Shown here: positions 1-64,000 of the stretch, piece by piece
Layout: every line of letters starts with the position of its first letter
How positions within the stretch are numbered: position 1 is the first letter of the stretch
The notes under the pieces: model-generated
Database searches by the model: none
The model's input: only the letters and a program-made list of their open reading frames with translations
Told to the model about the DNA's origin: nothing
Translations under genes and position numbers: made by a program
DNA from: an uncultured Paracoccaceae bacterium
Lineage (GTDB): Bacteria > Pseudomonadota > Alphaproteobacteria > Rhodobacterales > Rhodobacteraceae
Assembly (NCBI GenBank): GCA_947488175.1
Contig: CANKYO010000004.1
Location: forward strand, 434,001-498,000
Length of the DNA stretch: 64,000 nt
Reading direction: 5' to 3'

Positions 1-1
1 G

Positions 2-910
2 TCTGGTGATCGTCCCTTTCTTGGCGTCCTTTTGATGCTCGCGTTCTGCGTCCTCGCACCGCTTGGCGATGCTGTGGCAAAACTGCTTGGCGGGATTGTC
101 GCCCTTGGTATTCTGTTGCTGGTCCGCTTTGTCATGCAGGCGTTAATCCTGTTGCCTTTGGTTCTGCTGAACGGTCAAAAACTGACCCTGCCGCGTGATC
201 TTTTGATCTGGACCCTGATGCGCACTGGTCTGCACATTCTGGGGATCGGCCTGATGTTTACCGCATTGCGGTATCTGCCCTTGGCTGATGCCTTGGCCAT
301 CGCTTTTGTCATGCCGTTTATCATGCTGCTTCTGGGGCATTTCGTGATGGGGGAAGAGGTCGGCATGCCACGGATGATGGCCTGTCTTGTCGGCTTTATC
401 GGGACGCTTCTGGTGATCCAGCCCAATTTTGTAGAGGTCGGTTACCCTGCCCTGTTGCCGCTTGGCGTCGCGCTTGTTTTTGCGCTGTTCATGATGCTGA
501 CACGCAAGGTTGCCCGCGATATTGATCCGATCCGGTTGCAGGCGATCGGTGGCGTTCAAGCGACCGTGATGCTGGTGCCGCTCTTGCTGCTGTTCCCCGA
601 TGCCCGAGGTACGGGCGCTTTCGACTTCGCCCCATCTACGCTCTGGTTGCTGCTGGCGCTTGGGGTGATCGGGACCAGCGCGCATCTGTTCATGACGTGG
701 AGCCTGCGATTTGCCCCCGCCTCGACCCTTGCGCCGATGCAATATCTTGAAATCCCGTTTGGCACGGCTATCGGCTGGATGATCTTTGCGGATTTACCAA
801 ACGGGCTCGCTGCCGTCGGGATTTGCATTACTGTGGGTGCGGGCCTTTACATCATCATGCGGGAACGACAGCTTTCAAGGCGGCCGCAAGATGCGACCGC
901 GGCACAGTGA
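2..910 (+). CDS. EamA/DMT-family permease, left-truncated by the window
   Basis: Multi-spanning inner-membrane protein of the drug/metabolite transporter superfamily. The visible ~300 residues are a run of about nine to ten hydrophobic helices in two homologous halves, with a short basic tail ending in RRPQDATAAQ. The frame is open from base 2 with a typical EamA N-terminal helix before the first ATG at 35 (a TTG lies at 32), so the true start is probably upstream of the window. Its last 56 bases overlap the convergent thiamine diphosphokinase gene. Substrate cannot be read from sequence; EamA proteins export amino acids or import small metabolites. Confidence 0.85.
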   Translation, partial: SGDRPFLGVLLMLAFCVLAPLGDAVAKLLGGIVALGILLLVRFVMQALILLPLVLLNGQKLTLPRDLLIWTLMRTGLHILGIGLMFTALRYLPLADALAIAFVMPFIMLLLGHFVMGEEVGMPRMMACLVGFIGTLLVIQPNFVEVGYPALLPLGVALVFALFMMLTRKVARDIDPIRLQAIGGVQATVMLVPLLLLFPDARGTGAFDFAPSTLWLLLALGVIGTSAHLFMTWSLRFAPASTLAPMQYLEIPFGTAIGWMIFADLPNGLAAVGICITVGAGLYIIMRERQLSRRPQDATAAQ

Positions 911-1520
911 TCAGCAACGGTCCTGCCGCGTCGATCACCACCGCATCATCCGCCACGGCGTTTGATGAACTGATAAAACCCGTTGGATGCATTTCCTGAT
1001 CGGCAAAGGGCCATTGCACACCGCTGACGCTAACCCGCGCGGTGCCAAGCGGCATCAACGACACACGGATCTGCTGTGGCAGGTGCAACACCGTGCGACC
1101 CTGGGATGCCATGAAGCTGACATCGTTCGCATCAGCAAGCAGCACGTTCTTGTCGGGATACCGGGCGACCACGTTCAATACAGCCAGAGCATGATCAATC
1201 CGCCCGCCGGTAAAGCCCAGCGCGATGATTGCAGCGGCGGAAACGCGGGTCAGCGCCTTCTCGAAATCCGTCGTGGATTGTTCGGGAATGTGGCAGAGCA
1301 GATCCGCAAATGTGGCACGGGCGTGTTCAGACAAACTATCCAGGTCGCCGATCACTGCGGCAGGGGTGATTCCCGCCTGCAAAATACTGTCAGCACCGCC
1401 ATCAACCGCTATGTATTTGGAAACAAAGGGAGAAAGCTGATGGATCTCTGCCGCATCCACCCTTGCGCCTCCGACCAGGCAAACTATACCTGCGTCAGAA
1501 ACAATTTGTTTGATGGGCAC
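855..1520 (-). CDS. thiN: thiamine diphosphokinase
   Basis: Transfers pyrophosphate from ATP to thiamine to give thiamine diphosphate (cytosolic, thiamine salvage). The 221-residue protein carries the family landmarks: VDGGAD near residues 39-44, GDLDS at 58-62 (Mg/ATP site), STTDFEKAL at 82-90 and GFTGGRIDH at 102-110, followed by a beta-sandwich thiamine-binding half. Length is typical. Translation begins at a GTG preceded by TGAGG eight bases upstream. It is convergent with, and overlaps, the EamA permease; a thiamine-transport role for that neighbour is possible but unproven. Confidence 0.9.
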   Translation of the reverse strand: MPIKQIVSDAGIVCLVGGARVDAAEIHQLSPFVSKYIAVDGGADSILQAGITPAAVIGDLDSLSEHARATFADLLCHIPEQSTTDFEKALTRVSAAAIIALGFTGGRIDHALAVLNVVARYPDKNVLLADANDVSFMASQGRTVLHLPQQIRVSLMPLGTARVSVSGVQWPFADQEMHPTGFISSSNAVADDAVVIDAAGPLLITVPRSHLAAALKAVVPA

Positions 1521-1654
1521 GTTATTAACCTCAATTCACAAACATTCCTCAAAACGGTCACAAAATGATCCCGAATGTTCCGTCATGCTGTTCTCGATTA
1601 AGAATGAGTATCTGTCCAGCAAACTGCGGCCAATAGATCTAGAAAGCGGAAAAT

Positions 1655-3490
1655 ATGGGCGAAGCCAACAAAATTCTGAGCGTTTCATATGGCACTTTTT
1701 CGTGCCGCCTTGAAGGGTTCGAAGACTCTGTCGAAACGATGAAAACCGTGGTGTCCTACTTCCACGAATTGGCAGGTCATGACCGCTTTATGGATATGGA
1801 ACCACAGGCCCCTGATCTGGACGAATTGGCAGATCTGACGGTCGAAGATGACGGAACCCCAGTTGAAGCCGTTGTCGATAGCAGTGTGGTCAGCCTGCGC
1901 ATTCAGCGCCCTGAACCGACGGAAGAAGAGGAACGGCCGAGCCTGCGCTTGCGTCGTGACAAACCGGCAGAACAGCCCGTAGACAAAGATGTGTCTGATC
2001 TGGATGACCTCACGGATGAGGCTTCTGACCTTGACGATCTGGATGATGATGTCTCCGATCTGGACGATCTGGAAGACGATGTCGCTGATCTGGATGATTA
2101 TGATGATGTCGCAGCCTCTGACGATGACAGCGAAGATCATGCAGAGGTCGATGACGCCGCCGAACTGGACGACGCTGTCGCCGAAGATGACCTTGATGAG
2201 GTCGCGACAGAAGACATGGACATTGTCGAAGATACCGAGGTCGAAGAAGACGACACCGTGGCCGCGGACGACGATACTGACGAAGACGAGATGGTTGCTG
2301 CCGAAGCAGACGACGCCGATGACGACATGGCAGAGGCCGAGCTGGTAGCGGAAGATGATGTTGCCGATGATGATACAGCTGACGCGCCCTTCTACGATCC
2401 CGCTGCGACCCAGCCCGCTGCTGATCAGGATGACAGCGTTGCCGCCAAGCTAGAGCGTATCCGCTCTCTGGTCGGGCGCGTGCCTCCCGCCAACCGCACT
2501 GCCGCCCCTGACGCGGGCGCGCCTGCTGCGTCCGGCAGTATCGCTGACCGTCTTTCGGCCCTGACTGGCAAAGCCCCTCAAACCGATGATCATCTGGTTG
2601 ATGATTTCGATTTCAAAGCTGACGAGGCCGAGCCGCTGGTCCTGTCTGACGAAGACAGCGCTGATGACGAAATGGCCGATCACGCCGACGATTTCGACGG
2701 TGAGGATACAAAGGATACCGCCGCACATCTCGTCGATGATGACGATGGCGCAGAAGATGCCGCCATGGATGCCGACGAAGGCGAGACAGAAGACGACATC
2801 GCCATGCGGCGCGACAACCGGTCCAAGCGGGACAATCTGCCCAAAAACGACGATGACGCCATGTCGCGGATCATGTCGCAAGCCGATGAACGCCTGAACG
2901 AGCCCGAGGGGCGGCGCCATCGCGATGCGTTTGCGCAACTTAAGGCCGCTGTGGCCGCAACTGAGGCCGCGCGCCAGTTGGGCGATCAAAACGAGGCCAC
3001 AGATCCGCGCGACGCTTTCCGTGAAGATCTTGATGAGGCTGTCAGATCAGAGGACGAGGAAAGCGACGAGGCACCTGCCGCCCGCTCTGTTTCAACCCCG
3101 CTGAAACTGGTGGCCGAGCAGCGCATCGAGGACGAAACGTCTGATCCCGCAGACCGCCTGCGTCAGATCGCCTCTGTCAAGGATGATGGCGAAGGGCAGA
3201 AAGGCGGCTTTGCCGAGTTTGCCAGCGCAAAAGGCGCAACCGAGCTTGCCGATCTGCTTGAGGCCGCCGCCGCCTATATCGCGTTTGTCGAAGGCGACGA
3301 CGATTTCTCGCGTCCGCAGGTGATGAAGAAGGTTCAGATAGCTTCCGCCGATCAGTTCAGCCGCGAGGATGGGCTCCGCTCATTCGGGCGTCTGCTGCGG
3401 CAAAGCAAAATTATCAAACTGAATAACGGGCGTTTCCAGGTGTCCGAAGACACACGATTCCGTCCTGATGATAAGGCCGCACAAGGCTGA
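1655..3490 (+). CDS. conserved highly acidic protein with folded N- and C-terminal ends
   Basis: Function not recognised. The 611-residue product has a compact conserved N-terminus (about residues 1-60, MGEANKILSVSYGTFSCRLE), then a long Asp/Glu-rich low-complexity centre (about 100-385) with repeats of the type DLDDLxDDVSDLDD, then a conserved alpha-helical C-terminal domain (about 515-605) that reads like a small winged-helix or protein-interaction module (RSFGRLLRQSKIIKLNNGRFQV). There is no signal peptide or membrane helix, so it should be cytosolic. Similar proteins occur widely in Rhodobacteraceae and are sometimes mislabelled as CheA or lipoprotein; this is recalled, not checked. Monocistronic, ended by a strong terminator. 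The acidic centre could mimic nucleic acid or bind basic partners (inference). Confidence 0.75.
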   Translation: MGEANKILSVSYGTFSCRLEGFEDSVETMKTVVSYFHELAGHDRFMDMEPQAPDLDELADLTVEDDGTPVEAVVDSSVVSLRIQRPEPTEEEERPSLRLRRDKPAEQPVDKDVSDLDDLTDEASDLDDLDDDVSDLDDLEDDVADLDDYDDVAASDDDSEDHAEVDDAAELDDAVAEDDLDEVATEDMDIVEDTEVEEDDTVAADDDTDEDEMVAAEADDADDDMAEAELVAEDDVADDDTADAPFYDPAATQPAADQDDSVAAKLERIRSLVGRVPPANRTAAPDAGAPAASGSIADRLSALTGKAPQTDDHLVDDFDFKADEAEPLVLSDEDSADDEMADHADDFDGEDTKDTAAHLVDDDDGAEDAAMDADEGETEDDIAMRRDNRSKRDNLPKNDDDAMSRIMSQADERLNEPEGRRHRDAFAQLKAAVAATEAARQLGDQNEATDPRDAFREDLDEAVRSEDEESDEAPAARSVSTPLKLVAEQRIEDETSDPADRLRQIASVKDDGEGQKGGFAEFASAKGATELADLLEAAAAYIAFVEGDDDFSRPQVMKKVQIASADQFSREDGLRSFGRLLRQSKIIKLNNGRFQVSEDTRFRPDDKAAQG

Positions 3491-3517
3491 CCGTCGAGCA
3501 GACGCTAGGGTGAAAGG

Positions 3518-3542
3518 GGCGGGGTTAAAACCCCGCCTTTTT
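3518..3542 (+). terminator. Rho-independent terminator of the acidic-protein gene
   Basis: A 7-bp all-GC stem (GGCGGGG pairing with CCCCGCC) with a six-base loop is followed directly by five T residues. It lies 28 bases after the stop codon of the upstream gene on the same strand. Confidence 0.9.
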
Positions 3543-3682
3543 CTCGTCTGGGCATAGCAAAGACGGTGCCGCTGCGACCATCTGATGGCTGATAGTCCTG
3601 ACACCGCTTAACCGTCGGCCATGACGTGCCTTTATGCGCCAAACCAAACATGTCTTGCGGGCCGAAGGTCCGCGCATTTTTG

Positions 3683-3898
3683 TCAGGGTTTTTCATCCGG
3701 ATCGGGCTGCCCGATCCCCTTGAACACCCATTTCAGCGGAAACGCCCAGCCAATGCCAAGGGCGACATAGATGAAAAACTCGATCACTTTGGGAAAGCGC
3801 GACGCCTCTGACATGATCGTCACCGCCAGCACAATATAGGCCGGCAGGCCGACCACCAGCACGAACAGGGCCAGTCTTTTGCGCGCTTTATAGGTCAT
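3683..3898 (-). CDS. DUF2842 small membrane protein
   Basis: A 71-residue protein with a basic N-terminus (MTYKARKR), a first transmembrane helix (about residues 9-29) and a second (about 38-60), matching the alphaproteobacterial DUF2842 family in length and pattern. It starts 6 bases after the purA stop codon on the same strand, so it is very likely co-transcribed with purA. Function of the family is unknown; an inner-membrane location is inferred from the helices. Confidence 0.85.
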   Translation of the reverse strand: MTYKARKRLALFVLVVGLPAYIVLAVTIMSEASRFPKVIEFFIYVALGIGWAFPLKWVFKGIGQPDPDEKP

Positions 3899-3904
3899 TC
3901 ATCC

Positions 3905-5197
3905 TCAGTCGGAAAACGGATCAGTGACGAGGATGGTGTCCTCGCGTTCAGGCGAGGTAGAGACTAGCGCGACCGGGCATTCGATCAACTCTTCGATCCG
4001 GCGGACATATTTGATCGCCTGCGCTGGCAGGTCCGCCCAGCTGCGCGCCCCTTCGGTTGATTCAGACCAGCCCTCGATCTCTTCATAGATTGGTACACAG
4101 CGCGCCTGCTGGTCCGCGGCGGTCGGCAGATAATCCAGCTTTTTCCCGTCCAGATCATAACCAACACATATCTTAAGCGTCTCAAAACCGTCCAGCACAT
4201 CCAGCTTGGTCAGCGAGATGCCGGACACACCAGAGGTTGCACAGGTTTGCCGCACAAGGCAGGCGTCAAACCAGCCGCAGCGCCGCTTGCGGCCCGTGGT
4301 GGTGCCAAACTCATGACCCCGCTCACCCAGCCGCTGCCCGTCTGCATCTTCCAGTTCGGTCGGGAACGGCCCCTCGCCCACGCGGGTCGTGTAGGCTTTG
4401 ACGATGCCGAGTACGAAATCAATCGTTCCCGGCCCGACACCAACGCCGGTGGCCGCCTGACCGGCGATCACATTGGACGAGGTCACAAACGGATAGGTTC
4501 CGAAATCAATATCGAGGAGCGCGCCCTGCGCACCCTCAAACAGGATCCGTTTGCCCGCCTTGCGTTTTTCATTCAGCACCTTCCAGACGGGGGCTGCGTA
4601 TTGCAGAACCTCGGGTGCTATGCCCCGCAGCTGTTCCAGCACCGCATCACGGTCAATCGGTTCCAGCCCCAGCCCACGACGCAAGGCGTCGTGATGGATC
4701 AGCGCACGGTCCAGCCGCAATTCCAGCGTCGCATCATCGGCAAGATCCGCCACACGGATCACCCGGCGGCCCACCTTGTCTTCGTAACATGGGCCTATGC
4801 CGCGCCCGGTCGTCCCGATCTTGGCGACAGAGTTCTGGCTTTCCCGCGCCCGGTCCAATTCGCCATGAAATGGCAGGATCAGCGGCGTGTTTTCGGCAAT
4901 CATCAGCGTATCGGGTGTGATCTGCACACCTTGGCCGCGCAAGGTTTCGATTTCCTTGACCAGATGCCACGGGTCCAGCACCACCCCATTGCCGATCACC
5001 GACAGCTTGCCACCGCGCACCACGCCTGAGGGCAGCGCGTGCAGCTTGTAGACCTCACCATCAATCACCAGCGTATGGCCTGCATTGTGGCCGCCCTGAA
5101 AGCGCGCGATCACATCGGCCCTCTCCGACAGCCAATCCACGATCTTACCCTTGCCTTCGTCGCCCCACTGGGCGCCAACGACCACTACATTTGCCAT
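3905..5197 (-). CDS. purA: adenylosuccinate synthetase
   Basis: Catalyses IMP + Asp + GTP to adenylosuccinate, the first committed step to AMP; cytosolic. The 430-residue protein has the P-loop-like [11 protein letters not shown] at residues 8-18, HNAGHT at 37-42 with the catalytic Asp13/His41 pair, GTTGRGIGP, and the C-terminal [12 protein letters not shown] and KLDVLDG blocks, all canonical. Length is normal. It heads a two-gene unit with the downstream DUF2842 gene. Confidence 0.98.
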
Positions 5198-5339
5198 ACG
5201 CGCTGTCCTTACAGATGTCCCTCGCCCCTATATCGCCGCCACAGTTCAGACGAAACCGCAAATTTGGCTCCCCGCAGGCTGGACAGGGCACGCGGGCCTC
5301 GCCATTGTCCGGCCAGATAAAAAAGAAGTGAGGCATATC

Positions 5340-5735
5340 ATGGGTTTCGTCATTCGCTGGGTCTTTGCCTTTGTCCTGCTGGCGGCCACCTATAATCCGA
5401 CGGAATGGAACTTTGTGCGGTGGAGCGCGGCCAATGCCGAAACAAACCTGTCCATGACGGTTCTGTTCGGGTTGGTCCTGCTTGTGGGTTACATCATCTA
5501 TCTGCGCGCCACATTGCGGTCGATCGGTATCTTCGGGATGGTTTTGATCCTTGCCGTGGTCGCCACGGTTCTGTGGGTTCTTTATGATCAGGGTATCGTT
5601 AATCTGGACGACCCAACGCTCAACACATGGATCGCGCTTGCAGCCTTGTCGGTGGTTCTGGCCATCGGTCTCAGCTGGTCCATCGTACGCCGCAAGCTGA
5701 CCGGCCAGACTGACGTGGATGACATCGACGAATAA
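5340..5735 (+). CDS. DUF6524-like membrane protein
   Basis: A 131-residue integral membrane protein. I place the start at the ATG at 5340, which follows AGAAGTGAGG about seven bases upstream and begins MGFVIRWVFAFVLLAATYNP; the frame is open further upstream but that part overlaps the purA promoter region. About four transmembrane helices follow, with a conserved NPTEWNFVRW segment after the first, and a short charged tail (TDVDDIDE). It resembles a Rhodobacteraceae family recalled as DUF6524. Function unknown. Divergent from purA, 76 bases upstream of secG. Confidence 0.75.
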   Translation: MGFVIRWVFAFVLLAATYNPTEWNFVRWSAANAETNLSMTVLFGLVLLVGYIIYLRATLRSIGIFGMVLILAVVATVLWVLYDQGIVNLDDPTLNTWIALAALSVVLAIGLSWSIVRRKLTGQTDVDDIDE

Positions 5736-5811
5736 GGGACATTCAGGGGTTGCGGGATAGCCCTGCAGCTTTTAGATACCGCGTGTTCGCGAACGCCCCG
5801 AAAGGCCTGTC

Positions 5812-6165
5812 ATGGAAAACGTTGTCCTTATCATTCACCTGATCCTGGCGCTCAGCCTGATCGGCACCGTGCTGTTGCAGCGGTCAGAAGGTGGCGGTCT
5901 TGGCATCGGCGGCGGCGGTGGTGCCGCCACAGGGGGACGGCCTGCGCCAACAGCGATGGGCAAGTTCACATGGCTTCTGGCCATCGCCTTTATCTGCACA
6001 TCCATTGCCCTGACGCTGATTGCGGCAGAGAAATCCGCAGGCTCCTCCGTAGTGGACCGGTTGGGTGGAACCGACACCGAAGAAGGCGTGCCCGCCCCTG
6101 ATCTGGGTGACAGCCTGCTGCCACCATCGGCAGATGATGATCCGCTGGTTCCAACTGGCGACTAG
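5812..6165 (+). CDS. secG: preprotein translocase subunit SecG
   Basis: Small subunit of the SecYEG inner-membrane protein-conducting channel. The 117 residues show the family layout: N-terminal helix (MENVVLIIHLILALSLIGTV), the QRSEGGGLGIGGGGG glycine-rich cytosolic loop (about residues 23-38), a second helix (about 52-72) and a variable acidic C-terminal tail. It lies directly upstream of pyrG, a common alphaproteobacterial order. Confidence 0.95.
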   Translation: MENVVLIIHLILALSLIGTVLLQRSEGGGLGIGGGGGAATGGRPAPTAMGKFTWLLAIAFICTSIALTLIAAEKSAGSSVVDRLGGTDTEEGVPAPDLGDSLLPPSADDDPLVPTGD

Positions 6166-6175
6166 ACCACAAGCT

Positions 6176-6201
6176 GTTGCCGAACTGACAAGTTCGGCAA
6201 C
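6176..6201 (+). other. strong hairpin between secG and pyrG
   Basis: An 11-bp perfect stem (GTTGCCGAACT pairing with AGTTCGGCAAC) around a GACA loop begins 10 bases after the secG stop. No T tract follows on either strand, so it is not a classical Rho-independent terminator; it may be a processing site, an attenuator or a protein-binding site ahead of pyrG. Confidence 0.5.
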
Positions 6202-6324
6202 ATGATGTTGCGTCACCGGTTGCGCGCACGCCCCGAATCCGGTAATAGTCAAATCCCGTGATGATGCGAACTTCGCCGTTCGTTTTCCCACAGATTTTGG
6301 ACGTTTTCACGGGAGTTCCCAGCC

Positions 6325-7968
6325 ATGGCGCGTTATATTTTCATCACCGGCGGCGTGGTGTCTTCCCTTGGTAAAGGCCTGGCCTCTGCGGCCCTCGGCG
6401 CGCTCTTGCAAGCCCGCGGTTTTTCCGTGCGTCTTCGCAAGCTTGACCCCTATCTGAACGTCGATCCCGGCACGATGTCACCCTTTGAACATGGCGAGGT
6501 TTTCGTGACCGATGACGGGGCCGAAACCGATCTGGACCTCGGCCATTACGAACGTTTCACCGGCGTGCCTGCCCGCATGACCGATTCCGTCAGTTCCGGG
6601 CGGATCTATTCCAATGTCCTCGAAAAAGAACGACGCGGCGATTATCTGGGCAAAACCATTCAGGTCGTCCCCCACGTCACGAACGAGATCAAGGAGTTCC
6701 TGAAAATTGGCGAGGATGAGGTCGATTTCATGCTCTGCGAAATCGGCGGCACCGTCGGCGACATCGAAGGCCTGCCGTTTTTCGAGGCGATCCGCCAGTT
6801 CAGCCACGACAAACCGCGCGGCCAGTGCATCTTCATGCATCTGACGCTGCTGCCGTATCTGGCGGCAAGCGGTGAGCTGAAGACAAAACCGACACAACAC
6901 TCCGTCAAGGAACTGCAATCCATCGGGATCGCGCCCGACGTGCTGGTCTGCCGGTCCGAACAGCCGATCCCCGACAAGGAGCGGGAAAAGATCGCCCTGT
7001 TCTGCAACGTGCGCAAGGAATCCGTGGTCGCCGCCTATGACCTGAAATCCATCTACGAGGCGCCGCTGGCCTACCACGAACAGGGGCTCGATCAGGCGGT
7101 TCTGGATGCGTTCGAAATCTCGCCCGCCCCGGCCCCGAAACTGGATGTCTGGCACGACGTCTATGACCGCATCCATAACCCCGAAGGCAAGGTCAAGGTC
7201 GCCATCGTCGGCAAATACACCCAGCTTGAAGACGCCTATAAATCGATTGCAGAGGCGCTGACCCATGGCGGCATGGCCAACCGGGTCAAGGTCAAGATCG
7301 AATGGGTCGATGCGGAGCTTTTCGACCGCGAAGATGCCGCCCCCTATCTCGAAGGCTATCACGCCATTCTTGTGCCCGGCGGATTTGGCGAACGCGGCAC
7401 CGAAGGCAAGATCAAGGCGGCGCAATTCGCCCGCGAGAAGAAGATCCCCTATCTGGGCATCTGCCTTGGCATGCAGATGGCCGTGATCGAGGCCGCGCGC
7501 AACGTCGCCGGGATGGACAAGGCCGGGTCAGAGGAATTCGACCACGAAGCCGGGAAAAAGCGTTTCGAACCCGTGGTGTACCACCTCAAGGAATGGGTGC
7601 AGGGCAACCACACCGTCGCCCGCAAGGCCGATGACGACAAGGGCGGCACCATGCGGCTCGGCGCCTACAGCGCGACCCTGACCGAAGGCTCCAAAGTGGC
7701 GCAGATCTACGGCAGCACCTCGATCGAGGAACGGCACCGGCACCGCTACGAGGTCGACGTGAAATACCGCGATACGCTGGAAAAAGCCGGGCTGAAATTC
7801 TGCGGCATGTCACCAGACGGCAAACTGCCCGAAATCGTCGAATGGGAAGACCACCCCTGGTTCATCGGCGTCCAGTTCCACCCCGAACTGAAATCCAAAC
7901 CCTTCGCCCCCCACCCGCTGTTCGCGGACTTCGTCAGAGCAGCAGTAGAAACATCGCGGCTGGTGTAG
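6325..7968 (+). CDS. pyrG: CTP synthase
   Basis: Makes CTP from UTP using glutamine-derived ammonia and ATP. The 547-residue enzyme has the N-terminal synthetase domain with [14 protein letters not shown] near residue 9, the [21 protein letters not shown] block, and the C-terminal class I amidotransferase domain with VPGGFGERG, nucleophile Cys380 in GICLGMQ, and GVQFHPE near the end supplying His and Glu. Length is typical. Intact and highly conserved. Confidence 0.98.
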
Positions 7969-8137
7969 GTGTTTAGTAGGGCCGATTTACGGGAATAGAG
8001 CCGTCATTCGCACAACTTTGCCGATTGACTGGTCCCAGCCCGAACCGGACATTGGGTATCGCGGCGGTTTGGCCGGTCAGCGGGACGGAGCGGACTTCTG
8101 AAAGAGCCTTCAGAATGGCCGCTTGGTCTTATCAGAT

Positions 8138-8758
8138 TTAGTCTTGCTTAGCTTGGACAGCCGCCGAGCATCGCCCCGGTAGGGCCGCTTGTGCACTGAA
8201 CTGATAATGAACAACAGGAGCTCGCGTTGGTTCCTGTTTAGGAAGAATTTGACGTATCGTATTGGCTACTGCTGGTTGGCTTGAAAGAACCAAACCATGT
8301 TCCAGTTCCTCGCAACGCGCGACTACGTATCCCGGTAAACTGTGATCTGTTAAGTCGAAGCTGCCTGGAGCTTCCATTGCCTCATTGAACCAAGCCTCCG
8401 ATGCGGCGACGGCCTCCTCCCATTCGACCCAGTCTTGCCATTTTTCTTGAAATTCAATCTCCAACTCTGGTTGCCGCCCCCAAAGTACGCACGCCGACAC
8501 TGTTCCGGAAGGCGGACGATACATCGCCAAAACAGTGCCTAGTGGGGTGTCGATGCGAATTCTGGAGCCACGGTCACTTTCGTCGATTAGTGTTCCAATC
8601 TCGCGCAGGCGATAATCTGAACCTTCAACGACACTTGCTTCGCAGGCGGCAAGTGCGTCCAATAACGGCGTCTGGGCAGCTAGCGGCGTAGCAACAAAAA
8701 TGGGAAACGCAAGATTTGTCAGGCGAATCGCCAAATTTCTGCAACTCGCCGTTTTCAT
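8138..8758 (-). CDS. putative secreted protein, unknown family
   Basis: Not recognised. I choose the ATG at 8758 because it follows AGGAG eleven bases upstream and gives a plausible signal peptide (MKTASCRNLAIRLTNLAFPI through FVATPLAAQT, cleavage after AAA/AQ near residue 27); the frame is open another 74 codons upstream, but that stretch has no protein-like character. The mature ~180 residues contain three cysteines and an acidic amphipathic middle (about 120-145). Base composition is lower in GC than the housekeeping neighbours. It may be a lineage-specific periplasmic protein. Confidence 0.5.
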   Translation of the reverse strand: MKTASCRNLAIRLTNLAFPIFVATPLAAQTPLLDALAACEASVVEGSDYRLREIGTLIDESDRGSRIRIDTPLGTVLAMYRPPSGTVSACVLWGRQPELEIEFQEKWQDWVEWEEAVAASEAWFNEAMEAPGSFDLTDHSLPGYVVARCEELEHGLVLSSQPAVANTIRQILPKQEPTRAPVVHYQFSAQAALPGRCSAAVQAKQD

Positions 8759-9069
8759 AGCTTCTGCAACTCCTAGTTTTCGCTGTTCGCTGAACCATAA
8801 ATAGCAGACTTCTGCGCGTGGTGCAGCATCCGTCACTCTGGGCTCGCCGCCGACATCTGACGGCTTTGGTCGGATGACTGGTGCCAGACCAAAGAAGACA
8901 TTGGATGCACGTATCAACCACCTCGTGCGTTCCGGATCAACGTCCGCATTAAAGTTGAAGATTGCCGACTGGACCGACAACAGCGACCCAGTGTGCTTAG
9001 CATGACTGTCGAAAGACGAGGCCGCCTTGCTCGGGTATCTCTATCATCAAGCATTTTTGAAGGATGGCT
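8759..9069. other. gene-poor stretch with a degenerate repeat half
   Basis: No convincing gene. The part around 8866-8908 resembles 8020-8062 on the other side of the adjacent gene (shared words TGACTGGT and ACATTGG), so the secreted-protein gene sits between two degenerate direct-repeat segments. Otherwise I see nothing. Confidence 0.35.
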
Positions 9070-9588
9070 CTATCCCTCCCAGTTGGTCGACCAACGGATG
9101 GCGAGCGTTTCGCGGCTCGGGCTACCATCGCGAAAATCTGCGTTGGACATGCTGTCGTAGCTGATCGTCACTTTACTGCCGTTGTCAAACGTATAGCCAA
9201 TACCAAGTGCCGATCGAAATTGCAGAGTTCCATCAAGATCAGCGCCGTCACCTTGCATATAAAGGCCGGGCATCATCGAGGTTTCGATGAACAATGGGGT
9301 CTCGTAGACGTATTGGGTGCTCCATTTCCAGCCGATCCCGAACCATGCGGCCCCATCGGTTGTCAGCGAAAGGCCGTAAGTAGGGCGAAAGGGGCCGCGT
9401 CGACGATGGCTGTCGTAGCCAAGGTAGAACTCATTCGCACTCTGAAATTCATCAGATTGCAGTTGTCCCAGCTGATAAAGCACCTGTGGTTCTTGCTTTT
9501 CGGTATCAAGGCAACCGCTGGGGCAATCATTCAACGTCATATCTGTCAAACTCGTCAGCAGCCAGATTAGACCAAGTGTACCGTCCAT
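9070..9588 (-). CDS. PagL-like (lipid A deacylase/acyloxyacyl hydrolase family) outer-membrane protein, catalytic His missing
   Basis: The 172-residue product reads like the small beta-barrel lipid A 3-O-deacylase family: alternating strands, MPGLYMQGDG at about 106-115, then FRSALGIGYTFDNGSKVTIS at 124-143 and SNAD near 148. In PagL of Pseudomonas the catalytic residues are His126, Ser128 and Glu140. With the same spacing this protein has Ser146, Ser148 and Glu160, so Ser and Glu are kept but the His is replaced by an AGC serine codon. The N-terminus (MDGTLGLIWLLTSL) is a short, atypical signal. Probably an outer-membrane protein that is inactive or has an altered role. Family assignment is by motif reading. 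Confidence 0.6.
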   Translation of the reverse strand: MDGTLGLIWLLTSLTDMTLNDCPSGCLDTEKQEPQVLYQLGQLQSDEFQSANEFYLGYDSHRRRGPFRPTYGLSLTTDGAAWFGIGWKWSTQYVYETPLFIETSMMPGLYMQGDGADLDGTLQFRSALGIGYTFDNGSKVTISYDSMSNADFRDGSPSRETLAIRWSTNWEG

Positions 9589-10112
9589 GATGTCATCCTA
9601 TTTTTTGTGGCCCGGTGGAGCCTCCCGAAAGATGTACTAGGGCCAGATAAATCTAAGGCGCATATCTGTCTGCGACGGCGCAGCTAAACAAATGCCTTGA
9701 TTGAGCTCCCTAAGAAATGGCTTTTGAACTATCAGCTTACATCTTGTGTGTCTGCAACATAAGAGCAGGGTACAGCGCGTCAGTAGCCGCCACAACGGGC
9801 ATTTTCCTCGTGGTTGATGTATGCAGTGCCGCGAGGCAGACAACGTCTGGGCAGCCGAGACGGATTAAGATCTACTACACACGATAGCTCCCTATCGACA
9901 TGCTGCGAGCGGGTCGAGGGTCGGCAATTCTGGCCACTGGCACAACACCGGATCAGCCCTAACGCTGAGAACACTAGGCGGTCCGAACGCTATAGACTGA
10001 TCCGAGTTTGCAGTTTTGCAGTGTCCGCTTATTGCGCATAGCAGTCGTCAAAGCAAAGCGCAGCAGCAGTCAAAGTGCCATCTACACCACCTCAAACACC
10101 CGCCACAAACCC
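9589..10112. other. intergenic region without convincing gene
   Basis: About 520 bp separates the PagL-like gene from the porin gene. A short minus-strand frame (9780-9974) ends in CLPRGTAYINHEENARCGGY, which looks protein-like and cysteine-bearing, but its N-terminal half does not; it may be the decayed end of a small secreted protein. No RNA gene or clear promoter was seen. Confidence 0.3.
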
Positions 10113-10862
10113 CTAAAACCCGAACGTCACCCGGCGGCTCAGGACGATGCTTCCGGTCACCTGATCTTCTGACTGTGTAATTGGACTATTCGCTGCATCA
10201 TCACGCAATTGGTCATATTGCACCGTGCCGATCAAACCCCAATCGTCGTTGATCTGATAGGTTGCCTCGGCCTTCAGCCCCTGGCTGATGATGCCGCTAC
10301 CCGCATCATAGGCATCGAAAGCACTTGCACCGGCTTCGATCTCACTGACCCCAAAATAGGTCTGCGCATAATCATCGCTGCCCCACAGGACACGCGGCCC
10401 GGCGGCGATTGTGATCTGGTCTGTGGGACGATAGATGATGTCGCCCCCAATCTCGGCCACCAGCGATTCATGTCCCACGAAGCCGTAACGCACGTCGGCA
10501 AAGAGCTTGTAGCCCGGTTGCGCGAACCGCAGACCGCCGCCCAGTTCCAGCGACGGGTCAATATCCTCCAAGCCAGTCAACTCCGCATAGTCATCCGCGC
10601 TGCGTTCGCTGATGAACCGAACAGAGCCACCAAACCCAAAGCCGGTCCGATCTTCACCCCCCAAGGACAGACCACCGAACTGCAGACGTTCCAGCTTGAA
10701 GCTGCCGGTCACGCCCAGTTCATTGTCATCCGACCCAAAATATTCAGGAGATGATTCCGGACCGAGACCAAAATGAAAGCTGATGCCATTGCCGCCATCC
10801 TGCGCCAGCACAGGTTGGCTGGCGACCAGCGCGGTCATCACAAGGATCGTGCGAAATGTCAT
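10113..10862 (-). CDS. MipA/OmpV-family outer-membrane protein
   Basis: A 249-residue beta-barrel protein with a clear signal peptide (MTFRTILVMTALVASQPVLA, cleaved before QDGG). The mature start has the family signature of a glycine-rich strand followed by PEYFGSDDNE (about 38-47), then alternating amphipathic strands ending in the aromatic C-terminal RRVTFGF expected for BAM insertion. MipA/OmpV proteins are outer-membrane proteins, some scaffolding murein enzymes; the ligand here is unknown. Divergent from rlmJ, with 116 bp between. Confidence 0.85.
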   Translation of the reverse strand: MTFRTILVMTALVASQPVLAQDGGNGISFHFGLGPESSPEYFGSDDNELGVTGSFKLERLQFGGLSLGGEDRTGFGFGGSVRFISERSADDYAELTGLEDIDPSLELGGGLRFAQPGYKLFADVRYGFVGHESLVAEIGGDIIYRPTDQITIAAGPRVLWGSDDYAQTYFGVSEIEAGASAFDAYDAGSGIISQGLKAEATYQINDDWGLIGTVQYDQLRDDAANSPITQSEDQVTGSIVLSRRVTFGF

Positions 10863-10978
10863 CTTGGCCCCTCGCCATGTTTCAATCCCAAGGATAGGCC
10901 ACCTGACCCGGGCGACAACCCCCTTGGCGGTTCATCGCTTTATCGTTACCTCGCAGGGCAGACAGGCGGGGACAGCGG

Positions 10979-11770
10979 ATGCTTTCATATCAACACGGGT
11001 TTCATGCAGGCAATCTGGCGGATGTGCACAAACACAGCCTGCTGGCCTGGGTGCTGGCCTATATGACCGGCAAGGACAAACCGCTGACTTATCTGGAAAC
11101 CCATGCCGGGCGCGGGCTTTATGATTTGACCGACGCGGCGGCGCTCAAGACGGGTGAGGCCGCCAGAGGGATCGCCATCGCGCAGGACTGGTTCGCCGCC
11201 GACCACCCCTACCGCCAAGCCCTGTCGCGGATCCATGCCGCCCACGGGCCAGACGCCTATCCCGGTTCCCCCCTGATCGCGGCCGAACTTTTGCGCCCGA
11301 TGGACAATATCCACCTGTCCGAACTGCACCCGCAGGAATTTGCCGCCCTGCAAACCAACATGGCCCCTTATGGCGGCGTGATCCGCCAACGCGACGGATG
11401 GGACATGGCCCTGTCGCTTTGCCCACCGGACCCGCGCCGCGGCCTGCTGCTGATCGATCCATCATTCGAGGTGAAATCGGATTACCAGACCATCCCCAGA
11501 ACACTCGCCAATATCCACCGCAAATGGGGGGTGGGCGTGCTGATGCTGTGGTATCCGATCCTGACGGATGCACCCCACAAACCGATGATCGGCGCGCTGA
11601 AATCCGCGATCCCCGACAGTGTGGTGCACGAGGTACGCTTCCCCCCTGCCCGCCCCGGCCATCGCATGGTGGGCTCCGGTCTCTTCGTCGTGAACGCGCC
11701 TTATGGCTTCACGCAAGAGTGTGCGCGCGTGACCAAACTCTTCCAAGACAGGCTGTCAGGCACTAAGTAG
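10979..11770 (+). CDS. rlmJ: 23S rRNA (adenine-2030-N6)-methyltransferase RlmJ
   Basis: SAM-dependent methylation of A2030 in 23S rRNA. The 263 residues begin MLSYQHGFHAGNLADVHKH, the RlmJ N-terminal signature, followed by ETHAGRGLYDL (about 40-50, SAM site) and DPSFE at 160-164 in the place of the catalytic DPPY-type motif, then a HRMVGSG block near the end. Length is slightly under the 280 of E. coli RlmJ. It is followed five bases later by a TerB-like gene. Confidence 0.92.
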   Translation: MLSYQHGFHAGNLADVHKHSLLAWVLAYMTGKDKPLTYLETHAGRGLYDLTDAAALKTGEAARGIAIAQDWFAADHPYRQALSRIHAAHGPDAYPGSPLIAAELLRPMDNIHLSELHPQEFAALQTNMAPYGGVIRQRDGWDMALSLCPPDPRRGLLLIDPSFEVKSDYQTIPRTLANIHRKWGVGVLMLWYPILTDAPHKPMIGALKSAIPDSVVHEVRFPPARPGHRMVGSGLFVVNAPYGFTQECARVTKLFQDRLSGTK

Positions 11771-11775
11771 GGCAC

Positions 11776-12207
11776 ATGTTTACTGATCTCCTGCGGCGTC
11801 TGACCGCCCCCGAACCGCAAAAACTGCCCGATCCCGATGCCCGCCTCGCGCTTGGCGCGCTGCTGGTCCGGGTCGCACGATCCGATGGCGATTACGCCGA
11901 TGTCGAAATCGCCCAGATTGACCGTGCCCTGTCCGCCCGTTACGGTCTCAGCCCGTTCGAGGCCGCCAAGCTGCGCGCCGAATGTGAACAGCTTGAGGCC
12001 GAGGCCCCCGACACCGTCCGCTTTACCCGCGCGGTCAAGGATGCTGTCGATTACGACGACCGCGTCGCCGTGATCGAGGCGATGTGGTCCGTCGTCATGG
12101 CCGACGGCGTCCGGGAAGAGGAAGAGGACAGCATTATGCGCATGACGGCCTCACTGCTGGGCGTGTCCGATCAGGACAGCCACAAGGCAAGGCTGCGCAT
12201 TTCGTGA
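11776..12207 (+). CDS. TerB-family protein
   Basis: A 143-residue helical cytosolic protein matching the TerB/tellurite-resistance fold: conserved ALGALLVRVARSDGDYADVE near residues 24-43 and VMADGVREEEEDSIMRMTA near 112-130, the two acidic helix-turn motifs that bind divalent metal in TerB relatives. It probably forms a transcriptional unit with rlmJ upstream and overlaps the downstream gene by GTGA. No other ter genes are adjacent here; the other Ter/Tel-like genes of the window lie 50 kb away. Exact role unknown. Confidence 0.85.
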   Translation: MFTDLLRRLTAPEPQKLPDPDARLALGALLVRVARSDGDYADVEIAQIDRALSARYGLSPFEAAKLRAECEQLEAEAPDTVRFTRAVKDAVDYDDRVAVIEAMWSVVMADGVREEEEDSIMRMTASLLGVSDQDSHKARLRIS

Positions 12208-12956
12208 TCGCCAGCCTGCCGATGTACGCCACACCACGCACGGCAGCCGCCGATGCGCGATTCTGGGCCAGCGTCCGCGACGCCCTGCGCGCGCACGGTC
12301 AGCCAGCGCCCGACACGCTGACGCCCGCACCGGATGACCTGCTGACCCATTGGCGCGACCCGGCACTGGTGCTGTCGCAAACCTGCGGGCTGCCTTACCG
12401 GAAGGTTCTGCGCGATCACGTTACGCTGGTCGGCACCCCGGATTACGGGGTCGATGGCTGCCCGCCCGGCCACTATTGCAGCCTTGTGATCACCCGGTCG
12501 GACGATCCGCGCACCGATCTGGCGGCACTCACCCATGCCCGCTTTGCCTATAACGACGCGATGTCGCAATCCGGCTGGGCCGCGCTCGCGCTTGAGGCAC
12601 CTGATGTGCTGCAGGGGCCGCTGATCCAGACTGGCAGCCACCGCGCCTCGGCCGCGGCAGTCCGGATCGGGCAGGCCGATTTCGCCAGCATCGATGCGGT
12701 GACATGGCGGCACCTGTCGGCCAGCGGCGAGACATCCGGGCTGTCAATAATCCATCGCACCCGGCCAACGCCCGGCCTGCCCTACATCAGCGCCAAAGGG
12801 CGGGACGGCACCATGATCCGGCAGGCCGTCAGCACTGCAATCGCGGGCCTCTCCGCCGATGACCGCACCATATTGGGGCTTCGCGACATCATCGAGTTAT
12901 CGCCAGACGTGTATGATCTGCCCTTGCCGCCCTCTCCACAGGCAATCGGAACCTAA
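12204..12956 (+). CDS. PhnD-like phosphate/phosphonate binding-protein family member
   Basis: The 250-residue protein starts at a GTG whose last two bases open the TerB stop (GTGA), implying coupling; the frame upstream is open but overlaps TerB. It matches the periplasmic-binding-protein fold PF12974: SLPMY at the start, SQTCGLPYR (about residues 58-66), a CPPGHYCSLVI strand, FAYND for the hinge and TGSHRASAAAVRIGQADFA (about 155-173). No signal peptide precedes the domain, and no transporter partner is adjacent, so it may act as a cytosolic or orphan sensor. The ligand is not readable. Confidence 0.8.
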   Translation: MIASLPMYATPRTAAADARFWASVRDALRAHGQPAPDTLTPAPDDLLTHWRDPALVLSQTCGLPYRKVLRDHVTLVGTPDYGVDGCPPGHYCSLVITRSDDPRTDLAALTHARFAYNDAMSQSGWAALALEAPDVLQGPLIQTGSHRASAAAVRIGQADFASIDAVTWRHLSASGETSGLSIIHRTRPTPGLPYISAKGRDGTMIRQAVSTAIAGLSADDRTILGLRDIIELSPDVYDLPLPPSPQAIGT

Positions 12957-13040
12957 CGTTGGGTCAATGCACCGTGAACCGTTGCAAATGCCCCGAAAAT
13001 AAGCCCTACTGCCCGGCGGAGTAACAAGAAGCTGCCACAC

Positions 13041-13814
13041 GTGACCAATACCGCCCCTGTTATCGAAATCCGTGATCTGCATAAATCCTACGGGGCGCTT
13101 GAGGTGCTCAAGGGTGTGGATATCACGGCCCCCGCAGGGCATGTGGTGTCGCTGATCGGCTCATCCGGATCGGGCAAATCGACATTGCTGCGATGCGCCA
13201 ACCTGCTCGAAGACAGCCAGCAGGGCGATGTGATTTTCTGCGGCGAGCCGGTGAAATGGAAAGGCAGCGGGGCGGGGCGCCATCCGGGCGACCACGCCCA
13301 GATGATCCGCATCCGCACCAACCTGTCCATGGTGTTCCAGCAGTTCAATCTGTGGGCGCACATGACGATTCTGCAAAACGTGATGGAAGCCCCGGTAACG
13401 GTCCTGAAACGCGACAAGGCCGAGGTCGAGGCAGCAGCACGCAAATACCTCGACAAGGTGGGGATCGGCGACAAATGCGACGCATATCCGGCGCAATTGT
13501 CCGGCGGTCAGCAACAACGCGCCGCCATCGCGCGGGCACTTTGCATGGAACCCAAGGCACTGCTATTCGATGAACCCACCAGCGCCCTGGACCCGGAACT
13601 GGAACAGGAAGTCGTCAAGGTGATCAAGGATCTGGCCGCCGAAGGGCGCACCATGATCATCGTGACCCACGATATGCGGCTAGCCGGGGATGTCAGCGAC
13701 CACGTGGTCTTCCTGCATCAGGGCAAAATCGAAGAAGAAGGACCGCCCGAAACGCTGTTCGGGCAACCGAAAACTGAACGACTGCGCGGGTTTCTGTCCG
13801 CCACAGTCTCATAA
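13041..13814 (+). CDS. polar amino-acid/polyamine ABC transporter ATP-binding protein
   Basis: Nucleotide-binding subunit of a HisP/GlnQ-type importer. In 257 residues it has Walker A GSSGSGKST (40-48), Q-loop MVFQQFNLWAHMT, signature LSGGQQQR (153-160), Walker B LLFDEPT (174-180) and the H-loop VTHDM. The insertion VKWKGSGAGRHPGDHAQM (about 71-88) is typical of the histidine/opine subgroup. It is the first gene of a four-gene transporter set with the binding protein 25 bases downstream. Confidence 0.95.
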   Translation: MTNTAPVIEIRDLHKSYGALEVLKGVDITAPAGHVVSLIGSSGSGKSTLLRCANLLEDSQQGDVIFCGEPVKWKGSGAGRHPGDHAQMIRIRTNLSMVFQQFNLWAHMTILQNVMEAPVTVLKRDKAEVEAAARKYLDKVGIGDKCDAYPAQLSGGQQQRAAIARALCMEPKALLFDEPTSALDPELEQEVVKVIKDLAAEGRTMIIVTHDMRLAGDVSDHVVFLHQGKIEEEGPPETLFGQPKTERLRGFLSATVS

Positions 13815-13839
13815 GAACATCAAACTGGGAGTATACCTG

Positions 13840-14562
13840 ATGAAAAAACTGATCCTGACGACCGCACTGGCCCTTGTGGGCGGTATTGCCTTCGCCGACG
13901 CGCATTCCGTGGTGCGTCTGGGCACCGAAGGCGCCTACCCTCCGTACAACTTCATCAATGACGCTGGCGAAGTGGACGGGTTCGAACGCGAACTGGGGGA
14001 TGAACTTTGCGCGCGCGCCGAACTGACCTGTGAATGGGTCACCAACGAATGGGACAGCATCATCCCCAACCTCGTGTCCGGCAACTATGATGCAATCATG
14101 GCCGGCATGTCGGTCACGGATGAGCGCAAGGAAGTCATTGATTTCTCTGAACAATACACGCTGCCTGATCCGTCTGCATTCCTCGCCCTCGGCGATGTGG
14201 ATCTGGAAAACGGCGTTATCGCCGCCCAGTCCAGCACGATCCAGGCCAGCCACGTCGCCAGCATGACAGGTGCCACGCTTCTGGAATTCGCCACACCTGA
14301 CGAAACTATCGCCGCTGTGAAGAATGGAGAGGCCGACGCGGTTCTCGCCGACAAGGCGTTCCTGCTGCCCATCGCTGAATCCGACAGCGAACTGTCCGTC
14401 GTCGGTGACGATGTCCTGATTGGTGGCGGTATCGGTGTCGGCGTCCGGCAAAGCGACACGGAACTGCGCGACAAATTCAGCGCCGCCATCCTTTCAATGA
14501 AAGAAGACGGTTCGCTGAACGAACTGATCACCAAATGGTTGCCTGATTCAGCCACATTCTAA
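13840..14562 (+). CDS. family 3 periplasmic solute-binding protein
   Basis: Captures the substrate for the adjacent ABC importer. The 240-residue start at ATG 13840, preceded by TGGGAG, gives a signal peptide (MKKLILTTALALVGGIAFAD, cleavage near 19-20) and the SBP_bac_3 hallmarks RLGTEGAYPPYNFIN, GFERELGDELCARA, DAIMAGMSVTDERKEVIDFS and a C-terminal GVGVRQSD. The fold is that of lysine/arginine/ornithine- and histidine-binding proteins. A cationic or polyamine-related ligand is likely from the downstream catabolic genes (inference). Confidence 0.93.
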   Translation: MKKLILTTALALVGGIAFADAHSVVRLGTEGAYPPYNFINDAGEVDGFERELGDELCARAELTCEWVTNEWDSIIPNLVSGNYDAIMAGMSVTDERKEVIDFSEQYTLPDPSAFLALGDVDLENGVIAAQSSTIQASHVASMTGATLLEFATPDETIAAVKNGEADAVLADKAFLLPIAESDSELSVVGDDVLIGGGIGVGVRQSDTELRDKFSAAILSMKEDGSLNELITKWLPDSATF

Positions 14563-14571
14563 GACCTGTTC

Positions 14572-14600
14572 GAGGGGGCCTTGCGCCCCCTCATCTTCTT
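14572..14600 (+). terminator. attenuating hairpin after the binding-protein gene
   Basis: GAGGGGGC pairs with GCCCCCTC around a CTTGC loop, followed by a pyrimidine-rich ATCTTCTTT. Such hairpins between a binding-protein gene and its permease genes commonly lower permease relative to binding-protein expression; here the T tract is weak, so partial termination or mRNA-end protection is the likely effect. Confidence 0.6.
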
Positions 14601-14614
14601 TCCGGTGACCGCTT

Positions 14615-15499
14615 ATTTTCAGCTTCTGCTCAGATCCCGCCAGTCTTGAAGGCCTGCCATGGCTCAGCTGCTACCTGACCACGGGCAAGCATATGGCGAT
14701 GTATTGGGCGGTGGGCACAGTGCTGCTGCTGCTGGCGATCACCGCGCCGGTCGCACTCTTGTTCGGGTTCGGCGGGGCCTCTGCCGCGCGCAGCCACGTC
14801 GCCCCGCTGCGCTGGATCGGCAAGACCTATATCGCCATCGTGCGCGGCATCCCCGACATCGCATTCTTTCTGTTCTTCGTGATCGCGCTGGATCAGCTGT
14901 TCGAATATATCCGCCACAGCATCAAATGCCCCGACTGGACCGATGCGGTCTGGCAGGGCAGCGATTTCGTGGTCTGTTCCGCGGCAAAACTGCCCTTGGG
15001 CAACGCACCGCAATGGGTGCATGAAACCTACGGCTTCTTTCTGGCCGCGCTGACCTTCGCCATCGTTTTTGGCGCCTTTGCGGGCAACGTGCTGTTCGGG
15101 GCGATGCAGGCGGTCCCCCGCGGCCAGCTTGAAACGGCAGAGGCTTACGGCATGTCACGCCGCCAGACATTCTGGCGCGTGCTGGTGCCGCAAATGTGGG
15201 TCTACGCCCTGCCCGGCCTGTCGAACCTGTGGATGGTGCTGATCAAGGCCACACCCCTGCTGTTCCTGCTCGGCGTCGAAGACATCGTCTACTGGGCCCG
15301 CGAGCTGGGCGGGTCGAAACAACCCCAATTCACCGAATACCCGCATCCCGACTGGCGGATGTGGTACTTTCTGGCACTTCTGGTGTTCTATCTGTGTTTC
15401 ACAAAAGTCTCCGAAGTTGTGCTTGACCGGATCATGGCCCGCCTGACCCACGGACAAGCCACCGCCGCTGGCGAAGCCCAGCGAAAGGCAGCCGCATGA
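14615..15499 (+). CDS. ABC transporter permease (first of pair), probable ATT start
   Basis: Inner-membrane HisM/HisQ-type subunit. The first ATG (14693) leaves 268 residues, but protein-like sequence in the same frame extends upstream: from ATT 14615 it reads FSFCSDPASLEGLPWLSCYL then TTGKHM, resembling the conserved soluble N-terminus I recall for roseobacter homologues. GGTGA lies seven bases before that ATT, and no ATG, GTG or TTG exists in this extension before the in-frame TGA at 14606. About five membrane helices follow, with the ATPase-contact loop AEAYGMSRRQTFWRVLVPQM. Start is uncertain; the rest is sure. Confidence 0.85.
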   Translation: MFSFCSDPASLEGLPWLSCYLTTGKHMAMYWAVGTVLLLLAITAPVALLFGFGGASAARSHVAPLRWIGKTYIAIVRGIPDIAFFLFFVIALDQLFEYIRHSIKCPDWTDAVWQGSDFVVCSAAKLPLGNAPQWVHETYGFFLAALTFAIVFGAFAGNVLFGAMQAVPRGQLETAEAYGMSRRQTFWRVLVPQMWVYALPGLSNLWMVLIKATPLLFLLGVEDIVYWARELGGSKQPQFTEYPHPDWRMWYFLALLVFYLCFTKVSEVVLDRIMARLTHGQATAAGEAQRKAAA

Positions 15500-16302
15500 G
15501 CTGCTGGGAAACGATCATCGACTATGGCCTGCGCAGCCAAGGCATCGGCGAACGGCTCTTGCCGCGCTCTGACTTCACGCTCTGCCAGCAATTCACCCTG
15601 ATCGGCTCCGGCATGATCTGGAACATCTATTTCGGGTTCTTCGCCCTCGTCTCCGGCTTCTTCCTTGCCACAGCTGTCGCCCTTGGCAAGGCCGCCCGCA
15701 ACCCGCTGATCCGCAAACCATCCGAATGGTTCATCTTTGTCTTCCGCGGCTCACCACTCTTTATCCAGTTCTTCTTCGCCTATTTCCTGTTTCTCAGCCT
15801 CAAGGGGGTCTACCCGATCTTCAGCCCGCTCACCTCGGCCTGGGCGGGCGCGCTGGTGGTGCTGTTCCTGAACACCGCCGCCTACTCGGGCGAGATTTTC
15901 TACGGCGCCCTGCAATCCATTCCCAAAGGCGATACCGAAGCCGCTGACGCCTACGGACTGTCCGGCTGGACCCGGTTCCGCCGCGTGATCTGGCCCACCA
16001 TGCTGCGGCTGGCCTGGCCCGCCTACACGAACGAGGCGATCTTTCTCTTCCACGCGACCACGCTGGTCTTCTTCTCGGGCTTTCCGGCGCTGCAGCAACG
16101 GGGCGACGCGCTCTACTACGCGAACTACTTTGCCGATAAGACTTTCAACCCGTTCATCCCCTATCCGATCCTTGCGGGCTATTTCATCCTGCTGACGCTT
16201 GTTGTCATCGGGGTGTTCGGTCTGGTCAACAAACGCCTGAACCGGCACCTGCCGCAAGAGGCTCGCAAGCGGCTGAAGGTCCGGCCACAGATCATCCGGT
16301 AG
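15496..16302 (+). CDS. ABC transporter permease (second of pair)
   Basis: A 268-residue inner-membrane permease overlapping the first permease by ATGA. It begins with a soluble segment (MSCWETIIDYGLRSQGIGER), then about five helices, with the EAA-like cytosolic loop DTEAADAYGLSGWTRFRRVI that docks on the ATPase and FRGSPLFIQFFF in the membrane half. Completes an importer of the polar amino-acid uptake family with the two upstream subunits. Substrate inferred from context as an amine or basic amino acid. Confidence 0.93.
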   Translation: MSCWETIIDYGLRSQGIGERLLPRSDFTLCQQFTLIGSGMIWNIYFGFFALVSGFFLATAVALGKAARNPLIRKPSEWFIFVFRGSPLFIQFFFAYFLFLSLKGVYPIFSPLTSAWAGALVVLFLNTAAYSGEIFYGALQSIPKGDTEAADAYGLSGWTRFRRVIWPTMLRLAWPAYTNEAIFLFHATTLVFFSGFPALQQRGDALYYANYFADKTFNPFIPYPILAGYFILLTLVVIGVFGLVNKRLNRHLPQEARKRLKVRPQIIR

Positions 16303-16306
16303 CGCG

Positions 16307-16356
16307 CAGAATTTTCTGGAAAATTCTGACGGCACACGGATTTTCGCGAAAATCCG
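16307..16356. repeat. doublet of short perfect palindromes
   Basis: Two adjacent perfect inverted repeats: left arm CAGAATTTTC with a TG spacer (16307-16328) and left arm CGGATTTTC with a GC spacer (16337-16356). Both have a TTTC/GAAA core. They lie just after the permease stop codon. The same two-palindrome layout recurs at 23983-24035 and 55911-55958. No T tract follows. Confidence 0.7.
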
Positions 16357-16430
16357 TCCACCCCTCGCATCCGCTTGCGACAGGTCTGAAATCGGATTAG
16401 TTTTGCGCGACCTACAATCACGGTGACCCC

Positions 16431-17114
16431 ATGAAAATCGGCATATTGCAAACGGGCCATTCGCCGGACGCGCTAATGCCGCGCTATGGCGATTACGGGC
16501 AGTTTTTTGAAAAACTGCTGACGGGCAACGGCTTTGATTTCCAAACCTACAGCGTCGTCGACATGGCGTTTCCCGCCAGCATCACTGACCAAGATGGCTG
16601 GCTGATCACAGGTTCAAAGCATGGCGCTTACGAGGACCTGCCGTTCATCCCCCCGCTTGAGGATATGATCCGCGACATCTACGCCGCCGCCATCCCGCTG
16701 GTGGGCATCTGTTTTGGCCACCAGATCATCGCACAGGCCTTGGGTGGCAAGGTCGCCAAGTTTGATGGCGGCTGGGCGGTGGGTCGCCAGACCTATGACT
16801 GGAACGGCGAGACGATTGCGCTCAACGCCTGGCATCAGGATCAGGTCACCCACCGCCCTGCCGATGCGCAGGTTTGCGCCACCAACGCATTTTGCGAAAA
16901 TGCAGCGCTTGTCTATGGCAATCGCGCCTTTACGGTACAAGCGCATCCGGAGTTCAATTCTGCGTTCACAGCAGAACTGGCCGACATCCGGGGCGAAGGC
17001 GTTGTGCCTAAACCGTTGCTGGAAAACATGAGGGCTAATCTGGACAAACCTATCGACGACACCCGCATTGCCCTGCAAATCGCGCGGTTTTTCAAGGAAC
17101 GGAACGTAGCATGA
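16431..17114 (+). CDS. class I glutamine amidotransferase-like hydrolase (PuuD-like role)
   Basis: A 227-residue stand-alone amidotransferase domain: nucleophile Cys94 in VGICFGHQ, and His172/Glu174 in AQAHPEF complete the triad. It is closer in look to the GuaA/YfeJ type than to E. coli PuuD, but sits immediately upstream of a gamma-glutamylamine synthetase gene and overlaps it by ATGA, which suggests hydrolysis of a gamma-glutamyl amide such as gamma-glutamyl-GABA (inference). Cytosolic. Confidence 0.88.
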   Translation: MKIGILQTGHSPDALMPRYGDYGQFFEKLLTGNGFDFQTYSVVDMAFPASITDQDGWLITGSKHGAYEDLPFIPPLEDMIRDIYAAAIPLVGICFGHQIIAQALGGKVAKFDGGWAVGRQTYDWNGETIALNAWHQDQVTHRPADAQVCATNAFCENAALVYGNRAFTVQAHPEFNSAFTAELADIRGEGVVPKPLLENMRANLDKPIDDTRIALQIARFFKERNVA

Positions 17115-18463
17115 GTTGGACCGAAAAAATCCCGCAAGCCGCAAGGGATTATCTTGAGGCCAACCGGCTGGACGAGGTGGAATGTGTGATCGCCGACCTG
17201 CCCGGAATTGCGCGGGGCAAGGCCGTGCCTGCCGGCAAATGGGAAAAGCAGACCAGCTTTCATCTGCCGAACTCCATCTTCTTCCAGACCATCACCGGTG
17301 ACTGGGGGGAGGCCGCAGGCCCTGACGGTTTTCTTGAACCCGACATGGTCATGAAACCGGATCTGTCGACAACCACCGCCGCCCCATGGGCCGATGATGG
17401 CACATTGCAGGTCATCCACGACGCCTTTGACCAAAAGGGCAAACCTGTTCCTTTTTCGCCCCGCAATGTGTTGCGTCGGGTGGTCGACCTCTACAAGGCC
17501 GAAGGCTGGACGCCGGTCGTGGCTCCGGAGATGGAATTCTACCTCGTCGCCCGCAATATCGACCCCGCCAAAGCGATTGAACCGATGATGGGGCGCACCG
17601 GGCGACCAGCGGCGGGGCGGCAGGCCTATTCGATGTCGGCGGTCGATGATTACGGGCCGGTGATCGACGATATCTATGAATATGCTGAAGTCCAGGGGTT
17701 TGAGATTGACGGCATCGCCCAGGAAGGCGGCGCAGGCCAGCTTGAGATTAATCTGCGCCATGGCAACCCGGTCAAGCTTGCCGATGAGGTCTTCTATTTC
17801 AAACGGCTGATCCGCGAGGCAGCCCTGAAGCACGATTGCTTCGCCACCTTCATGGCCAAACCGATCGAGGGCGAACCCGGCTCTGCCATGCATATCCATC
17901 ATTCGGTGCTGGACGAAAAGGGACGCAATATCTTTACCGGACCGCAGGGCGGCGAAACTGATGCCTTCTTCCATTTCATCGGGGGTTTGCAGGAGCACAT
18001 GCCAAGCGTGATCGCCATGATCGCACCTTATGTGAACAGCTACCGGCGCTATGTCCGCGATCATGCGGCGCCCATTAACCTCGAATGGGGGCGCGACAAT
18101 CGGACGACAGGTATCCGCATCCCGGTCTCGCCACCCGAGGCGCGGCGGATCGAAAACCGGCTCGCCGGAATGGACTGCAACCCTTATCTTTGCATCGCGG
18201 CCTCACTGGCCTGCGGCTATCTGGGGATGAAGAACGAGGTGCGGCCCGACAAACGCTGGCACGGCGATGCATATGAGTCAGAAGATGAGGTGCCGCAGGG
18301 CCTTTATGCCGCGCTGGATATGTTTGACGAAGCAAAAGAAATCCACGACGTCCTCGGCCCTGATTTCGCCCGGGTCTATTCCATTGTCAAAAGGGCAGAA
18401 TATAATGAGTTCCTGCAGGTCATCAGCCCGTGGGAACGCGAACATCTGTTGTTGAACGTATGA
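17111..18463 (+). CDS. glutamine synthetase-family enzyme, probable gamma-glutamylpolyamine synthetase
   Basis: A 450-residue type-I-fold glutamine synthetase relative. Visible are the N-terminal VECVIADLPGIARGKAVPA, the catalytic-domain APEMEFYLV glutamate cluster, EGGAGQLEINLRHG, MAKPIEGEPGSAMHIHHSV (ATP site) and NRTTGIRIP for the phosphate-binding arginines. The replacements relative to GlnA match the PuuA class that ligates glutamate to putrescine or other amines. Context (ABC importer, amidotransferase, PuuB-like oxidase nearby) supports amine catabolism; the specific amine is inferred. Confidence 0.88.
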   Translation: MSWTEKIPQAARDYLEANRLDEVECVIADLPGIARGKAVPAGKWEKQTSFHLPNSIFFQTITGDWGEAAGPDGFLEPDMVMKPDLSTTTAAPWADDGTLQVIHDAFDQKGKPVPFSPRNVLRRVVDLYKAEGWTPVVAPEMEFYLVARNIDPAKAIEPMMGRTGRPAAGRQAYSMSAVDDYGPVIDDIYEYAEVQGFEIDGIAQEGGAGQLEINLRHGNPVKLADEVFYFKRLIREAALKHDCFATFMAKPIEGEPGSAMHIHHSVLDEKGRNIFTGPQGGETDAFFHFIGGLQEHMPSVIAMIAPYVNSYRRYVRDHAAPINLEWGRDNRTTGIRIPVSPPEARRIENRLAGMDCNPYLCIAASLACGYLGMKNEVRPDKRWHGDAYESEDEVPQGLYAALDMFDEAKEIHDVLGPDFARVYSIVKRAEYNEFLQVISPWEREHLLLNV

Positions 18464-19335
18464 TCAAACACGGCATCGCCATCGTCTTTCTGACACTACT
18501 GACACAGTTGGGTGGCATCGCATGGCTGTTTGCCCTCATCCTCCGGCCTTTATTCGGGCGGTTTCTGACCATCTTTCTCGCCGCCTATCTGGGGCTGTCG
18601 GTCGGTGTGCATTACGCCGCTCCCTCCACAGGTCGGGTCGCCCTGCCCTGTCTGGACGCCGGGCCGCCGCAGGTTGCTGTGCTGAACCCGCTTTATTGCG
18701 CGCTTAACCGTCACTACGTCACCCCCGAAATGAAAGACTATGCCAATTCGCTGGCCGCACATATGCACGAGACTTTCCCCGGCACACGCACCCGGGCGCT
18801 GGATGGTGGCTTTCCGTTTCTGAATGGGTTTCCGCTATTGCCCCACCTGTCACACGATGATGGGCAGAAGCTTGATCTGGCCTTTTTCTACACCGACGCC
18901 GGTGGTGAGTATCAGTTGGGCAAGGCGCGCTCGCCCATCGGCTATTGGGGCTTTGAAGATCCGCGGCCGGGCGACCCGGAACCCTGTGCCGACCAATCGG
19001 GGATCAGCCTGCGCTGGGACGTTGCATGGCTGCAACCCTATCTGCGCGATTGGCCGCTGGATGAAGCGCGGACAGGCGAAATGCTTCGCTGGCTAGCTGA
19101 AAACCCGGTTGGTGAAGACTTCCGTATCTTCATCGAACCTCATCTGGCCCGCCGGTTGGGTGTATCCGGCGATGCGGTCGGTTTCCAGGGCTGCAACGCA
19201 GCACGACATGACGACCACATTCATGTGCAGTTTGTGCCTGCAGCAACGCCGCCAAGCCCCGAAGCAGTCCAACCAGACCCGGCTGCACCGATTGAACAGG
19301 ATCCTGCACCGATCGAGACAGAAACGACCGAGTAA
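18460..19335 (+). CDS. MepA-like (LAS/M15-M74 fold) putative murein endopeptidase, membrane-anchored
   Basis: A 291-residue protein that starts at an ATG overlapping the synthetase stop (ATGA). Two hydrophobic segments (about residues 2-45) anchor it, and the rest should be periplasmic. It has zinc-site elements of penicillin-insensitive murein endopeptidases: LSHDDGQKLDLAF (H-x5-D-type, about 131-143) and ARHDDHIHVQF (about 247-257), with conserved cysteines in between. The last ~40 residues are Pro/Glu-rich and probably disordered. Activity on peptidoglycan is inferred from motifs. Its coupling to the amine genes may be positional only. Confidence 0.65.
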   Translation: MIKHGIAIVFLTLLTQLGGIAWLFALILRPLFGRFLTIFLAAYLGLSVGVHYAAPSTGRVALPCLDAGPPQVAVLNPLYCALNRHYVTPEMKDYANSLAAHMHETFPGTRTRALDGGFPFLNGFPLLPHLSHDDGQKLDLAFFYTDAGGEYQLGKARSPIGYWGFEDPRPGDPEPCADQSGISLRWDVAWLQPYLRDWPLDEARTGEMLRWLAENPVGEDFRIFIEPHLARRLGVSGDAVGFQGCNAARHDDHIHVQFVPAATPPSPEAVQPDPAAPIEQDPAPIETETTE

Positions 19336-19343
19336 CGCCCGCT

Positions 19344-19769
19344 CTACCGCCTCACGAACTGCAAAACACCGGCAATCGCCGGCGCGTCAGGATCATCTGA
19401 GGGATGGGCAACACCGTTATTCACGATGATCTCCTCAAAATCGAACGGGCTGATCCCGTCCAGACAGGCTACATTGATGCCAAGCTCATTCGGGTTCGAA
19501 CGGCGCTGGTGATACGTGTAAATCCCGCAGACACGGCAAAAGTAATGCTTCGCTGTTCTGGTGTTGAATTGATACAGCGTCAGGGCCTCTTCGCCTTGCA
19601 TAAATCGGATACCACCCAGCGGTGCGGTCACGGCGACCGCCCCGCGCATGCTGCAATAGGAACATGTGCAGCGACTGGCGCTGTTCAACCCATCGCTTAG
19701 CGTGACCACAAACCGGACCGTGCCGCAGTGACAGCCCCCGCTGTGCTTTGTCTCATTCGGCATCGACAT
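19344..19769 (-). CDS. GFA-family zinc protein
   Basis: A 141-residue protein of the glutathione-dependent formaldehyde-activating enzyme/CENP-V fold. Zinc-binding cysteines appear in GGCHCGTVRF (about 11-20), CTCSYC (about 34-39) and CRVCGIYTYH (about 98-107). The family name covers many proteins without proven formaldehyde activity, so the substrate is unknown. Convergent with the MepA-like gene, which ends 9 bases away. Confidence 0.9.
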   Translation of the reverse strand: MSMPNETKHSGGCHCGTVRFVVTLSDGLNSASRCTCSYCSMRGAVAVTAPLGGIRFMQGEEALTLYQFNTRTAKHYFCRVCGIYTYHQRRSNPNELGINVACLDGISPFDFEEIIVNNGVAHPSDDPDAPAIAGVLQFVRR

Positions 19770-19854
19770 CCCCCTTCAATCCGAACAAACCGCTATCTCT
19801 GTCCAACCTCAACCCCTATCATGCGCCAACACTATCAGTGACCCGCAGGCCCTC

Positions 19855-21159
19855 ATGAACCCGCTTCACCGCAATGACCGCCCCGGCCAGTTCCCCAAAA
19901 GCTGGTACGCTGCCAGCACCGATATCCCGCCGGAACGCCCGCCACTTTATGGGCAGACCACGGCGGATGTCTGCGTTGTGGGCGCGGGTTACACCGGGCT
20001 GTCCGCCGCGTTGCATCTGGCAAACAAGGGGCTCGATGTCGTCGTTCTGGATGCGCACAGGGCCGGTTTTGGCGCGTCAGGGCGCAATGGCGGGCAAGTC
20101 GGCACCGGCTTCAACATGGACCAGCCCGCGCTGGAAAAGCGGTGCGGCCCGGACACTGCCCGCATTTTGTGGGAACTGGCCGAAGAAGCAAAGCAAGACG
20201 TGCGCCAAAACTGCGCCCAGCTCGCGCCCGACGCGCGCTACTCCCCCGGCGTGGCCCATGGGTTTTATGCCGCGCGGGAGGCAAAGGATTATGCAGACTA
20301 TGCCGCGCATCTGGCCGACACCTATGGGTATGATCAGATCGAACTGCTGGACCCCGATGCCATGCGCGATCTGGTCAAATCCCCGCTCTACCAAGGCGGA
20401 TTTTTGGATATGGGTGCCGGGCATCTGCACCCGCTGCGCTATGCCTTCGGCCTTGCCCGCGCGGCAGAGGCAGCAGGCGCGCGCATTTACGAACGGGCCG
20501 AGGTTCACGATATTGCCCATGGCGATCCGGCCGAGGTGCGCACCGACCGGGGCTGCGTCAAGGCCCGCCATGTGATCCTTGCGGGCAATGGCTACCTGCC
20601 CAATATCGAACGCAAGGTGGCGGCCAAGGTCATGCCGATCAACAGCTTTATGTGCGCGACCGAACCGCTTGGTGACAAAGCGGCAGAGGTTCTGGCACGC
20701 GATATCGCCGTTGCGGACAGCAAGTTTGTCGTGAACTACTACCGCCTGTCCGAGGATAAGCGGTTCCTGTTCGGCGGACGCGAAAGCTATTCCATTGGCT
20801 TTCCCAAGGATATCAGCACCGCCCTGATCGCGCGCATGACAAACCTGTTTCCACAGTTGCAAGGCGTCAAGATTGACTATGTCTGGGGTGGCACACTTGG
20901 CATCACAATGCCCCGCCTGCCTGCCATTCAGCGGGTCGCACCCAATGTTCTGTCCGGCGCGGGCTTTTCCGGGCATGGCGTGGCCCTGTCCGGGTTGGCC
21001 GGCAAAGTCATGGCCGAGGCGATTGCCGGTCAGGCATCCCGTTTCGATGCGCTGGCCGGGCTGAACGTCCCGAATTTCCCCGGCGGCGTAGCGTTTCGCG
21101 CACCGCTGCTAACACTGGCCATGACGTGGTACGCGCTCCGCGACAGGCTCGGCATATGA
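19855..21159 (+). CDS. puuB: FAD-dependent gamma-glutamylputrescine oxidase-like enzyme
   Basis: A 434-residue DAO-family flavoenzyme with the N-terminal SWYAAS and Rossmann VVGAGYTGLSAALHLA (GAGYTG at 43-48), GASGRNGGQVG (about 68-78), and a C-terminal WGGTLGITMPRLP and SGAGFSGHGV FAD-contact block. This set is the signature of PuuB/OrdL, which oxidatively deaminates gamma-glutamylputrescine to the aldehyde. It lies 1.4 kb downstream of the gamma-glutamylamine synthetase gene, so the two likely work in one pathway. The symbol is by homology. Confidence 0.85.
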   Translation: MNPLHRNDRPGQFPKSWYAASTDIPPERPPLYGQTTADVCVVGAGYTGLSAALHLANKGLDVVVLDAHRAGFGASGRNGGQVGTGFNMDQPALEKRCGPDTARILWELAEEAKQDVRQNCAQLAPDARYSPGVAHGFYAAREAKDYADYAAHLADTYGYDQIELLDPDAMRDLVKSPLYQGGFLDMGAGHLHPLRYAFGLARAAEAAGARIYERAEVHDIAHGDPAEVRTDRGCVKARHVILAGNGYLPNIERKVAAKVMPINSFMCATEPLGDKAAEVLARDIAVADSKFVVNYYRLSEDKRFLFGGRESYSIGFPKDISTALIARMTNLFPQLQGVKIDYVWGGTLGITMPRLPAIQRVAPNVLSGAGFSGHGVALSGLAGKVMAEAIAGQASRFDALAGLNVPNFPGGVAFRAPLLTLAMTWYALRDRLGI

Positions 21160-21200
21160 CCACCTGAAACAATCATAGAATTGTGATGCGATTCGTGTTA

Positions 21201-21230
21201 GCTTTTCCCGAAATGTAATTTCAGGAAAGC
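21201..21230 (+). promoter_or_regulatory. hairpin occluding the ribosome-binding site of the aminotransferase gene
   Basis: GCTTTTCCCGAAAT can pair with the downstream ATTTCAGGAAAGC (one mismatch, one bulge) around GTA. The 3-prime arm contains AGGAAAG, which is also the ribosome-binding site eight bases before the ATG at 21238, so folding would hide it. Direct reading; regulation is inference. Confidence 0.45.
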
Positions 21231-21237
21231 TGAACAC

Positions 21238-22422
21238 ATGTCCTACATCCCCAATGTCTACGATGCCGAACCGATCCCAGCCGCCGCCATGGACGAGGTC
21301 AGTCGCATCCTGCGCAGTGGTGATTTGTTCCGCTACACATCAGAGAATTCGCCCGTCGCTTTGCTTGAGGCAGAGTTCGCATCGCTGATGGGCAGCAAAT
21401 ATGCGCTAGCCGTGTCGTCCTGTTCGGCTGCGCTGTTTTTGTCGCTCAAAGCACTGGACCTGCCAAAAGGTGCGCGGGTGCTGATACCTGGGTTCACTTT
21501 TGCCGCCGTACCTTCGGCAGTGGTTCATGCTGACTGCATGCCCGTTCTGTGCGAATGCGGCGACAACTACCGCATTGATCTGGATGATTTCGAAGCTAAG
21601 ATCCACTTGGTCGATGCCGTCATCATCAGCCATATGCGGGGACATACCTCGGACATGGATGAAATCATGGCGATCTGTCTGGACGCCGGAAAACCCGTTG
21701 TCGAAGATGCCGCCCATTCACTGGGGACCACATGGGATGGGCGCAATATCGGCACCATCGGCAAGATCGGGTGTTTCAGCTTTCAGTCCTACAAACTGCT
21801 CAACGCAGGCGAAGGCGGGATCATGATCACCGATGATGCCGACCTGATCGCGCGGGCCGTCATCATGTCGGGGGCCTATGAACATAACTGGAAAAAACAC
21901 CCCGTTTTGCAGGACAGCTTTGTCAAATGGCAGAACAAGCTGCCGCTTTATAACCAGCGGCTCAACACCCTGTCCGCTGCCATCATTCGCCCGCAGCTGG
22001 ACGAGCTTCTTCGCAGGGTCGCCGATGGGCGGCGCAATCATGACCACGTTGCAACACAACTCAACCATTCCAATTGGATCACTGTTCCCGCCAAGCTGAC
22101 CCAGGAAGAGCGCGCACCTGACTCCATCCAATTCAATCTTGTCGATATGACCGATGAGCAAGTGAAGGATTTTCAGGCCGCCGCCGCCAAGGCAGGCTTG
22201 TCAGTGCAGGTGTTTGGGCTCAGCGACGACAATGCGCGCGCCTTCTGGAACTGGCAGTTCCTGGACCGGATCCCGCAATTACCCCGCACGCGTGCCATGC
22301 TGATGCGCGCCTGTGACGTGCGATTACCCGCGCGACTGAGCCTTGATGATTGCGACATCATCGCACAGACCATCGTCGAAGCGGCCGATCATGTAATGGC
22401 CCGCGAGCTGGAGCTGAACTAG
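21238..22422 (+). CDS. DegT/DnrJ/EryC1/StrS-family PLP aminotransferase
   Basis: A 394-residue type I fold sugar-aminotransferase family protein. PLP-site elements: SSCSAALFLSLKAL (60-73), FTFAAVPSA (87-95), VVEDAAHSLGT (154-164) and the Schiff-base Lys186 in FSFQSYKLLNAGEGG. Members aminate keto-sugars for polysaccharides or antibiotics, but no glycosyl or nucleotide-sugar genes are nearby, so the substrate here is open. It converges on a LysR gene across an inverted-repeat element that includes both stop codons. Confidence 0.88.
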   Translation: MSYIPNVYDAEPIPAAAMDEVSRILRSGDLFRYTSENSPVALLEAEFASLMGSKYALAVSSCSAALFLSLKALDLPKGARVLIPGFTFAAVPSAVVHADCMPVLCECGDNYRIDLDDFEAKIHLVDAVIISHMRGHTSDMDEIMAICLDAGKPVVEDAAHSLGTTWDGRNIGTIGKIGCFSFQSYKLLNAGEGGIMITDDADLIARAVIMSGAYEHNWKKHPVLQDSFVKWQNKLPLYNQRLNTLSAAIIRPQLDELLRRVADGRRNHDHVATQLNHSNWITVPAKLTQEERAPDSIQFNLVDMTDEQVKDFQAAAAKAGLSVQVFGLSDDNARAFWNWQFLDRIPQLPRTRAMLMRACDVRLPARLSLDDCDIIAQTIVEAADHVMARELELN

Positions 22423-22689
22423 GCGATATCTGCATTTACCACACACCACCGGCGCGAGACACATTTTGCCGCTGACAAGCTGATTTGACCGCAGCGATGT
22501 GGGTCATCGGCAGAGCAAATCCGCGACGGCAGAGGCAAAATGCGCCGCGCCCCGCAGGGGTTTCGCCAAAATTGCCCATTTCTGCGTCAACAGAGCTTGA
22601 ATTAACCCGTTAGTTCTGCGCTCCGTTTCCTGGAACTGAGCAATTTTGCCTGAAATCGGTAGTGCGTGGTAAATGCAGACGCCGCCTAG
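22419..22689. repeat. 271-bp element with 33-bp imperfect terminal inverted repeats (MITE-like)
   Basis: The first 33 bases (22419-22451) and the last 33 (22657-22689) are inverted copies matching at 28 of 33 positions; the core is TCTGCATTTACCAC followed by CAC and ACCG. The ends contain the TAG stop codons of both flanking convergent genes. A nested inverted pair, CAAAATTGC and GCAATTTTG, lies inside. No coding sequence is evident. It could be a non-autonomous mobile element or a bidirectional termination/RNA structure. Confidence 0.55.
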
Positions 22690-23645
22690 AGTAAGCGCAG
22701 TTGGTCTTTCAGCCAAGGGTATTGCTGCAGCGCCGGGTTTACGATCATATCCTGCAATAGCGGCTTGATCCGGGCTGCTATTGTTGCAGGCAAATCACCC
22801 AGAATATCTTGGCGGGCGGTCAGTGAAATGGTCCGGCTCAGCGGCGGAAACGGCAGCGGCATCAGGTCAACGGCATCGCGGAAACGGCCCGCACGCAGCC
22901 AACCCAGCGGCGTCAGGATCGTCCAGCCCGCCCCGTCCGCTACCATCGCCATGATGGCATGATAACTGTCCAATTCGAACCGGTGGGTCAGGCGCAGGTT
23001 CTGTCGGGCCAGGTGGGCAGCAATCGTCCGGCCCATATGATGGCGGGTTGTGTATTGGATCAACTGCATCCGGTGCAGTTTGCGGTTCAGGTCTCCCTCG
23101 CCCATCATACCTTTTGGGGCGGCCAGCACGAAAGGTTCCTCAAGGAGCGGATGCACCTCCATCCCGGACATGGCCTGCCCCATATCCGCCGCCGCAATCA
23201 CATCGAGCGCCCGTGTGTCCAGCAGATCGAATAGCCGATGCGAGGCACCGGTTTCCAGCAGGAACTGGCAATTCTTCAACTCCGCGCTCATCGCGCGCAG
23301 CAAACCAGGGGTCACGTCGGCATCAAAATCCTCGATCATGCCAAGGCGCAACCGGGTCAATCGGCTGAGGTCCACCATAGCCAGTTCTGCCTTGGCCTGA
23401 TCTGCTTCGTTCAGGATCGTGTTGGCGCGGCGCAGAAACATCTCACCCGCCGGGGTGAGGGTCACGGGCCGTTCGCCCCGGTTCAAAAGGGTGGTGCCAA
23501 TGGCCCCTTCCAGATTGGTGATCTGCTGGCTGACGGTCGCGGCTGACGTGCCCAAACGGCGAGCCGCCGCCGAAATCGATGCCTCTTCCGCCGTCGCCAC
23601 AAAAACCGATATGCCCCAAAGGGTGATCTTACCTGATGTTGCCAT
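22686..23645 (-). CDS. LysR-family transcriptional regulator
   Basis: A 319-residue regulator with an N-terminal winged helix-turn-helix (about residues 6-65: VATAEEASISAAARRLGTSA then VSQQITNLEGAIG) and a C-terminal substrate-binding domain (about 90-300) of the periplasmic-binding-protein type. Target genes are not clear: it is divergent from the small gene at 23725, which leaves an ~80-bp shared control region, and convergent with the aminotransferase gene. Confidence 0.93.
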   Translation of the reverse strand: MATSGKITLWGISVFVATAEEASISAAARRLGTSAATVSQQITNLEGAIGTTLLNRGERPVTLTPAGEMFLRRANTILNEADQAKAELAMVDLSRLTRLRLGMIEDFDADVTPGLLRAMSAELKNCQFLLETGASHRLFDLLDTRALDVIAAADMGQAMSGMEVHPLLEEPFVLAAPKGMMGEGDLNRKLHRMQLIQYTTRHHMGRTIAAHLARQNLRLTHRFELDSYHAIMAMVADGAGWTILTPLGWLRAGRFRDAVDLMPLPFPPLSRTISLTARQDILGDLPATIAARIKPLLQDMIVNPALQQYPWLKDQLRLL

Positions 23646-23724
23646 GGTGCAATTCCTTCACCCGGCAAACTAGGTGGAAAGATGGCCTGCTGCAATGCAG
23701 GTCACTGTTAATGCCATCTTAACA

Positions 23725-23976
23725 ATGACCGCACCATTTTGGCGCATGCAGTTGGAACGTTTCAAACCAAAGGGGCGGGACTGGCTCTCCCAAATCTTCC
23801 ATTGCCGGGCGGTGGAAACGGGCGGGGTCATCCGGCGACAGGTGGTCGATGTGGATCGCGAGGTCGGCATCTATACTTTCGCGGCCGAGGTGCAGCGCCG
23901 TGGCTTCCGGCTGATCCGCACGCAACATTACTTTGTCATTGTCTGCGATCCGGGGCCCATCGAAGTGGTCATCTAA
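23725..23976 (+). CDS. small conserved protein (often mislabelled phosphoribosylanthranilate isomerase)
   Basis: An 83-residue basic protein, MTAPFWRMQLERFKPKGRDW then LSQIFHCRAVETGGVIRRQV and FAAEVQRRGFRLIRTQ, ending in FVIVCDPGPIEVVI. I recall a short Rhodobacteraceae family with the pattern GGVIRR-x-VDREVG-x-EVRRRGFHLI; it lacks any TIM-barrel and cannot be TrpF. Starts at 23674 (GTG), 23695 or 23746 are also possible; no convincing ribosome-binding site decides. Function unknown. Confidence 0.6.
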   Translation: MTAPFWRMQLERFKPKGRDWLSQIFHCRAVETGGVIRRQVVDVDREVGIYTFAAEVQRRGFRLIRTQHYFVIVCDPGPIEVVI

Positions 23977-23982
23977 AGCCGC

Positions 23983-24035
23983 GATCAAATTTCTGGAAAT
24001 TTGATCTGTCAGAAGGAATTTCCAGAAATTCCTTC
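23983..24035. repeat. doublet of short perfect palindromes (second locus)
   Basis: Left palindrome has arms of 11 bp beginning GATCAAATTTC around TG (23983-24006); right palindrome has arms of 11 bp beginning GAAGGAATTTC around CA (24012-24035). They lie between the convergent ends of the small conserved gene and phaR, directly abutting the phaR stop codon. Same TTTC/GAAA core as at 16307 and 55911. Confidence 0.7.
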
Positions 24036-24039
24036 GCGC

Positions 24040-24576
24040 CTACTTCCCCATCTTTGACAGTTTTTCCTGCAAGGCTGCCAACTGGTCCTTGATCTCATTA
24101 AGATCATCACCCTGTTTCTCCGGCGATCCGGCACCAGGTATTATGCCCCCGGTCATCGCCTTGAAAAACGCTTCCTGCTGCGCACGCATCGCCTCGAAAC
24201 CCGGCATGGTCGCCATGGGATTGGCTTTGGTCATGTTCTCCATGGCTTTGGATTGCCCATCACGCAGCATCTCGAAACTGGCCTGCAGGAACTGCGGCAC
24301 GACGGATGCGGCCTGGCTGGTATAGCTGCGCACCAGATCGGTCAGCACATCAACGGGCAACACATTTTCGCCCCGGCTTTCATGCTCTGCGATAATCTGC
24401 AACAGATACTGCCGTGTCAGATCATCACCGGATTTCAGATCCACAATCTGTACTTCGCGACCCTCACGGATGAACGCGGCGATATCTTCCAGTGTCACGT
24501 AATCGCTGGTCTCGGTGTTATAGAGACGCCGGCTCGCGTATCGCTTGATCAGCAGCGGTTTATTTGCCTCGGCCAT
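24040..24576 (-). CDS. phaR: polyhydroxyalkanoate synthesis repressor PhaR
   Basis: DNA-binding repressor of phasin and PHA synthesis genes that also senses PHB granules. The 178-residue protein starts at ATG 24576, preceded by GGGAGGGAC. The N-terminal PHB_acc_N domain (about 6-66) is obvious from LLIKRYASRRLYNTETSDYV and LEDIAAFIREGREVQIVDLK; the second domain follows (YLLQIIAEHESRGEN, about 72-110) and a coiled-coil C-terminus ends LAALQEKLSKMGK. A near-consensus PhaR box lies upstream of its own start, suggesting autoregulation. Confidence 0.95.
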   Translation of the reverse strand: MAEANKPLLIKRYASRRLYNTETSDYVTLEDIAAFIREGREVQIVDLKSGDDLTRQYLLQIIAEHESRGENVLPVDVLTDLVRSYTSQAASVVPQFLQASFEMLRDGQSKAMENMTKANPMATMPGFEAMRAQQEAFFKAMTGGIIPGAGSPEKQGDDLNEIKDQLAALQEKLSKMGK

Positions 24577-24597
24577 GATCGTCCCTCCCAAGACATA

Positions 24598-24608
24598 TTG
24601 CAGTGCAG
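24598..24608. promoter_or_regulatory. PhaR-box-like site upstream of phaR
   Basis: TTGCAGTGCAG, one base off the CTGC-N3-GCAG consensus reported for Rhodobacter/Paracoccus PhaR, lies 22 bases before the phaR start codon. Suggests autoregulation. Confidence 0.55.
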
Positions 24609-24680
24609 AGAAGCCTATGCCGCGTCTGCGCAAAAAGAAAGAGGCTTGATCAAGTGACACCCGTCATTATGGATGCCGTC

Positions 24681-25076
24681 ATGTATCTTAGGTTTGTTCA
24701 TGACGTGCCCGTCGATGGCTTGAACGCGCGCCAGGGGTTTTTGGCGGCAGCCTATTTACTAAACCGAAACATCGCACTGGATGATAGTTTCAAGCGCAGT
24801 CTAGCGGAACATATCAGCTGGTTTGAAGACAACCTCACCCAGCCAGATCGGTTTAATCGGTCCAAATCCAAGGGGGCATGGCGGCGGAACACAAAAGGCT
24901 TAAGCTGGTTCAGATCAAGTGCCACAGATCACATCGACCGAGCGATCGCGCTCAATGGTTTGCTAGCCCAACGAGGCATTGTCATCGCAACACTTCGCAC
25001 GGACCGCATTGGATATGTCGTCTATCAGGATGACTATCAGGTTGTCGCAGAGCCATTTGCGGATACACCGCGATAA
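24681..25076 (+). CDS. conserved hypothetical protein
   Basis: A 131-residue cytosolic protein, MYLRFVHDVPVDGLNARQGF followed by an alpha-helical middle, then FEDNLTQPDRFNRSKSKGAW, SWFRSSATDHIDR and the C-terminal RTDRIGYVVYQDDYQVVAEP. The pattern is one I recall in many proteobacteria as an uncharacterised family, with the FNRS-x-SK and GYVVYQDD blocks conserved. An ATG at 24669 is an equally possible start. Divergent from phaR. Confidence 0.65.
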   Translation: MYLRFVHDVPVDGLNARQGFLAAAYLLNRNIALDDSFKRSLAEHISWFEDNLTQPDRFNRSKSKGAWRRNTKGLSWFRSSATDHIDRAIALNGLLAQRGIVIATLRTDRIGYVVYQDDYQVVAEPFADTPR

Positions 25077-25106
25077 ACAAAAAACGGCCCGCGATGCGGA
25101 CCGTTT
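25076..25106 (-). terminator. Rho-independent terminator downstream of the phasin gene
   Basis: Read on the minus strand, AAACGGTCCGC pairs with GCGGGCCGTTT around ATC and runs into a T6 tract. It lies about 45 bases past the phasin stop codon and right at the end of the convergent hypothetical gene, so it may serve both. Confidence 0.85.
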
Positions 25107-25150
25107 CTTGAAATCAAACCCTAGGGAGGCAAGGGCGATTTAAAGTCAGA

Positions 25151-25600
25151 TTACTTTGCAGCAGCAGTTGCCTTCTTGGCAGCAGCAGTCACTTCGTTAG
25201 TGGCTTTCTTTGCAGCAGCAGTCATGTCCTCAGACATGTCCTTGCCGGCGGCCAGAACCAGTTCCATGGTCTGCGTCTGCACTTTTTTCGCGATTTCAGC
25301 GAAAGCAGACATGTGCTCGGCAGCGGATTCAGCCTGTGCAGAAGCGAAGTCAGTCATTGCTTTTGCGTAGTCAGCAGGCTCTGCCTTTGCTTTGGACATG
25401 GCTTCAACTTTGGCCAGTGTGTCCTGTGTCCACTTTGCGGACAGCTCAGCAGATTTGCCAGCAGCGTCGATTGCAACACCAGACATTTTCTCGGCGAGAG
25501 TTGTCTGGTTCTTGAACTGCTCTTCCATTGCCTTTGTGTCGACAGGGAATGCGCCCATCATGTCTTTGAAGATCGCGGTGAAGTCTTGTGTCTTAGCCAT
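25151..25600 (-). CDS. phaP: phasin (PHA granule-associated protein)
   Basis: Coats PHB granules. The 149-residue protein starts at ATG 25600 (AAAGAGA eight bases upstream; an ATG six codons earlier is less likely). It is mostly amphipathic helix with few aromatic residues after the N-terminal FTAIFKDMMGAFPVD, and ends in an Ala/Lys-rich tail of AAAKKAT repeats, as in other alphaproteobacterial phasins. Two consensus PhaR boxes lie upstream, so it should be derepressed when PHB accumulates. Located between phaR and phaC. Confidence 0.92.
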   Translation of the reverse strand: MAKTQDFTAIFKDMMGAFPVDTKAMEEQFKNQTTLAEKMSGVAIDAAGKSAELSAKWTQDTLAKVEAMSKAKAEPADYAKAMTDFASAQAESAAEHMSAFAEIAKKVQTQTMELVLAAGKDMSEDMTAAAKKATNEVTAAAKKATAAAK

Positions 25601-25667
25601 TTTATCAGTCTCTTTCATGTCGGTGCGGAGCCCCCTCCGCGGTTATCTTGTGACACCAATATGCATG

Positions 25668-25678
25668 CTGCAGCGCAG
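25668..25678. promoter_or_regulatory. PhaR box 1 upstream of phaP
   Basis: CTGCAGCGCAG fits the CTGC-N3-GCAG consensus exactly and lies 68 bases upstream of the phaP start. Confidence 0.75.
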
Positions 25679-25695
25679 CATTTCAAGTATTTTTT

Positions 25696-25706
25696 CTGCA
25701 CTGCAG
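25696..25706. promoter_or_regulatory. PhaR box 2 upstream of phaP
   Basis: CTGCACTGCAG also fits CTGC-N3-GCAG and is 28 bases from box 1 (start to start), within a T-rich stretch; a third partial copy (CTGCAGCCGCA) follows at 25716. The cluster suggests cooperative repression by PhaR. Confidence 0.75.
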
Positions 25707-25746
25707 CATTTTTTTCTGCAGCCGCAAATTTATTAAGCGGAAACGG

Positions 25747-27543
25747 CTACTTAGTCACCACATAGGTGCCCGGCGCGGGTGCCAGAACCGGGTGATCGGC
25801 GTCGCCCGGCTCTCGTGCCGGTACCTTTTTGCCAGATTTTTGTGACAGCCACGTGTCCCAGCGCGGCCACCAGGACCCTTCGTGTTTTTCGGCCGCGTCA
25901 TACCAGTCATCGACCGTCAGACCCATTTCAGGGTTGGTATAGTGACCGTATTTCTTTTTGCTCGGCGGGTTCACGATGCCCGCAATATGGCCAGATTCAG
26001 ACAGGATGAACGTTTTGTCTTTCGCCCCCATCTTTTGAACACCTGTGTAACTGCTTTTCCATGCGGCAATGTGATCGGTTTCGCAGGCGATAGCGCAAAG
26101 CGGCACAGTCACATCCTTGATATGTACGGTCGTCCCGCAAACCTCGAACCCGTCGGTGGCGAATTTATCGTCCTGACACAGGCCCCGCAGATATTCGATT
26201 GCCATGCAGGCGGGCAGGTTCGTGCCGTCCCCGTTCCAGTAGAGCAAGTCAAAGGCGGGCGGTGCCTTGCCCATCATGTAGCTTTTGATCGCGGGCCCAT
26301 AAATCAGATCGTTTGCCCGCAAATAGGAAAACGTGCGCGACATGAAGAATGAATCGAGGATGCCATTCTCGGTCACCTCAGCCTCAATCCCATCGACAAA
26401 ATCATCCTGCAGGAAAACCCCGACTTCACCCCGGTCCGAAAAATCCGTGAGCGTAGTAAAGAACGTGGCCGCGTTCACGGACGTATCCTTTCGTTGCTTC
26501 ATCAGCGCCAGCGTCAGAGACAGAGTGGTACCCGCGATGCAGTAGCCAACGGCATTCACCTTTTTGGCGCCGCAGATCTTTTTGACCTCATTAATCGCAA
26601 TCAGATAGCCATCTTCGATGTAATCGCTCATCGATGTATCGCGATACCCCGCATCGGGGTTCACCCATGAGACGATGAAAACCGTGTAGCCCTGCTCTAC
26701 CGCCCATTTGATCAGGCTATTTTGCGGCTTCAGATCAAGAATATAGAACTTGTTGATCCAGGGCGGAAAGATGATCAGCGGGGTGGAATAGACCTTTTCG
26801 GTCGTGGGCGCATACTGGATCAACTCAAACATATGGTTGCGGAACACAACCGACCCCGGTGTCGTGGCCAGATTTTCGCCCAGCTTGAACGCCTTCTTGT
26901 CAGCCAACGTGACCACCAGATCGCCGTCATTCGCTTCCAGATCGGCAACAAGGTTTTCCAGCCCGGCCACAAGGCTTTCGCCATCCGTCTCGGCCGCCAA
27001 TGCCAGCGCCTCTGGATTGGTCGGCAGGAAATTGGTCGGGCTCATCATATCGACCAGCTGCTGGCTGAAATAGCGCAGCCGCTTCTTTTCCTCAGAATCA
27101 AGGTCATCGATATCCTCGACCGCCTGCTGCACTGCGGCAGCGTTCATCAGGTATTGTTGCTTGATAAAATTGAAATACGGGTTGGTGTCCCACAACTCGT
27201 GGGCAAAGCGGCGATCCTTGGGGGTTTCATCCGTTGGCGGTTCCAGCTTGCCCTGCGCCAGCAGGTGCTGCGCCTCGACATAATGCTTGACCGACTTCCC
27301 CCAGAACTCAAGCTGATGTTCGATCAGCTTGGCGGGATTGTTCACCATTTCAGTCATATATGCGGTCGCGGCCTTCACATAGAGGTCATGACTCGGCCCT
27401 TGCAGCGGCGGCGCAATCGGGCGCGCCTGACCCAATGCGGTCAACAAACGTTGGGTTAATTCTTCGACACGGGCAAGGTTGGCTTCCAGTTTTGCAACAT
27501 TGTGTGCGGAAGTTACGTCATCCGCCAAATCGTTAGTTGTCAT
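25747..27543 (-). CDS. phaC: class I poly(3-hydroxyalkanoate) synthase
   Basis: Polymerises 3-hydroxybutyryl-CoA to PHB at the granule surface. The 598-residue start at ATG 27543 is set by AGGAAGG five bases upstream. The N-terminal domain is followed by an alpha/beta-hydrolase catalytic domain with lipase-box-like GYCIAG (333-338, nucleophile Cys335), Asp490 in CETDHIAAW and His519 in SGHIAG; FPPWINKFYILDL is the conserved class I block. Divergent from phaZ with one PhaR box between them. Confidence 0.98.
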   Translation of the reverse strand: MTTNDLADDVTSAHNVAKLEANLARVEELTQRLLTALGQARPIAPPLQGPSHDLYVKAATAYMTEMVNNPAKLIEHQLEFWGKSVKHYVEAQHLLAQGKLEPPTDETPKDRRFAHELWDTNPYFNFIKQQYLMNAAAVQQAVEDIDDLDSEEKKRLRYFSQQLVDMMSPTNFLPTNPEALALAAETDGESLVAGLENLVADLEANDGDLVVTLADKKAFKLGENLATTPGSVVFRNHMFELIQYAPTTEKVYSTPLIIFPPWINKFYILDLKPQNSLIKWAVEQGYTVFIVSWVNPDAGYRDTSMSDYIEDGYLIAINEVKKICGAKKVNAVGYCIAGTTLSLTLALMKQRKDTSVNAATFFTTLTDFSDRGEVGVFLQDDFVDGIEAEVTENGILDSFFMSRTFSYLRANDLIYGPAIKSYMMGKAPPAFDLLYWNGDGTNLPACMAIEYLRGLCQDDKFATDGFEVCGTTVHIKDVTVPLCAIACETDHIAAWKSSYTGVQKMGAKDKTFILSESGHIAGIVNPPSKKKYGHYTNPEMGLTVDDWYDAAEKHEGSWWPRWDTWLSQKSGKKVPAREPGDADHPVLAPAPGTYVVTK

Positions 27544-27564
27544 GTTAACCTTCCTATGCGTATG

Positions 27565-27576
27565 CTGCAGTCGCAG
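27565..27576. promoter_or_regulatory. PhaR box in the phaC/phaZ divergent region
   Basis: CTGCAGTCGCAG fits CTGC-N4-GCAG, 22 bases from the phaC start and 38 from the phaZ start, so it could repress either gene. Confidence 0.7.
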
Positions 27577-27613
27577 CATTCTGTCTGCGCGCCCCAGTTC
27601 GGAGACCCGTGTG

Positions 27614-28885
27614 ATGAAGTATATGATGACCTACGACCTGATGGAAAGCGCGCGTAATACAAATCAGTGGTTGGGGGCAACCGCACGCGCTTTCGCTTCC
27701 TATCCTGCCATGTCCTGGGGGGCCAACCCCGCCATGGATTGGCTGAAAGCCTGGGGCGAGGTGACCGAACGCAGCTTTGCACGGATGGTGGTCAAGCCTG
27801 ACTGGAACATCCCTGTCCAGACCAGCCATGACGGCACCGACATGGTCGTGACCACCGAAACCGTTGTTGAACGACCTTTTGGCGATCTTGTCCGCTTTCG
27901 TGTTGGCAGCCGACCTGACCGGACGCGTCGCGTTCTGTTGGTGGCCCCGATGTCTGGTCACTATGCGACACTCCTCCGCAAGACAGTCATCAGTCTGCTG
28001 CCTGATTGCGACGTCTACATCACAGACTGGCACAATGCGCGCGACATACCCGTAAGCGCAGGCAAGTTCGATATTGAGGATTACACACTCTACCTAGTCG
28101 ATTTCATGCGAGAGCTTGGCTCTGACATCCATGTCATCGCCGTTTGCCAACCGGTTCCGCTGACCCTCGCCGCGACCGCATATCTGGCCGAGCAGGACCC
28201 CGACGCGCAGCCCAAATCGCTGACGCTGATCGGCGGCCCCGTGGACCCCGAGGCGAACCATACCGAAGTGACCGATTTTGGCCGCACTGTCACCATGGGC
28301 CAGTTGGAAGAAACCATGATCCAGCGGGTCGGTTTTAAATACGCAGGCGTCGGGCGCATGGTCTATCCGGGTCTGCTGCAACTGGCATCGTTCATTTCCA
28401 TGAACGCCGAAACCCATGCCAATTCTTTCCGGGATGAGATCATTCGCGTCGCCAAGGGCGAAGCGTCTGAACATGACCGGCACAACAATTTCTACGACGA
28501 ATACCTCGCCGTGATGGACATGACGTCAGAATTCTACCTGTCCACGGTCGAACGGATCTTCAAAGGTCGCGAGATCGCGCGCAATGAATTCATCGTTGAC
28601 GGGCACAAGGTCGACTTCAGCAAGATCACAACCGTCGCGGTCAAGATCGTCGAAGGGGAAGAGGATGACATCTCCGCCCCCGGTCAATGCCTTGCCGCAC
28701 TTGATCTGTTGACTGGGCTGCCGAACGACAAAAAGGCGGCACATCTCGAACCGGGGGCAGGTCACTACGGCATCTTCGCAGGCGGTAGCTGGCGCAACAA
28801 CATCCGGCCCCTGGTTCTGGAATTCATCGATGCAAATTCGGATAGCCCAAAGCGAAAGTCAGCCAAGGTCGTCAAACTGAAATAG
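27614..28885 (+). CDS. phaZ: intracellular poly(3-hydroxybutyrate) depolymerase
   Basis: Mobilises stored PHB. The 423-residue protein starts at ATG 27614 (GGAG nine bases upstream). It has the PHB_depo family N-terminus (YPAMSWGANP, MDWLKAWGEV), the thioesterase-like nucleophile Cys178 in VIAVCQP, and DDISAPGQ and HLEPGAGHYGIF for the acid and base. Divergent from phaC. A GC-rich hairpin follows the stop. Confidence 0.95.
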   Translation: MKYMMTYDLMESARNTNQWLGATARAFASYPAMSWGANPAMDWLKAWGEVTERSFARMVVKPDWNIPVQTSHDGTDMVVTTETVVERPFGDLVRFRVGSRPDRTRRVLLVAPMSGHYATLLRKTVISLLPDCDVYITDWHNARDIPVSAGKFDIEDYTLYLVDFMRELGSDIHVIAVCQPVPLTLAATAYLAEQDPDAQPKSLTLIGGPVDPEANHTEVTDFGRTVTMGQLEETMIQRVGFKYAGVGRMVYPGLLQLASFISMNAETHANSFRDEIIRVAKGEASEHDRHNNFYDEYLAVMDMTSEFYLSTVERIFKGREIARNEFIVDGHKVDFSKITTVAVKIVEGEEDDISAPGQCLAALDLLTGLPNDKKAAHLEPGAGHYGIFAGGSWRNNIRPLVLEFIDANSDSPKRKSAKVVKLK

Positions 28886-28905
28886 GGGCGGCACAACACC
28901 GCCCC
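28885..28905. terminator. GC-rich hairpin between convergent genes
   Basis: GGGGCGG pairs with CCGCCCC around CACAACA immediately after the phaZ stop; no T tract on either strand. Likely a transcript-end or bidirectional stop element for phaZ and the convergent gene. Confidence 0.45.
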
Positions 28906-28917
28906 CTATGGCCCTGA

Positions 28918-29622
28918 TCAGGCCATGACCGATTGTTCGGCAAAGTTCAGGTTCATTGGCTGGCCCAGAACCTCTCTTGCATCCGATGTCACCGGCACGC
29001 TGTCATCGACCTCTCGCAGATCAAAGCTGCGCGACCAGCACTGACCTTCGCCGCGCAGATAGAAACCGTAATGCAAGGTGTCCGCATCCTCCGGCACATC
29101 CAGCACGATATGCCGTTTCGTCCAGTCCTGCGTGCCCTGCAACACACTGTCCGACCGCCGGTCCTCCATATTGTCAAAGCGGATGTTCCGCCCCACAGCG
29201 TCATCAATGCGCATCCAGATCGTCACGGCCGCGGTCACATGGGCGCAGGACAAATCGACAGACAATTGCAACCGTTTGCCGCGAAAGCCGGCCGCATCCA
29301 CCATCTGCGCCAACGTGGCAAACCCGGTATGCGGCCCCCGATGGTCAAGCGATTGAATGGTCACGGGGGTGCCAAGCGTATCCGGATCCATGCCAATTCG
29401 GTAATCGGTGGCATTTGACCCGGCCACCTGCCACCCCATAGGCAATTGCAGCGGGCCAAAACCATCATCGGCAAAGGTTGCAGCGGCCGTATTCCAATCA
29501 GCATGCCCCAACTGATGGGCCACAATTTCCAGACATTGGCTATGGCTCAGCTTCAGCCCATGTGCTGCCATATCATTGCGCAGGGCCTTCGCCATCGCCT
29601 TTGGGTCGCGTAAAGCGTTCAT
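28918..29622 (-). CDS. glyoxalase-superfamily-type N-terminal domain protein of unknown function
   Basis: A 234-residue cytosolic protein. The start at ATG 29622 follows AAGGAG six bases upstream. Its first ~55 residues (AKALRNDMAAHGLKLSHSQC then LEIVAHQLGHADWNT) match a short helical domain often annotated as glyoxalase-superfamily and found in stress and toxin-linked proteins; the rest (about 60-230) is a jelly-roll-like region with FRGKRLQLSVDL and YGFYLRGEG, resembling carbohydrate-binding or CIA30-like folds. No active site could be identified. It follows phaZ convergently. Confidence 0.6.
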   Translation of the reverse strand: MNALRDPKAMAKALRNDMAAHGLKLSHSQCLEIVAHQLGHADWNTAAATFADDGFGPLQLPMGWQVAGSNATDYRIGMDPDTLGTPVTIQSLDHRGPHTGFATLAQMVDAAGFRGKRLQLSVDLSCAHVTAAVTIWMRIDDAVGRNIRFDNMEDRRSDSVLQGTQDWTKRHIVLDVPEDADTLHYGFYLRGEGQCWSRSFDLREVDDSVPVTSDAREVLGQPMNLNFAEQSVMA

Positions 29623-29798
29623 CTTGATCTCCTTGATCATCGGACAAACCGTAAAACACCAGTGCGCGCATTGCTGACGGGCTTGTCCCGTTCAAAGCAG
29701 ATCATGATGGATTGTCAGGTCTTCACCAAACCCGAATACGGGTGCGCGCGGCAGGCGACCTTAGCCTGCGATTTACGTAGCGGCATCGCCGTCTGCGG

Positions 29799-30515
29799 TC
29801 AAGGCCGCAACATCAGTGGCATCTTCATCCAACGGCGCAGCGCGTCCGTGACGGCTTCAGGGGATTCCACCGTGCTCAGGTATCCCCCTTGCTCGATCAC
29901 CTCGAGATGACCATAGGGGATCATCTCGGCCATGAATTCTTGTCGTTTGAGCGGGAACTGACCGTTGAAGCGACCGCACAGCACCACGGCGGGCTGCTTG
30001 ATCTTGCGCAATGTGGCTTGCTGATCCTTGCGGCGTTGCAAGGCGCGGGCTTGCCGCACATAAACCTCGGCCCCCAACCCATGCCCCATTTCCTTCAGCA
30101 ACTGGATCATCGCCGCCTTGTCGGTGTTCGGGGCCATCCAGGTCGAATTCATCTCATGCTGCAGAACATCATCCATCCGACCCGACCGGGCGGCAATGAT
30201 CTGCGCCTCGCGGGCGGCAGCAATCTCGGGCGTGTCGGCCTGCGCGCTGGTGTCGATCAAAGCGATGCGGGTCACCCGGTCAGAGGCGCGGCGGATCACC
30301 TCCATCGCGACCATGCCGCCCAGGCCCGCGCCCGCCAGTGCAAATTTCGATGGGGCCCAAGTCAGGATCTGGCTGGCAATCTCCTCCATCCGCTCGCCAC
30401 GGGTGGCAGGCGCGATCATGACCGCATGTTCCTTGGACAATTCCCTGATCTGGTGGCTAAAAATCCGGACGTCACACATCAGCGGCGGGATCATCACCAG
30501 CGTTTCACTCGGCAT
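29799..30515 (-). CDS. alpha/beta-hydrolase-fold protein with all three catalytic residues replaced
   Basis: A 238-residue protein, start at ATG 30515. The fold is clear (VMIPPLMCDVRIF; VTRIALIDTSAQADTPE; AVTDALRRW), but the G-x-S-x-G elbow reads LAGAGLGGMVAME with Gly64 in place of Ser, the acid position in CGRFNGQFP has Asn184, and the histidine position in EQGGYLSTVE has Tyr212. The codons are unambiguous on the strand, and the open frame is full-length, so it looks like a maintained pseudoenzyme rather than a decayed gene. It lies 93 bases downstream of an intact hydrolase gene on the same strand. Confidence 0.85.
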   Translation of the reverse strand: MPSETLVMIPPLMCDVRIFSHQIRELSKEHAVMIAPATRGERMEEIASQILTWAPSKFALAGAGLGGMVAMEVIRRASDRVTRIALIDTSAQADTPEIAAAREAQIIAARSGRMDDVLQHEMNSTWMAPNTDKAAMIQLLKEMGHGLGAEVYVRQARALQRRKDQQATLRKIKQPAVVLCGRFNGQFPLKRQEFMAEMIPYGHLEVIEQGGYLSTVESPEAVTDALRRWMKMPLMLRP

Positions 30516-30608
30516 TCGCTGCCTGCCCGTGCATAATGCGCAATCCTCAGCCTTTGTTTTGCGGTCAGTTTGCCCGGCAGGCGGGACCACCGCAAGGGTG
30601 CGGCACTG

Positions 30609-31478
30609 CTAGAGGTCCTTTAACCAAGCAGATATCCGCCGGGCCAGCGGCTCTGTCTGGTTTGGGCTGAACACATCCCCCGCCATCACATGCCCGTCCG
30701 GATCATCGCCCGGACCAGGCGTGATGACATCCATGGTCACTGGCCCCGTCCAGCGTGCGGCGACCTTGCGGGTGTCACTGGGATGCACAACCGTGTCGGC
30801 GTCATTCAGGCAGAAAAATGCTGGGGTTGCGACCTTTGACAAATCGGCCTTGCGCACCGCGCGCACAGCCTGACCCATCGGATGTACGGCCTCGGTCGGG
30901 TAACTTGTGGTCCAATAAGCGGTGTGCCTTTCGTTGATCGGCTCAAACCGGCGGGTCCGCCCGGCCACGTATTTGCCCCAGTGTTTGACCGCAGGTGCAT
31001 CCAGCACCACCTGCGCGATCCGGTTCCGCAGGCCAAAATTAGGCGAGATATAGATTGCGGCCTTCGCCGGAACACCGTCCGCCAACGCCAATGTGGCCAG
31101 CGTGCAGCCCGTCGAACAGCCCATGATCACGATCTCATCGCCGATGCTCTGCGCAACCTCTACCGCTTCGGCGACATCCGCACGCCAATCTTCATAGGTT
31201 GCGGTGGCCATCGCGGCACTATCCTGCCCGTGACCCGTCAAGCGGGTGAAATGGATATTGGCACCCAAATCCTTGGCCACCAGATCAGGCAGCGGGCGCA
31301 GTTCTTCCGGTGAAGCGGAAAATCCATGAATGTAAAGCAGCGAAACAGGCGTTTTGACCCCCGGCTTGTCCACCCAGATCACACGTTTTTTGCACCCTTC
31401 GCGCAGGTTGGGCACGGTGGCTTCCCGGTCAGCCAGCCAGGTTTCGATGTCTTCAATATCAACCATGGGACGCCACAT
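30609..31478 (-). CDS. alpha/beta hydrolase with intact triad
   Basis: A 289-residue serine hydrolase: YIHGFSASPEE oxyanion strand (about 49-59), nucleophile elbow MGCSTGC (about 118-124), acid in LNDADTVVHP and histidine in DPDGHVM. No signal peptide, so cytosolic. The ATG at 31478 or the one at 31466 may be used; both overlap the 3-prime end of the upstream MFS gene, indicating coupling. The substrate is an ester or similar; monoacylglycerol or oligo-hydroxybutyrate are possible given the nearby PHB genes, but this is only inferred. Confidence 0.85.
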   Translation of the reverse strand: MWRPMVDIEDIETWLADREATVPNLREGCKKRVIWVDKPGVKTPVSLLYIHGFSASPEELRPLPDLVAKDLGANIHFTRLTGHGQDSAAMATATYEDWRADVAEAVEVAQSIGDEIVIMGCSTGCTLATLALADGVPAKAAIYISPNFGLRNRIAQVVLDAPAVKHWGKYVAGRTRRFEPINERHTAYWTTSYPTEAVHPMGQAVRAVRKADLSKVATPAFFCLNDADTVVHPSDTRKVAARWTGPVTMDVITPGPGDDPDGHVMAGDVFSPNQTEPLARRISAWLKDL

Positions 31479-32808
31479 GCCTGCTGACGGGCCGATAGAT
31501 CGCGATCAACCCGATAATCGACACCATGAAGATACCCGAAGGCACTAATGTCAACGCTGTCTTCAGCGCATCCAGCGCGCTTTGGGTCTGTTGCACAACA
31601 CCGCTGTCGGATGACTGCCAGCCGGCCGCCGACAGGATCAGGCCCAGTACCAGCGGGGCGATGGCATTGGCCACCTTCTGACCAAAAAGCCAGACCGCGC
31701 TGAACGCACCCTCAATCGCTTCGCCGCTTTCGGCGCGGGTCACATCCATCAGGTCGGGATACATGGCCCACGGGATCTGCTGATAGGCGCCGTTGGTAAA
31801 ACCTGCACATAGAAACAGCAGGGCCATGGTGGTGACGCCTGTGGCGGGCAGGCTCATCCAGATCAGAACCAGCACCAGAATATACAACCCCATGCCCAGA
31901 TTAAGTGCCCAGGTCTTGCCCAACCACGCACTCAGCCGCACCCAAATAAACTGGCTGATGACAGAGCCCACGATGAACATCGCAAACAGCGTCGAAAAAA
32001 CCCCCAAAGCGCCGGCAAGCCCTGACAACATGCTGCGTCCGTCATCCTGCATCAGATACAGGGCCGCCAGCTGTAACCCGGCCGCGATCAATGCCACCCC
32101 TAACGTCAGAACACCGTAAAGCACCACCAATACAACAAATGCGCGATTGCGCATCACAAGCCGCACGATCTCCATGAAGCTGCCCGATGCAGCCGATGGG
32201 ATACGTGGCGCATTGCGCGTGGCCAGCAGCATCCCCCAGATTGTCAGCACCACCACCGGGGCGACCAGCAGGACGGCGCGCAAATACCCTTCGCGCGTAT
32301 CGCCCGCCATCGCGGGAACAAGCGCACCAGCCGTCAGCAAACCCAATGACGCAAAGGTCATGCGAAACGCCATCATCGCAGAGCGTTCATGCGGCTCTTG
32401 GGTCATCTCACCGGCCATGGCACCATAGGGAATGGCCACAAACGTGAACCCGACCGTGGCGACACCAAAGAACGCCACCACCCAGATCGCATTGAACTGC
32501 CAACTCATCCCCATGGGCACAGCGAACATACCCACGATGCCAAGGGCCAGAACAATTGCACCCACCGCAATCCATGGGGCACGGCGGCCCCAGCGGCTGT
32601 TGGTGCGGTCCGAAAGGTATCCCACGAGCGGATCAGTCACCACGTCAAACGCCAGAACGGCAAAGGTCACAAACCCGGCAACCGATGGCGGCACGCCCAG
32701 AAAAGTGGTCAGATAGGCAAAGACCAGCAGTTGCTTGACCACAACAAAGACATTGACACCCATATCGGCCAGGCCCCAGCCTGCCTTCTGCCCTACTGAT
32801 AACGCCAT
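31459..32808 (-). CDS. MFS transporter, GPH (glycoside-pentoside-hexuronide) type
   Basis: A 449-residue protein with about twelve membrane helices. The loop 2-3 motif DPLVGYLSDRTNSRWGRRAP (about 58-77) and N-terminal MALSVGQKAGWGLADMGVNV identify the GPH:cation symporter group. Substrate unknown; such proteins can move sugars, glucuronides or other organics. It overlaps the downstream hydrolase gene by 20 bases, so the pair likely functions together. Confidence 0.88.
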   Translation of the reverse strand: MALSVGQKAGWGLADMGVNVFVVVKQLLVFAYLTTFLGVPPSVAGFVTFAVLAFDVVTDPLVGYLSDRTNSRWGRRAPWIAVGAIVLALGIVGMFAVPMGMSWQFNAIWVVAFFGVATVGFTFVAIPYGAMAGEMTQEPHERSAMMAFRMTFASLGLLTAGALVPAMAGDTREGYLRAVLLVAPVVVLTIWGMLLATRNAPRIPSAASGSFMEIVRLVMRNRAFVVLVVLYGVLTLGVALIAAGLQLAALYLMQDDGRSMLSGLAGALGVFSTLFAMFIVGSVISQFIWVRLSAWLGKTWALNLGMGLYILVLVLIWMSLPATGVTTMALLFLCAGFTNGAYQQIPWAMYPDLMDVTRAESGEAIEGAFSAVWLFGQKVANAIAPLVLGLILSAAGWQSSDSGVVQQTQSALDALKTALTLVPSGIFMVSIIGLIAIYRPVSRHVASHG

Positions 32809-32886
32809 ACTCGTTCTCCCGCGGCTCGGCGCAGGTTAGGCAATCAGGGACCCATGGCGAAACAGCGACGTTGCGTAAGATGGGTT

Positions 32887-33633
32887 TTAACCCATCGCCC
32901 GGTCCAGAACCTCCGTGACAGAGGCGGCAATCAGTTCCAGACAGGTGTCATCGGAAAACCGGTGATCGGCCCCATCCACCAGCGTCAGGCGCATATCGGG
33001 GCCCTCCGCATGCTCCAGCAGGCGCAAGGCCACCGCCATATCCACATCCGCATCCGCCGTGCCCTGCAGGAACCGGACCGGAAACGGCAAAGGCAGCGGA
33101 TCGCGCAGCACTAACCGGCCGCGCCCCTCTTCAATCAACCGCTTGGTGATGATGTAAGGCTCACCATATTCCGACGGCAGCGCCACCTGGCCTGCGCTGT
33201 CCAACTCCGCCTTCTGAGCATCCGAAAACCCCGCCCACATGCTGTCCTCGGTAAAATCCGGGGCAGCCGCGATGGTGACCAACCCTGCCACCCGATCCGG
33301 CATGGCCCGCGCCACCAGCAGCGATATCCAGCCGCCCATGGACGAACCCAACAGCACTACGGGCCCTTCAATCAGACTCAGCGCCGCACAGGCATCCTCG
33401 AACCAGTCACCGATACAGCCATCAGTAAACGCCTCACTGCTTTCGCCATGGCCCGAATAATCAAACCGCAGAAAGGCACGGCCCCGCGCGCGGGCCCAGT
33501 CCTCCAGATACACCGCCTTGGTGCCCTGCATGTCGGACTTGAACCCGCCAAGGAACACCACCGCCGGGCCATCACCCGCAGTCAGATGATAGGCAATCCG
33601 CCTGCCCTGCGGGGTCGTGAAAGTCTCAGCCAT
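32887..33633 (-). CDS. alpha/beta hydrolase (ABHD10/CarC-like)
   Basis: A 248-residue serine hydrolase starting at ATG 33633, inside the last codons of the upstream MFS gene. Elements: FLGGFKSDMQGTKA (about 29-42), the strand FDYSGHGESS, nucleophile elbow GSSMGGW (about 96-102), acid in GTADADVD and histidine in DGADHRFSDD. Cytosolic. The substrate is unknown; the coupling with an MFS permease suggests cleavage of an imported ester. Confidence 0.88.
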   Translation of the reverse strand: MAETFTTPQGRRIAYHLTAGDGPAVVFLGGFKSDMQGTKAVYLEDWARARGRAFLRFDYSGHGESSEAFTDGCIGDWFEDACAALSLIEGPVVLLGSSMGGWISLLVARAMPDRVAGLVTIAAAPDFTEDSMWAGFSDAQKAELDSAGQVALPSEYGEPYIITKRLIEEGRGRLVLRDPLPLPFPVRFLQGTADADVDMAVALRLLEHAEGPDMRLTLVDGADHRFSDDTCLELIAASVTEVLDRAMG

Positions 33634-34900
33634 GCTGCACCTCGTCCAGTCCTGTCGCAATGATGGCGGCACCAAAACACATGGCCGCGAAAAGGCCAAT
33701 CACCAGCGGCACGCTGAACGCCGCAATCGCGGCAAACCCGGCACCGGCCACCAGCAAAACCAGCCCCACGATGGTATTCGACAGCGCGGTGTAACTGGCA
33801 CGATCCTCTGCGTCCGCCATATCGACCAGATGGGTGGACCTCCCCTGCCGGACCCCGTGATAGGCGATCATCAGACCAAACAGGACAACGGGAATCACCC
33901 CTGTGACCGCGGCAATCCCGGTCAGCGCCAAAACCACCATCGCGGCCAGAACCGCACCACCGGCAAGGCCCGCCAATTGCAGCACCCGGCGCGATGACCG
34001 GTCCGACAACCGGCCCCAGACATAGGATGACAACAGCGATGCAACAGCCGACGCCAGCACCAGTGCACCCAACTGGCCGAACGCCCCGTCAGGTTGCAGC
34101 ATCACCAGATAGGGCGGGGCCAGTGCTGTGCCCACCAGCAGTGACCGCACGATAATGAACCGGGCCAGTTGCGGGCGGTCGCGCAACAGCGAAAACTGCG
34201 CCAGCCCGTTGGCGGCGGAATCCTCGTCCGACGGGGCCTCGTCCATGGTGGCAAACACCAGCGCGGCCAGCACCCACAACCCGGCGGCCAGCAGGATCGC
34301 CCCTTCGACCAGCACATAACGGTCGCCGATGCCCGACATCAGCACAATCGCAAACACGATGACACCCAGCGCCGCGGCAGAACTGGCAAAGCCCGTGGCG
34401 GTACCCCGGCGCGACTTGCCCACGGTCTTGCCCAGAATATCCTTGTAGCTGGCCGAACAGACCGACCGGGCCAGCGCCAGCACCGCCAGCAGACCAACAA
34501 TCACCGCCCCGGCCAGCCAGCCTTCCAGCGTCAGGGCAGCGATGGCGATCCCGGCAGCACTGATCCCTTGCACAAACGCACCGCCCGCCCAGAACCATTT
34601 GCGGATGCGCGCGCGGGTGATGAACGGCGTGGTGAAAAGCTGCGGCAGCAACGCACCGGCCTCGCGGACCGGGACCAGCAGACCGGTCCAGAACGCCCCG
34701 GCACCCAGATGGGTCAACAACCAGCTCAGCACCAGCTTGGGGTCGATCAGACCATCGGCAATCTTGCTGGCACTCAACGACAGAACATGGCGCAGAAAGC
34801 TGCCCGGCTCGGCCTCTTGTGCAGGCTGCGGCAGGTCAGGGTCCGCGCCGGTATCATCGGTCACGATGTCGAAGATCTGTTCGGTTGTGGTGTCGGCCAT
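33626..34900 (-). CDS. MFS transporter of unknown substrate
   Basis: A 424-residue membrane protein with a cytosolic acidic N-terminal tail (about 40 residues) and about twelve helices; WTGLLVPVREAGALLPQLF and SRRGTATGFASS are MFS-like loop and helix features. It overlaps the downstream hydrolase gene by 8 bases and forms the first of two tandem transporter-hydrolase pairs. Divergent from an ArsR-type regulator gene 96 bp away, which is a plausible controller. Confidence 0.85.
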   Translation of the reverse strand: MADTTTEQIFDIVTDDTGADPDLPQPAQEAEPGSFLRHVLSLSASKIADGLIDPKLVLSWLLTHLGAGAFWTGLLVPVREAGALLPQLFTTPFITRARIRKWFWAGGAFVQGISAAGIAIAALTLEGWLAGAVIVGLLAVLALARSVCSASYKDILGKTVGKSRRGTATGFASSAAALGVIVFAIVLMSGIGDRYVLVEGAILLAAGLWVLAALVFATMDEAPSDEDSAANGLAQFSLLRDRPQLARFIIVRSLLVGTALAPPYLVMLQPDGAFGQLGALVLASAVASLLSSYVWGRLSDRSSRRVLQLAGLAGGAVLAAMVVLALTGIAAVTGVIPVVLFGLMIAYHGVRQGRSTHLVDMADAEDRASYTALSNTIVGLVLLVAGAGFAAIAAFSVPLVIGLFAAMCFGAAIIATGLDEVQHG

Positions 34901-34961
34901 CTGTCGTCTCCTTCTGCGATCACTATCTAGGGCGGCCGACAGATTTTCACGTTACCATCTT

Positions 34962-34993
34962 GTCACGTGACTTTATTATCACCTATAAGTGAT
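34962..34993. promoter_or_regulatory. operator candidates between the MFS and ArsR-type genes
   Basis: A perfect 10-bp palindrome GTCACGTGAC (34962-34971) is followed by TCAC-N6-GTGA (34980-34993) just before the regulator start. ArsR-family proteins bind such short dyads. The link to this regulator is inference. Confidence 0.45.
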
Positions 34994-34996
34994 TCC

Positions 34997-35752
34997 ATGG
35001 ATGCCATTTTCAAAGCTCTCAACGATTCCGCCCGGCGCGACCTGCTCGACAGTTTGCGGCGCAAGGATGGTCAGTCACTTAGCGACCTGGAACAGGTTCT
35101 GGATATGTCACGCTTTGGGGTGATGAAGCATCTCAAGGTCCTGGAAGACGCGAACCTGATCGTCACCCGCAAGGTGGGACGGTTCAAGCACCACTACCTC
35201 AATGTCCTGCCCCTGCAAGAGGTGATGGACCGCTGGGCCGCGCCCTTTCTTCAGCGACAGGCGCGCGCACTGACCGAACTGAAACTGAAACTGGAAAGAG
35301 ACACCAAGATGGGAAAACCCGATTTCGTGATGCAGACATTCATCCGCTGCACCCAAGACGCGCTTTGGTCCGCCCTGACAGAGGCCGACCAGATGGCCGC
35401 CTACCATTTTGCCTGCAACAGCGTGCAGGGCAATCCGGCGGTTGATCAGGCGACCACATTCATCCTGCCCAATGGCGACGCGATGCTGCGGCAGGTCACA
35501 ACGGCGCTCGACCCGAAATCCCGGATCGCCATGACGTTCGAGCCGCTGTTCATGGGCCGCGACGCGCCGACCAGCCACATGGTCTATCTGATCGAACCGC
35601 AGGGCGACCAGTGCAAGCTGACCATCGAACATTACGATATCGCCCCCGGTCAGGAAGGTTTCGGCGAAGGCTGGGCGCGTCTGGCCGCCTCACTCAAATC
35701 CTATCTGGAAACCGGAACCGGCCTGAAGGCCGCGATGCAACAAGGAGCATGA
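34997..35752 (+). CDS. ArsR-type HTH fused to an SRPBCC (AHSA1-like) domain
   Basis: A 251-residue fusion. Residues 1-90 are a winged helix of the ArsR/SmtB fold (ALNDSARRDLLDSLRRKDGQ, VMKHLKVLEDANLIVTRKVG) without the usual CxC metal site; residues about 105-240 are an SRPBCC/AHSA1 ligand-cavity domain (MQTFIRCTQDALWSALTEAD). Such fusions combine a DNA reader with a hydrophobic-ligand pocket, so a non-metal effector is likely. ATG 34997 with AAGTGA upstream is preferred over GTG 34967, which would overlap the palindrome. Coupled to the MAPEG gene. Confidence 0.8.
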   Translation: MDAIFKALNDSARRDLLDSLRRKDGQSLSDLEQVLDMSRFGVMKHLKVLEDANLIVTRKVGRFKHHYLNVLPLQEVMDRWAAPFLQRQARALTELKLKLERDTKMGKPDFVMQTFIRCTQDALWSALTEADQMAAYHFACNSVQGNPAVDQATTFILPNGDAMLRQVTTALDPKSRIAMTFEPLFMGRDAPTSHMVYLIEPQGDQCKLTIEHYDIAPGQEGFGEGWARLAASLKSYLETGTGLKAAMQQGA

Positions 35753-35754
35753 CA

Positions 35755-36189
35755 ATGGAAACCTTCCCAACCGAACTGGGCATACTGACCTGCCTTGCGA
35801 TCCTCGCGGCATCGCTCTGGATCCCCTACATCGTCGGCGTGAATACGGCAGCCGAAGGGTCCCTGCCCGCCGATGCGCCCGACGGTTTCGTGCGGATCTC
35901 CAACCCCGCCCTGCACCGCCCGTGGGTGCAGCGGGCGTATCGCGCGCATCTCAACCTGCTGGAACAGTTGGTGCCGTTCGCGCTCTTGGTCTTCATCGTG
36001 GACAGGCTCGACGGGTTCACCGCGCTCACCTACTGGACGGCGATCGCGTTTTTCTGGCTGCGGGTGGCGCATGCGGTGGGCTACATCACCGGCAAGGCGG
36101 CATTTCCGCTGCGCCCGATCATCTTCACGGCCGGTTGGGTGTGCTGTCTAATCATGGCCTACGCCGCATTTACGGCGGGTCCGGCGTAA
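35755..36189 (+). CDS. MAPEG-family membrane protein
   Basis: A 144-residue inner-membrane protein with four helices and the MAPEG features NPALHRPWVQRAYRAHLNLL (about 51-70, glutathione-contact arginines) and HAVGYITGKAAFPLRP. The family contains glutathione transferases and peroxidases, but bacterial members are mostly uncharacterised. AAGGAG seven bases before ATG 35755 sets the start; it begins two bases after the regulator stop. Confidence 0.85.
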   Translation: METFPTELGILTCLAILAASLWIPYIVGVNTAAEGSLPADAPDGFVRISNPALHRPWVQRAYRAHLNLLEQLVPFALLVFIVDRLDGFTALTYWTAIAFFWLRVAHAVGYITGKAAFPLRPIIFTAGWVCCLIMAYAAFTAGPA

Positions 36190-36218
36190 ACAATGGGTTA
36201 AAGATGCACGCGTTGGGG

Positions 36219-36261
36219 TCCGACGTTTTGCCGACGCAAATCCGACGCAACGCCGACCGCC
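36219..36261. repeat. intergenic repeat copy 1 (TCCGAYGTTTTGCCGACGC)
   Basis: TCCGACGTTTTGCCGACGC then a further TCCGACGC and GCCGACC unit. A near-identical copy in inverse orientation lies at 56531-56572. Located between the MAPEG gene and the gene at 36275. Confidence 0.5.
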
Positions 36262-36274
36262 ATTTCAGGCCAAT

Positions 36275-36520
36275 TCAGCCCCCAACATAGACGCTGGTTT
36301 TGGGCCGGTAAAAGATCTTCTGATCATGCAGCCGGCCCAGCAACTCCTCGCCCTCGCGCTGGTCCTGTTCGATGACCTTGATCGATTCCAGATGGGCCGG
36401 GTTCTCTTCCGACAACGCCCGGCGCATCTTGCACAATTCGCGGCCACGGGCGCGCAAAGCCTCCTCGATCAGATCAACATCGGCAATGCTCAATTCGAAC
36501 TGGCGGTTGTAGCGCGGCAT
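36275..36520 (-). CDS. small conserved helical protein
   Basis: An 81-residue charged protein beginning MPRYNRQFELSIADVDLIEE and rich in helix (ALRARGRELCKMRRALSEEN), ending KTSVYVGG. GGGGA six bases upstream of ATG 36520 supports this start over one 24 codons earlier. I recall similar short proteins in Rhodobacteraceae but no function; probably a cytosolic coiled-coil dimer. Confidence 0.6.
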   Translation of the reverse strand: MPRYNRQFELSIADVDLIEEALRARGRELCKMRRALSEENPAHLESIKVIEQDQREGEELLGRLHDQKIFYRPKTSVYVGG

Positions 36521-36622
36521 GTCATATCCCCAAGATGTGGGTTTCCCATCGGAAACATGCGTCGTATTTAACGCGCCAAACGTCGCAGTCAACGTATATC
36601 TGGGTATACCGCGCCTCAGTAA

Positions 36623-37204
36623 CTATTGACCGGCGTAAACGGCCCCCTGCACGGCAATCGCCGCACCTCCGGCGGGGGTTGCCGTCCCGGACATGACGCC
36701 TGACACGTACTCAACATTTGCACCCGAAAAATTTCCGGCAAGTCCTGTGCTGACAGCCAGGGCACCTGCGGCAAAGGTGACCGTTCCGTTTACTTCACCC
36801 GCAATGAAACTCCCAAGAACATCAACAATAACAGCATTTTCAATTGCGACACTGCCGGCGGTCGCATTGCCTTCCAAATCGTAAAAGTTCTCAGCCCCGC
36901 CACCGACTGCGTTCGACATGAAATCAACGGTGACTTCAGCATCGCCGAGAACACCGTCATCACTGCCATCCATGAGAAGAAGCAGCATCGTACCATTATA
37001 TGTCGCATCACCGGTGTCCGGAACCATATCTGACGGGGTGACACCTGCAGCCACAACTTGGTCAATGAGATCTGTCTGCAGAGCTTCCAACTCCGCAAAG
37101 CCGACGCCCGTTCCGGTATCAACCGGATTGTCATCATTACCACTACCCATGCACGCGCTTAATGTTCCCGCAAACAAAATGGGGAAAAGTCTGATAGAGG
37201 TCAT
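36623..37204 (-). CDS. lipoprotein with TbpB-like barrel, candidate Slam-dependent surface lipoprotein
   Basis: A 193-residue lipoprotein starting at ATG 37204 with signal peptide MTSIRLFPILFAGTLSAC; lipobox LSAC places the acylated Cys at 18. A Gly/Asp-rich linker (SGNDDNPVDTGTG) follows. The C-terminal half has the glycine-rich strand pattern of transferrin-binding-protein-like barrels: YNGTMLLLLM, GEVNGTVTFAAGALAV and LAGNFSGANVEYVSGVMSGT, ending at an aromatic/hydrophobic VQGAVYAGQ. The family resemblance is by pattern only. It is monocistronic, divergent from thrS. Confidence 0.6.
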   Translation of the reverse strand: MTSIRLFPILFAGTLSACMGSGNDDNPVDTGTGVGFAELEALQTDLIDQVVAAGVTPSDMVPDTGDATYNGTMLLLLMDGSDDGVLGDAEVTVDFMSNAVGGGAENFYDLEGNATAGSVAIENAVIVDVLGSFIAGEVNGTVTFAAGALAVSTGLAGNFSGANVEYVSGVMSGTATPAGGAAIAVQGAVYAGQ

Positions 37205-37399
37205 TCTGTTTCTCTTTTTGGCTAAATCGCCGTCTGCCATGCAGCCGCGATCGCCCCCACGGCATGACCCTGACATGGCAGTGTATACATTGTAAGTGCA
37301 TGCTTGACAGTATCGTGCCGACGGGCGAAACCTCGCCACCAGACATAACCCGCAACCGGGCGTTCCGTGGGCGCCAAACTGACGAGGAGCTTAAGGCCG

Positions 37400-39394
37400 A
37401 TGGCCCAGATTTCCCTGACTTTTCCTGATGGTAACAGCCGATCTTATCAAGCCGGAGTCACTCCCGCTGATGTTGCCGCTGACATTTCATCCAGCCTGCG
37501 CAAGAAAGCGATTTCGGCCACAGTGAACGACCAGCATTGGGATCTGCAATGGCCCATCGAAGCGGATTCTGCCATTGCAATCAACACGATGAAGGACGAA
37601 GCGCCAGCGCTCGAACTGGTTCGTCATGATCTGGCGCATATCATGGCACGCGCGGTGCAGGAGATTTGGCCCGAAACGCAGGTCACAATCGGCCCCGTCA
37701 TCGAAAACGGCTGGTACTACGATTTCGACCGCGAGGAACCTTTTGTCCCAGAAGACCTCGCCCTCATCGAAAAAAAGATGAAGGAAATCATCAACAAACG
37801 GGACGAGGTGCAGACCGAAATCTGGGATCGCGAGAAGGCGATCCAGTATTACAATGACCGGGGCGAGCCCTATAAGGTCGAACTGATCGAAGCCATCCCG
37901 GGCGACGAACCCCTACGTATGTACTGGCACGGCGACTGGCAGGACCTGTGCAGAGGTCCTCACCTCCAACATACGGGTCAAGTCCCCGCCGACGCGTTCA
38001 AGCTGATGTCCATCGCCGGTGCCTATTGGCGCGGCGACTCGGACCGCCCCATGCTGCAACGCATCTACGGTGCTGCCTTCCGCAACAAGGAAGACCTCAA
38101 GGCATATCTGCATCGGCTGGAGGAAGCGGCCAAGCGCGACCACCGCAAACTGGGCCGTGAAATGGACCTGTTCCACATGCAGGAGGAAGCGCCGGGCCAG
38201 ATTTTCTGGCATCCGAATGGCTGGACGATCTACACCGAATTGCAGGACTTCATCCGGCGTAAACAGCGAGCGGGTGGCTATGTTGAGGTCAACACACCGC
38301 AGGTTGTCGACCGTGTGCTATGGGAAAAATCCGGCCACTGGGAAAAATTCCAGGAATCCATGTTCATCGTGGAAGTGGATGAAAGCCGCACCGAAGAGGG
38401 CGACAATGCACAGAACTTTGATGAACGGGTCAATGACCCCAAACACACACGGGTCAATGCGCTCAAGCCCATGAATTGCCCGTGCCATGTGCAGATTTTC
38501 AATCAGGGGCTAAAATCCTATCGCGATCTGCCATTGCGCATGGCCGAATTCGGATCTTGTGCGCGCTATGAACCGTCAGGCGCGCTGCACGGGATCATGC
38601 GGGTGCGCGGGTTTACCCAAGATGACGGTCATATCTTCTGCCGAGAGGACCAGATCGAAAGCGAAACAGCAATCTATATCGACTTCCTGTCTTCAATTTA
38701 TCACGACCTGGGCTTTGACAGCTTCAAGGTGAAGTTCTCCGACCGCCCGGAAAAGCGGGCCGGGACTGATGAGACATGGGACAAGGCCGAGGCAGCATTG
38801 CTGTCGGCGACACGCGCTGCGGGGATTGAGCCAGAGCTGAACCCCGGCGAAGGCGCGTTTTATGGCCCCAAACTAGAATTCGTGCTGACGGACGCGATTG
38901 GGCGGGATTGGCAATGCGGCACGCATCAGGTGGATTTTGTTCTGCCCGAGCGGCTGAATGCGGACTATATTGGCGAAGACGGCAACAAACACCGTCCCGT
39001 TATGCTGCACCGCGCCACGCTGGGATCATTTGAGCGGTTCATCGGCATCCTGATCGAGGAACACGCGGGCAAACTCCCCTTCTGGCTCGCCCCGCGTCAG
39101 GTGGTTGTGGCCACGATTGTGTCCGACGCTGATGACTACGCGAAAGAAGTCGTCACGGCCTTGAAAGCAGCCGGTGTCCGGGCCGAGACGGATATCCGCA
39201 ATGAAAAGATCAACTACAAAGTCCGGGAGCATTCCGTGGGCAAGGTGCCGATCATTCTGGCGCTTGGCGCACGCGAGGTTGACGACAAGACGGTCACCGT
39301 ACGCCGTCTGGGTGAAAACAAGACAAGTGTAACATCACTTGATGAAATTGTTGCAGAACTGGGCAAAGCGGCAACGCCACCTGATCTGCTGTAA
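37400..39394 (+). CDS. thrS: threonyl-tRNA synthetase
   Basis: Class II aminoacyl-tRNA synthetase. The 664 residues start at ATG 37400 (GAGGAG and AAGG upstream). Order: N-terminal TGS domain (about 1-60), editing domain with [16 protein letters not shown], catalytic core with the Zn site [10 protein letters not shown] and class II motifs ([30 protein letters not shown]), and the C-terminal anticodon-binding domain from about 565. Length is slightly above 640. A terminator follows. Confidence 0.98.
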
Positions 39395-39421
39395 CAATTC
39401 GAAACAGGTTATTGAAACAAA

Positions 39422-39457
39422 CCCGCCGGTTTCAAACCCGGCGGGCCCTTTGTTTTT
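39422..39457 (+). terminator. Rho-independent terminator of thrS
   Basis: CCCGCCGG pairs with CCGGCGGG around an 8-base loop, then CCCTTTGTTTTT. It lies 28 bases after the thrS stop. Confidence 0.88.
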
Positions 39458-39627
39458 ATGACTATCGGTGGGCGACCGCCCGCCGCATCGCCTGTGCCCC
39501 TCACACGACCTCACGGAACCGCGATGCACGGGGCTGTGAATAGAAAACCGATCTGGCATAAGGTTACTGTCTGGTCAGCACCGGTATGCGGTGACTGCAT
39601 AACGAAATTCAACCGAAGGAAACCTCG

Positions 39628-39930
39628 ATGTCCAAAGCTTCAAAATCTCTCGTTCTGGCAAGCGCCGTTGCTACAGCGCTGACCGGTCTGGCCACCACGT
39701 CTGCCGCAGCGGGTGACGTGAAATGCTACGGCGTGTCGCTGGCTGGCGAAAACGACTGTGCAGCTGGCCCCGGCACCACATGTGCCGGCACATCGACCAT
39801 CGACTATCAGGGCAACGCCTGGACGCTTGTTCCCGAAGGCACCTGCGAAACAATGGACCTGCCAGCCATGGCAGACGGCACACCACGCGAGGGCTCGCTC
39901 GAAGAGCTTGATCGCGATCTGCCTGCATAA
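39628..39930 (+). CDS. bufA1: DUF2282 bufferin-type RiPP precursor (BufA1-like)
   Basis: A 100-residue secreted precursor. Signal peptide [20 protein letters not shown] then LATTSAAA, cleaved near residue 28. The mature part has exactly four cysteines at 33, 44, 52 and 73 in [18 protein letters not shown] and PEGTC, the DUF2282 pattern of bufferins, copper-chelating peptides whose central cysteines are converted by an MNIO enzyme to thiooxazole-type rings (published for Caulobacter). AAGGA precedes the ATG. It heads a four-gene operon. Copper binding and induction are inferred here. Confidence 0.9.
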
Positions 39931-39995
39931 ATCGATCATGATAGGGTAAGGTGGGGACCAACTCACTTTACCCTTTTACCAAACGGGGCCAGACG

Positions 39996-40850
39996 ATGCT
40001 TGATTCCGCGCGACTTTCATCCCTCCCGCCCCGTCCCGGCGCTGGCTACAAGCCCCAGCATTATAGCGACATCATGGCCGATCCGGACCCTGTCGGCTGG
40101 CTTGAAATCCACGCAGAGAATTACATGGGCGACGGCGGTCGCCCGATTGCGCAACTGCGTCACCTTGCTGAACGTTTCCCCATCTCGGTCCACGGTGTCG
40201 GCCTGTCCATCGGGGGCGAGGGCGATCTGGACCCAGAACATCTGGCCCGGCTCAAGCATCTGGTCGGCTGGCTGAACCCCGCCAGCTTTTCCGAACATCT
40301 GGCCTGGTCGACCCATGACGCACATTTCTTCAACGACCTTCTGCCCTTGCCGTACAACCCAGCAACACTCCACAGGGTCGCGTCCCATATCGATCAGGTA
40401 CAGGACGTGCTGGGTCGCCAAATGCTGCTGGAAAACCCGTCCAGCTACCTCGCCTTTGCCGACTCCACCATGTCAGAGACTGATTTCCTGCGCGAGCTTG
40501 TCACGCGCACTGGCTGTGGCCTGCTTTTGGACGTCAACAATGTCTTTGTCAGCGCAACCAACCTGAAAACGTCACCGAAAACCTATATCGATGACTTCCC
40601 GCTGGAAGCCGTTGGCGAAATCCACCTTGGTGGACATGATGAAGACGAAGACGAAACCGGCGCGCCGCTCCTGATCGACAGCCATGGCAAGGCGGTGGTT
40701 GATCCTGTCTGGGCGCTGCTGGATTACACACTTGCCAAGTCCGGCCCCAAACCGCTGTTGATCGAATGGGACAATGACGTACCGGCCTGGCCCGTTCTGG
40801 CAGATGAAACCCGCCGCGCCGGGCGCGCGCTCTCATTGGTGACAGCATGA
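39996..40850 (+). CDS. bufB1: DUF692 MNIO enzyme (BufB-like), multinuclear iron oxygenase
   Basis: Modifies the precursor cysteines. The 284-residue TIM-barrel protein starts at ATG 39996 and shows the MNIO metal and core motifs in order: LEIHAENYM (36-44), HGVGLSIG (66-73), SEHLAW (99-104), LEN (145-147), LLDVNN (177-182), IHLGGH (209-214) and IEWDND (256-261). These His, Asp, Glu and Asn residues are the expected iron ligands. It overlaps the next gene by ATGA. Oxidative thiooxazole formation is known for the family and inferred here. Confidence 0.92.
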
Positions 40851-41584
40851 CAGTCACGCAAGCCAATTTCACGGCTGCGATGTTGGACCCCAGCGCTGCC
40901 GTTCCCAAGGGGCTGCAAACGCCAAGCGGGGATATCGCCAGCAAACGCTTCAACGTCTACCGCAACAACGTCGCCGTCAGCCTGTCAGACGCGCTGGAAA
41001 CGGCTTTCCCGGTAATTCGTAGACTTGTCGGTGACACGTTTTTCCGCGCGATGGCGGGCGTTTATCTGCGCCAGCATCCGCCAACATCGCCGCTGATGAT
41101 GTTCTATGGTGAGGATATGCCAGCATTCCTTGCCGGGTTTGAACCGGCCAGATCGTTGCCCTATCTACCCGACATCGCCCGTATCGAATTGGGCCTGCGC
41201 CGCGCCTATCACGCAGCGGACGCCAGACCGGCGGATGGGCAGGTTCTTGGCGCGCTGGCACCTGACGCGCTGATGAACACCCGGCTGCGCATCGCGCCTG
41301 CCGTGCAAACACTCACCTCTGACTTCCCCATCTACAGCATCTACCGCGCCAATACTGCCGCCGATGCACCCAAACCCGTGATGCAGGCGGAGGCGGTGTT
41401 GATCACCCGTGCCGGGTTTGACCCCGATATTCACCTGATTAACGCCGCCGGTGCCACTTGTGTCACCGCGCTCGCCGACGGGCAGTCACTGGGCGTGGCC
41501 ATCGACACCGCTGGCGAAACGCTCAACCTTGCTGGCGTCCTGAACCTGCTGCTGTCCCAAGGCGCTGTGACCGATATTTACTGA
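40847..41584 (+). CDS. bufC1: DUF2063 partner protein (BufC-like)
   Basis: A 245-residue protein with the DUF2063 N-terminal helical domain, [20 protein letters not shown] and [20 protein letters not shown] (about 29-75), then a C-terminal domain (about 125-240) that in characterised MNIO systems supplies a RiPP-recognition function for the precursor. Overlaps bufB by ATGA, so 1:1 coupled translation with the enzyme. The old annotation putative DNA-binding protein is probably wrong. Confidence 0.9.
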
Positions 41585-41598
41585 AAGGCCTCTCCCCT

Positions 41599-42153
41599 AT
41601 GAATATGATCGTTTCCCCGCTTGAGCCTATGACCGAACCGATGAACCGCGCCGGTGATCAGGTCCTGCCCCTGTTGGCACGCCTCGTCTTTGCGGGGGTA
41701 CTGCTACAGTATTTCTGGAATTCGGGCCTGACCAAACTGGGAGCCGGGTTTTTCGGCTTTCTGACCCCGTCATCGGGGGCCTATGTCCAGATTTTCCCCA
41801 AAGCGATGGAGGCCGCGGGGTATGACACATCACAACTGGGCGTCTTTCACTGGGCCGTTGTGGTCGGCGGGACGGTGGCGGAATTCGTCCTGCCATTGCT
41901 GATCATTGTGGGTTTGCTGACGCGTTTGTCGGCGATCGGCATGATTGGCTTCATCATCGTCCAGTCGCTGACAGACCTCTATGGCCACGGCGGAATCGAA
42001 CACGAAGGCACACTTGGCGCATGGTTCGACCGGTTCTCTGACGCGCTGATCCTCGATCAGCGGGCATTCTGGGTGCTGTGCCTGCTGATCCTGGTGTTCA
42101 AGGGGCCAGGGCTGTTGTCGCTCGACCGGGCTATCTTCAAAAGTGCGCCTTAG
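41599..42153 (+). CDS. DoxX-family membrane protein of the bufferin operon
   Basis: A 184-residue protein with about four membrane helices and an N-terminal cytosolic tail, starting at ATG 41599, 14 bases after bufC. DoxX-family features: RLVFAGVLLQYFWNSGLTKL, GTVAEFVLPLLIIVGLLTRL and the acidic DLYGHGG loop. DoxX genes are common fourth members of bufferin operons, probably helping redox or membrane steps; function is unproven. Confidence 0.85.
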   Translation: MNMIVSPLEPMTEPMNRAGDQVLPLLARLVFAGVLLQYFWNSGLTKLGAGFFGFLTPSSGAYVQIFPKAMEAAGYDTSQLGVFHWAVVVGGTVAEFVLPLLIIVGLLTRLSAIGMIGFIIVQSLTDLYGHGGIEHEGTLGAWFDRFSDALILDQRAFWVLCLLILVFKGPGLLSLDRAIFKSAP

Positions 42154-42505
42154 GCTCATCCGGCTGACCGGCGGCAATCGCCAGCAGACCACCCAGACCA
42201 GCAAAGCCGATGGGGAACATCGTGGCGACATTGAATCCAAAGGCGGCATAGAAACAGGCCGCCGCCAGCACCATCAGGATACCGCCCCATAGCGCGCGGG
42301 CCTTTGCCATGGCCCCGCCTGCGATAGCCAAAAGCGGTGCCATAAAGCTGGCGAAACGGATGAAGCCGGGGTTTTCGAGCATGCCGAATAGCTCACCCAC
42401 TTCGGCATGCTGCTCCGAAAACTCTGCGTAACCATAGCCGAACAGGCCCACGAAAATCCCCATGACGCCCGCGATCAGGCCCAATGTCATTGCCGCATTG
42501 CGCAT
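42137..42505 (-). CDS. four-helix membrane protein of unknown function
   Basis: A 122-residue protein with four predicted helices (about 5-25, 48-66, 70-88 and 92-110) joined by short loops (SEQHAEVGELFGMLENPGF), ending in a charged tail QPDEPKAHF. It overlaps the convergent DoxX gene by 17 bases. Not recognised beyond being a small roseobacter-type integral membrane protein. Confidence 0.65.
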   Translation of the reverse strand: MRNAAMTLGLIAGVMGIFVGLFGYGYAEFSEQHAEVGELFGMLENPGFIRFASFMAPLLAIAGGAMAKARALWGGILMVLAAACFYAAFGFNVATMFPIGFAGLGGLLAIAAGQPDEPKAHF

Positions 42506-42549
42506 GCGTGTCTCCTTACTGCTCTGGATGATACTTATGCAGTGTCAGA

Positions 42550-42879
42550 TCATTCGCCAAGGTATCGTGCCTGAACGTCAGGTTTCCAGCCGATCGTCCA
42601 TTCACCGTCCATCTCGATCACCGGGCGTTTCATCAGCGTTGGATGGGCGGCCAGCAGGGCGGCCGGATCAGCACCCTTTTCATCATCCGACAGCCCGCGC
42701 CATGTCGTCGAGGCACGATTGATCGCCGTCTCGCCGAACGCAGCGATGATCGCACCGCGATCTTCTTCGCTCACACCGTCAGCGCGCACATCGATCACCT
42801 GTGGGTTGTGGCCCGCAGCTGCCAGCGATTTGAGCGCTTTGCGGCATGTGTCGCATGATTTCAGACCAAAGAAACGCAT
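42550..42879 (-). CDS. ArsC/Spx-family (arsenate reductase-like) protein
   Basis: A 109-residue thioredoxin-fold protein, start at ATG 42879. The CDTC pair (about residues 9-12, MRFFGLKSCDTCRKALKSLA) gives a Spx/YffB-like rather than classical ArsC active site, and the later LMKRPVIEMDGEWTIGW holds the conserved Arg/cis-Pro. Such proteins (YffB group) reduce mixed disulfides or act without arsenate specificity. Calling it arsenate reductase would be too specific. Confidence 0.85.
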   Translation of the reverse strand: MRFFGLKSCDTCRKALKSLAAAGHNPQVIDVRADGVSEEDRGAIIAAFGETAINRASTTWRGLSDDEKGADPAALLAAHPTLMKRPVIEMDGEWTIGWKPDVQARYLGE

Positions 42880-42952
42880 TTTGCCTGTCCTATGTGCAAG
42901 GGATTGCCGGTTCGCGGGGATGCGACGACTTGTCATTTGCCTTTTGGATAAA

Positions 42953-42964
42953 ACACTTAAGTGT
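42953..42964. promoter_or_regulatory. palindrome upstream of the cold-shock gene
   Basis: ACACTTAAGTGT is a perfect 12-bp palindrome about 90 bp before the csp start, in the long leader between the arsC-like and csp genes. Possibly an operator or cold-leader element. Confidence 0.35.
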
Positions 42965-43053
42965 AAAGGTACAAGGCCAAGGGAAGTCCGCTTTGTCGCG
43001 GGGCCCAAGTGCTGCCCTGCCCGCTACGGGCGCGACATGAAGGAGTGCTGACA

Positions 43054-43263
43054 ATGCCGAGTGGCACTGTAAAGTGGTTCAATACAACGAAAGGTTATGG
43101 GTTCATCGCACCCGATGACGGTGGTGCGGACATTTTTGTGCATATCTCAGCGGTAGAACAATCCGGTCTGACAGGATTGGCTGATGATCAAAAAGTGACC
43201 TTTGAACTGGTAGAAGGTCGCGATGGACGCAAAATGGCCGGGAACCTGTCAGTGGGTGGTTGA
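43054..43263 (+). CDS. cold-shock-domain protein (CspA family)
   Basis: RNA chaperone of 69 residues with RNP1-type KGYGFIAP (about 13-20) and RNP2-type IFVHISAV (about 27-34), the canonical OB-fold nucleic-acid-binding motifs. AAGGAG eleven bases before ATG 43054 sets the start. A ~170-bp leader precedes it, as is usual for cold-regulated csp genes. Confidence 0.95.
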   Translation: MPSGTVKWFNTTKGYGFIAPDDGGADIFVHISAVEQSGLTGLADDQKVTFELVEGRDGRKMAGNLSVGG

Positions 43264-43316
43264 TCCACTGGAAAACCTTTGCGAAACCAGTTGGCGCTGA
43301 GCCCCTGTTTCAGGGC

Positions 43317-43490
43317 TCAAGCTGCCAGTTTGTTTGAATCGCCAGACTTGCCCGACACAGCGCACGGGGCGTGACCGGTGCGGTTCTCCGCCTCTCGGGT
43401 CAACCGCTCCACCAGATCCATTTGGATCGGCAAAAAGGCGCGGCGGGTGGTGTCTTCGTCGGATGGTCCGTTTGTCTTCTTTGTCGTCAT
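43317..43490 (-). CDS. possible small protein of unknown function
   Basis: A 57-residue frame starting at ATG 43490 with GGGGA upstream: MTTKKTNGPSDEDTTRRAFL then PIQMDLVERLTREAENRTGH. Hydrophilic, alpha-helical look, no recognised family. Accepted because of the ribosome-binding site and protein-like composition, but it could be spurious. Confidence 0.35.
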   Translation of the reverse strand: MTTKKTNGPSDEDTTRRAFLPIQMDLVERLTREAENRTGHAPCAVSGKSGDSNKLAA

Positions 43491-43657
43491 ATCTATCCCC
43501 AGTTCTTGATTTCTCAAAACGTTTGTACTGGAAACGCCCCCATCTGGATGAGGGGAACCTCGCGGCACATTTCCCCCAGTGACGTGGGGTCATGAACATA
43601 ACAGGCCCGATTTTCACGCGATCTGCTGCGTGGCGCAGGCGGTAACAACTACCGAAG

Positions 43658-43681
43658 GTTCTTGCTTACGTATGCAAGAAC
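43658..43681. other. 24-base near-perfect palindrome
   Basis: Arms GTTCTTGC and GCAAGAAC flank a TACGTA core with one mismatched pair. No T tract. In the gene-free stretch between the small frame and the DksA-like remnant; operator or hairpin of unknown role. Confidence 0.45.
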
Positions 43682-43705
43682 AACCTCAGGGTGCTCTCTA
43701 ATACT

Positions 43706-43849
43706 TTACGAATCGTTAACTGTGACCCGGTGTCGTCGCGTCAGCTTTGGCGTTTGTCGCCAGCGGAGCGTGGTAGAAGCCACACGTGCGGGGGCAATAT
43801 CCTCACCACAATCGGTACAATATCCGTAGTCCACCTGCGCGACCGTTGC
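43706..43849 (-). pseudogene. DksA/TraR C4 zinc-finger remnant
   Basis: Read on the minus strand, 47 codons between stop codons contain QVDYGYCTDCGEDIAPARV, the unmistakable start of a DksA/TraR-type zinc finger (first CxxC), but the second CxxC is gone and the remainder is random-like. There is a TGA directly upstream and no start codon or coiled-coil head. It is a decayed fragment; a full copy may exist elsewhere in the genome. Confidence 0.6.
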
Positions 43850-43904
43850 TCACCACCCCATCGGCAGCATTGAGAGCAGCAGGGCCGTAGCTCGCTAAAG
43901 CCGA

Positions 43905-44858
43905 TCAGTATTTGCGCTGCGGCATCCGGCTGCGGACCATCTCGCGCAGGTCGTCAGGGTCCATCCGTTCCACCGGCGGGTTATAGGCCAGTTCGGCCTC
44001 ATGCGCCTCGCGGCGGCGTTCATAGACCAGCACGGCACCTGCGCATTGCAGGCTGAACAGCCACAACAGATAGACGATAATAATGCCCGCCATGATCGCA
44101 TCGATCGGGGCAAAACTATACGACCCGCCGGCATCTACCATGACCGAGAATTCCATGACCCGGGCCATGATAACCTCGCTCAGACCAAACTGGGTCGCGA
44201 TGATAAAGGCTGCGGGGATGGCAAGAAAACCCAGCAGATAGATGATGATGATCAGCAGAACGAGCGACAGAAACCCCGACCCGACTCCAGAAAACGGGGT
44301 GTGAGACTGACCATTCGGGTCACGCCCGGCGGCGCCACCAGCAACAGCTGGCAAAAGGGCCGCGCGCATCAGGACAAATATCAGGCTGGTGGCCAGAAAC
44401 AGCCAGCCGCTGCCGGAAACACCACCATCAAGTGTAAGATCAGAAAACGGGTCGACGGCCCCAGCCGCCAATTCGGTCACCTCGGTGGCAGACCCTCCTC
44501 CGGAGAACAGCACCAGCAGCCCCGCCGCCCCGAACGTCACAATCAGCTTGGTCACAGCCTCGAACGCGCCATAGCCAAGAGAGGGCAGAAACAGGTTCAC
44601 GTAAGAGCCGTCCACGGCCTCGCCTCGCGCTTGAAGGCCCAGCCGGGTGCCCACCATCATCGGGATCATCGCCATCACGAATGTCATCGCGAGTATGATG
44701 CCGATGGTCAGCAAGGGTGAGATTAGAGCAGCGAAGATACCCCAGAAGACCGACAGCAGGACGTAGAGGACCAGAAAGACCAGCAGAAACGGCAGCACGA
44801 TCAGGAACCGCCAGAGGATGGAAAACGACAGAGGGAATGCGCGCAGAATAATCATCAA
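43905..44858 (-). CDS. polytopic membrane protein of unknown function
   Basis: A 317-residue protein with six to seven membrane segments (for example FLIVLPFLLVFLVLYVLLSV near 18-37 and LSLVLLIIIIYLLGFLAIPA near 197-216) and a C-terminal cytosolic tail rich in Arg and Glu (ERRREAHEAELAYNPPVERM). No motif recognised. Monocistronic; the DksA-like remnant lies just downstream. Confidence 0.7.
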   Translation of the reverse strand: MMIILRAFPLSFSILWRFLIVLPFLLVFLVLYVLLSVFWGIFAALISPLLTIGIILAMTFVMAMIPMMVGTRLGLQARGEAVDGSYVNLFLPSLGYGAFEAVTKLIVTFGAAGLLVLFSGGGSATEVTELAAGAVDPFSDLTLDGGVSGSGWLFLATSLIFVLMRAALLPAVAGGAAGRDPNGQSHTPFSGVGSGFLSLVLLIIIIYLLGFLAIPAAFIIATQFGLSEVIMARVMEFSVMVDAGGSYSFAPIDAIMAGIIIVYLLWLFSLQCAGAVLVYERRREAHEAELAYNPPVERMDPDDLREMVRSRMPQRKY

Positions 44859-45010
44859 TCATAGCCCGATTGTTTTGTTTTATCCGGCCATATGGGCCAA
44901 TCCCGGCAAAAATGTGAACCGTTCATGTTCGGTTAATGGAATGTGGTGTCATGCGTAGCCTACAGGCGGTGACAGCCTTGATCAGACACGGAGGCCGTAA
45001 CGGTCGTACG

Positions 45011-45790
45011 CTGCACATCAGGGCAGCGCCGGGTCCGAGGAGGGGGGGGCTGGACCGTCTCGGAAACCGTCCACTGGACAGTTTCAGGTCCAGACAGGCG
45101 GAGCCCAGGGGGCGCGGCCGTTATGCGCAATATAAGGGCAGCTTCCGGACCTCGGGGTGGGCGCGCCGTCATGTGTGCCCGGCGGGCCGGTCAATTCAGA
45201 TGCAGCGATTGTGCGGGATGTGATGTTGCAAAAGCGCCCTCTCCGTGGGGGAGAGTTTGAGCCGTCTCGGAATTGATCCAATGGATCAATTCAGGCGAAA
45301 ACGGGCGGAGCCCCGTCGAGGGCGCGGCTTTCGCGCAGCGGAGGCGTTTGATTGCTATGAAAGCCGTGGCCAGTGTCGCGCACAACAGCAGGGCATCGCC
45401 CGGACCTCGAGGTGGGCGCTCAAGCGGAACTGTTTGGCGGGGATTGGCGTTTATCGGTGACTGCGGTGCGGGGTGCGGCGTTGCAAAAGCGCCCTCCCAG
45501 CGGGGGAGGGTTTGAACTGTCTCGGAAATGATCCGGGGGATCATTTCAGGTTCAAACGGGCGGAGCCCCGTCGCGGGCGCGCTTTCGCGCAGCGGAAGCA
45601 TCAGATTGCCAAAAACCACGGTCATTGTCGCGCACAACAGCAGGGCAGCGCACGGACCTCGGGGTGGGCGCTGAAACGGGTCTGTTTGGCGGGGCTTGGC
45701 GTTTATGGGTGGCTGTTGCGCGGGGTGCGGCGTTGCAAAAGCGCCCTCCCCGTGGGGGAGGCCCGGGCGCTGCCCGGCGATGCCGGGCCT
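45011..45790. repeat. array of ~255-bp degenerate tandem repeats (about 3.5 copies)
   Basis: The word GTTGCAAAAGCGCCCT recurs at 45225, 45480 and 45732, and GTCTCGGAA-type blocks at 45057, 45264 and 45519 (spacings 207 and 255). Each unit has CGGACCTCGGGGTGGGCGC-like segments, a CGGGCGGAGCCCCGTCG block and its own inverted repeat (arms like GAATTGATCC). The frames across it are repeat-derived and I do not accept them as genes. Together with 44859-45010 it forms a 962-bp gene-free stretch. Confidence 0.7.
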
Positions 45791-45820
45791 TTGATCTAGT
45801 GTTGATAACGGCAGGTAAGA

Positions 45821-46624
45821 CTACCCAACAAGGTTCAAATCGACATCAAAACCCGCTGCTCGCAATTCCTTTGCTAAAGCATATCTCCAATGGCCAGCTT
45901 GATCGATTTGCTCATAAACGACTCCAAAAATGTCGCTAGGCTCTTCGACGGAATTCTCTTTCAATACGAACACCCGATCTCGTTTCAATGCACTGATAAA
46001 GTAGCCAAGCTCCAAAATGACGTTCTGCCGGGCCCGGTTCCGGTACTTCTCAAAATCAGTTCCAACCGGCGCGCCCTTATCATCCGGTGTCATAAGGACT
46101 ACCGCAAAAGCAACGTCAGAATAGACCTCGAACTTTTCGATTATTGTCTTTCCGCCGTTTGGTTGCTCGCTGAGAATTATCGGTTCAAGACCAAGCCTTT
46201 CGAGAGTTCTGGCAACTGCCTCCTTTGTCGCCTCGTGGTGACCATGAACAACAAAGATCTTTCTGCTAGCCGTGTTTTGTCTTCGAGCACCCGCGGGAAA
46301 AGTCTCAACTTCAGCTTCTGCAGCAGTATTCCTAATAATATTGCGTAGCGCTTTTCTGGCCTTCGCGTGATCATAAGAGACAATCATGTCCTCCTCCGAT
46401 ATGTCGCCAAAGAAAAATGTGCTGAAAACAAGATCAGACGCGCTTACGAAAAATTCACTTATTTCGTCTGAAGTGTAATGTTCCGTCAAATATTCAACAA
46501 CTCGGTCATGCCAATCCTTATAACTGGTCTTTGCATGCGGGCGTCTAAAACCCTCAGCCTCTTCGAGAAGTTTTTCCAATTCAGATTTGGTTAGCTGAGT
46601 ATCAAATTCAGTTTCGAAATTCAC
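45821..46624 (-). CDS. TIR-like (CapTIR, PF10137-type) nucleotide-binding protein
   Basis: Likely NAD-processing or nucleotide-signal effector. With the GTG start overlapping the thyX stop (GTGA) it has 267 residues; an ATG at 46651 would add nine codons that only shadow thyX. The first ~115 residues are a helical unknown domain. The TIR-like fold covers about 121-260: [44 protein letters not shown] and [13 protein letters not shown], with Glu205 in the place of the TIR catalytic glutamate. Notably AT-richer than neighbours, suggesting transfer. Many such proteins act in anti-phage defence (Cap12/Pycsar-type); here no cyclase partner is visible. Confidence 0.82.
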
Positions 46625-47526
46625 CCAATCACCCCCATAAACTCCCGCCATTCCCCCTTGGACATGCCCGAGGTCTCCTGCGTCACATCTTCACCCTTGA
46701 GCATACGCCTTACGCAGTCAATCGCCTTTGACGAGAGCGTGGCGCCGCCCATCCGGTAGTCCTCGAACGCGCCATAGGCCGCGGGGACCCAGTCGGCCAC
46801 CACCTTGCAGATCTCTTCCGCATAGACCCTGATTTCATATTGCGCGTGCGCGTCCGCCCGCAGGCGCAGGAAGTGGAAAAGGTTGTGCAGATCCACCTTC
46901 CAGTACCATTGGGTGTAGATATTGGCGGGCAGGTTCATGCGGGCCAGTTCGCGGGCGAGGCCCTGCTGGCCCTCCTGCCCGATCATTTCCTCGTAATGGT
47001 CATAACACCGGGCCGCGTCGCCCTTGAGGTATTCCAGCACGCGGGCCGCTTCTTCGCCTGTCAGCGCCTCGCCCCTGCCCTGATTGTTGATGACGGACTG
47101 GGCGGCCAGTTTATCGGCCTCGGGGATGTAGAATTCTCGATCCAGGATCGAATAGCGCGCCGAGTATTCGTTCACATTCGCCGTCCGGTGCCGGATCCAC
47201 TGGCGGGCCACGAAAACCGGCAGCTTCACATGCAGCTTGATCTCGCACATCTCGAACGGGGTCGAATGCCAGTGGCGCATCAGATAGCGGATCAGCCCTT
47301 CGTCATTCTGGACGGATTTGGTGCCCTTGCCATAGCTGACGCGCGCCGCCTGACAGATCGCGGCATCGTCGCCCATATAATCGATCACCCGGATGAACCC
47401 GTGGTCGAGCACGTCATACGCCTTGTAAAGATGCGCCTCCATCCCGTCGGCGACAGCGCGCAATGTGGGCTTGGGGTTGGCGCGCAGGTCATCGATTTCG
47501 GCCTGTTGGTCGGGGGTGATGGGCAT
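46621..47526 (-). CDS. thyX: FAD-dependent thymidylate synthase ThyX
   Basis: Makes dTMP from dUMP using FAD and folate. The 301-residue protein has the ThyX motif [11 protein letters not shown] at 112-122, [11 protein letters not shown], and the conserved SARYSI after it. Length is at the long end of the family. The downstream TIR-like gene is translationally coupled to it. Confidence 0.96.
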
Positions 47527-47711
47527 CCGTTTTCTCCGGCTTTTACTGAGTCTTTCGCTGACTATAGGGATTGAAGGCCTGTGGCAAAACCTTCATACCC
47601 GGAAATCGGCGCATACGTTATTCGGGCCAGTATGGGGCGTGGTAATTCGCAGTGCTGGTGTTAGGGTTCGCCAAAATTCAAACGGCCTATCGGCAGGAGA
47701 CAAGGCAACCC

Positions 47712-49127
47712 ATGCGCACATATTTCATGACCTGTCTTGTCATGCCCGCAAGAGCGGCGGCATTAGCATTTGGCCTGCTTGGAACCGCTGCTGTGGCCCA
47801 GACAACCGTTGATGTCCCAATCGATGAAGCGCGCGTGATCGCCACCCGCGCCTTGCTGGCCGGGGAAACCGAGCTTGCCCTGCAAATCGCGCGCAGCTTG
47901 TTGCAGGTGAACCCCGATGATCGCACCGCATTGCTGGTGGTCGCCGCAGGCGCCCCCCGTGTCGGACAGCCCGCCGAAGGACGGCAAGCCGGCGCGCGCG
48001 CCTTCCGCCTGTCGGAAACGGATGTGCAGCGTTACGAGGCCGCGCGCCTGACAGCCCTCGCCGCCGCGAACGAAGAACGCTACACGCTGGCCACATTCTG
48101 GCTGCGCCGCGCGCTAACGGTGGTGCCAAACGAAGAAGAACGCGCAAGGACAATCCGCGATGCGGCAGGCGTGCGGCGGGCCAATCCCTGGTCAACCAAC
48201 CTGTCCATTTCCATTGTGCCATCCAACAACGTCAACGGCGGCACCGACGATGCAGAGCTTGAGATATCAGGCGAAGTGATTCCGAACACCACGCTCTCGG
48301 CGGATTCTCTGGCGCTGTCGGGCGTGCGCGGGACCCTGAATTTCCGCACCCAGTATCGGTTCTATTCCTCGCCGCGGGATCGTGCCGCCGTCGCGTTTCA
48401 ATATCAGGGTGTCCGGGTCAGACTGCAGGATGAAGAGGTCGAAGACCCCCGCCCCGGCAGCACCGCTACGATCATTCTGGACCCTGATGATTTTGCATCG
48501 GACCTATTCGATCTGTCGCTGATCTACGACCGGGCGCTGGAAAACGGCACATTCGGCGCGCGGATCAACTTTGGCAGCTTCGATTTTGGCGGTGAGCCCT
48601 ATTACGATTACCGGCGGCTCAGCTTCAGCCGAAACCTGTCATTAACCGAACAGACGACCCTGCTGCTGTCGGCGCAACGCGAATGGCAGGATTACGAATC
48701 CAAAGGCATCCGCGATGTGATCCGCACGACCCTGCGCAGCGGACTGTCCTATCGCCGTGAAAACGGTGATCGGGTCACCGGCTTTATCGGCCGGACGGAT
48801 TCCGATGGGTTTTCACAGAATTTCACGTTCGAGGAGTGGTCCCTTCAGGGGTCCTACAGTTGGGCCGAACCGATTGGCCCAATATCGCTTGGGGTCAGTG
48901 GCGGGATCAAGACCATTGATTATCCCGAATACGCCCTGTTCGGCCCGATTGATGGCGGACGGGAGGATAACAGCCTCTTTTACGGGGTCGATATCGGCTT
49001 CCCGGGTATCGAATATGCCGGTTTCAGCCCTGGCCTTGCGATCAGCGGAAGCATCGCGGAAAGTAACATCAGCCGGTTCACAAGGGATACGTTTTCGGTC
49101 GGGTTCACGCTGAACTCTGTTTTCTGA
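47712..49127 (+). CDS. Slam-like surface lipoprotein assembly modifier (outer-membrane)
   Basis: A 471-residue protein starting at ATG 47712 (AAGG upstream), with a signal peptide ending near AAVAQ and an N-terminal TPR-like helical part (about 45-150: LAGETELALQIARSLLQVNP; LATFWLRRALTVVPNEEERA). A C-terminal beta barrel (about 155-471) follows, starting SIVPSNNVNGG and ending with the aromatic SVGFTLNSVF. This architecture is that of Slam (DUF560), which places lipoproteins on the cell surface. The nearest candidate client is the TbpB-like lipoprotein at 36623-37204. Confidence 0.75.
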   Translation: MRTYFMTCLVMPARAAALAFGLLGTAAVAQTTVDVPIDEARVIATRALLAGETELALQIARSLLQVNPDDRTALLVVAAGAPRVGQPAEGRQAGARAFRLSETDVQRYEAARLTALAAANEERYTLATFWLRRALTVVPNEEERARTIRDAAGVRRANPWSTNLSISIVPSNNVNGGTDDAELEISGEVIPNTTLSADSLALSGVRGTLNFRTQYRFYSSPRDRAAVAFQYQGVRVRLQDEEVEDPRPGSTATIILDPDDFASDLFDLSLIYDRALENGTFGARINFGSFDFGGEPYYDYRRLSFSRNLSLTEQTTLLLSAQREWQDYESKGIRDVIRTTLRSGLSYRRENGDRVTGFIGRTDSDGFSQNFTFEEWSLQGSYSWAEPIGPISLGVSGGIKTIDYPEYALFGPIDGGREDNSLFYGVDIGFPGIEYAGFSPGLAISGSIAESNISRFTRDTFSVGFTLNSVF

Positions 49128-49169
49128 TCAAGTGCGGACCGGATCAACTCTCGTTTTCAGCAACGTGCA

Positions 49170-49583
49170 ATGACAGGCCACCCGATGACACTTCCAGAAC
49201 TACCCATCACCAGCCTTGCCGCCATTGCCAATGGGCTGATCTTGTTGCTGCTGACCTACAAGGTCATCGTGCTGCGTCGTCGAGACGGCGTGGTGCTGGG
49301 TGACAATGACGACCGGGAAATGATCAAGGCGATCCGTGGGCAGGCCAATGCGGCCGAGCAGATACCGCTCGCCATCATCCTTCTCGCCCTGATCGAACTT
49401 CAGGCGGGCAACGTGATCATACTTGGCGTTCTGGCCGCCGCCTTGACCACGGGTCGCGTCATGCACGCCCTTTATTTCGGCATCCACGGCACCAACTGGC
49501 GACTGCGGTTTTACGGGATGCTGCTGACGCTCTTTGCGCAGGCGGGGCTTTTGCTGGCGCTGCTGGTGACGGTCGTACTCTGA
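49170..49583 (+). CDS. MAPEG-family membrane protein (second copy)
   Basis: A 137-residue protein with four membrane helices and MAPEG-type MIKAIRGQANAAEQIPLAII (about 51-70) and RVMHALYFGIHGTNWRLRF (about 94-112). Same family as the protein at 35755-36189 but only moderately alike. Start may be the ATG at 49170 or at 49185. Function uncharacterised. Confidence 0.85.
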   Translation: MTGHPMTLPELPITSLAAIANGLILLLLTYKVIVLRRRDGVVLGDNDDREMIKAIRGQANAAEQIPLAIILLALIELQAGNVIILGVLAAALTTGRVMHALYFGIHGTNWRLRFYGMLLTLFAQAGLLLALLVTVVL

Positions 49584-49587
49584 GCCG

Positions 49588-50016
49588 CTATGCGCCGGTG
49601 CGGGTGATCCAGAAAAACCGGTAGGCCACGGTGCCCACTGCACTGCTCAGCCGATCACGACGGCGCCAGACGCTGATCGCGTCGCGGGGCGTGCGATAGA
49701 TGCCCAGAAACAGCTCCAGATGCATGAAACGGTTTGCGCTCTGCCCGCCAACATTGGTGACATCAATGGCTGCAATGGCGATCATGCCGCCTGTCTCGTG
49801 ACCCTGAAAATAGTTTGGCAGAAACGCGCTTTGCCGTTCCCTCTCGCGGTTGATCGCATAATCGACCGACCAGGAATTCAGCGCCTGCGACCCGGCCTGT
49901 ACAACTGCTGCAACGGCATCGCCGGTCGATGTTGCCGGTCCATCCCCGCGACCCGCCAATGTGTAACCGGGCGCTGAAAGATTGCCATTGTTCACCTCTG
50001 TCCATTGAAAACCCAT
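49588..50016 (-). CDS. hypothetical protein
   Basis: A 142-residue soluble protein starting at ATG 50016 (AAAGGAG eight bases upstream): MGFQWTEVNNGNLSAPGYTL ending FWITRTGA. Glycine-rich start and a beta-rich middle; no family recognised. It converges with the MAPEG gene, ending 4 bases from it. Confidence 0.5.
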   Translation of the reverse strand: MGFQWTEVNNGNLSAPGYTLAGRGDGPATSTGDAVAAVVQAGSQALNSWSVDYAINRERERQSAFLPNYFQGHETGGMIAIAAIDVTNVGGQSANRFMHLELFLGIYRTPRDAISVWRRRDRLSSAVGTVAYRFFWITRTGA

Positions 50017-50106
50017 GATCAATGCTCCTTTGTTCCAATGAACGAAGCATAGAACAGCGCGCGCGGCACCAATAGGCAGGTTTCCCTGACCCAAGCGCCC
50101 GACAAC

Positions 50107-50133
50107 AAAAAAGGCCGCGCAGGTTGCACGGCC
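50107..50133 (-). terminator. Rho-independent terminator of rpmG
   Basis: On the minus strand GGCCGTGCA pairs with TGCGCGGCC around ACC (one G-U) and runs into T6. It lies 27 bases after the rpmG stop. Confidence 0.9.
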
Positions 50134-50159
50134 CTATCACTGTCCCAAAGTGGCGATCT

Positions 50160-50327
50160 TTACTTGATCTTGCCTTCTTTGTATTCGACATGCTTGCGCA
50201 CGACGGGGTCATATTTCCGCACGACCATTTTTTCGGTCATGGTGCGGGCGTTCTTCTTGGTGACGTAGAAATGCCCGGTCCCCGCGGTGGAGTTCAGGCG
50301 GATCTTGATGGTGGTCGGCTTCGCCAT
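50160..50327 (-). CDS. rpmG: 50S ribosomal protein L33
   Basis: A 55-residue ribosomal protein of the large subunit: [20 protein letters not shown] then [20 protein letters not shown], ending EYKEGKIK. It is the cysteine-free (zinc-independent) form. GGAGAGATGAG-type purine-rich sequence precedes the ATG. Too short to be listed by a 60-codon cutoff but fully canonical. Confidence 0.97.
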
Positions 50328-50434
50328 GTCTCATCTCTCCTGGTTGCGGGCCGCGTTGCGCGCAGATCGCATGAATCTGATTGAAGCTGCCTTTTAACCT
50401 TGGGCACGCCCCTGTCAACCGCAAAGGCGATAAA

Positions 50435-50824
50435 TCAGGGGGCTGGCGTCACGTCGCGTGACAGAACGAGCACCGAGGTGCTGACACCGTTCACACCCGG
50501 AACAGGCGACAGGGTGATCGACCAGTCCTTGAGTTTTCCACTGGGCATGCGCCGGGTTGTTTTGAACTGCTGCACATCACCGGCCAGCGCCGCATCGAAC
50601 CGGGATTTGATCATGGCCTGTTGATCGGTGGGCCAAAACTCCCACCAGCATTTGCCGACCACTTCGGACATGTCTGTCAGTTCCATGACCCTCAGGCTCT
50701 GTTCACCCATGAAACTGATCCGCCCGACCGTATTCAGCAGCTTCACACAATCACTGCTGTTGCGTAACTCCGCGAGCGTGGGCGCATCAACTCCGCTCCG
50801 TCTGGGCGTTTCTGCGATTTTCAT
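50435..50824 (-). CDS. single PAS-domain protein
   Basis: A 129-residue protein that is essentially one PAS domain: LAELRNSSDCVKLLNTVGRI at the N-cap, VGKCWWEFWPTDQQAMIKSR in the helical middle and DWSITLSPVPGVNG in the beta strands. No output domain, so it may bind a small ligand and act by protein contact, or feed a partner kinase elsewhere. Lies between rpmG and rnpB. Confidence 0.85.
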   Translation of the reverse strand: MKIAETPRRSGVDAPTLAELRNSSDCVKLLNTVGRISFMGEQSLRVMELTDMSEVVGKCWWEFWPTDQQAMIKSRFDAALAGDVQQFKTTRRMPSGKLKDWSITLSPVPGVNGVSTSVLVLSRDVTPAP

Positions 50825-50894
50825 GCGCAGTCCTCCTCTTCTTAAACCAGAGGTAGTTCGCCATCCTTAAAGACAACCTAATTTTATGAAAATT

Positions 50895-51262
50895 GCGCGG
50901 ATGGCCTGTAAGCCGGATTCTGTCCCGGTGGCGAACCACCCTGGATGACCATTCATCTAGAATATCTGTTACCAGACACCCTCTAGCTGCCAACCCGGAC
51001 CGTCTGGGGGTCAAGCATCCCCGCCTTTCGGCACGAGGTCCCTATTTGGCATTGCTCCCGGTGGGGCTTGCCGTGCCGCTCTGGTTGCCCATCGCGCGGT
51101 GGGCTCTTACCCCACCGTTTCACCGTGACCATGCATGCATGGCCGTCTGTTCTCTGTGGCGCTTTCCCTGGGGTTGCCCCCGCCGGGCGTTACCCGGCAC
51201 CGTGCTTTGTGGAGTCCGGACTTTCCTCGGTATTGCCACCGCAGCCATCCAGCCATCCGCGC
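50895..51262 (-). ncRNA. rnpB: RNase P RNA (type A)
   Basis: Catalytic RNA that trims tRNA 5-prime ends. On the minus strand the P1 arms GCGCGGATGGC and GCCATCCGCGC bracket a 368-nt region. Universal motifs appear: GAGGAAAGTCCGG near the 5-prime end (51216-51229) and ACAGAATCCGGCTTACA near the 3-prime end (50907-50923), with internal stems expected for type A. Confidence 0.96.
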
Positions 51263-51272
51263 AAGAGATCAG

Positions 51273-51995
51273 TTAGGTGGACGCCGCGTTGACGTCAACG
51301 GGAAAACGGCGGGCCAGATCGGTGATCATCCCCGCATCCTTCGGGTCAAGCGGGCCTGTGGCGCCGGGCCTGAAATGCATACGAAACACCTGCAGCAGCA
51401 AGTCCGCATCTGCATCGGGGGTGTAGCCAAAGGTCCGCATCATCGGCACGAACTTTGCCAAGTCGCCTGTTTGCGCGTGCGGCCAGACCGCCAGCCCCTC
51501 CAGCGCCAGTCTGCGCCAGTCAAAGCGGGGACCGGGATCAATCTTGCGGCCCGGTGCCATATCGGAATGGCCGATGATCCGCTCGGGCCGGATATCCCAG
51601 CGCGCGCGGATACCCCGCAGCAGATCGGCCAGCGCATCCATCTGAGGCGCAGCAAATGGGCTGAACCCGTCATTAGCCAATTCAATCCCGATGGAGCGGC
51701 TGTTGACATCCGTCACTGCGCCCCAACGCCCCGCCCCTGCATGCCACGCACGCAGCGCCTCAGGTACCAGCGACATGACCTCGCCATCCGCAGCGATCAG
51801 GTAATGGGCCGACACTTCGGTTTCGGGGTTGCATAATGTCTTCAGCGCCGCCTCGGCCGTCTCCATCGCGGTGTAATGGATCACCACCATATCGGGTCGC
51901 GGATGATCACGACGCGGCCCGCAATTGGGGGAGTTGTAGGTTGTCAGCCTCAGTTGCCGGCAGCCCGCTTGAATGGTGCGGGATCCCAGCCGCAA
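51273..51995 (-). CDS. AmpD-like N-acetylmuramoyl-L-alanine amidase
   Basis: Cleaves or recycles murein peptides. The 240-residue frame (from ATG 51995) has the Amidase_2 zinc-fold: VVIHYTAMETAEAALKTLCN (about 37-56, first His), SAHYLIAADG, LVPEALRAWHAGAG (second His) and ERIIGHSDMAPGRKIDPGP (third His and Lys/Asp). The first ~16 residues only shadow the upstream gene, so a CTG at 51953 overlapping that gene's stop may be the real start. No signal peptide, so probably cytosolic like AmpD. Confidence 0.85.
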   Translation of the reverse strand: MRLGSRTIQAGCRQLRLTTYNSPNCGPRRDHPRPDMVVIHYTAMETAEAALKTLCNPETEVSAHYLIAADGEVMSLVPEALRAWHAGAGRWGAVTDVNSRSIGIELANDGFSPFAAPQMDALADLLRGIRARWDIRPERIIGHSDMAPGRKIDPGPRFDWRRLALEGLAVWPHAQTGDLAKFVPMMRTFGYTPDADADLLLQVFRMHFRPGATGPLDPKDAGMITDLARRFPVDVNAAST

Positions 51996-52690
51996 GCAAA
52001 GCCGTCACCATCGGGATCAATGCCCAGCCGGTCACGCTCTGGCCCGCCACGGGAAAGAAAATCGCGCTGTGCCTCATCCGGGCTGGCATAGCCCGCGCAG
52101 TTGCGCTGGAACCGTCCCTGCCCTGACAGGATCGACCGGCTGTACCATTCCTGCCCTTTCACATTGGGCGCGTTAATGGCGTATTCCACGATATTCGGCC
52201 CGGTAGAGCTTGGGCGCTGCGGCACGGCTGTCGGCTGAATCTCCTGCCGGGCGGCGGCCTGGGCGGCACGACGTTCCGCATCGCTTTCGATGGTTTCGCG
52301 GCCCGCCACGGCGTCAAAACTCTGCTCGTCCGAAATGCCTGGATTATTGGCCAGCGCCGGCGGGGCATTGGTGGGCGACGCATCCAGGCCTTGCGTCCGG
52401 CCAGGATCATTGCCGGTGTTCACTGGCGTTTGCACCTGACCAATACCAGCCGCCGCCAGATCGCTGGACGGGATACCTCCAGGCGGCAACGGCGACGCCC
52501 CCGGTATGGTATTTACCTGCGGCGGTGGAATGATCGACTGACGTGGTGACGACAGAGCTGCCTCGCGCCGGGCGCGCTCCAGCTCGAACTGCGAAAAGTC
52601 ATCAAAACCGATACCGCGCTGCGTTGGCTGCGGTGATCCACAGGCGGCCAGAACCGTCAACGCTGCCAATACTACCAAACCCGATTTCAT
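51950..52690 (-). CDS. lipoprotein with C-terminal excalibur-like domain
   Basis: A 246-residue lipoprotein: MKSGLVVLAALTVLAACGSP with lipobox LAAC and Cys17. A Pro/Ala-rich low-complexity stretch (about 40-175) leads to the C-terminal excalibur-like motif NCAGYASPDEAQRDFLSRGG and DPDGDGFACGWDPAPF (about 198-241), a small calcium-binding fold held by two cysteines. Likely anchored in the periplasm. Overlaps the amidase gene, so the two are expressed together; function unknown. Confidence 0.8.
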   Translation of the reverse strand: MKSGLVVLAALTVLAACGSPQPTQRGIGFDDFSQFELERARREAALSSPRQSIIPPPQVNTIPGASPLPPGGIPSSDLAAAGIGQVQTPVNTGNDPGRTQGLDASPTNAPPALANNPGISDEQSFDAVAGRETIESDAERRAAQAAARQEIQPTAVPQRPSSTGPNIVEYAINAPNVKGQEWYSRSILSGQGRFQRNCAGYASPDEAQRDFLSRGGPERDRLGIDPDGDGFACGWDPAPFKRAAGN

Positions 52691-52729
52691 CGCTGATCAC
52701 CTGTCAAATCTGTTTTCTTTTGGCCGAAA

Positions 52730-54217
52730 CTACCACCACTTGGTCGGTTTGGCTACAAAACCTGCGGCCCCTTCCAGCGTGTAAGCCACGTTCAGCAAAT
52801 CGGCTTCTTCCCATGGCCGTCCGATCAGCTGCAGGCCCAAGGGCAGGCCTTGCTTGTCTAGCCCCGCCGGTACCGAAATCCCCGGCAGGCCAGCAAGGTT
52901 CACTGTAACCGTGAAGACGTCATTCAGATACATCTGGATCGGATCGGCATCCGTCATCTCGCCCAGGCCAAAGGCTGCAGACGGGGTCGCGGGCGTCAGA
53001 ATCCCATCGACCCCATCGGCAAAAACAGTTTCAAAGTCCTGCTTGATTAATGTCCGCACCCGGCGCGCCCGGTTGTAATAGGCATCATAGAAACCAGCGG
53101 ACAGCACATAGGTCCCGATCATCACGCGGCGCTGCACCTCGGGGCCAAAGCCTTCGGCGCGGGTCTTTTCATACATCTCTGTGATGCCGTCGCCCTGCGC
53201 CAGCTTGGCGCGATGACCGAAACGCACACCGTCATAGCGGGCCAGGTTCGATGACGCCTCAGCGGGCGCAATCACGTAATAGGCAGGCAGTGCATATTGC
53301 GTATGCGGCAGGCTGATATCCTTGATCACGGCACCCGCATCTTTCAGCATGGCGGTGCCGTCCGACCAGAGCTTTTCAATCTCCTCCGGCATGCCGTCCA
53401 TCCGATATTCCTTTGGAATACCAATGGTTTTGCCCTTGATGTCCCCGGTCAGCGCGGCCTCAAAATCCGGCACGGCCAGATCGGCGCTGGTGCTGTCTTT
53501 CGGATCATGCCCGCACATGGTCTGCAGCATGATGGCACTGTCGCGCACATCCTTCGTCATCGGCCCCGCCTGATCAAGCGAGGACGCAAAAGCCACGATC
53601 CCCCAGCGCGACACGCGGCCATAAGTCGGTTTCAACCCGGTGATGCCAACAAAGGCGGCAGGTTGGCGGATGGAACCGCCAGTGTCGGTGCCTGTTGCGG
53701 CAAGGCAAAGGTCAGCGGCAACCGCAGAAGCCGATCCACCCGAAGATCCACCCGGCGTCAGCGCCGCATCATCATTGCCGCGCCGCCACGGGTTGACAGC
53801 GTTGCCGTAAACGGATGTTTCGTTGGACGAACCCATGGCGAATTCGTCCATGTTCAGCTTGCCCAGCATGACCGCACCAGCATCAAAAAGCTGACTGGTC
53901 ACGGTGCTTTCATATTCCGGCTTGAACCCTTCGAGGATACCAGAGGCCGCCTGCGACGGCACGCCCTTGGTGCAGAACAAATCCTTAATCCCCAAGGGGA
54001 TACCGCACATATCAGGCGCATCGCCTGTCTTGATCCGGGCATCCGCAACGGCGGCCTGTTCGGTCGCAATCTCGGGCGTGTGATGGACAAACGCACCCAG
54101 CGCCCCGGCCCCTTCGATGGCGGTCAGGCAGGCCTGCGTGATCTCGGCACTGGTCGTGTCGCCCTTGCGCATCGCGTCACGGGCTTCGGCAATGGTCAAT
54201 TTGGTCAGATCGGTCAT
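52730..54217 (-). CDS. gatA: aspartyl/glutamyl-tRNA amidotransferase subunit A
   Basis: Amidase subunit converting Glu-tRNA(Gln)/Asp-tRNA(Asn) with GatB and GatC. The 495 residues show the Ser-cisSer-Lys triad: Lys78 in GIKDLF, Ser158 in TPGGSSGGS (154-162) and Ser182 in TGTDTGGS. Start codon overlaps the gatC stop by one base. gatB is not in the window. Confidence 0.97.
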
Positions 54218-54504
54218 TATTCAACCACCTTTGGCACGGCAAAGAACCCTTCACGCGCATCGGGCGCGTTCTTCAGAACAGCCGCTTGCTGATCACCGTC
54301 AGTGACCACATCATCACGCCGCTTGAGGCGTTGTGGGGTTACGGATGTCATCGGTTCCACGCCCTCAACATCGACCTCGTTGAGTTGTTCGATAAAATCA
54401 AGGATCGCGCTGAATTCGCCCGCCAGTGCAGGCAGTTGGTCGTCTTCGACCTTGATGCGGGCCAGCTTGGCCACGCGGCGGGCGGTTTCGGTGTCGATTG
54501 ACAT
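54217..54504 (-). CDS. gatC: aspartyl/glutamyl-tRNA amidotransferase subunit C
   Basis: The 95-residue small subunit that clamps GatA and Gat[21 protein letters not shown] at the N-terminus, [20 protein letters not shown] in the middle and the conserved [17 protein letters not shown] at the end. Co-translated with gatA. Length is canonical. Confidence 0.95.
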
Positions 54505-54540
54505 GGGCCTCTCCGGTAAAACTGTTGCCTGCGTTTACCG

Positions 54541-55182
54541 CTACGCAGCACGGGTCGCAAGCATGTGGCGACGGTAAACTTCGATCATCCAACCCAGCAT
54601 GAGGCCGTTGAGCAAATGCCAGAAGATATGCGTCCCCGTTGGGAATTGCGCACACCAGATTTCGTCCAGCGATCGCAGCGTGATCGACAGACACAAAATG
54701 GCGGCACCGATTATGAAACCTCTGCCCACCGGCCCGCGCAGCAGGGCCGCATACAGGATCAGCAGGATCGGCACCGTCCAGTAGAAATTCGAGATGCGAA
54801 AGAACGGCAACTGGTTCAAAAGTGGCACGATTACATAGGCATAGGGGGCGAAAAGGGCGGTGATTAGCAGCGCCACCCACCACGGCATGCCAACCATATC
54901 GCGGTTGGCTAGGAACAGATAGGTCAGGATAAACAGCCCGATTGGGGCGACATCGGCCAGGGCGGCCCATTGTATTGCATGGGTGTGGAACAGATAGCTG
55001 CCCACCCCGATGCAGAACAGGATCATGCACAGAAAGCGGGCGGCAGGCAGACCCGCGCTGCGCCGCCACATGATGATCGCCGCGATGATGAAAGCCAGAT
55101 TGGTGATCGCGTTAAGTGGTTCAGACCAATAGGTAAAATCGGTCCGTTCGCAATATCCGTCGATCTGTTCGAACCAGTCCAT
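54541..55182 (-). CDS. ceramidase-family (PF05875-like) membrane protein
   Basis: A 213-residue protein with seven membrane helices. The alkaline ceramidase (CREST) pattern is present: the N-terminal YCERTDFTYWSEPLNAITNL, the HTHAIQWAALAD motif (about 66-77) and the C-terminal THIFWHLLNGL (about 183-193), which together supply the metal-binding histidines and acid. In bacteria without ceramide, the substrate may be another N-acyl amine or the protein may be a PAQR-like receptor. Lies downstream in parallel orientation behind the gatCA unit start. Confidence 0.8.
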   Translation of the reverse strand: MDWFEQIDGYCERTDFTYWSEPLNAITNLAFIIAAIIMWRRSAGLPAARFLCMILFCIGVGSYLFHTHAIQWAALADVAPIGLFILTYLFLANRDMVGMPWWVALLITALFAPYAYVIVPLLNQLPFFRISNFYWTVPILLILYAALLRGPVGRGFIIGAAILCLSITLRSLDEIWCAQFPTGTHIFWHLLNGLMLGWMIEVYRRHMLATRAA

Positions 55183-55235
55183 CTTGCGCCCCTTTCACTG
55201 ACCGTTATCCTGACCGGAAAGCAGTGGAGGGCAAT

Positions 55236-55907
55236 ATGAAAATTACATGGCTGGGACACGCGAGTTTCCGGATGGAAGTCGCTGACGCGGTACTCCTGAT
55301 CGACCCGTGGCTGGCGGCAAATCCGTCATTCCCCAATGACAGGCGGGCGCATACGTTGGCGGGTGCGACCCATATTCTGCTGACCCATGGGCATTTCGAT
55401 CATGCCTCGGAAGTTACTGATATCGCTCAGGAAACAGGCGCATCCGTTGTCGGTATTCCAGAGCTTTGTGCAGCCTTCGAAAGTCACGGTACCGTCGAAT
55501 TCAACAAGGGCGGCACAGTCGATCTGAACGACGCGAAAGTCTCCATGGTACAGGCCACACATTCGTCATCGCTGGGCAGCGCCTATGCCGGAACCGAGGC
55601 CGGGTATATGATCAAGGGGGATGGTCATACGGTTTATGTGTCCGGCGATACGGACGTAATGGCCGATATGGGCTGGATGGCAGAGTTTTATCAGCCTGAC
55701 ATTGGTATCTTGTGCTGCGGCGGCCATTATACGATGGGCATGGAGGGTGCGGCGTTTGCCGCGAAAAAGTTCTTTGATTTCAAGATGATCATTCCCTGCC
55801 ACTACAAAACATTTCCTTTACTCGCACAATCCGCGCAGCCGCTGGTGGATGCGCTGCCGGATGTGAATGTGCTGACGCCCGAGGTAATGGACGTGGTCGA
55901 CATCTGA
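55236..55907 (+). CDS. UPF0173-type metal-dependent hydrolase (metallo-beta-lactamase fold)
   Basis: A 223-residue hydrolase starting at ATG 55236 with GGAGG upstream. Zinc ligands appear in order: LLTHGHFDHASE (about 46-57, HxHxDH), THSSSLG (about 107-113), SGDTDV (about 135-140) and IPCHYKTF near the end. The family's substrates are mostly unknown. It diverges from the ceramidase-like gene with 53 bp between. Confidence 0.9.
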   Translation: MKITWLGHASFRMEVADAVLLIDPWLAANPSFPNDRRAHTLAGATHILLTHGHFDHASEVTDIAQETGASVVGIPELCAAFESHGTVEFNKGGTVDLNDAKVSMVQATHSSSLGSAYAGTEAGYMIKGDGHTVYVSGDTDVMADMGWMAEFYQPDIGILCCGGHYTMGMEGAAFAAKKFFDFKMIIPCHYKTFPLLAQSAQPLVDALPDVNVLTPEVMDVVDI

Positions 55908-55910
55908 GCG

Positions 55911-55958
55911 ATCAAACTTTCACCGAAAGTTTGATGCCAATTCCCGTGCCAGGAATTG
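55911..55958. repeat. doublet of short palindromes (third locus)
   Basis: Left repeat arm ATCAAACTTTC around ACC (55911-55935); right repeat arm CAATTCC around CGTGCCA (55938-55958). They fill the space between two convergent stop codons, as at 23983. Same TTTC/GAAA core in the left member. Confidence 0.65.
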
Positions 55959-56405
55959 TCACCGCCGCGCGGCGAAGAAGCTCTTTAACAGTGCCTCGGA
56001 TGCGGCTGCATCGATTCCGTCATAGATTTCAGGCACATGGTGGCATTGCGCATGACTGAAGATGCGTGGCCCCTGCCCCACCCCGCCGGATTTGGGATCA
56101 CCCGCCCCATAGTAAAGCCGCGCGATACGCGCGTTGCTGATCGCGGCGGCACACATCGGGCAGGGTTCCAGCGTGACGTAAAGATCAAACCCGGTAAGCC
56201 GTTCTTTTCCAAGGGTTTTACAGGCCTCTCGGATCACCAGCATTTCGGCATGGGCGGTGGGATCGTTCAATTCGCGCGTTCGGTTTCCGGCCTGCGCGAC
56301 GATGCCGTCCGGGCCGGCAATGACGGCACCAACCGGCACTTCACCGCGTTCGGCGGCGGCGCGCGCCTCGATCAGGGCCGTGTCCATATGTGTGCGAAAC
56401 ACCAT
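55959..56405 (-). CDS. tadA: tRNA-specific adenosine deaminase
   Basis: Converts A34 to inosine in tRNA(Arg). In 148 residues: HAE at 52-54 (zinc His and catalytic Glu) and PCPMC at 81-85. I start at ATG 56405 (MVFRTHMDTALIEARAAAER); the longer frame upstream is not protein-like. Length is standard. Confidence 0.95.
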   Translation of the reverse strand: MVFRTHMDTALIEARAAAERGEVPVGAVIAGPDGIVAQAGNRTRELNDPTAHAEMLVIREACKTLGKERLTGFDLYVTLEPCPMCAAAISNARIARLYYGAGDPKSGGVGQGPRIFSHAQCHHVPEIYDGIDAAASEALLKSFFAARR

Positions 56406-56812
56406 AGGTCTTGATGCCCGTTTCGCCACCAAGCGACAAGATCGGTTAATGGGCCGAACGTCGGGAATCTGCCACATGCAACAGGCCAATCGTTAACGGC
56501 CTTGTTTTGCTGGGCCTGAGTCGGTTTTGGCCGGTCGGCATCGCGTCGGCAAAACATCGGACTTGCGTCGGACCCTGATGCAGTTTTTCGCCAAATCCGG
56601 CTGGTGAATGCCCCGCACGATGATAGAGATTAAGAAAGGCTTACCGCAGACAGGTGACCAACGCACCGATAACGATCACTTGAACGCGGCGAAAACAACA
56701 GTTTGCACACGGGGTTTCACATGGTGACGCACACGCTAAAGATGTAGTTGGGCTGCGGGCGCCGCTATTTGCGCCAGATTTTCAACGTTTTCATCACAAA
56801 GGACGCATTGCC
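56406..56812. other. 407-bp intergenic region with repeat copy 2
   Basis: No gene. It holds the inverse copy (56531-56572) of the TCCGAYGTTTTGCCGACGC repeat also seen at 36219. It should also contain the promoters of tadA and the sulfatase-like gene, which I could not locate confidently. Confidence 0.55.
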
Positions 56813-58456
56813 ATGAATATTCTTTTCATCATGTATGACCAGCTCCGCTTTGACTACCTGAGCTGCGCAGGCCACCCGCATCTGGATACGCCGCATTTTG
56901 ACCGGGTCGCAGCGATGGGGGTCCGCTTTACCAATACCTACGTCCAATCGCCGATCTGCGGGTCAAGCCGCATGTCGTTCTATACCGGGCGGTATCCGTC
57001 GAGCCATGGGGCGCAATGGAACAACTTTCCCTTGCGCGTGGGCGAGCAGACGATTGGCGATCACCTGCGCAAGATCGGCATGGATTGCTGGCTGATCGGC
57101 AAGACCCATATGCATGCCGACAAGGAAGGCATGGAGCGGCTGGGACTGGATGCAGACAGCGTGATCGGTGCGCGACAGGCGGAATGTGGATTTGATGTCT
57201 GGATCCGCGATGACGGGTTATGGGCGCAGGGGCCGAAAGGGTTCTATGATGAAAAGCGCTCGCCCTATAATGAATACCTGAAATCCAAGGGCTATCCTGC
57301 CGATAACCCATGGCATGACCATGCCAATGCGGGGGTGAAGCCGCCAAACCGCATGGCATCCGGCTGGATGTATGAAAATGCCGACCGCCCCGCCAATATT
57401 CATGAAGAGGATTCAGAAACCGCCTGGCTGACCACCAAGGCCATCGAATTCATGGATCAGGCCAAGGGGCCGTGGTGTGCCCATGTCAGCTATATCAAGC
57501 CGCATTGGCCCTACATCGTGCCTGCCCCCTATCACAACATGTATGGCACCGACCTTGTCCCGCCCCCATTGCGCGACGAGAGAGAGCGCGAGGATGCCCA
57601 TCCGGTGTTCAACGGCTATATGAACAATCGTGTCGGCTGCGCCTTTCAGCGCGACGAGGTCCGCGAAAAGGTGATCCCCGCCTATATGGGTCTGATCAAG
57701 CAATGTGACGATCATCTGGGCCGCATTCTGGATCATCTGGAAGACACAGGTACGATGAAGGACACGATGATCGTGCTGACATCAGACCACGGAGATTATC
57801 TGGGCGATCACTGGATGGGCGAGAAATCCCTGTTTCACGACCAGTCCGCCAAGATCCCGATGATCATCTATGACCCGCGCAGGCGTGCCAATGGCACCCG
57901 CGGCACGACCTGCGACGCCTTGGTCGAAAGCCTTGATCTGGCCGCGACCTTTGTCGAGGCGGCGGGTGGCGAGGTGCCTGCCCATATCATCGAAGGCCGG
58001 TCGCTGCAGCCATGGCTGGATGGCGAAAGCCCGGACTGGCGCGACTTTCTGATCAGCGAATTTGATTATTCCGGTACCCCGCTGGCCGAGGACCTTGGGT
58101 TGGAGCCGCGCGATTGCCGCCTGTTCATGGTGTTTGATGGCCGCTGGAAGATGATGCATGCTGAAGGCGGATTCCGCCCGATGCTTTTTGATCTGCAAAC
58201 CGACCTGGATGAATTCATTGACCTCGCCAAGGGTGATGCCCATGACGCCGAGATCACCCGGCTTTACGGCTATCTGGCCCAATGGGGGCGGCGCATGTCG
58301 CAACGTGTCACCAAATCAGACGCGGACATTATCGAGATGCGAAACCAGGCCGGGATGAAAGGCGTGCTGCCCTTCATGTGGGACGGCAGCGAGGTGCCGC
58401 GCCCCCTGACCAAGTTCTATCGGGGCAAGGCCCCGGAACTGCCTGAGAAGGAATAA
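56813..58456 (+). CDS. sulfatase-family hydrolase (alkaline-phosphatase superfamily)
   Basis: A 547-residue enzyme with metal ligands in the N-terminal LFIMYDQLR, the sulfatase-type nucleophile motif CGSSR at 49-53 (Cys49 for formylglycine; Ser in the usual Pro position), HGAQWNNFPLRVGEQTIGDH and LTSDHGDYLGDH for the second metal set. No signal peptide, so cytosolic. Large size and the variant motif resemble phosphonate monoester or phosphodiester hydrolases as much as arylsulfatases; substrate open. Formylglycine needs a maturase not seen here. Confidence 0.85.
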   Translation: MNILFIMYDQLRFDYLSCAGHPHLDTPHFDRVAAMGVRFTNTYVQSPICGSSRMSFYTGRYPSSHGAQWNNFPLRVGEQTIGDHLRKIGMDCWLIGKTHMHADKEGMERLGLDADSVIGARQAECGFDVWIRDDGLWAQGPKGFYDEKRSPYNEYLKSKGYPADNPWHDHANAGVKPPNRMASGWMYENADRPANIHEEDSETAWLTTKAIEFMDQAKGPWCAHVSYIKPHWPYIVPAPYHNMYGTDLVPPPLRDEREREDAHPVFNGYMNNRVGCAFQRDEVREKVIPAYMGLIKQCDDHLGRILDHLEDTGTMKDTMIVLTSDHGDYLGDHWMGEKSLFHDQSAKIPMIIYDPRRRANGTRGTTCDALVESLDLAATFVEAAGGEVPAHIIEGRSLQPWLDGESPDWRDFLISEFDYSGTPLAEDLGLEPRDCRLFMVFDGRWKMMHAEGGFRPMLFDLQTDLDEFIDLAKGDAHDAEITRLYGYLAQWGRRMSQRVTKSDADIIEMRNQAGMKGVLPFMWDGSEVPRPLTKFYRGKAPELPEKE

Positions 58457-58529
58457 GCCCCAGGGGTGGTCACGCATTGACACCGAGCGTCTTCGCTGCG
58501 CAGGTCGCTTGAAAGCGAAAGGTGCCTTG

Positions 58530-59285
58530 ATGAGTGATACCAGCCAGACCGATATCTATGATCCGGATTTTGTGGCCGACCTGTTTGACCGCTGCTCTGC
58601 CAATTACCGCAGGTGGAGCGCGGTCAGTTCCTTTGGCTTTACCTATATCTGGCGCAAACAATGCGTGGCCCGCCTGCCCCGCCCCATGCAGTCGGACGCA
58701 GTGGCCGTTGATCTGATGGCGGGCACGGGCGAGGTCTGGCCGCATCTCTTGCGCCGGTTCCCCGGTCTGGGGCGGATCACAGCACTTGATATCTCGCACC
58801 GGATGCACCTGGACGCGGTTGCCCGCCTGCATCACACCCATGCCGACCGGATCACCCATGTCGAAGCGAACGCGCTGGAAACGGATCTGCCGGAAGGCAT
58901 GGCTGACATTCTGATTTCGACCTTCGGCCTCAAGACCTTCAATCCCGATCAGCAGACGGTCCTCGCCCGGCAAATCGCCCGCATCCTCAAACCCGGCGGC
59001 CATTTTTCATTGATCGAGGCGTCTGATCCGCAAGGGTGGGTCTTGCGCCCGTTCTACCGGTTTTATCTGGACCGGATGCTGCCGCAGATCGAACGATTCT
59101 TCCTGAAAGGCGCCCATGATTTCAGCATGATCGGCACCTATACCCGTAATTTCGGCGATAGCGCCCATATGGCCGAAGCCCTGCGTGATGCGGGTCTGAC
59201 CGTCACCCTGAAGAAGCATTTTTTCGGTTGCGCGACCAGCGTGGCGGGCCATAAGCCGATTGCGCCGCCGCCCGATGCATCCTAG
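58530..59285 (+). CDS. UbiE/COQ5-like SAM-dependent methyltransferase
   Basis: A 251-residue class I methyltransferase, start at ATG 58530 (AAAGG upstream). SAM-site VAVDLMAGTGEVWPHLL (about 57-73), ALDISHRM and LKPGGHFSLIEASDPQGW (about 153-170) match the ubiquinone/menaquinone methylase fold. The C-terminal half is helical. Not the standard UbiE by sequence look, so the acceptor is unknown. It follows the sulfatase-like gene and precedes rluB. Confidence 0.85.
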   Translation: MSDTSQTDIYDPDFVADLFDRCSANYRRWSAVSSFGFTYIWRKQCVARLPRPMQSDAVAVDLMAGTGEVWPHLLRRFPGLGRITALDISHRMHLDAVARLHHTHADRITHVEANALETDLPEGMADILISTFGLKTFNPDQQTVLARQIARILKPGGHFSLIEASDPQGWVLRPFYRFYLDRMLPQIERFFLKGAHDFSMIGTYTRNFGDSAHMAEALRDAGLTVTLKKHFFGCATSVAGHKPIAPPPDAS

Positions 59286-59294
59286 AGCCATGAT

Positions 59295-60089
59295 ATGACC
59301 GATACACCCCCATCCGGCGACCGCATCGCCAAGGTTTTGTCCCGTGCGGGCGTTGCAAGCCGCCGCGAGGCGGAGCGTATGATCGAAGCGGGCCGCGTGG
59401 CGGTCAATGGCAAGCGCATCGACAGCCCTGCCCTGAACGTGACCGCCACTGATAAGATCACGGTCGATGGCAAACCGGTCGGCGAACCGGACCCGCCGCG
59501 CATCTGGCTTTATCACAAACCTGCGGGCCTTGTGACGACCGAACGCGATGAAAAGGACCGCCCGACCGTGTTCGCCTCACTGCCCGACACGATGCCGCGT
59601 GTGATGTCAGTGGGACGCCTTGATCTGAATTCCGAAGGTCTGCTGCTGTTGACCAATGATGGCGGCGTGAAGCGCCGGCTGGAACTGCCCAGCACCGGAT
59701 GGCTGCGCCGCTACCGGGTGCGCATCAACGGCTCTGTCAGCGAGGCCAAGCTGGATCAATTGCGTGCGGGGATCGCGGTGGATAGCATACGATATCAGCC
59801 GATGACTGTGACATTCGACCGCCAGCAAGGGGCGAATGCCTGGCTGACCGTATCAATTCGCGAAGGTAAGAACCGCGAAATCCGCCGCGCGATGGAAGCC
59901 ATCGGGGTGACAGTGAACCGGCTGATCCGGGTCAGCTATGGCCCGTTCCAGCTTGGCAACCTTGCCGCCGGCGCGGTCGAAGAGCTGAAACAGCGGGTGG
60001 TCCGTGATCAGTTGGGCCTGTCAGACAAGCCCAAACCGACACGGGTGCGCAAACCGGTCAACCGCCCGACCCGTGGCAAGCCAAAGTAG
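59295..60089 (+). CDS. rluB: RluB-type pseudouridine synthase
   Basis: Modifies U2605-type positions of 23S rRNA. In 264 residues: S4 RNA-binding domain (about 10-55), then catalytic core with Asp110 in GRLDLNSEGLLLLTNDG, and EGKNREIRRAMEAIG later. The Lys/Arg-rich C-terminal tail (KPKPTRVRKPVNRPTRGKPK) is typical. RsuA/RluE distinction rests on look and size. Confidence 0.93.
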   Translation: MTDTPPSGDRIAKVLSRAGVASRREAERMIEAGRVAVNGKRIDSPALNVTATDKITVDGKPVGEPDPPRIWLYHKPAGLVTTERDEKDRPTVFASLPDTMPRVMSVGRLDLNSEGLLLLTNDGGVKRRLELPSTGWLRRYRVRINGSVSEAKLDQLRAGIAVDSIRYQPMTVTFDRQQGANAWLTVSIREGKNREIRRAMEAIGVTVNRLIRVSYGPFQLGNLAAGAVEELKQRVVRDQLGLSDKPKPTRVRKPVNRPTRGKPK

Positions 60090-60101
60090 CACCAGCGACG
60101 G

Positions 60102-61130
60102 TCAGCCTGGGGTCTGTGCGCCGTTCGCCGGAACGGCAACGGTCGCCGCACCCTCAACCTGCCGCAGTGCGTTGGGCACGAATAATTCGCTGAACCCCGC
60201 CAGAAAGCCGAAAAGCAGATAGGTCCATGGCAACACCGCAGGCTCGATGGAAGCCAGCAACCAATCGCCTGAAATCAGGAAAATCGCCACACCCGCCGCA
60301 ATCACGCCGATGGGGATGCGCACGAACCCGGTATAGACCATTTCCCAAAACGACACGGAATGATCCACCCGGATATCGCTGACAGAGGCCGACACCGCGA
60401 AAAACGCCCCGATTGCGCCCAGCGCCAGCACATCCAGCGCGTGGACATCGAAGGCCATCGACGCCTCGTTCACGACCAGGCTCGACATGAGGGTTGTGAA
60501 ACGGAAACCAACCCAGATTCCAAGGATCGCGGCCAGCGCAAGCAGGTTGCCCTGCACATAACGCATACGGTTCTTGCTATCGCGCAGCGTCGTGATGTTC
60601 TTGCGCAGATGGCTAAGGAGTTCCTTCGCCTCGTCCTTGTTCCCCTCGTAGGCCATTTCCATCGCGCGGGCCATCATCTCGGTCGCGCGGCGGCGCAATG
60701 ACGCCGAACTGCTGGCGTCAAGGTTTCCGGACCGGCAGATGCTGTCGACCACATCGCAGATATGCGCCAGATCGGCGGCGATGGCCCCAAGGTTCGCGCG
60801 CAGTTTTTTTGCACATTCGTAGTCGCGCGGATATTTGGTGCGCAGCCACACATGATCCACCCCGGAGCTTTTGTTGCCACCAAACAGCCGACTGACACCT
60901 TGCCGCCCTTCCCCAACGTCATCCAATTCTGTCAGATGGGCGGGCCCGCTTGCCTGTACGACGGAGTAGATGATGAAGCGATCAGTGCCGACCAGAATGC
61001 GGTCTACCGTGTCGCCAAGCGGGTCGGTCTGACCCTTTTGTATCCGGTCATCGTCAGCCATCTTGCAGGGATCAGGGGTGCTATCGTCAATATCTGCTGC
61101 ATATTGCGGTATTGTAGAATGCTCATTCAT
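60102..61130 (-). CDS. membrane protein of unknown function with soluble N-terminal half
   Basis: A 342-residue protein starting at ATG 61130 (another ATG lies four codons upstream). The first ~200 residues are soluble and largely helical (a coiled-coil-like AYEGNKDEAKELLSHLRKNI near 165-184), followed by about four helices (residues 200-330). No motif recognised. The ends converge with rluB. Confidence 0.6.
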   Translation of the reverse strand: MNEHSTIPQYAADIDDSTPDPCKMADDDRIQKGQTDPLGDTVDRILVGTDRFIIYSVVQASGPAHLTELDDVGEGRQGVSRLFGGNKSSGVDHVWLRTKYPRDYECAKKLRANLGAIAADLAHICDVVDSICRSGNLDASSSASLRRRATEMMARAMEMAYEGNKDEAKELLSHLRKNITTLRDSKNRMRYVQGNLLALAAILGIWVGFRFTTLMSSLVVNEASMAFDVHALDVLALGAIGAFFAVSASVSDIRVDHSVSFWEMVYTGFVRIPIGVIAAGVAIFLISGDWLLASIEPAVLPWTYLLFGFLAGFSELFVPNALRQVEGAATVAVPANGAQTPG

Positions 61131-61348
61131 GAAACTGTCCAATCAATAACAACTGCCTTAAATGCCGCGATAAATACCATAAAATCGTACGGCTGCACAG
61201 GTAAGGCCTCCCATACCTCCTGATCCGAAACGTCTGCAAAGTGCATATCAACGGCTCGCAAGGGGGAAATTCGTTCAATTTTGAACCCTTGCCCTGTCAC
61301 ATGCGTTGTGCATGGTGGTTTCAAAAGAAAATACCGGGGGACAATGCT

Positions 61349-62194
61349 TTGGCTGAACTGCTGACGCTTGAAAACGCGACCAACCTGATCATGCTATGCT
61401 TTTTGCAGGCCGTATTGGGGTTCGACAATCTGCTTTACATCTCAATCGAAAGCCAGCGGGCCCCTGTGGCCCAGCAGAAGGCTGTGCGCACATGGGGCAT
61501 CATCATCGCCGTCGCCCTGCGCGTGATCTTGTTGTTCACCATGATCCAACTGCTGGATGCGCTGTCAGAGCCGTTCTACATCCTTGAATGGGAAGGTATC
61601 CTGACGGGCGGCGTGAACTTTGCCACCGTAGTCTTTATTTTTGGTGGGATTTTCATCATGTACACGGCCGTCAAAGAGATTGGCCATATGCTGTCCATGG
61701 ATGATCTGAGCCATGATGTGGAGGGCAAATCAGCCAAATCCGCGACACAGGTGGTCATGCTGATCGTGCTGATGAACCTGATCTTTTCGTTTGATTCCGT
61801 GCTGTCGGCCATTGCCATCACCGATGTTTTCCCGATCCTGGCCTTTGCGATCATCCTGTCGGGCCTTGCCATGCTGGTGCTGGCCGATGGGGTGACCCGG
61901 TTTCTTGAGAAAAACCGCATGTACGAGGTTCTGGGCCTGTTCATCTTGCTGATCGTCGGTGTCGTACTGTTGGGTGAGGCCGGACAGGCCGCCGTGCATG
62001 GTGTCGAAAGCATGGGCGTGCCCCATGAGGAGGCGAAGGACCTGGCCTTGCGTGTGTTTGACCGTGAGATCGTGCCAATGTCCAAATCCACATTCTACTT
62101 CTCGGTTGTGGTGCTGGTGGCGGTGGAAATCATCCAGTCCGGTTACCGCCGCAAACTGGATGCAGAGCGCACCGCGTTGCAGAAACACTCGTAA
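61349..62194 (+). CDS. TerC-family integral membrane protein
   Basis: The TTG at 61349 follows GGGGGA by seven bases and begins (M)AELLTLENATNLIMLCFL, the usual TerC N-terminus; the longer frame from 61241 reads like non-coding sequence, so I use the TTG. The 281 residues have about seven helices with VLGFDNLLYISIESQRAP (about 21-38) and MNLIFSFDSVLSAIAITD, the two acidic metal-related motifs of the family. TerC proteins take part in metal or tellurite stress. Confidence 0.88.
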   Translation: MAELLTLENATNLIMLCFLQAVLGFDNLLYISIESQRAPVAQQKAVRTWGIIIAVALRVILLFTMIQLLDALSEPFYILEWEGILTGGVNFATVVFIFGGIFIMYTAVKEIGHMLSMDDLSHDVEGKSAKSATQVVMLIVLMNLIFSFDSVLSAIAITDVFPILAFAIILSGLAMLVLADGVTRFLEKNRMYEVLGLFILLIVGVVLLGEAGQAAVHGVESMGVPHEEAKDLALRVFDREIVPMSKSTFYFSVVVLVAVEIIQSGYRRKLDAERTALQKHS

Positions 62195-62247
62195 ACGGGC
62201 CTGTCTGTGCCTATCTGGAAAGGAGTGGGGGATGATGCGAGGAACCG

Positions 62248-62451
62248 ATGTTTCGCCTGATCTTGTTGATTTTGTTCATTGCTGCGATTGTGACCACAGC
62301 GCTGGCCATGCTTGCTGTCATGCAGTCAGTGGCTGGTCTGGCCCGTTCAACAGGCGAGGATAACATGCCCGGAACCTTCCAACGCATTGCCTATATTCTG
62401 CTTGTCCTTTTGCTGATCGGTCTGACCACCGGCTGGCTGGGGGGCGTCTGA
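62248..62451 (+). CDS. small two-helix membrane protein
   Basis: A 67-residue protein with two hydrophobic helices (MFRLILLILFIAAIVTTALA; YILLVLLLIGLTTGW) joined by a short polar loop. It lies 53 bases after the TerC-family gene and just before the XpaC gene. Not recognised, but placement and composition support coding. Confidence 0.65.
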   Translation: MFRLILLILFIAAIVTTALAMLAVMQSVAGLARSTGEDNMPGTFQRIAYILLVLLLIGLTTGWLGGV

Positions 62452-62452
62452 G

Positions 62453-63334
62453 GTGGCAAAGCGATTTGGCGGTAAATACAGCCCCGATGGTGAGGGCGGG
62501 TCGCCCTCGGGTGCGCCGGTTGCGGTCGCGCGGCCCGGTGCGAAATCGAACCTGCTGTTTGTCCCTGCGATCATTCTGGTGTTCACATCGCTGAATGAAG
62601 GCCCGCAGACCCTGGTCACGGCCCTGATCGGTGGCGCCGTTCTGACCCTTGCCGCATGGATGCTGCGGGAAGGATTGCAGGCCGAAGCCGCCTATCACGC
62701 CCGCCGCGTCGCCCGCCGCCCGGCAATCCCTCGCAAGATGATGTCAAGCGCGCTGACCGGGATTGGCGCCGCGATTGCCGCCTATACCGGCGACAGCGGG
62801 ATCATTGGCTCTGCGCTTTATGGTATTGCGGCGATTGGCCTGCATATGGCCGCTTTTGGCATTGACCCGCTGACCGACAAACGCATGGAAGGCATCGACA
62901 CGCGCCAGCAGGATCGTGTGGCCCGGGTCGTGGACGAGGCGCAGAATTACCTGGATGTGATGAAATCGCAGATTGAATCGCTGGGTGACCGCAAACTGGA
63001 ACGCAGGGTCGCCGATTTCCGCGATATCGCCGAGAAGATGATCCGCACGGTCGAGGAAGACCCCCGCGACTTGACAGCAGCGCGCAAGTTTCTGGGCGTC
63101 TACCTGATGGGTGCGCGTGATGCGACGCTGAAATTCGTCGATCTTTATGCCCGCAACAAGGACACCGACGCCCGGCAAAACTATGAGGCGCTGCTGGACG
63201 ATCTGGAACAGAACTTCGCCTCCAAGACAGAAAAGATGCTGCTGGACGACCGCAGCGATATGGATATCGAAATCAACGTGCTGCGCGACAGGCTGCAGCG
63301 CGAGGGCGTCAACCTGAACAGTAAAGGGAGTTAG
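62453..63334 (+). CDS. XpaC-family protein
   Basis: A 293-residue protein starting at GTG 62453, one base after the previous stop. N-terminal hydrophobic helices (about 30-60 and 95-130) precede a long helical cytosolic domain (about 145-290, RKLERRVADFRDIAEKMIRT; RNKDTDARQNYEALLDDLEQ), matching XpaC (5-bromo-4-chloroindolyl phosphate hydrolysis family). XpaC and TelA genes are usually neighbours, as here. Function in stress or phage/toxin tolerance is suspected, not proved. Confidence 0.85.
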   Translation: MAKRFGGKYSPDGEGGSPSGAPVAVARPGAKSNLLFVPAIILVFTSLNEGPQTLVTALIGGAVLTLAAWMLREGLQAEAAYHARRVARRPAIPRKMMSSALTGIGAAIAAYTGDSGIIGSALYGIAAIGLHMAAFGIDPLTDKRMEGIDTRQQDRVARVVDEAQNYLDVMKSQIESLGDRKLERRVADFRDIAEKMIRTVEEDPRDLTAARKFLGVYLMGARDATLKFVDLYARNKDTDARQNYEALLDDLEQNFASKTEKMLLDDRSDMDIEINVLRDRLQREGVNLNSKGS

Positions 63335-63337
63335 ACC

Positions 63338-64000
63338 ATGTCCGACACGATCCGCCAAAAGGCGAAAGAGACCCTCGCCGAAGTTGAAAAAGTCACCGCT
63401 GTGGTGCTGCCAGAACCGCAGGGCGAAGTGGTCACGCTAGAGGCTGCTGATCCGTCCACCAGCAACGCCATCACCCAGCGTATGGGCGAGATTGATATCA
63501 GCGACACCAATTCGATTGTGTCCTTCGGGTCCGCCGCACAGGCCGAGTTGCAGGAGATTTCGCAATCCATGCTGGCCGGTGTGCGCAACAAGGATGTGGG
63601 CCCGGCAGGTGACAGCCTGCGCAATATCGTCACCACGATCCGCGGCTTTTCGATCTCCGAACTCGACGTGCGCCGCGAACGCAGCTGGTGGGAAAAACTG
63701 CTGGGCCGTGCTGCCCCCATCGCGAAATTCACCGCCCGGTTTGAAGAGGTGCAGGGCCAAATCGACCACATCACCGATGATCTGCTCAAGCATGAACATG
63801 TGCTGCTGAAAGATATCGAAAGCCTTGATGTGCTTTATGAAAAGACGCTGCAGTTCTACGATGAACTGGCGCTTTATATCTCGGCTGGTGAGGCGAAATT
63901 GAAAGAGCTGGACACCAAGACGATCCCCGCCAAAGAGGCCGAGGTTGAAAAGGCCCCCGAAGAACAGGCCGTGATGAAAGCGCAGGAACTGCGCGACATG
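63338..64000 (+). CDS. telA: TelA-family toxic anion resistance protein, truncated by the window
   Basis: The visible 221 residues, from ATG 63338 (AAGGGAG seven bases upstream), show the TelA pattern: IVSFGSAAQAELQEISQSML (about 61-80) and SWWEKLLGRAAPIAKFTARF (about 109-128). The coiled-coil C-terminal half lies past the right edge. TelA forms rod-like complexes with XpaC/YceG-type proteins; tellurite and toxic-anion roles are inferred from the family. Confidence 0.93.
   Translation, partial: MSDTIRQKAKETLAEVEKVTAVVLPEPQGEVVTLEAADPSTSNAITQRMGEIDISDTNSIVSFGSAAQAELQEISQSMLAGVRNKDVGPAGDSLRNIVTTIRGFSISELDVRRERSWWEKLLGRAAPIAKFTARFEEVQGQIDHITDDLLKHEHVLLKDIESLDVLYEKTLQFYDELALYISAGEAKLKELDTKTIPAKEAEVEKAPEEQAVMKAQELRDM

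Follow-up and report, generated by a model that had tools for sequence, protein, structure and literature searches.

A complete chromosomal Buf1 bufferin operon of the captophorin class was found at positions 39628 to 42153 of the window, the whole 64,000-nucleotide stretch of DNA that was analyzed. Its likely role is that of a bufferin, and we assign this reading, apart from any model of how the operon is controlled, a probability of about 0.87. The operon gives a further, well-conserved example from marine bacteria of a copper-buffering RiPP already known from the literature, and its four genes are as follows.

39628..39930, plus strand: bufA, Buf1/DUF2282 bufferin precursor of 100 amino acids with four cysteines (PF10048, 84 bits)
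39996..40850, plus strand: bufB, MNIO (DUF692) bufferin maturase of 284 amino acids (PF05114, 343 bits; NCBIfam MNIO_BufB, 371 bits)
40847..41584, plus strand: bufC, DUF2063 plus RRE-type MNIO partner (PME type 1) of 245 amino acids (PF09836, 94 bits)
41599..42153, plus strand: doxX, DoxX-family membrane protein of 184 amino acids (PF07681, 30.4 bits, cut-off of 23.6)

The four families are co-oriented and stand in the order claimed in an earlier note on this DNA, and all four operon proteins score above the curated Pfam cut-offs (DUF2282, MbnB_TglH_ChrH, DUF2063, and DoxX). The individual assignments of that note were borne out as well: a DUF2282 precursor (cut-off of 22.4) with four cysteines (C33, C44, C52, and C73), a DUF692 MNIO enzyme with which solved MNIOs align, a DUF2063 partner with a predicted fold like that of MNIO partner proteins, and a DoxX gene. 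Compared with four related loci (L033, L035, L042, and L061), the operon genes have dN values of 0.07 to 0.46 and dS values of 0.94 to 2.3, and of the 16 pairwise gene comparisons, the 15 with a computable dS all had dN lower than dS. Together with the four scores above the Pfam cut-offs, this argues that the operon is not a chance pattern. The genome to which the window belongs (G000, contig C4) is 4.74 Mb in size and contains one DUF2282 match and one MNIO match. Among the matches listed, the closest named relatives of bufB are from Yoonia, Roseobacter sp. CCS2, Loktanella, and uncultured Rhodobacteraceae.

The description of the genes as partly overlapping holds for bufB and bufC, which share 4 bp, an overlap kept in 68 of the 73 loci whose alignment begins at the first codon of bufC; it does not hold for bufA and bufB, which are 65 nt apart, or for bufC and doxX, which are 14 nt apart. 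Two mechanically assigned starts were rejected. The TTG at 41458 would make doxX over-long, and the ATG at 41599 is likelier, being an ATG in 40 of the 40 loci aligning there. For bufB, the ATG at 39996 (ATG in 70/70 loci aligning from that codon) is likelier than the GTG at 39951, and in the sampled loci the gap lengths before this ATG are spread evenly over all three frames.

The four cysteines of BufA are invariant in all 94 near-full-length precursors (L052, truncated at a contig edge, was left out). Also largely invariant in these precursors are a stretch around the central cysteines and a C-terminal tail, GSL..L.RD.P; in many DUF2282 proteins at greater distance this tail differs or is reduced in length (24 of 29 rows were usable; L116, L124, L130, L139, and L140 were left out as wrong reading frames). 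Read from the sequence, the N terminus is a hydrophobic stretch with an Ala-rich segment at its end, both kept in relatives. The only NCBIfam match of BufA was to the BufA2 model at 19.7 bits, below the cut-off of 60; with this subthreshold score and four cysteines in place of the six or twelve conserved cysteines of a Buf2 bufferin, assignment to Buf2 was rejected. A search for sequence relatives of BufA in the PDB returned only titin chains at E values of 0.3 to 0.5, which were taken as chance matches.

BufB is the only operon protein above its NCBIfam cut-off (310 for MNIO_BufB); BufC reached 47 bits against the HvfC model (cut-off of 142), and DoxX reached 25 bits against the HvfX model (cut-off of 80). 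BufB residues E146, D179, H210, D228, H230, and E257, which we take to be metal ligands, align with the same residues in the solved MNIO structures 3bww, 8hci, and 7dz9, and all six positions are at least 98% conserved among 95 BufB sequences. For BufC, no sequence relative was found in the PDB at E values up to 0.1, and an AlphaFold model was built from an alignment of the window's protein with 34 of the 60 listed BufC references (mean pLDDT, 91.9). The only Foldseek matches of this model at an E value of 0.001 or lower were TglI in the TglHI holoenzyme (8hci_A and 8hi7_A) and NGO1945 (3dee), with TM-scores of 0.50 to 0.60 by query length. The predicted fold of BufC is like that of MNIO partner proteins.

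Loci with an MNIO match were gathered from 60 genomes, of which 39 had a match and 30 gave loci, and from a scan covering 84,980 species genomes, from which the best 80 loci (nearest relatives) were kept. Removal of identical bufB stretches left 96 loci, the window's included. The order bufA-bufB-bufC-doxX with all four genes was found in 93 of these 96 loci; the exceptions are L089, where the match begins 43 bases from a contig edge and bufA is missing, and the pair L029 and L030, in which no doxX was detected. bufA is present in 95 of the 96 loci. The earlier note had considered the operon likely to be new in this lineage, which overstates its novelty: the operon is common to the sampled relatives, and bufferins 1 (DUF2282) and 2 have been described as biosynthetic gene clusters with thousands of members (PMC12452194; this and the other publications cited were available in part). 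The gene set is of low novelty, a known Buf1 system commonly held by the sampled marine relatives. In a phylum-wide sample, DUF2282 was found in 63 of 299 genomes, and within the genus (G000 to G034) 7 of 35 genomes are without an MNIO match. In one genus locus (L032, from G025, a genome that is 84% complete), bufB is broken up, with stop codons inside the matched stretch, and bufA, bufC, and doxX remain; this may be decay or an assembly error.

Upstream, on the same strand and no more than 2.5 kb away, thrS is found in 76 of the 78 loci that have enough upstream sequence. Downstream, the operon meets a convergent reading frame.

42137..42505, minus strand: convergent ORF of 122 amino acids, overlapping the end of doxX by 17 bp

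This ORF has no match in Pfam or NCBIfam, and a relative of it is found downstream of doxX in 67 of 81 loci. With both flanks conserved, the place of the operon in the chromosome looks old and vertical, and recent horizontal acquisition was ruled against as the main story. MNIO relatives were also recorded in 356 plasmid records, 21 of them at 60 to 80% identity and the rest below 60%. Elsewhere in the window, at 45225 to 45761, a GC-rich 252-bp unit is repeated in tandem in about 2.1 copies (84% match), and a weaker copy of the unit lies upstream of the array, from 45105.

Homology suggests that the operon buffers copper. Bufferins have been described as thiooxazole-bearing peptides that sequester copper, in which the central cysteines are the targets of modification and the outer cysteines form a disulfide (PMC12452194); a 5-thiooxazole has been assigned and the class name captophorins proposed (PMC13097082). 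By analogy, BufA would carry a Sec signal peptide; BufB and BufC, acting in the cytoplasm, would oxidize the central cysteines C44 and C52 to 5-thiooxazoles; and, after export, a disulfide would join the outer cysteines C33 and C73, and the exported product would bind excess periplasmic copper, with DoxX as a putative accessory membrane protein. The homologous Caulobacter cluster is induced by copper (PMC8224329). That the modified peptide instead answers another stress (gold or silver, cadmium, chromate, oxidative, or sulfur), copper being one inducer only, seems improbable to us. The SigF regulon of Caulobacter is induced by chromate and cadmium too, its sigF mutant being impaired in stationary-phase oxidative stress resistance (PMC3511200, PMC8224329). 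A response to gold is known for the homologous GIG operons (PMC5413113), copper resistance in Cupriavidus is unaffected by the cluster (PMC8224329), and other metals have been suggested for bufferins (PMC12452194). Against this, the Caulobacter sigF mutant is copper sensitive, though its sensitivity profile to chromate and cadmium is similar (PMC8224329), and the role described for bufferins is copper sequestration (PMC12452194). Copper buffering is the reading that we carry forward.

The part of the operon for which no published description was found in the literature searched is its control region rather than its gene set. Three features lie between thrS and bufA.

39422..39445, plus strand: terminator-like hairpin after thrS, which would part the operon from the upstream gene (consensus scan)
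39511..39539, plus strand: 29-bp element, candidate operator, in the window composed of the tandem palindromes TCAC-N6-GCGA and CAC-N6-GTGA
39565..39570, plus strand: -10-like hexamer TACTGT at a fixed distance from the 29-bp element; a TTGACA-like -35 hexamer is absent

The consensus terminator scan of the region returned 3 hairpins against 2.3 expected in shuffled sequences, which is weak evidence when taken alone; a hairpin similar to that after thrS was seen in aligned relatives. When the 220 nt upstream of bufA were aligned for 37 Yoonia-type and near loci, a block of little variation was flanked by less conserved sequence. With up to two substitutions allowed, the 29-bp element was found in 75 of the 94 regions upstream of bufA, 31 of them exact and the window's among these, compared with 4 matches elsewhere in the same loci (1.71 Mb strand-bases). 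Its general form is TNAC-N6-GYGA followed by CAC-N6-GTGA. One base accounts for 88 to 100% of the 75 sites at 15 of the 29 positions and for 28 to 69% at the other 14, values that are inflated because the sites were chosen with the same pattern. A TANNNT hexamer begins 24 or 25 nt after the element in 67 of the 75 sites, compared with at most 6 sites at any other offset from 0 to 39; the promoter scan of the window region gave no sigma-70-type match at the -10-like hexamer. A conserved upstream reading frame starting from the ATG inside the element was also considered and rejected, the frame stopping early in L036 and L037 (alignment by eye).

Within the genus, a 33-base form of the element, searched with up to three mismatches, occurs once in 27 of 35 genomes and never in 8. 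By comparison of coordinates, 26 of the 27 copies sit 450 to 500 nt before bufB; the remaining copy, with three mismatches, is in G031, a genome without bufB. The 28 genus genomes with bufB have the element in 26 cases, and the other two (G015 and G028) are of the SigF type described below. Since it occurs once per genome, the element may be a private switch of the bufferin operon, and it offers a direct bait for a metal-responsive regulator. No regulator gene beside the operon was recognized by eye in the 25 recurring neighbor clusters listed, antisense shadow ORFs included.

A diverged form of the element with three to four substitutions was found in 11 of the 19 upstream regions that did not match at two substitutions (L061, L064, L067, L069, L070, L085, L088, L092, L094, L103, and L111). 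Six others contain GTAACN-N16-CGAA upstream of bufA (L071, L081, L102, L112, and L030, and L029 with CGAC in place of CGAA), a pattern that fits the published motif of the Caulobacter sigma factor SigF (PMC8224329, PMC3511200) and that has a chance rate of about 0.003 per 300 bases over whole loci. The upstream regions of L100 and L031 contain neither the element nor a SigF-type promoter, and L078 and L084 contain both motifs by pattern. The control regions of bufA thus appear to be of two kinds, the tandem-palindrome element and the SigF-type promoter. The anti-sigma factor NrsF was sought in 46 of the genomes behind the 96 loci, including 18 of the 19 without the element (L064 was left out), and was found in 8. 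It is present in 6 of 6 SigF-type genomes versus 2 of 40 others (Fisher P = 3e-6, a value that is too small because related genomes are not independent). NrsF lies approximately 0.7 to 0.9 kb before bufA in L071, L081, L102, and L112 and approximately 1.1 kb before bufB in G015 and G028; in the two remaining genomes, those of L088 and L094, its coordinates place it elsewhere than the operon. The first four of these loci also have thrS upstream, so that both types of control occur at one chromosomal place. Moreover, in five of the six SigF-type promoters (L071, L081, L102, L029, and L030) a CAC-N6-GTGA palindrome starts exactly 18 nt before GTAAC, a fixed distance that suggests that one regulator may act on both control types. 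The marks of SigF/NrsF control are absent from the window's operon: no NrsF was found in the window's genome, and the 300 nt upstream of bufA hold the element and not the SigF motif.

We propose that the tandem palindrome at 39511 to 39539 is bound by a putative regulator, which would fill the role that SigF/NrsF plays in Caulobacter and in a smaller part of the family; the absence of a good (TTGACA-like) -35 hexamer makes an activator the most likely kind. A repressor operator overlapping the -35 region, or the promoter of an unrecognized ECF sigma factor, is a possible second reading of the element, to which we give clearly less weight than to a coin toss. The end of the element falls directly at the -35 place, no DNA-binding protein is known for it, and the fixed spacing between element and hexamer would fit a repressor or an ECF promoter alike. 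Repressors usually sit on good promoters, which the lack of a TTGACA-like hexamer in the -35 region speaks against, and the -35 motifs of ECF sigma factors are shorter than this 29-bp double palindrome. Binding of an activator is the reading kept below. With the two promoter types compared, the question of what switches on bufferin operons that have no SigF/NrsF becomes open to testing.

A second candidate control feature lies within the operon.

39943..39974, plus strand: hairpin in the bufA-bufB gap (fold z score, -3.16)

The 65-nt gap together with the bufA stop codon folds at -22.5 kcal/mol, a stability equaled by 0 of 200 shuffled sequences. Gaps were usable in 94 loci (not in L032 and L089), and 92 were tested, L094 (Ns) and L100 (418 nt) being skipped: a stem reached by at most 1 of 100 shuffles was found in 77 of the 92, with z scores below -2 in 66, and L031 has no stem of that stability. 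The consensus terminator scan did not call this hairpin as a terminator. With gene boundaries from a crude ORF caller, stems of at least 10 Watson-Crick pairs occur in 18 of 24 recognized bufA-bufB gaps. The corresponding figures are 33 of 145 for other co-directional gaps, 15 of 58 for convergent gaps, and 2 of 75 for divergent gaps. When only gaps up to 110 nt long are counted, the figures are 18 of 23 for bufA-bufB and 9 of 68 for other co-directional gaps. In L100, the 418-nt gap appears to hold the beginning of another small signal-peptide ORF, which might be a precursor gene in tandem.

The sequence of the genus hairpin belongs to a dispersed palindromic repeat, GTARGGTGG..CCACCYTAC, of which 0 to 35 strict copies per genome were counted in the 35 genomes; at least one copy is present in 23 genus genomes and none in 12, and the genomes with the repeat include G002, G004, G006, G009, and G018. 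Selection for a hairpin at the bufA-bufB gap is thus not proven, and that the hairpin is merely a REP-like mobile palindrome, functionless for the operon, is an explanation that we treat as a substantial minority possibility. Besides the excess of stems in bufA-bufB gaps over shuffled sequences and over other co-directional gaps, it is opposed by lineages with other hairpin sequences, which retain a hairpin in the same gap, and by the window's genome, which has just two strict copies of the repeat, neither of them at bufA. If functional, the hairpin would favor precursor mRNA over enzyme mRNA.

These control steps, which we infer from conservation only, would amount, in most of the sampled Rhodobacteraceae, to a single-target metal-responsive regulator acting on a 29-bp tandem palindrome that reaches the -35 region, in place of SigF/NrsF, together with an intercistronic hairpin that sets the ratio of precursor to enzyme. 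Our confidence in this combined model is evenly balanced. No description of an operator or hairpin of bufferin operons was found in the literature searched; within the available portions of the texts, PMC12452194 has no mention of a promoter, operator, terminator, or Rhodobacter, PMC3511200 does not mention a hairpin, and PMC5413113 does not mention a hairpin, terminator, or stem-loop.

The bufferin 1 operon of Caulobacter vibrioides/crescentus, CCNA_03363-03366 (CC3254-CC3257), is like that of the window, with DUF2282, DUF692, DUF2063, and DoxX in the same order (PMC3511200, PMC8224329). It differs in the adjacent SigF and NrsF and in the promoter GTAACC-N16-CGAA, the window's genome being without NrsF and having another conserved promoter element. 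The GIG operons of Cupriavidus metallidurans and Legionella pneumophila are homologous four-gene metal-responsive operons that were studied as gold/copper-induced genes (PMC5413113). The Legionella copy is on an integrative conjugative element, in contrast to the conserved place after thrS of the window's operon and its sampled relatives.

Among the captophorins, oxazolin/HvfABC, fontiphorin, and gonophorin share with the window's system an MNIO with a DUF2063-type partner and, as predicted for the window's BufA, a Cys-modified precursor bearing 5-thiooxazole, and copper binding has been affirmed for fontiphorin (PMC13097082). Their precursors have repeated EGKCG-type motifs, whereas the BufA of the window has a DUF2282 domain with four cysteines. 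Methanobactin MbnABC is related through the MNIO family, and its acidic and histidine positions align with those of the window's BufB. It is described as having a leader without a Sec signal, another partner protein, an oxazolone/thioamide product, and a role in copper scavenging, not buffering (PMC12452194).
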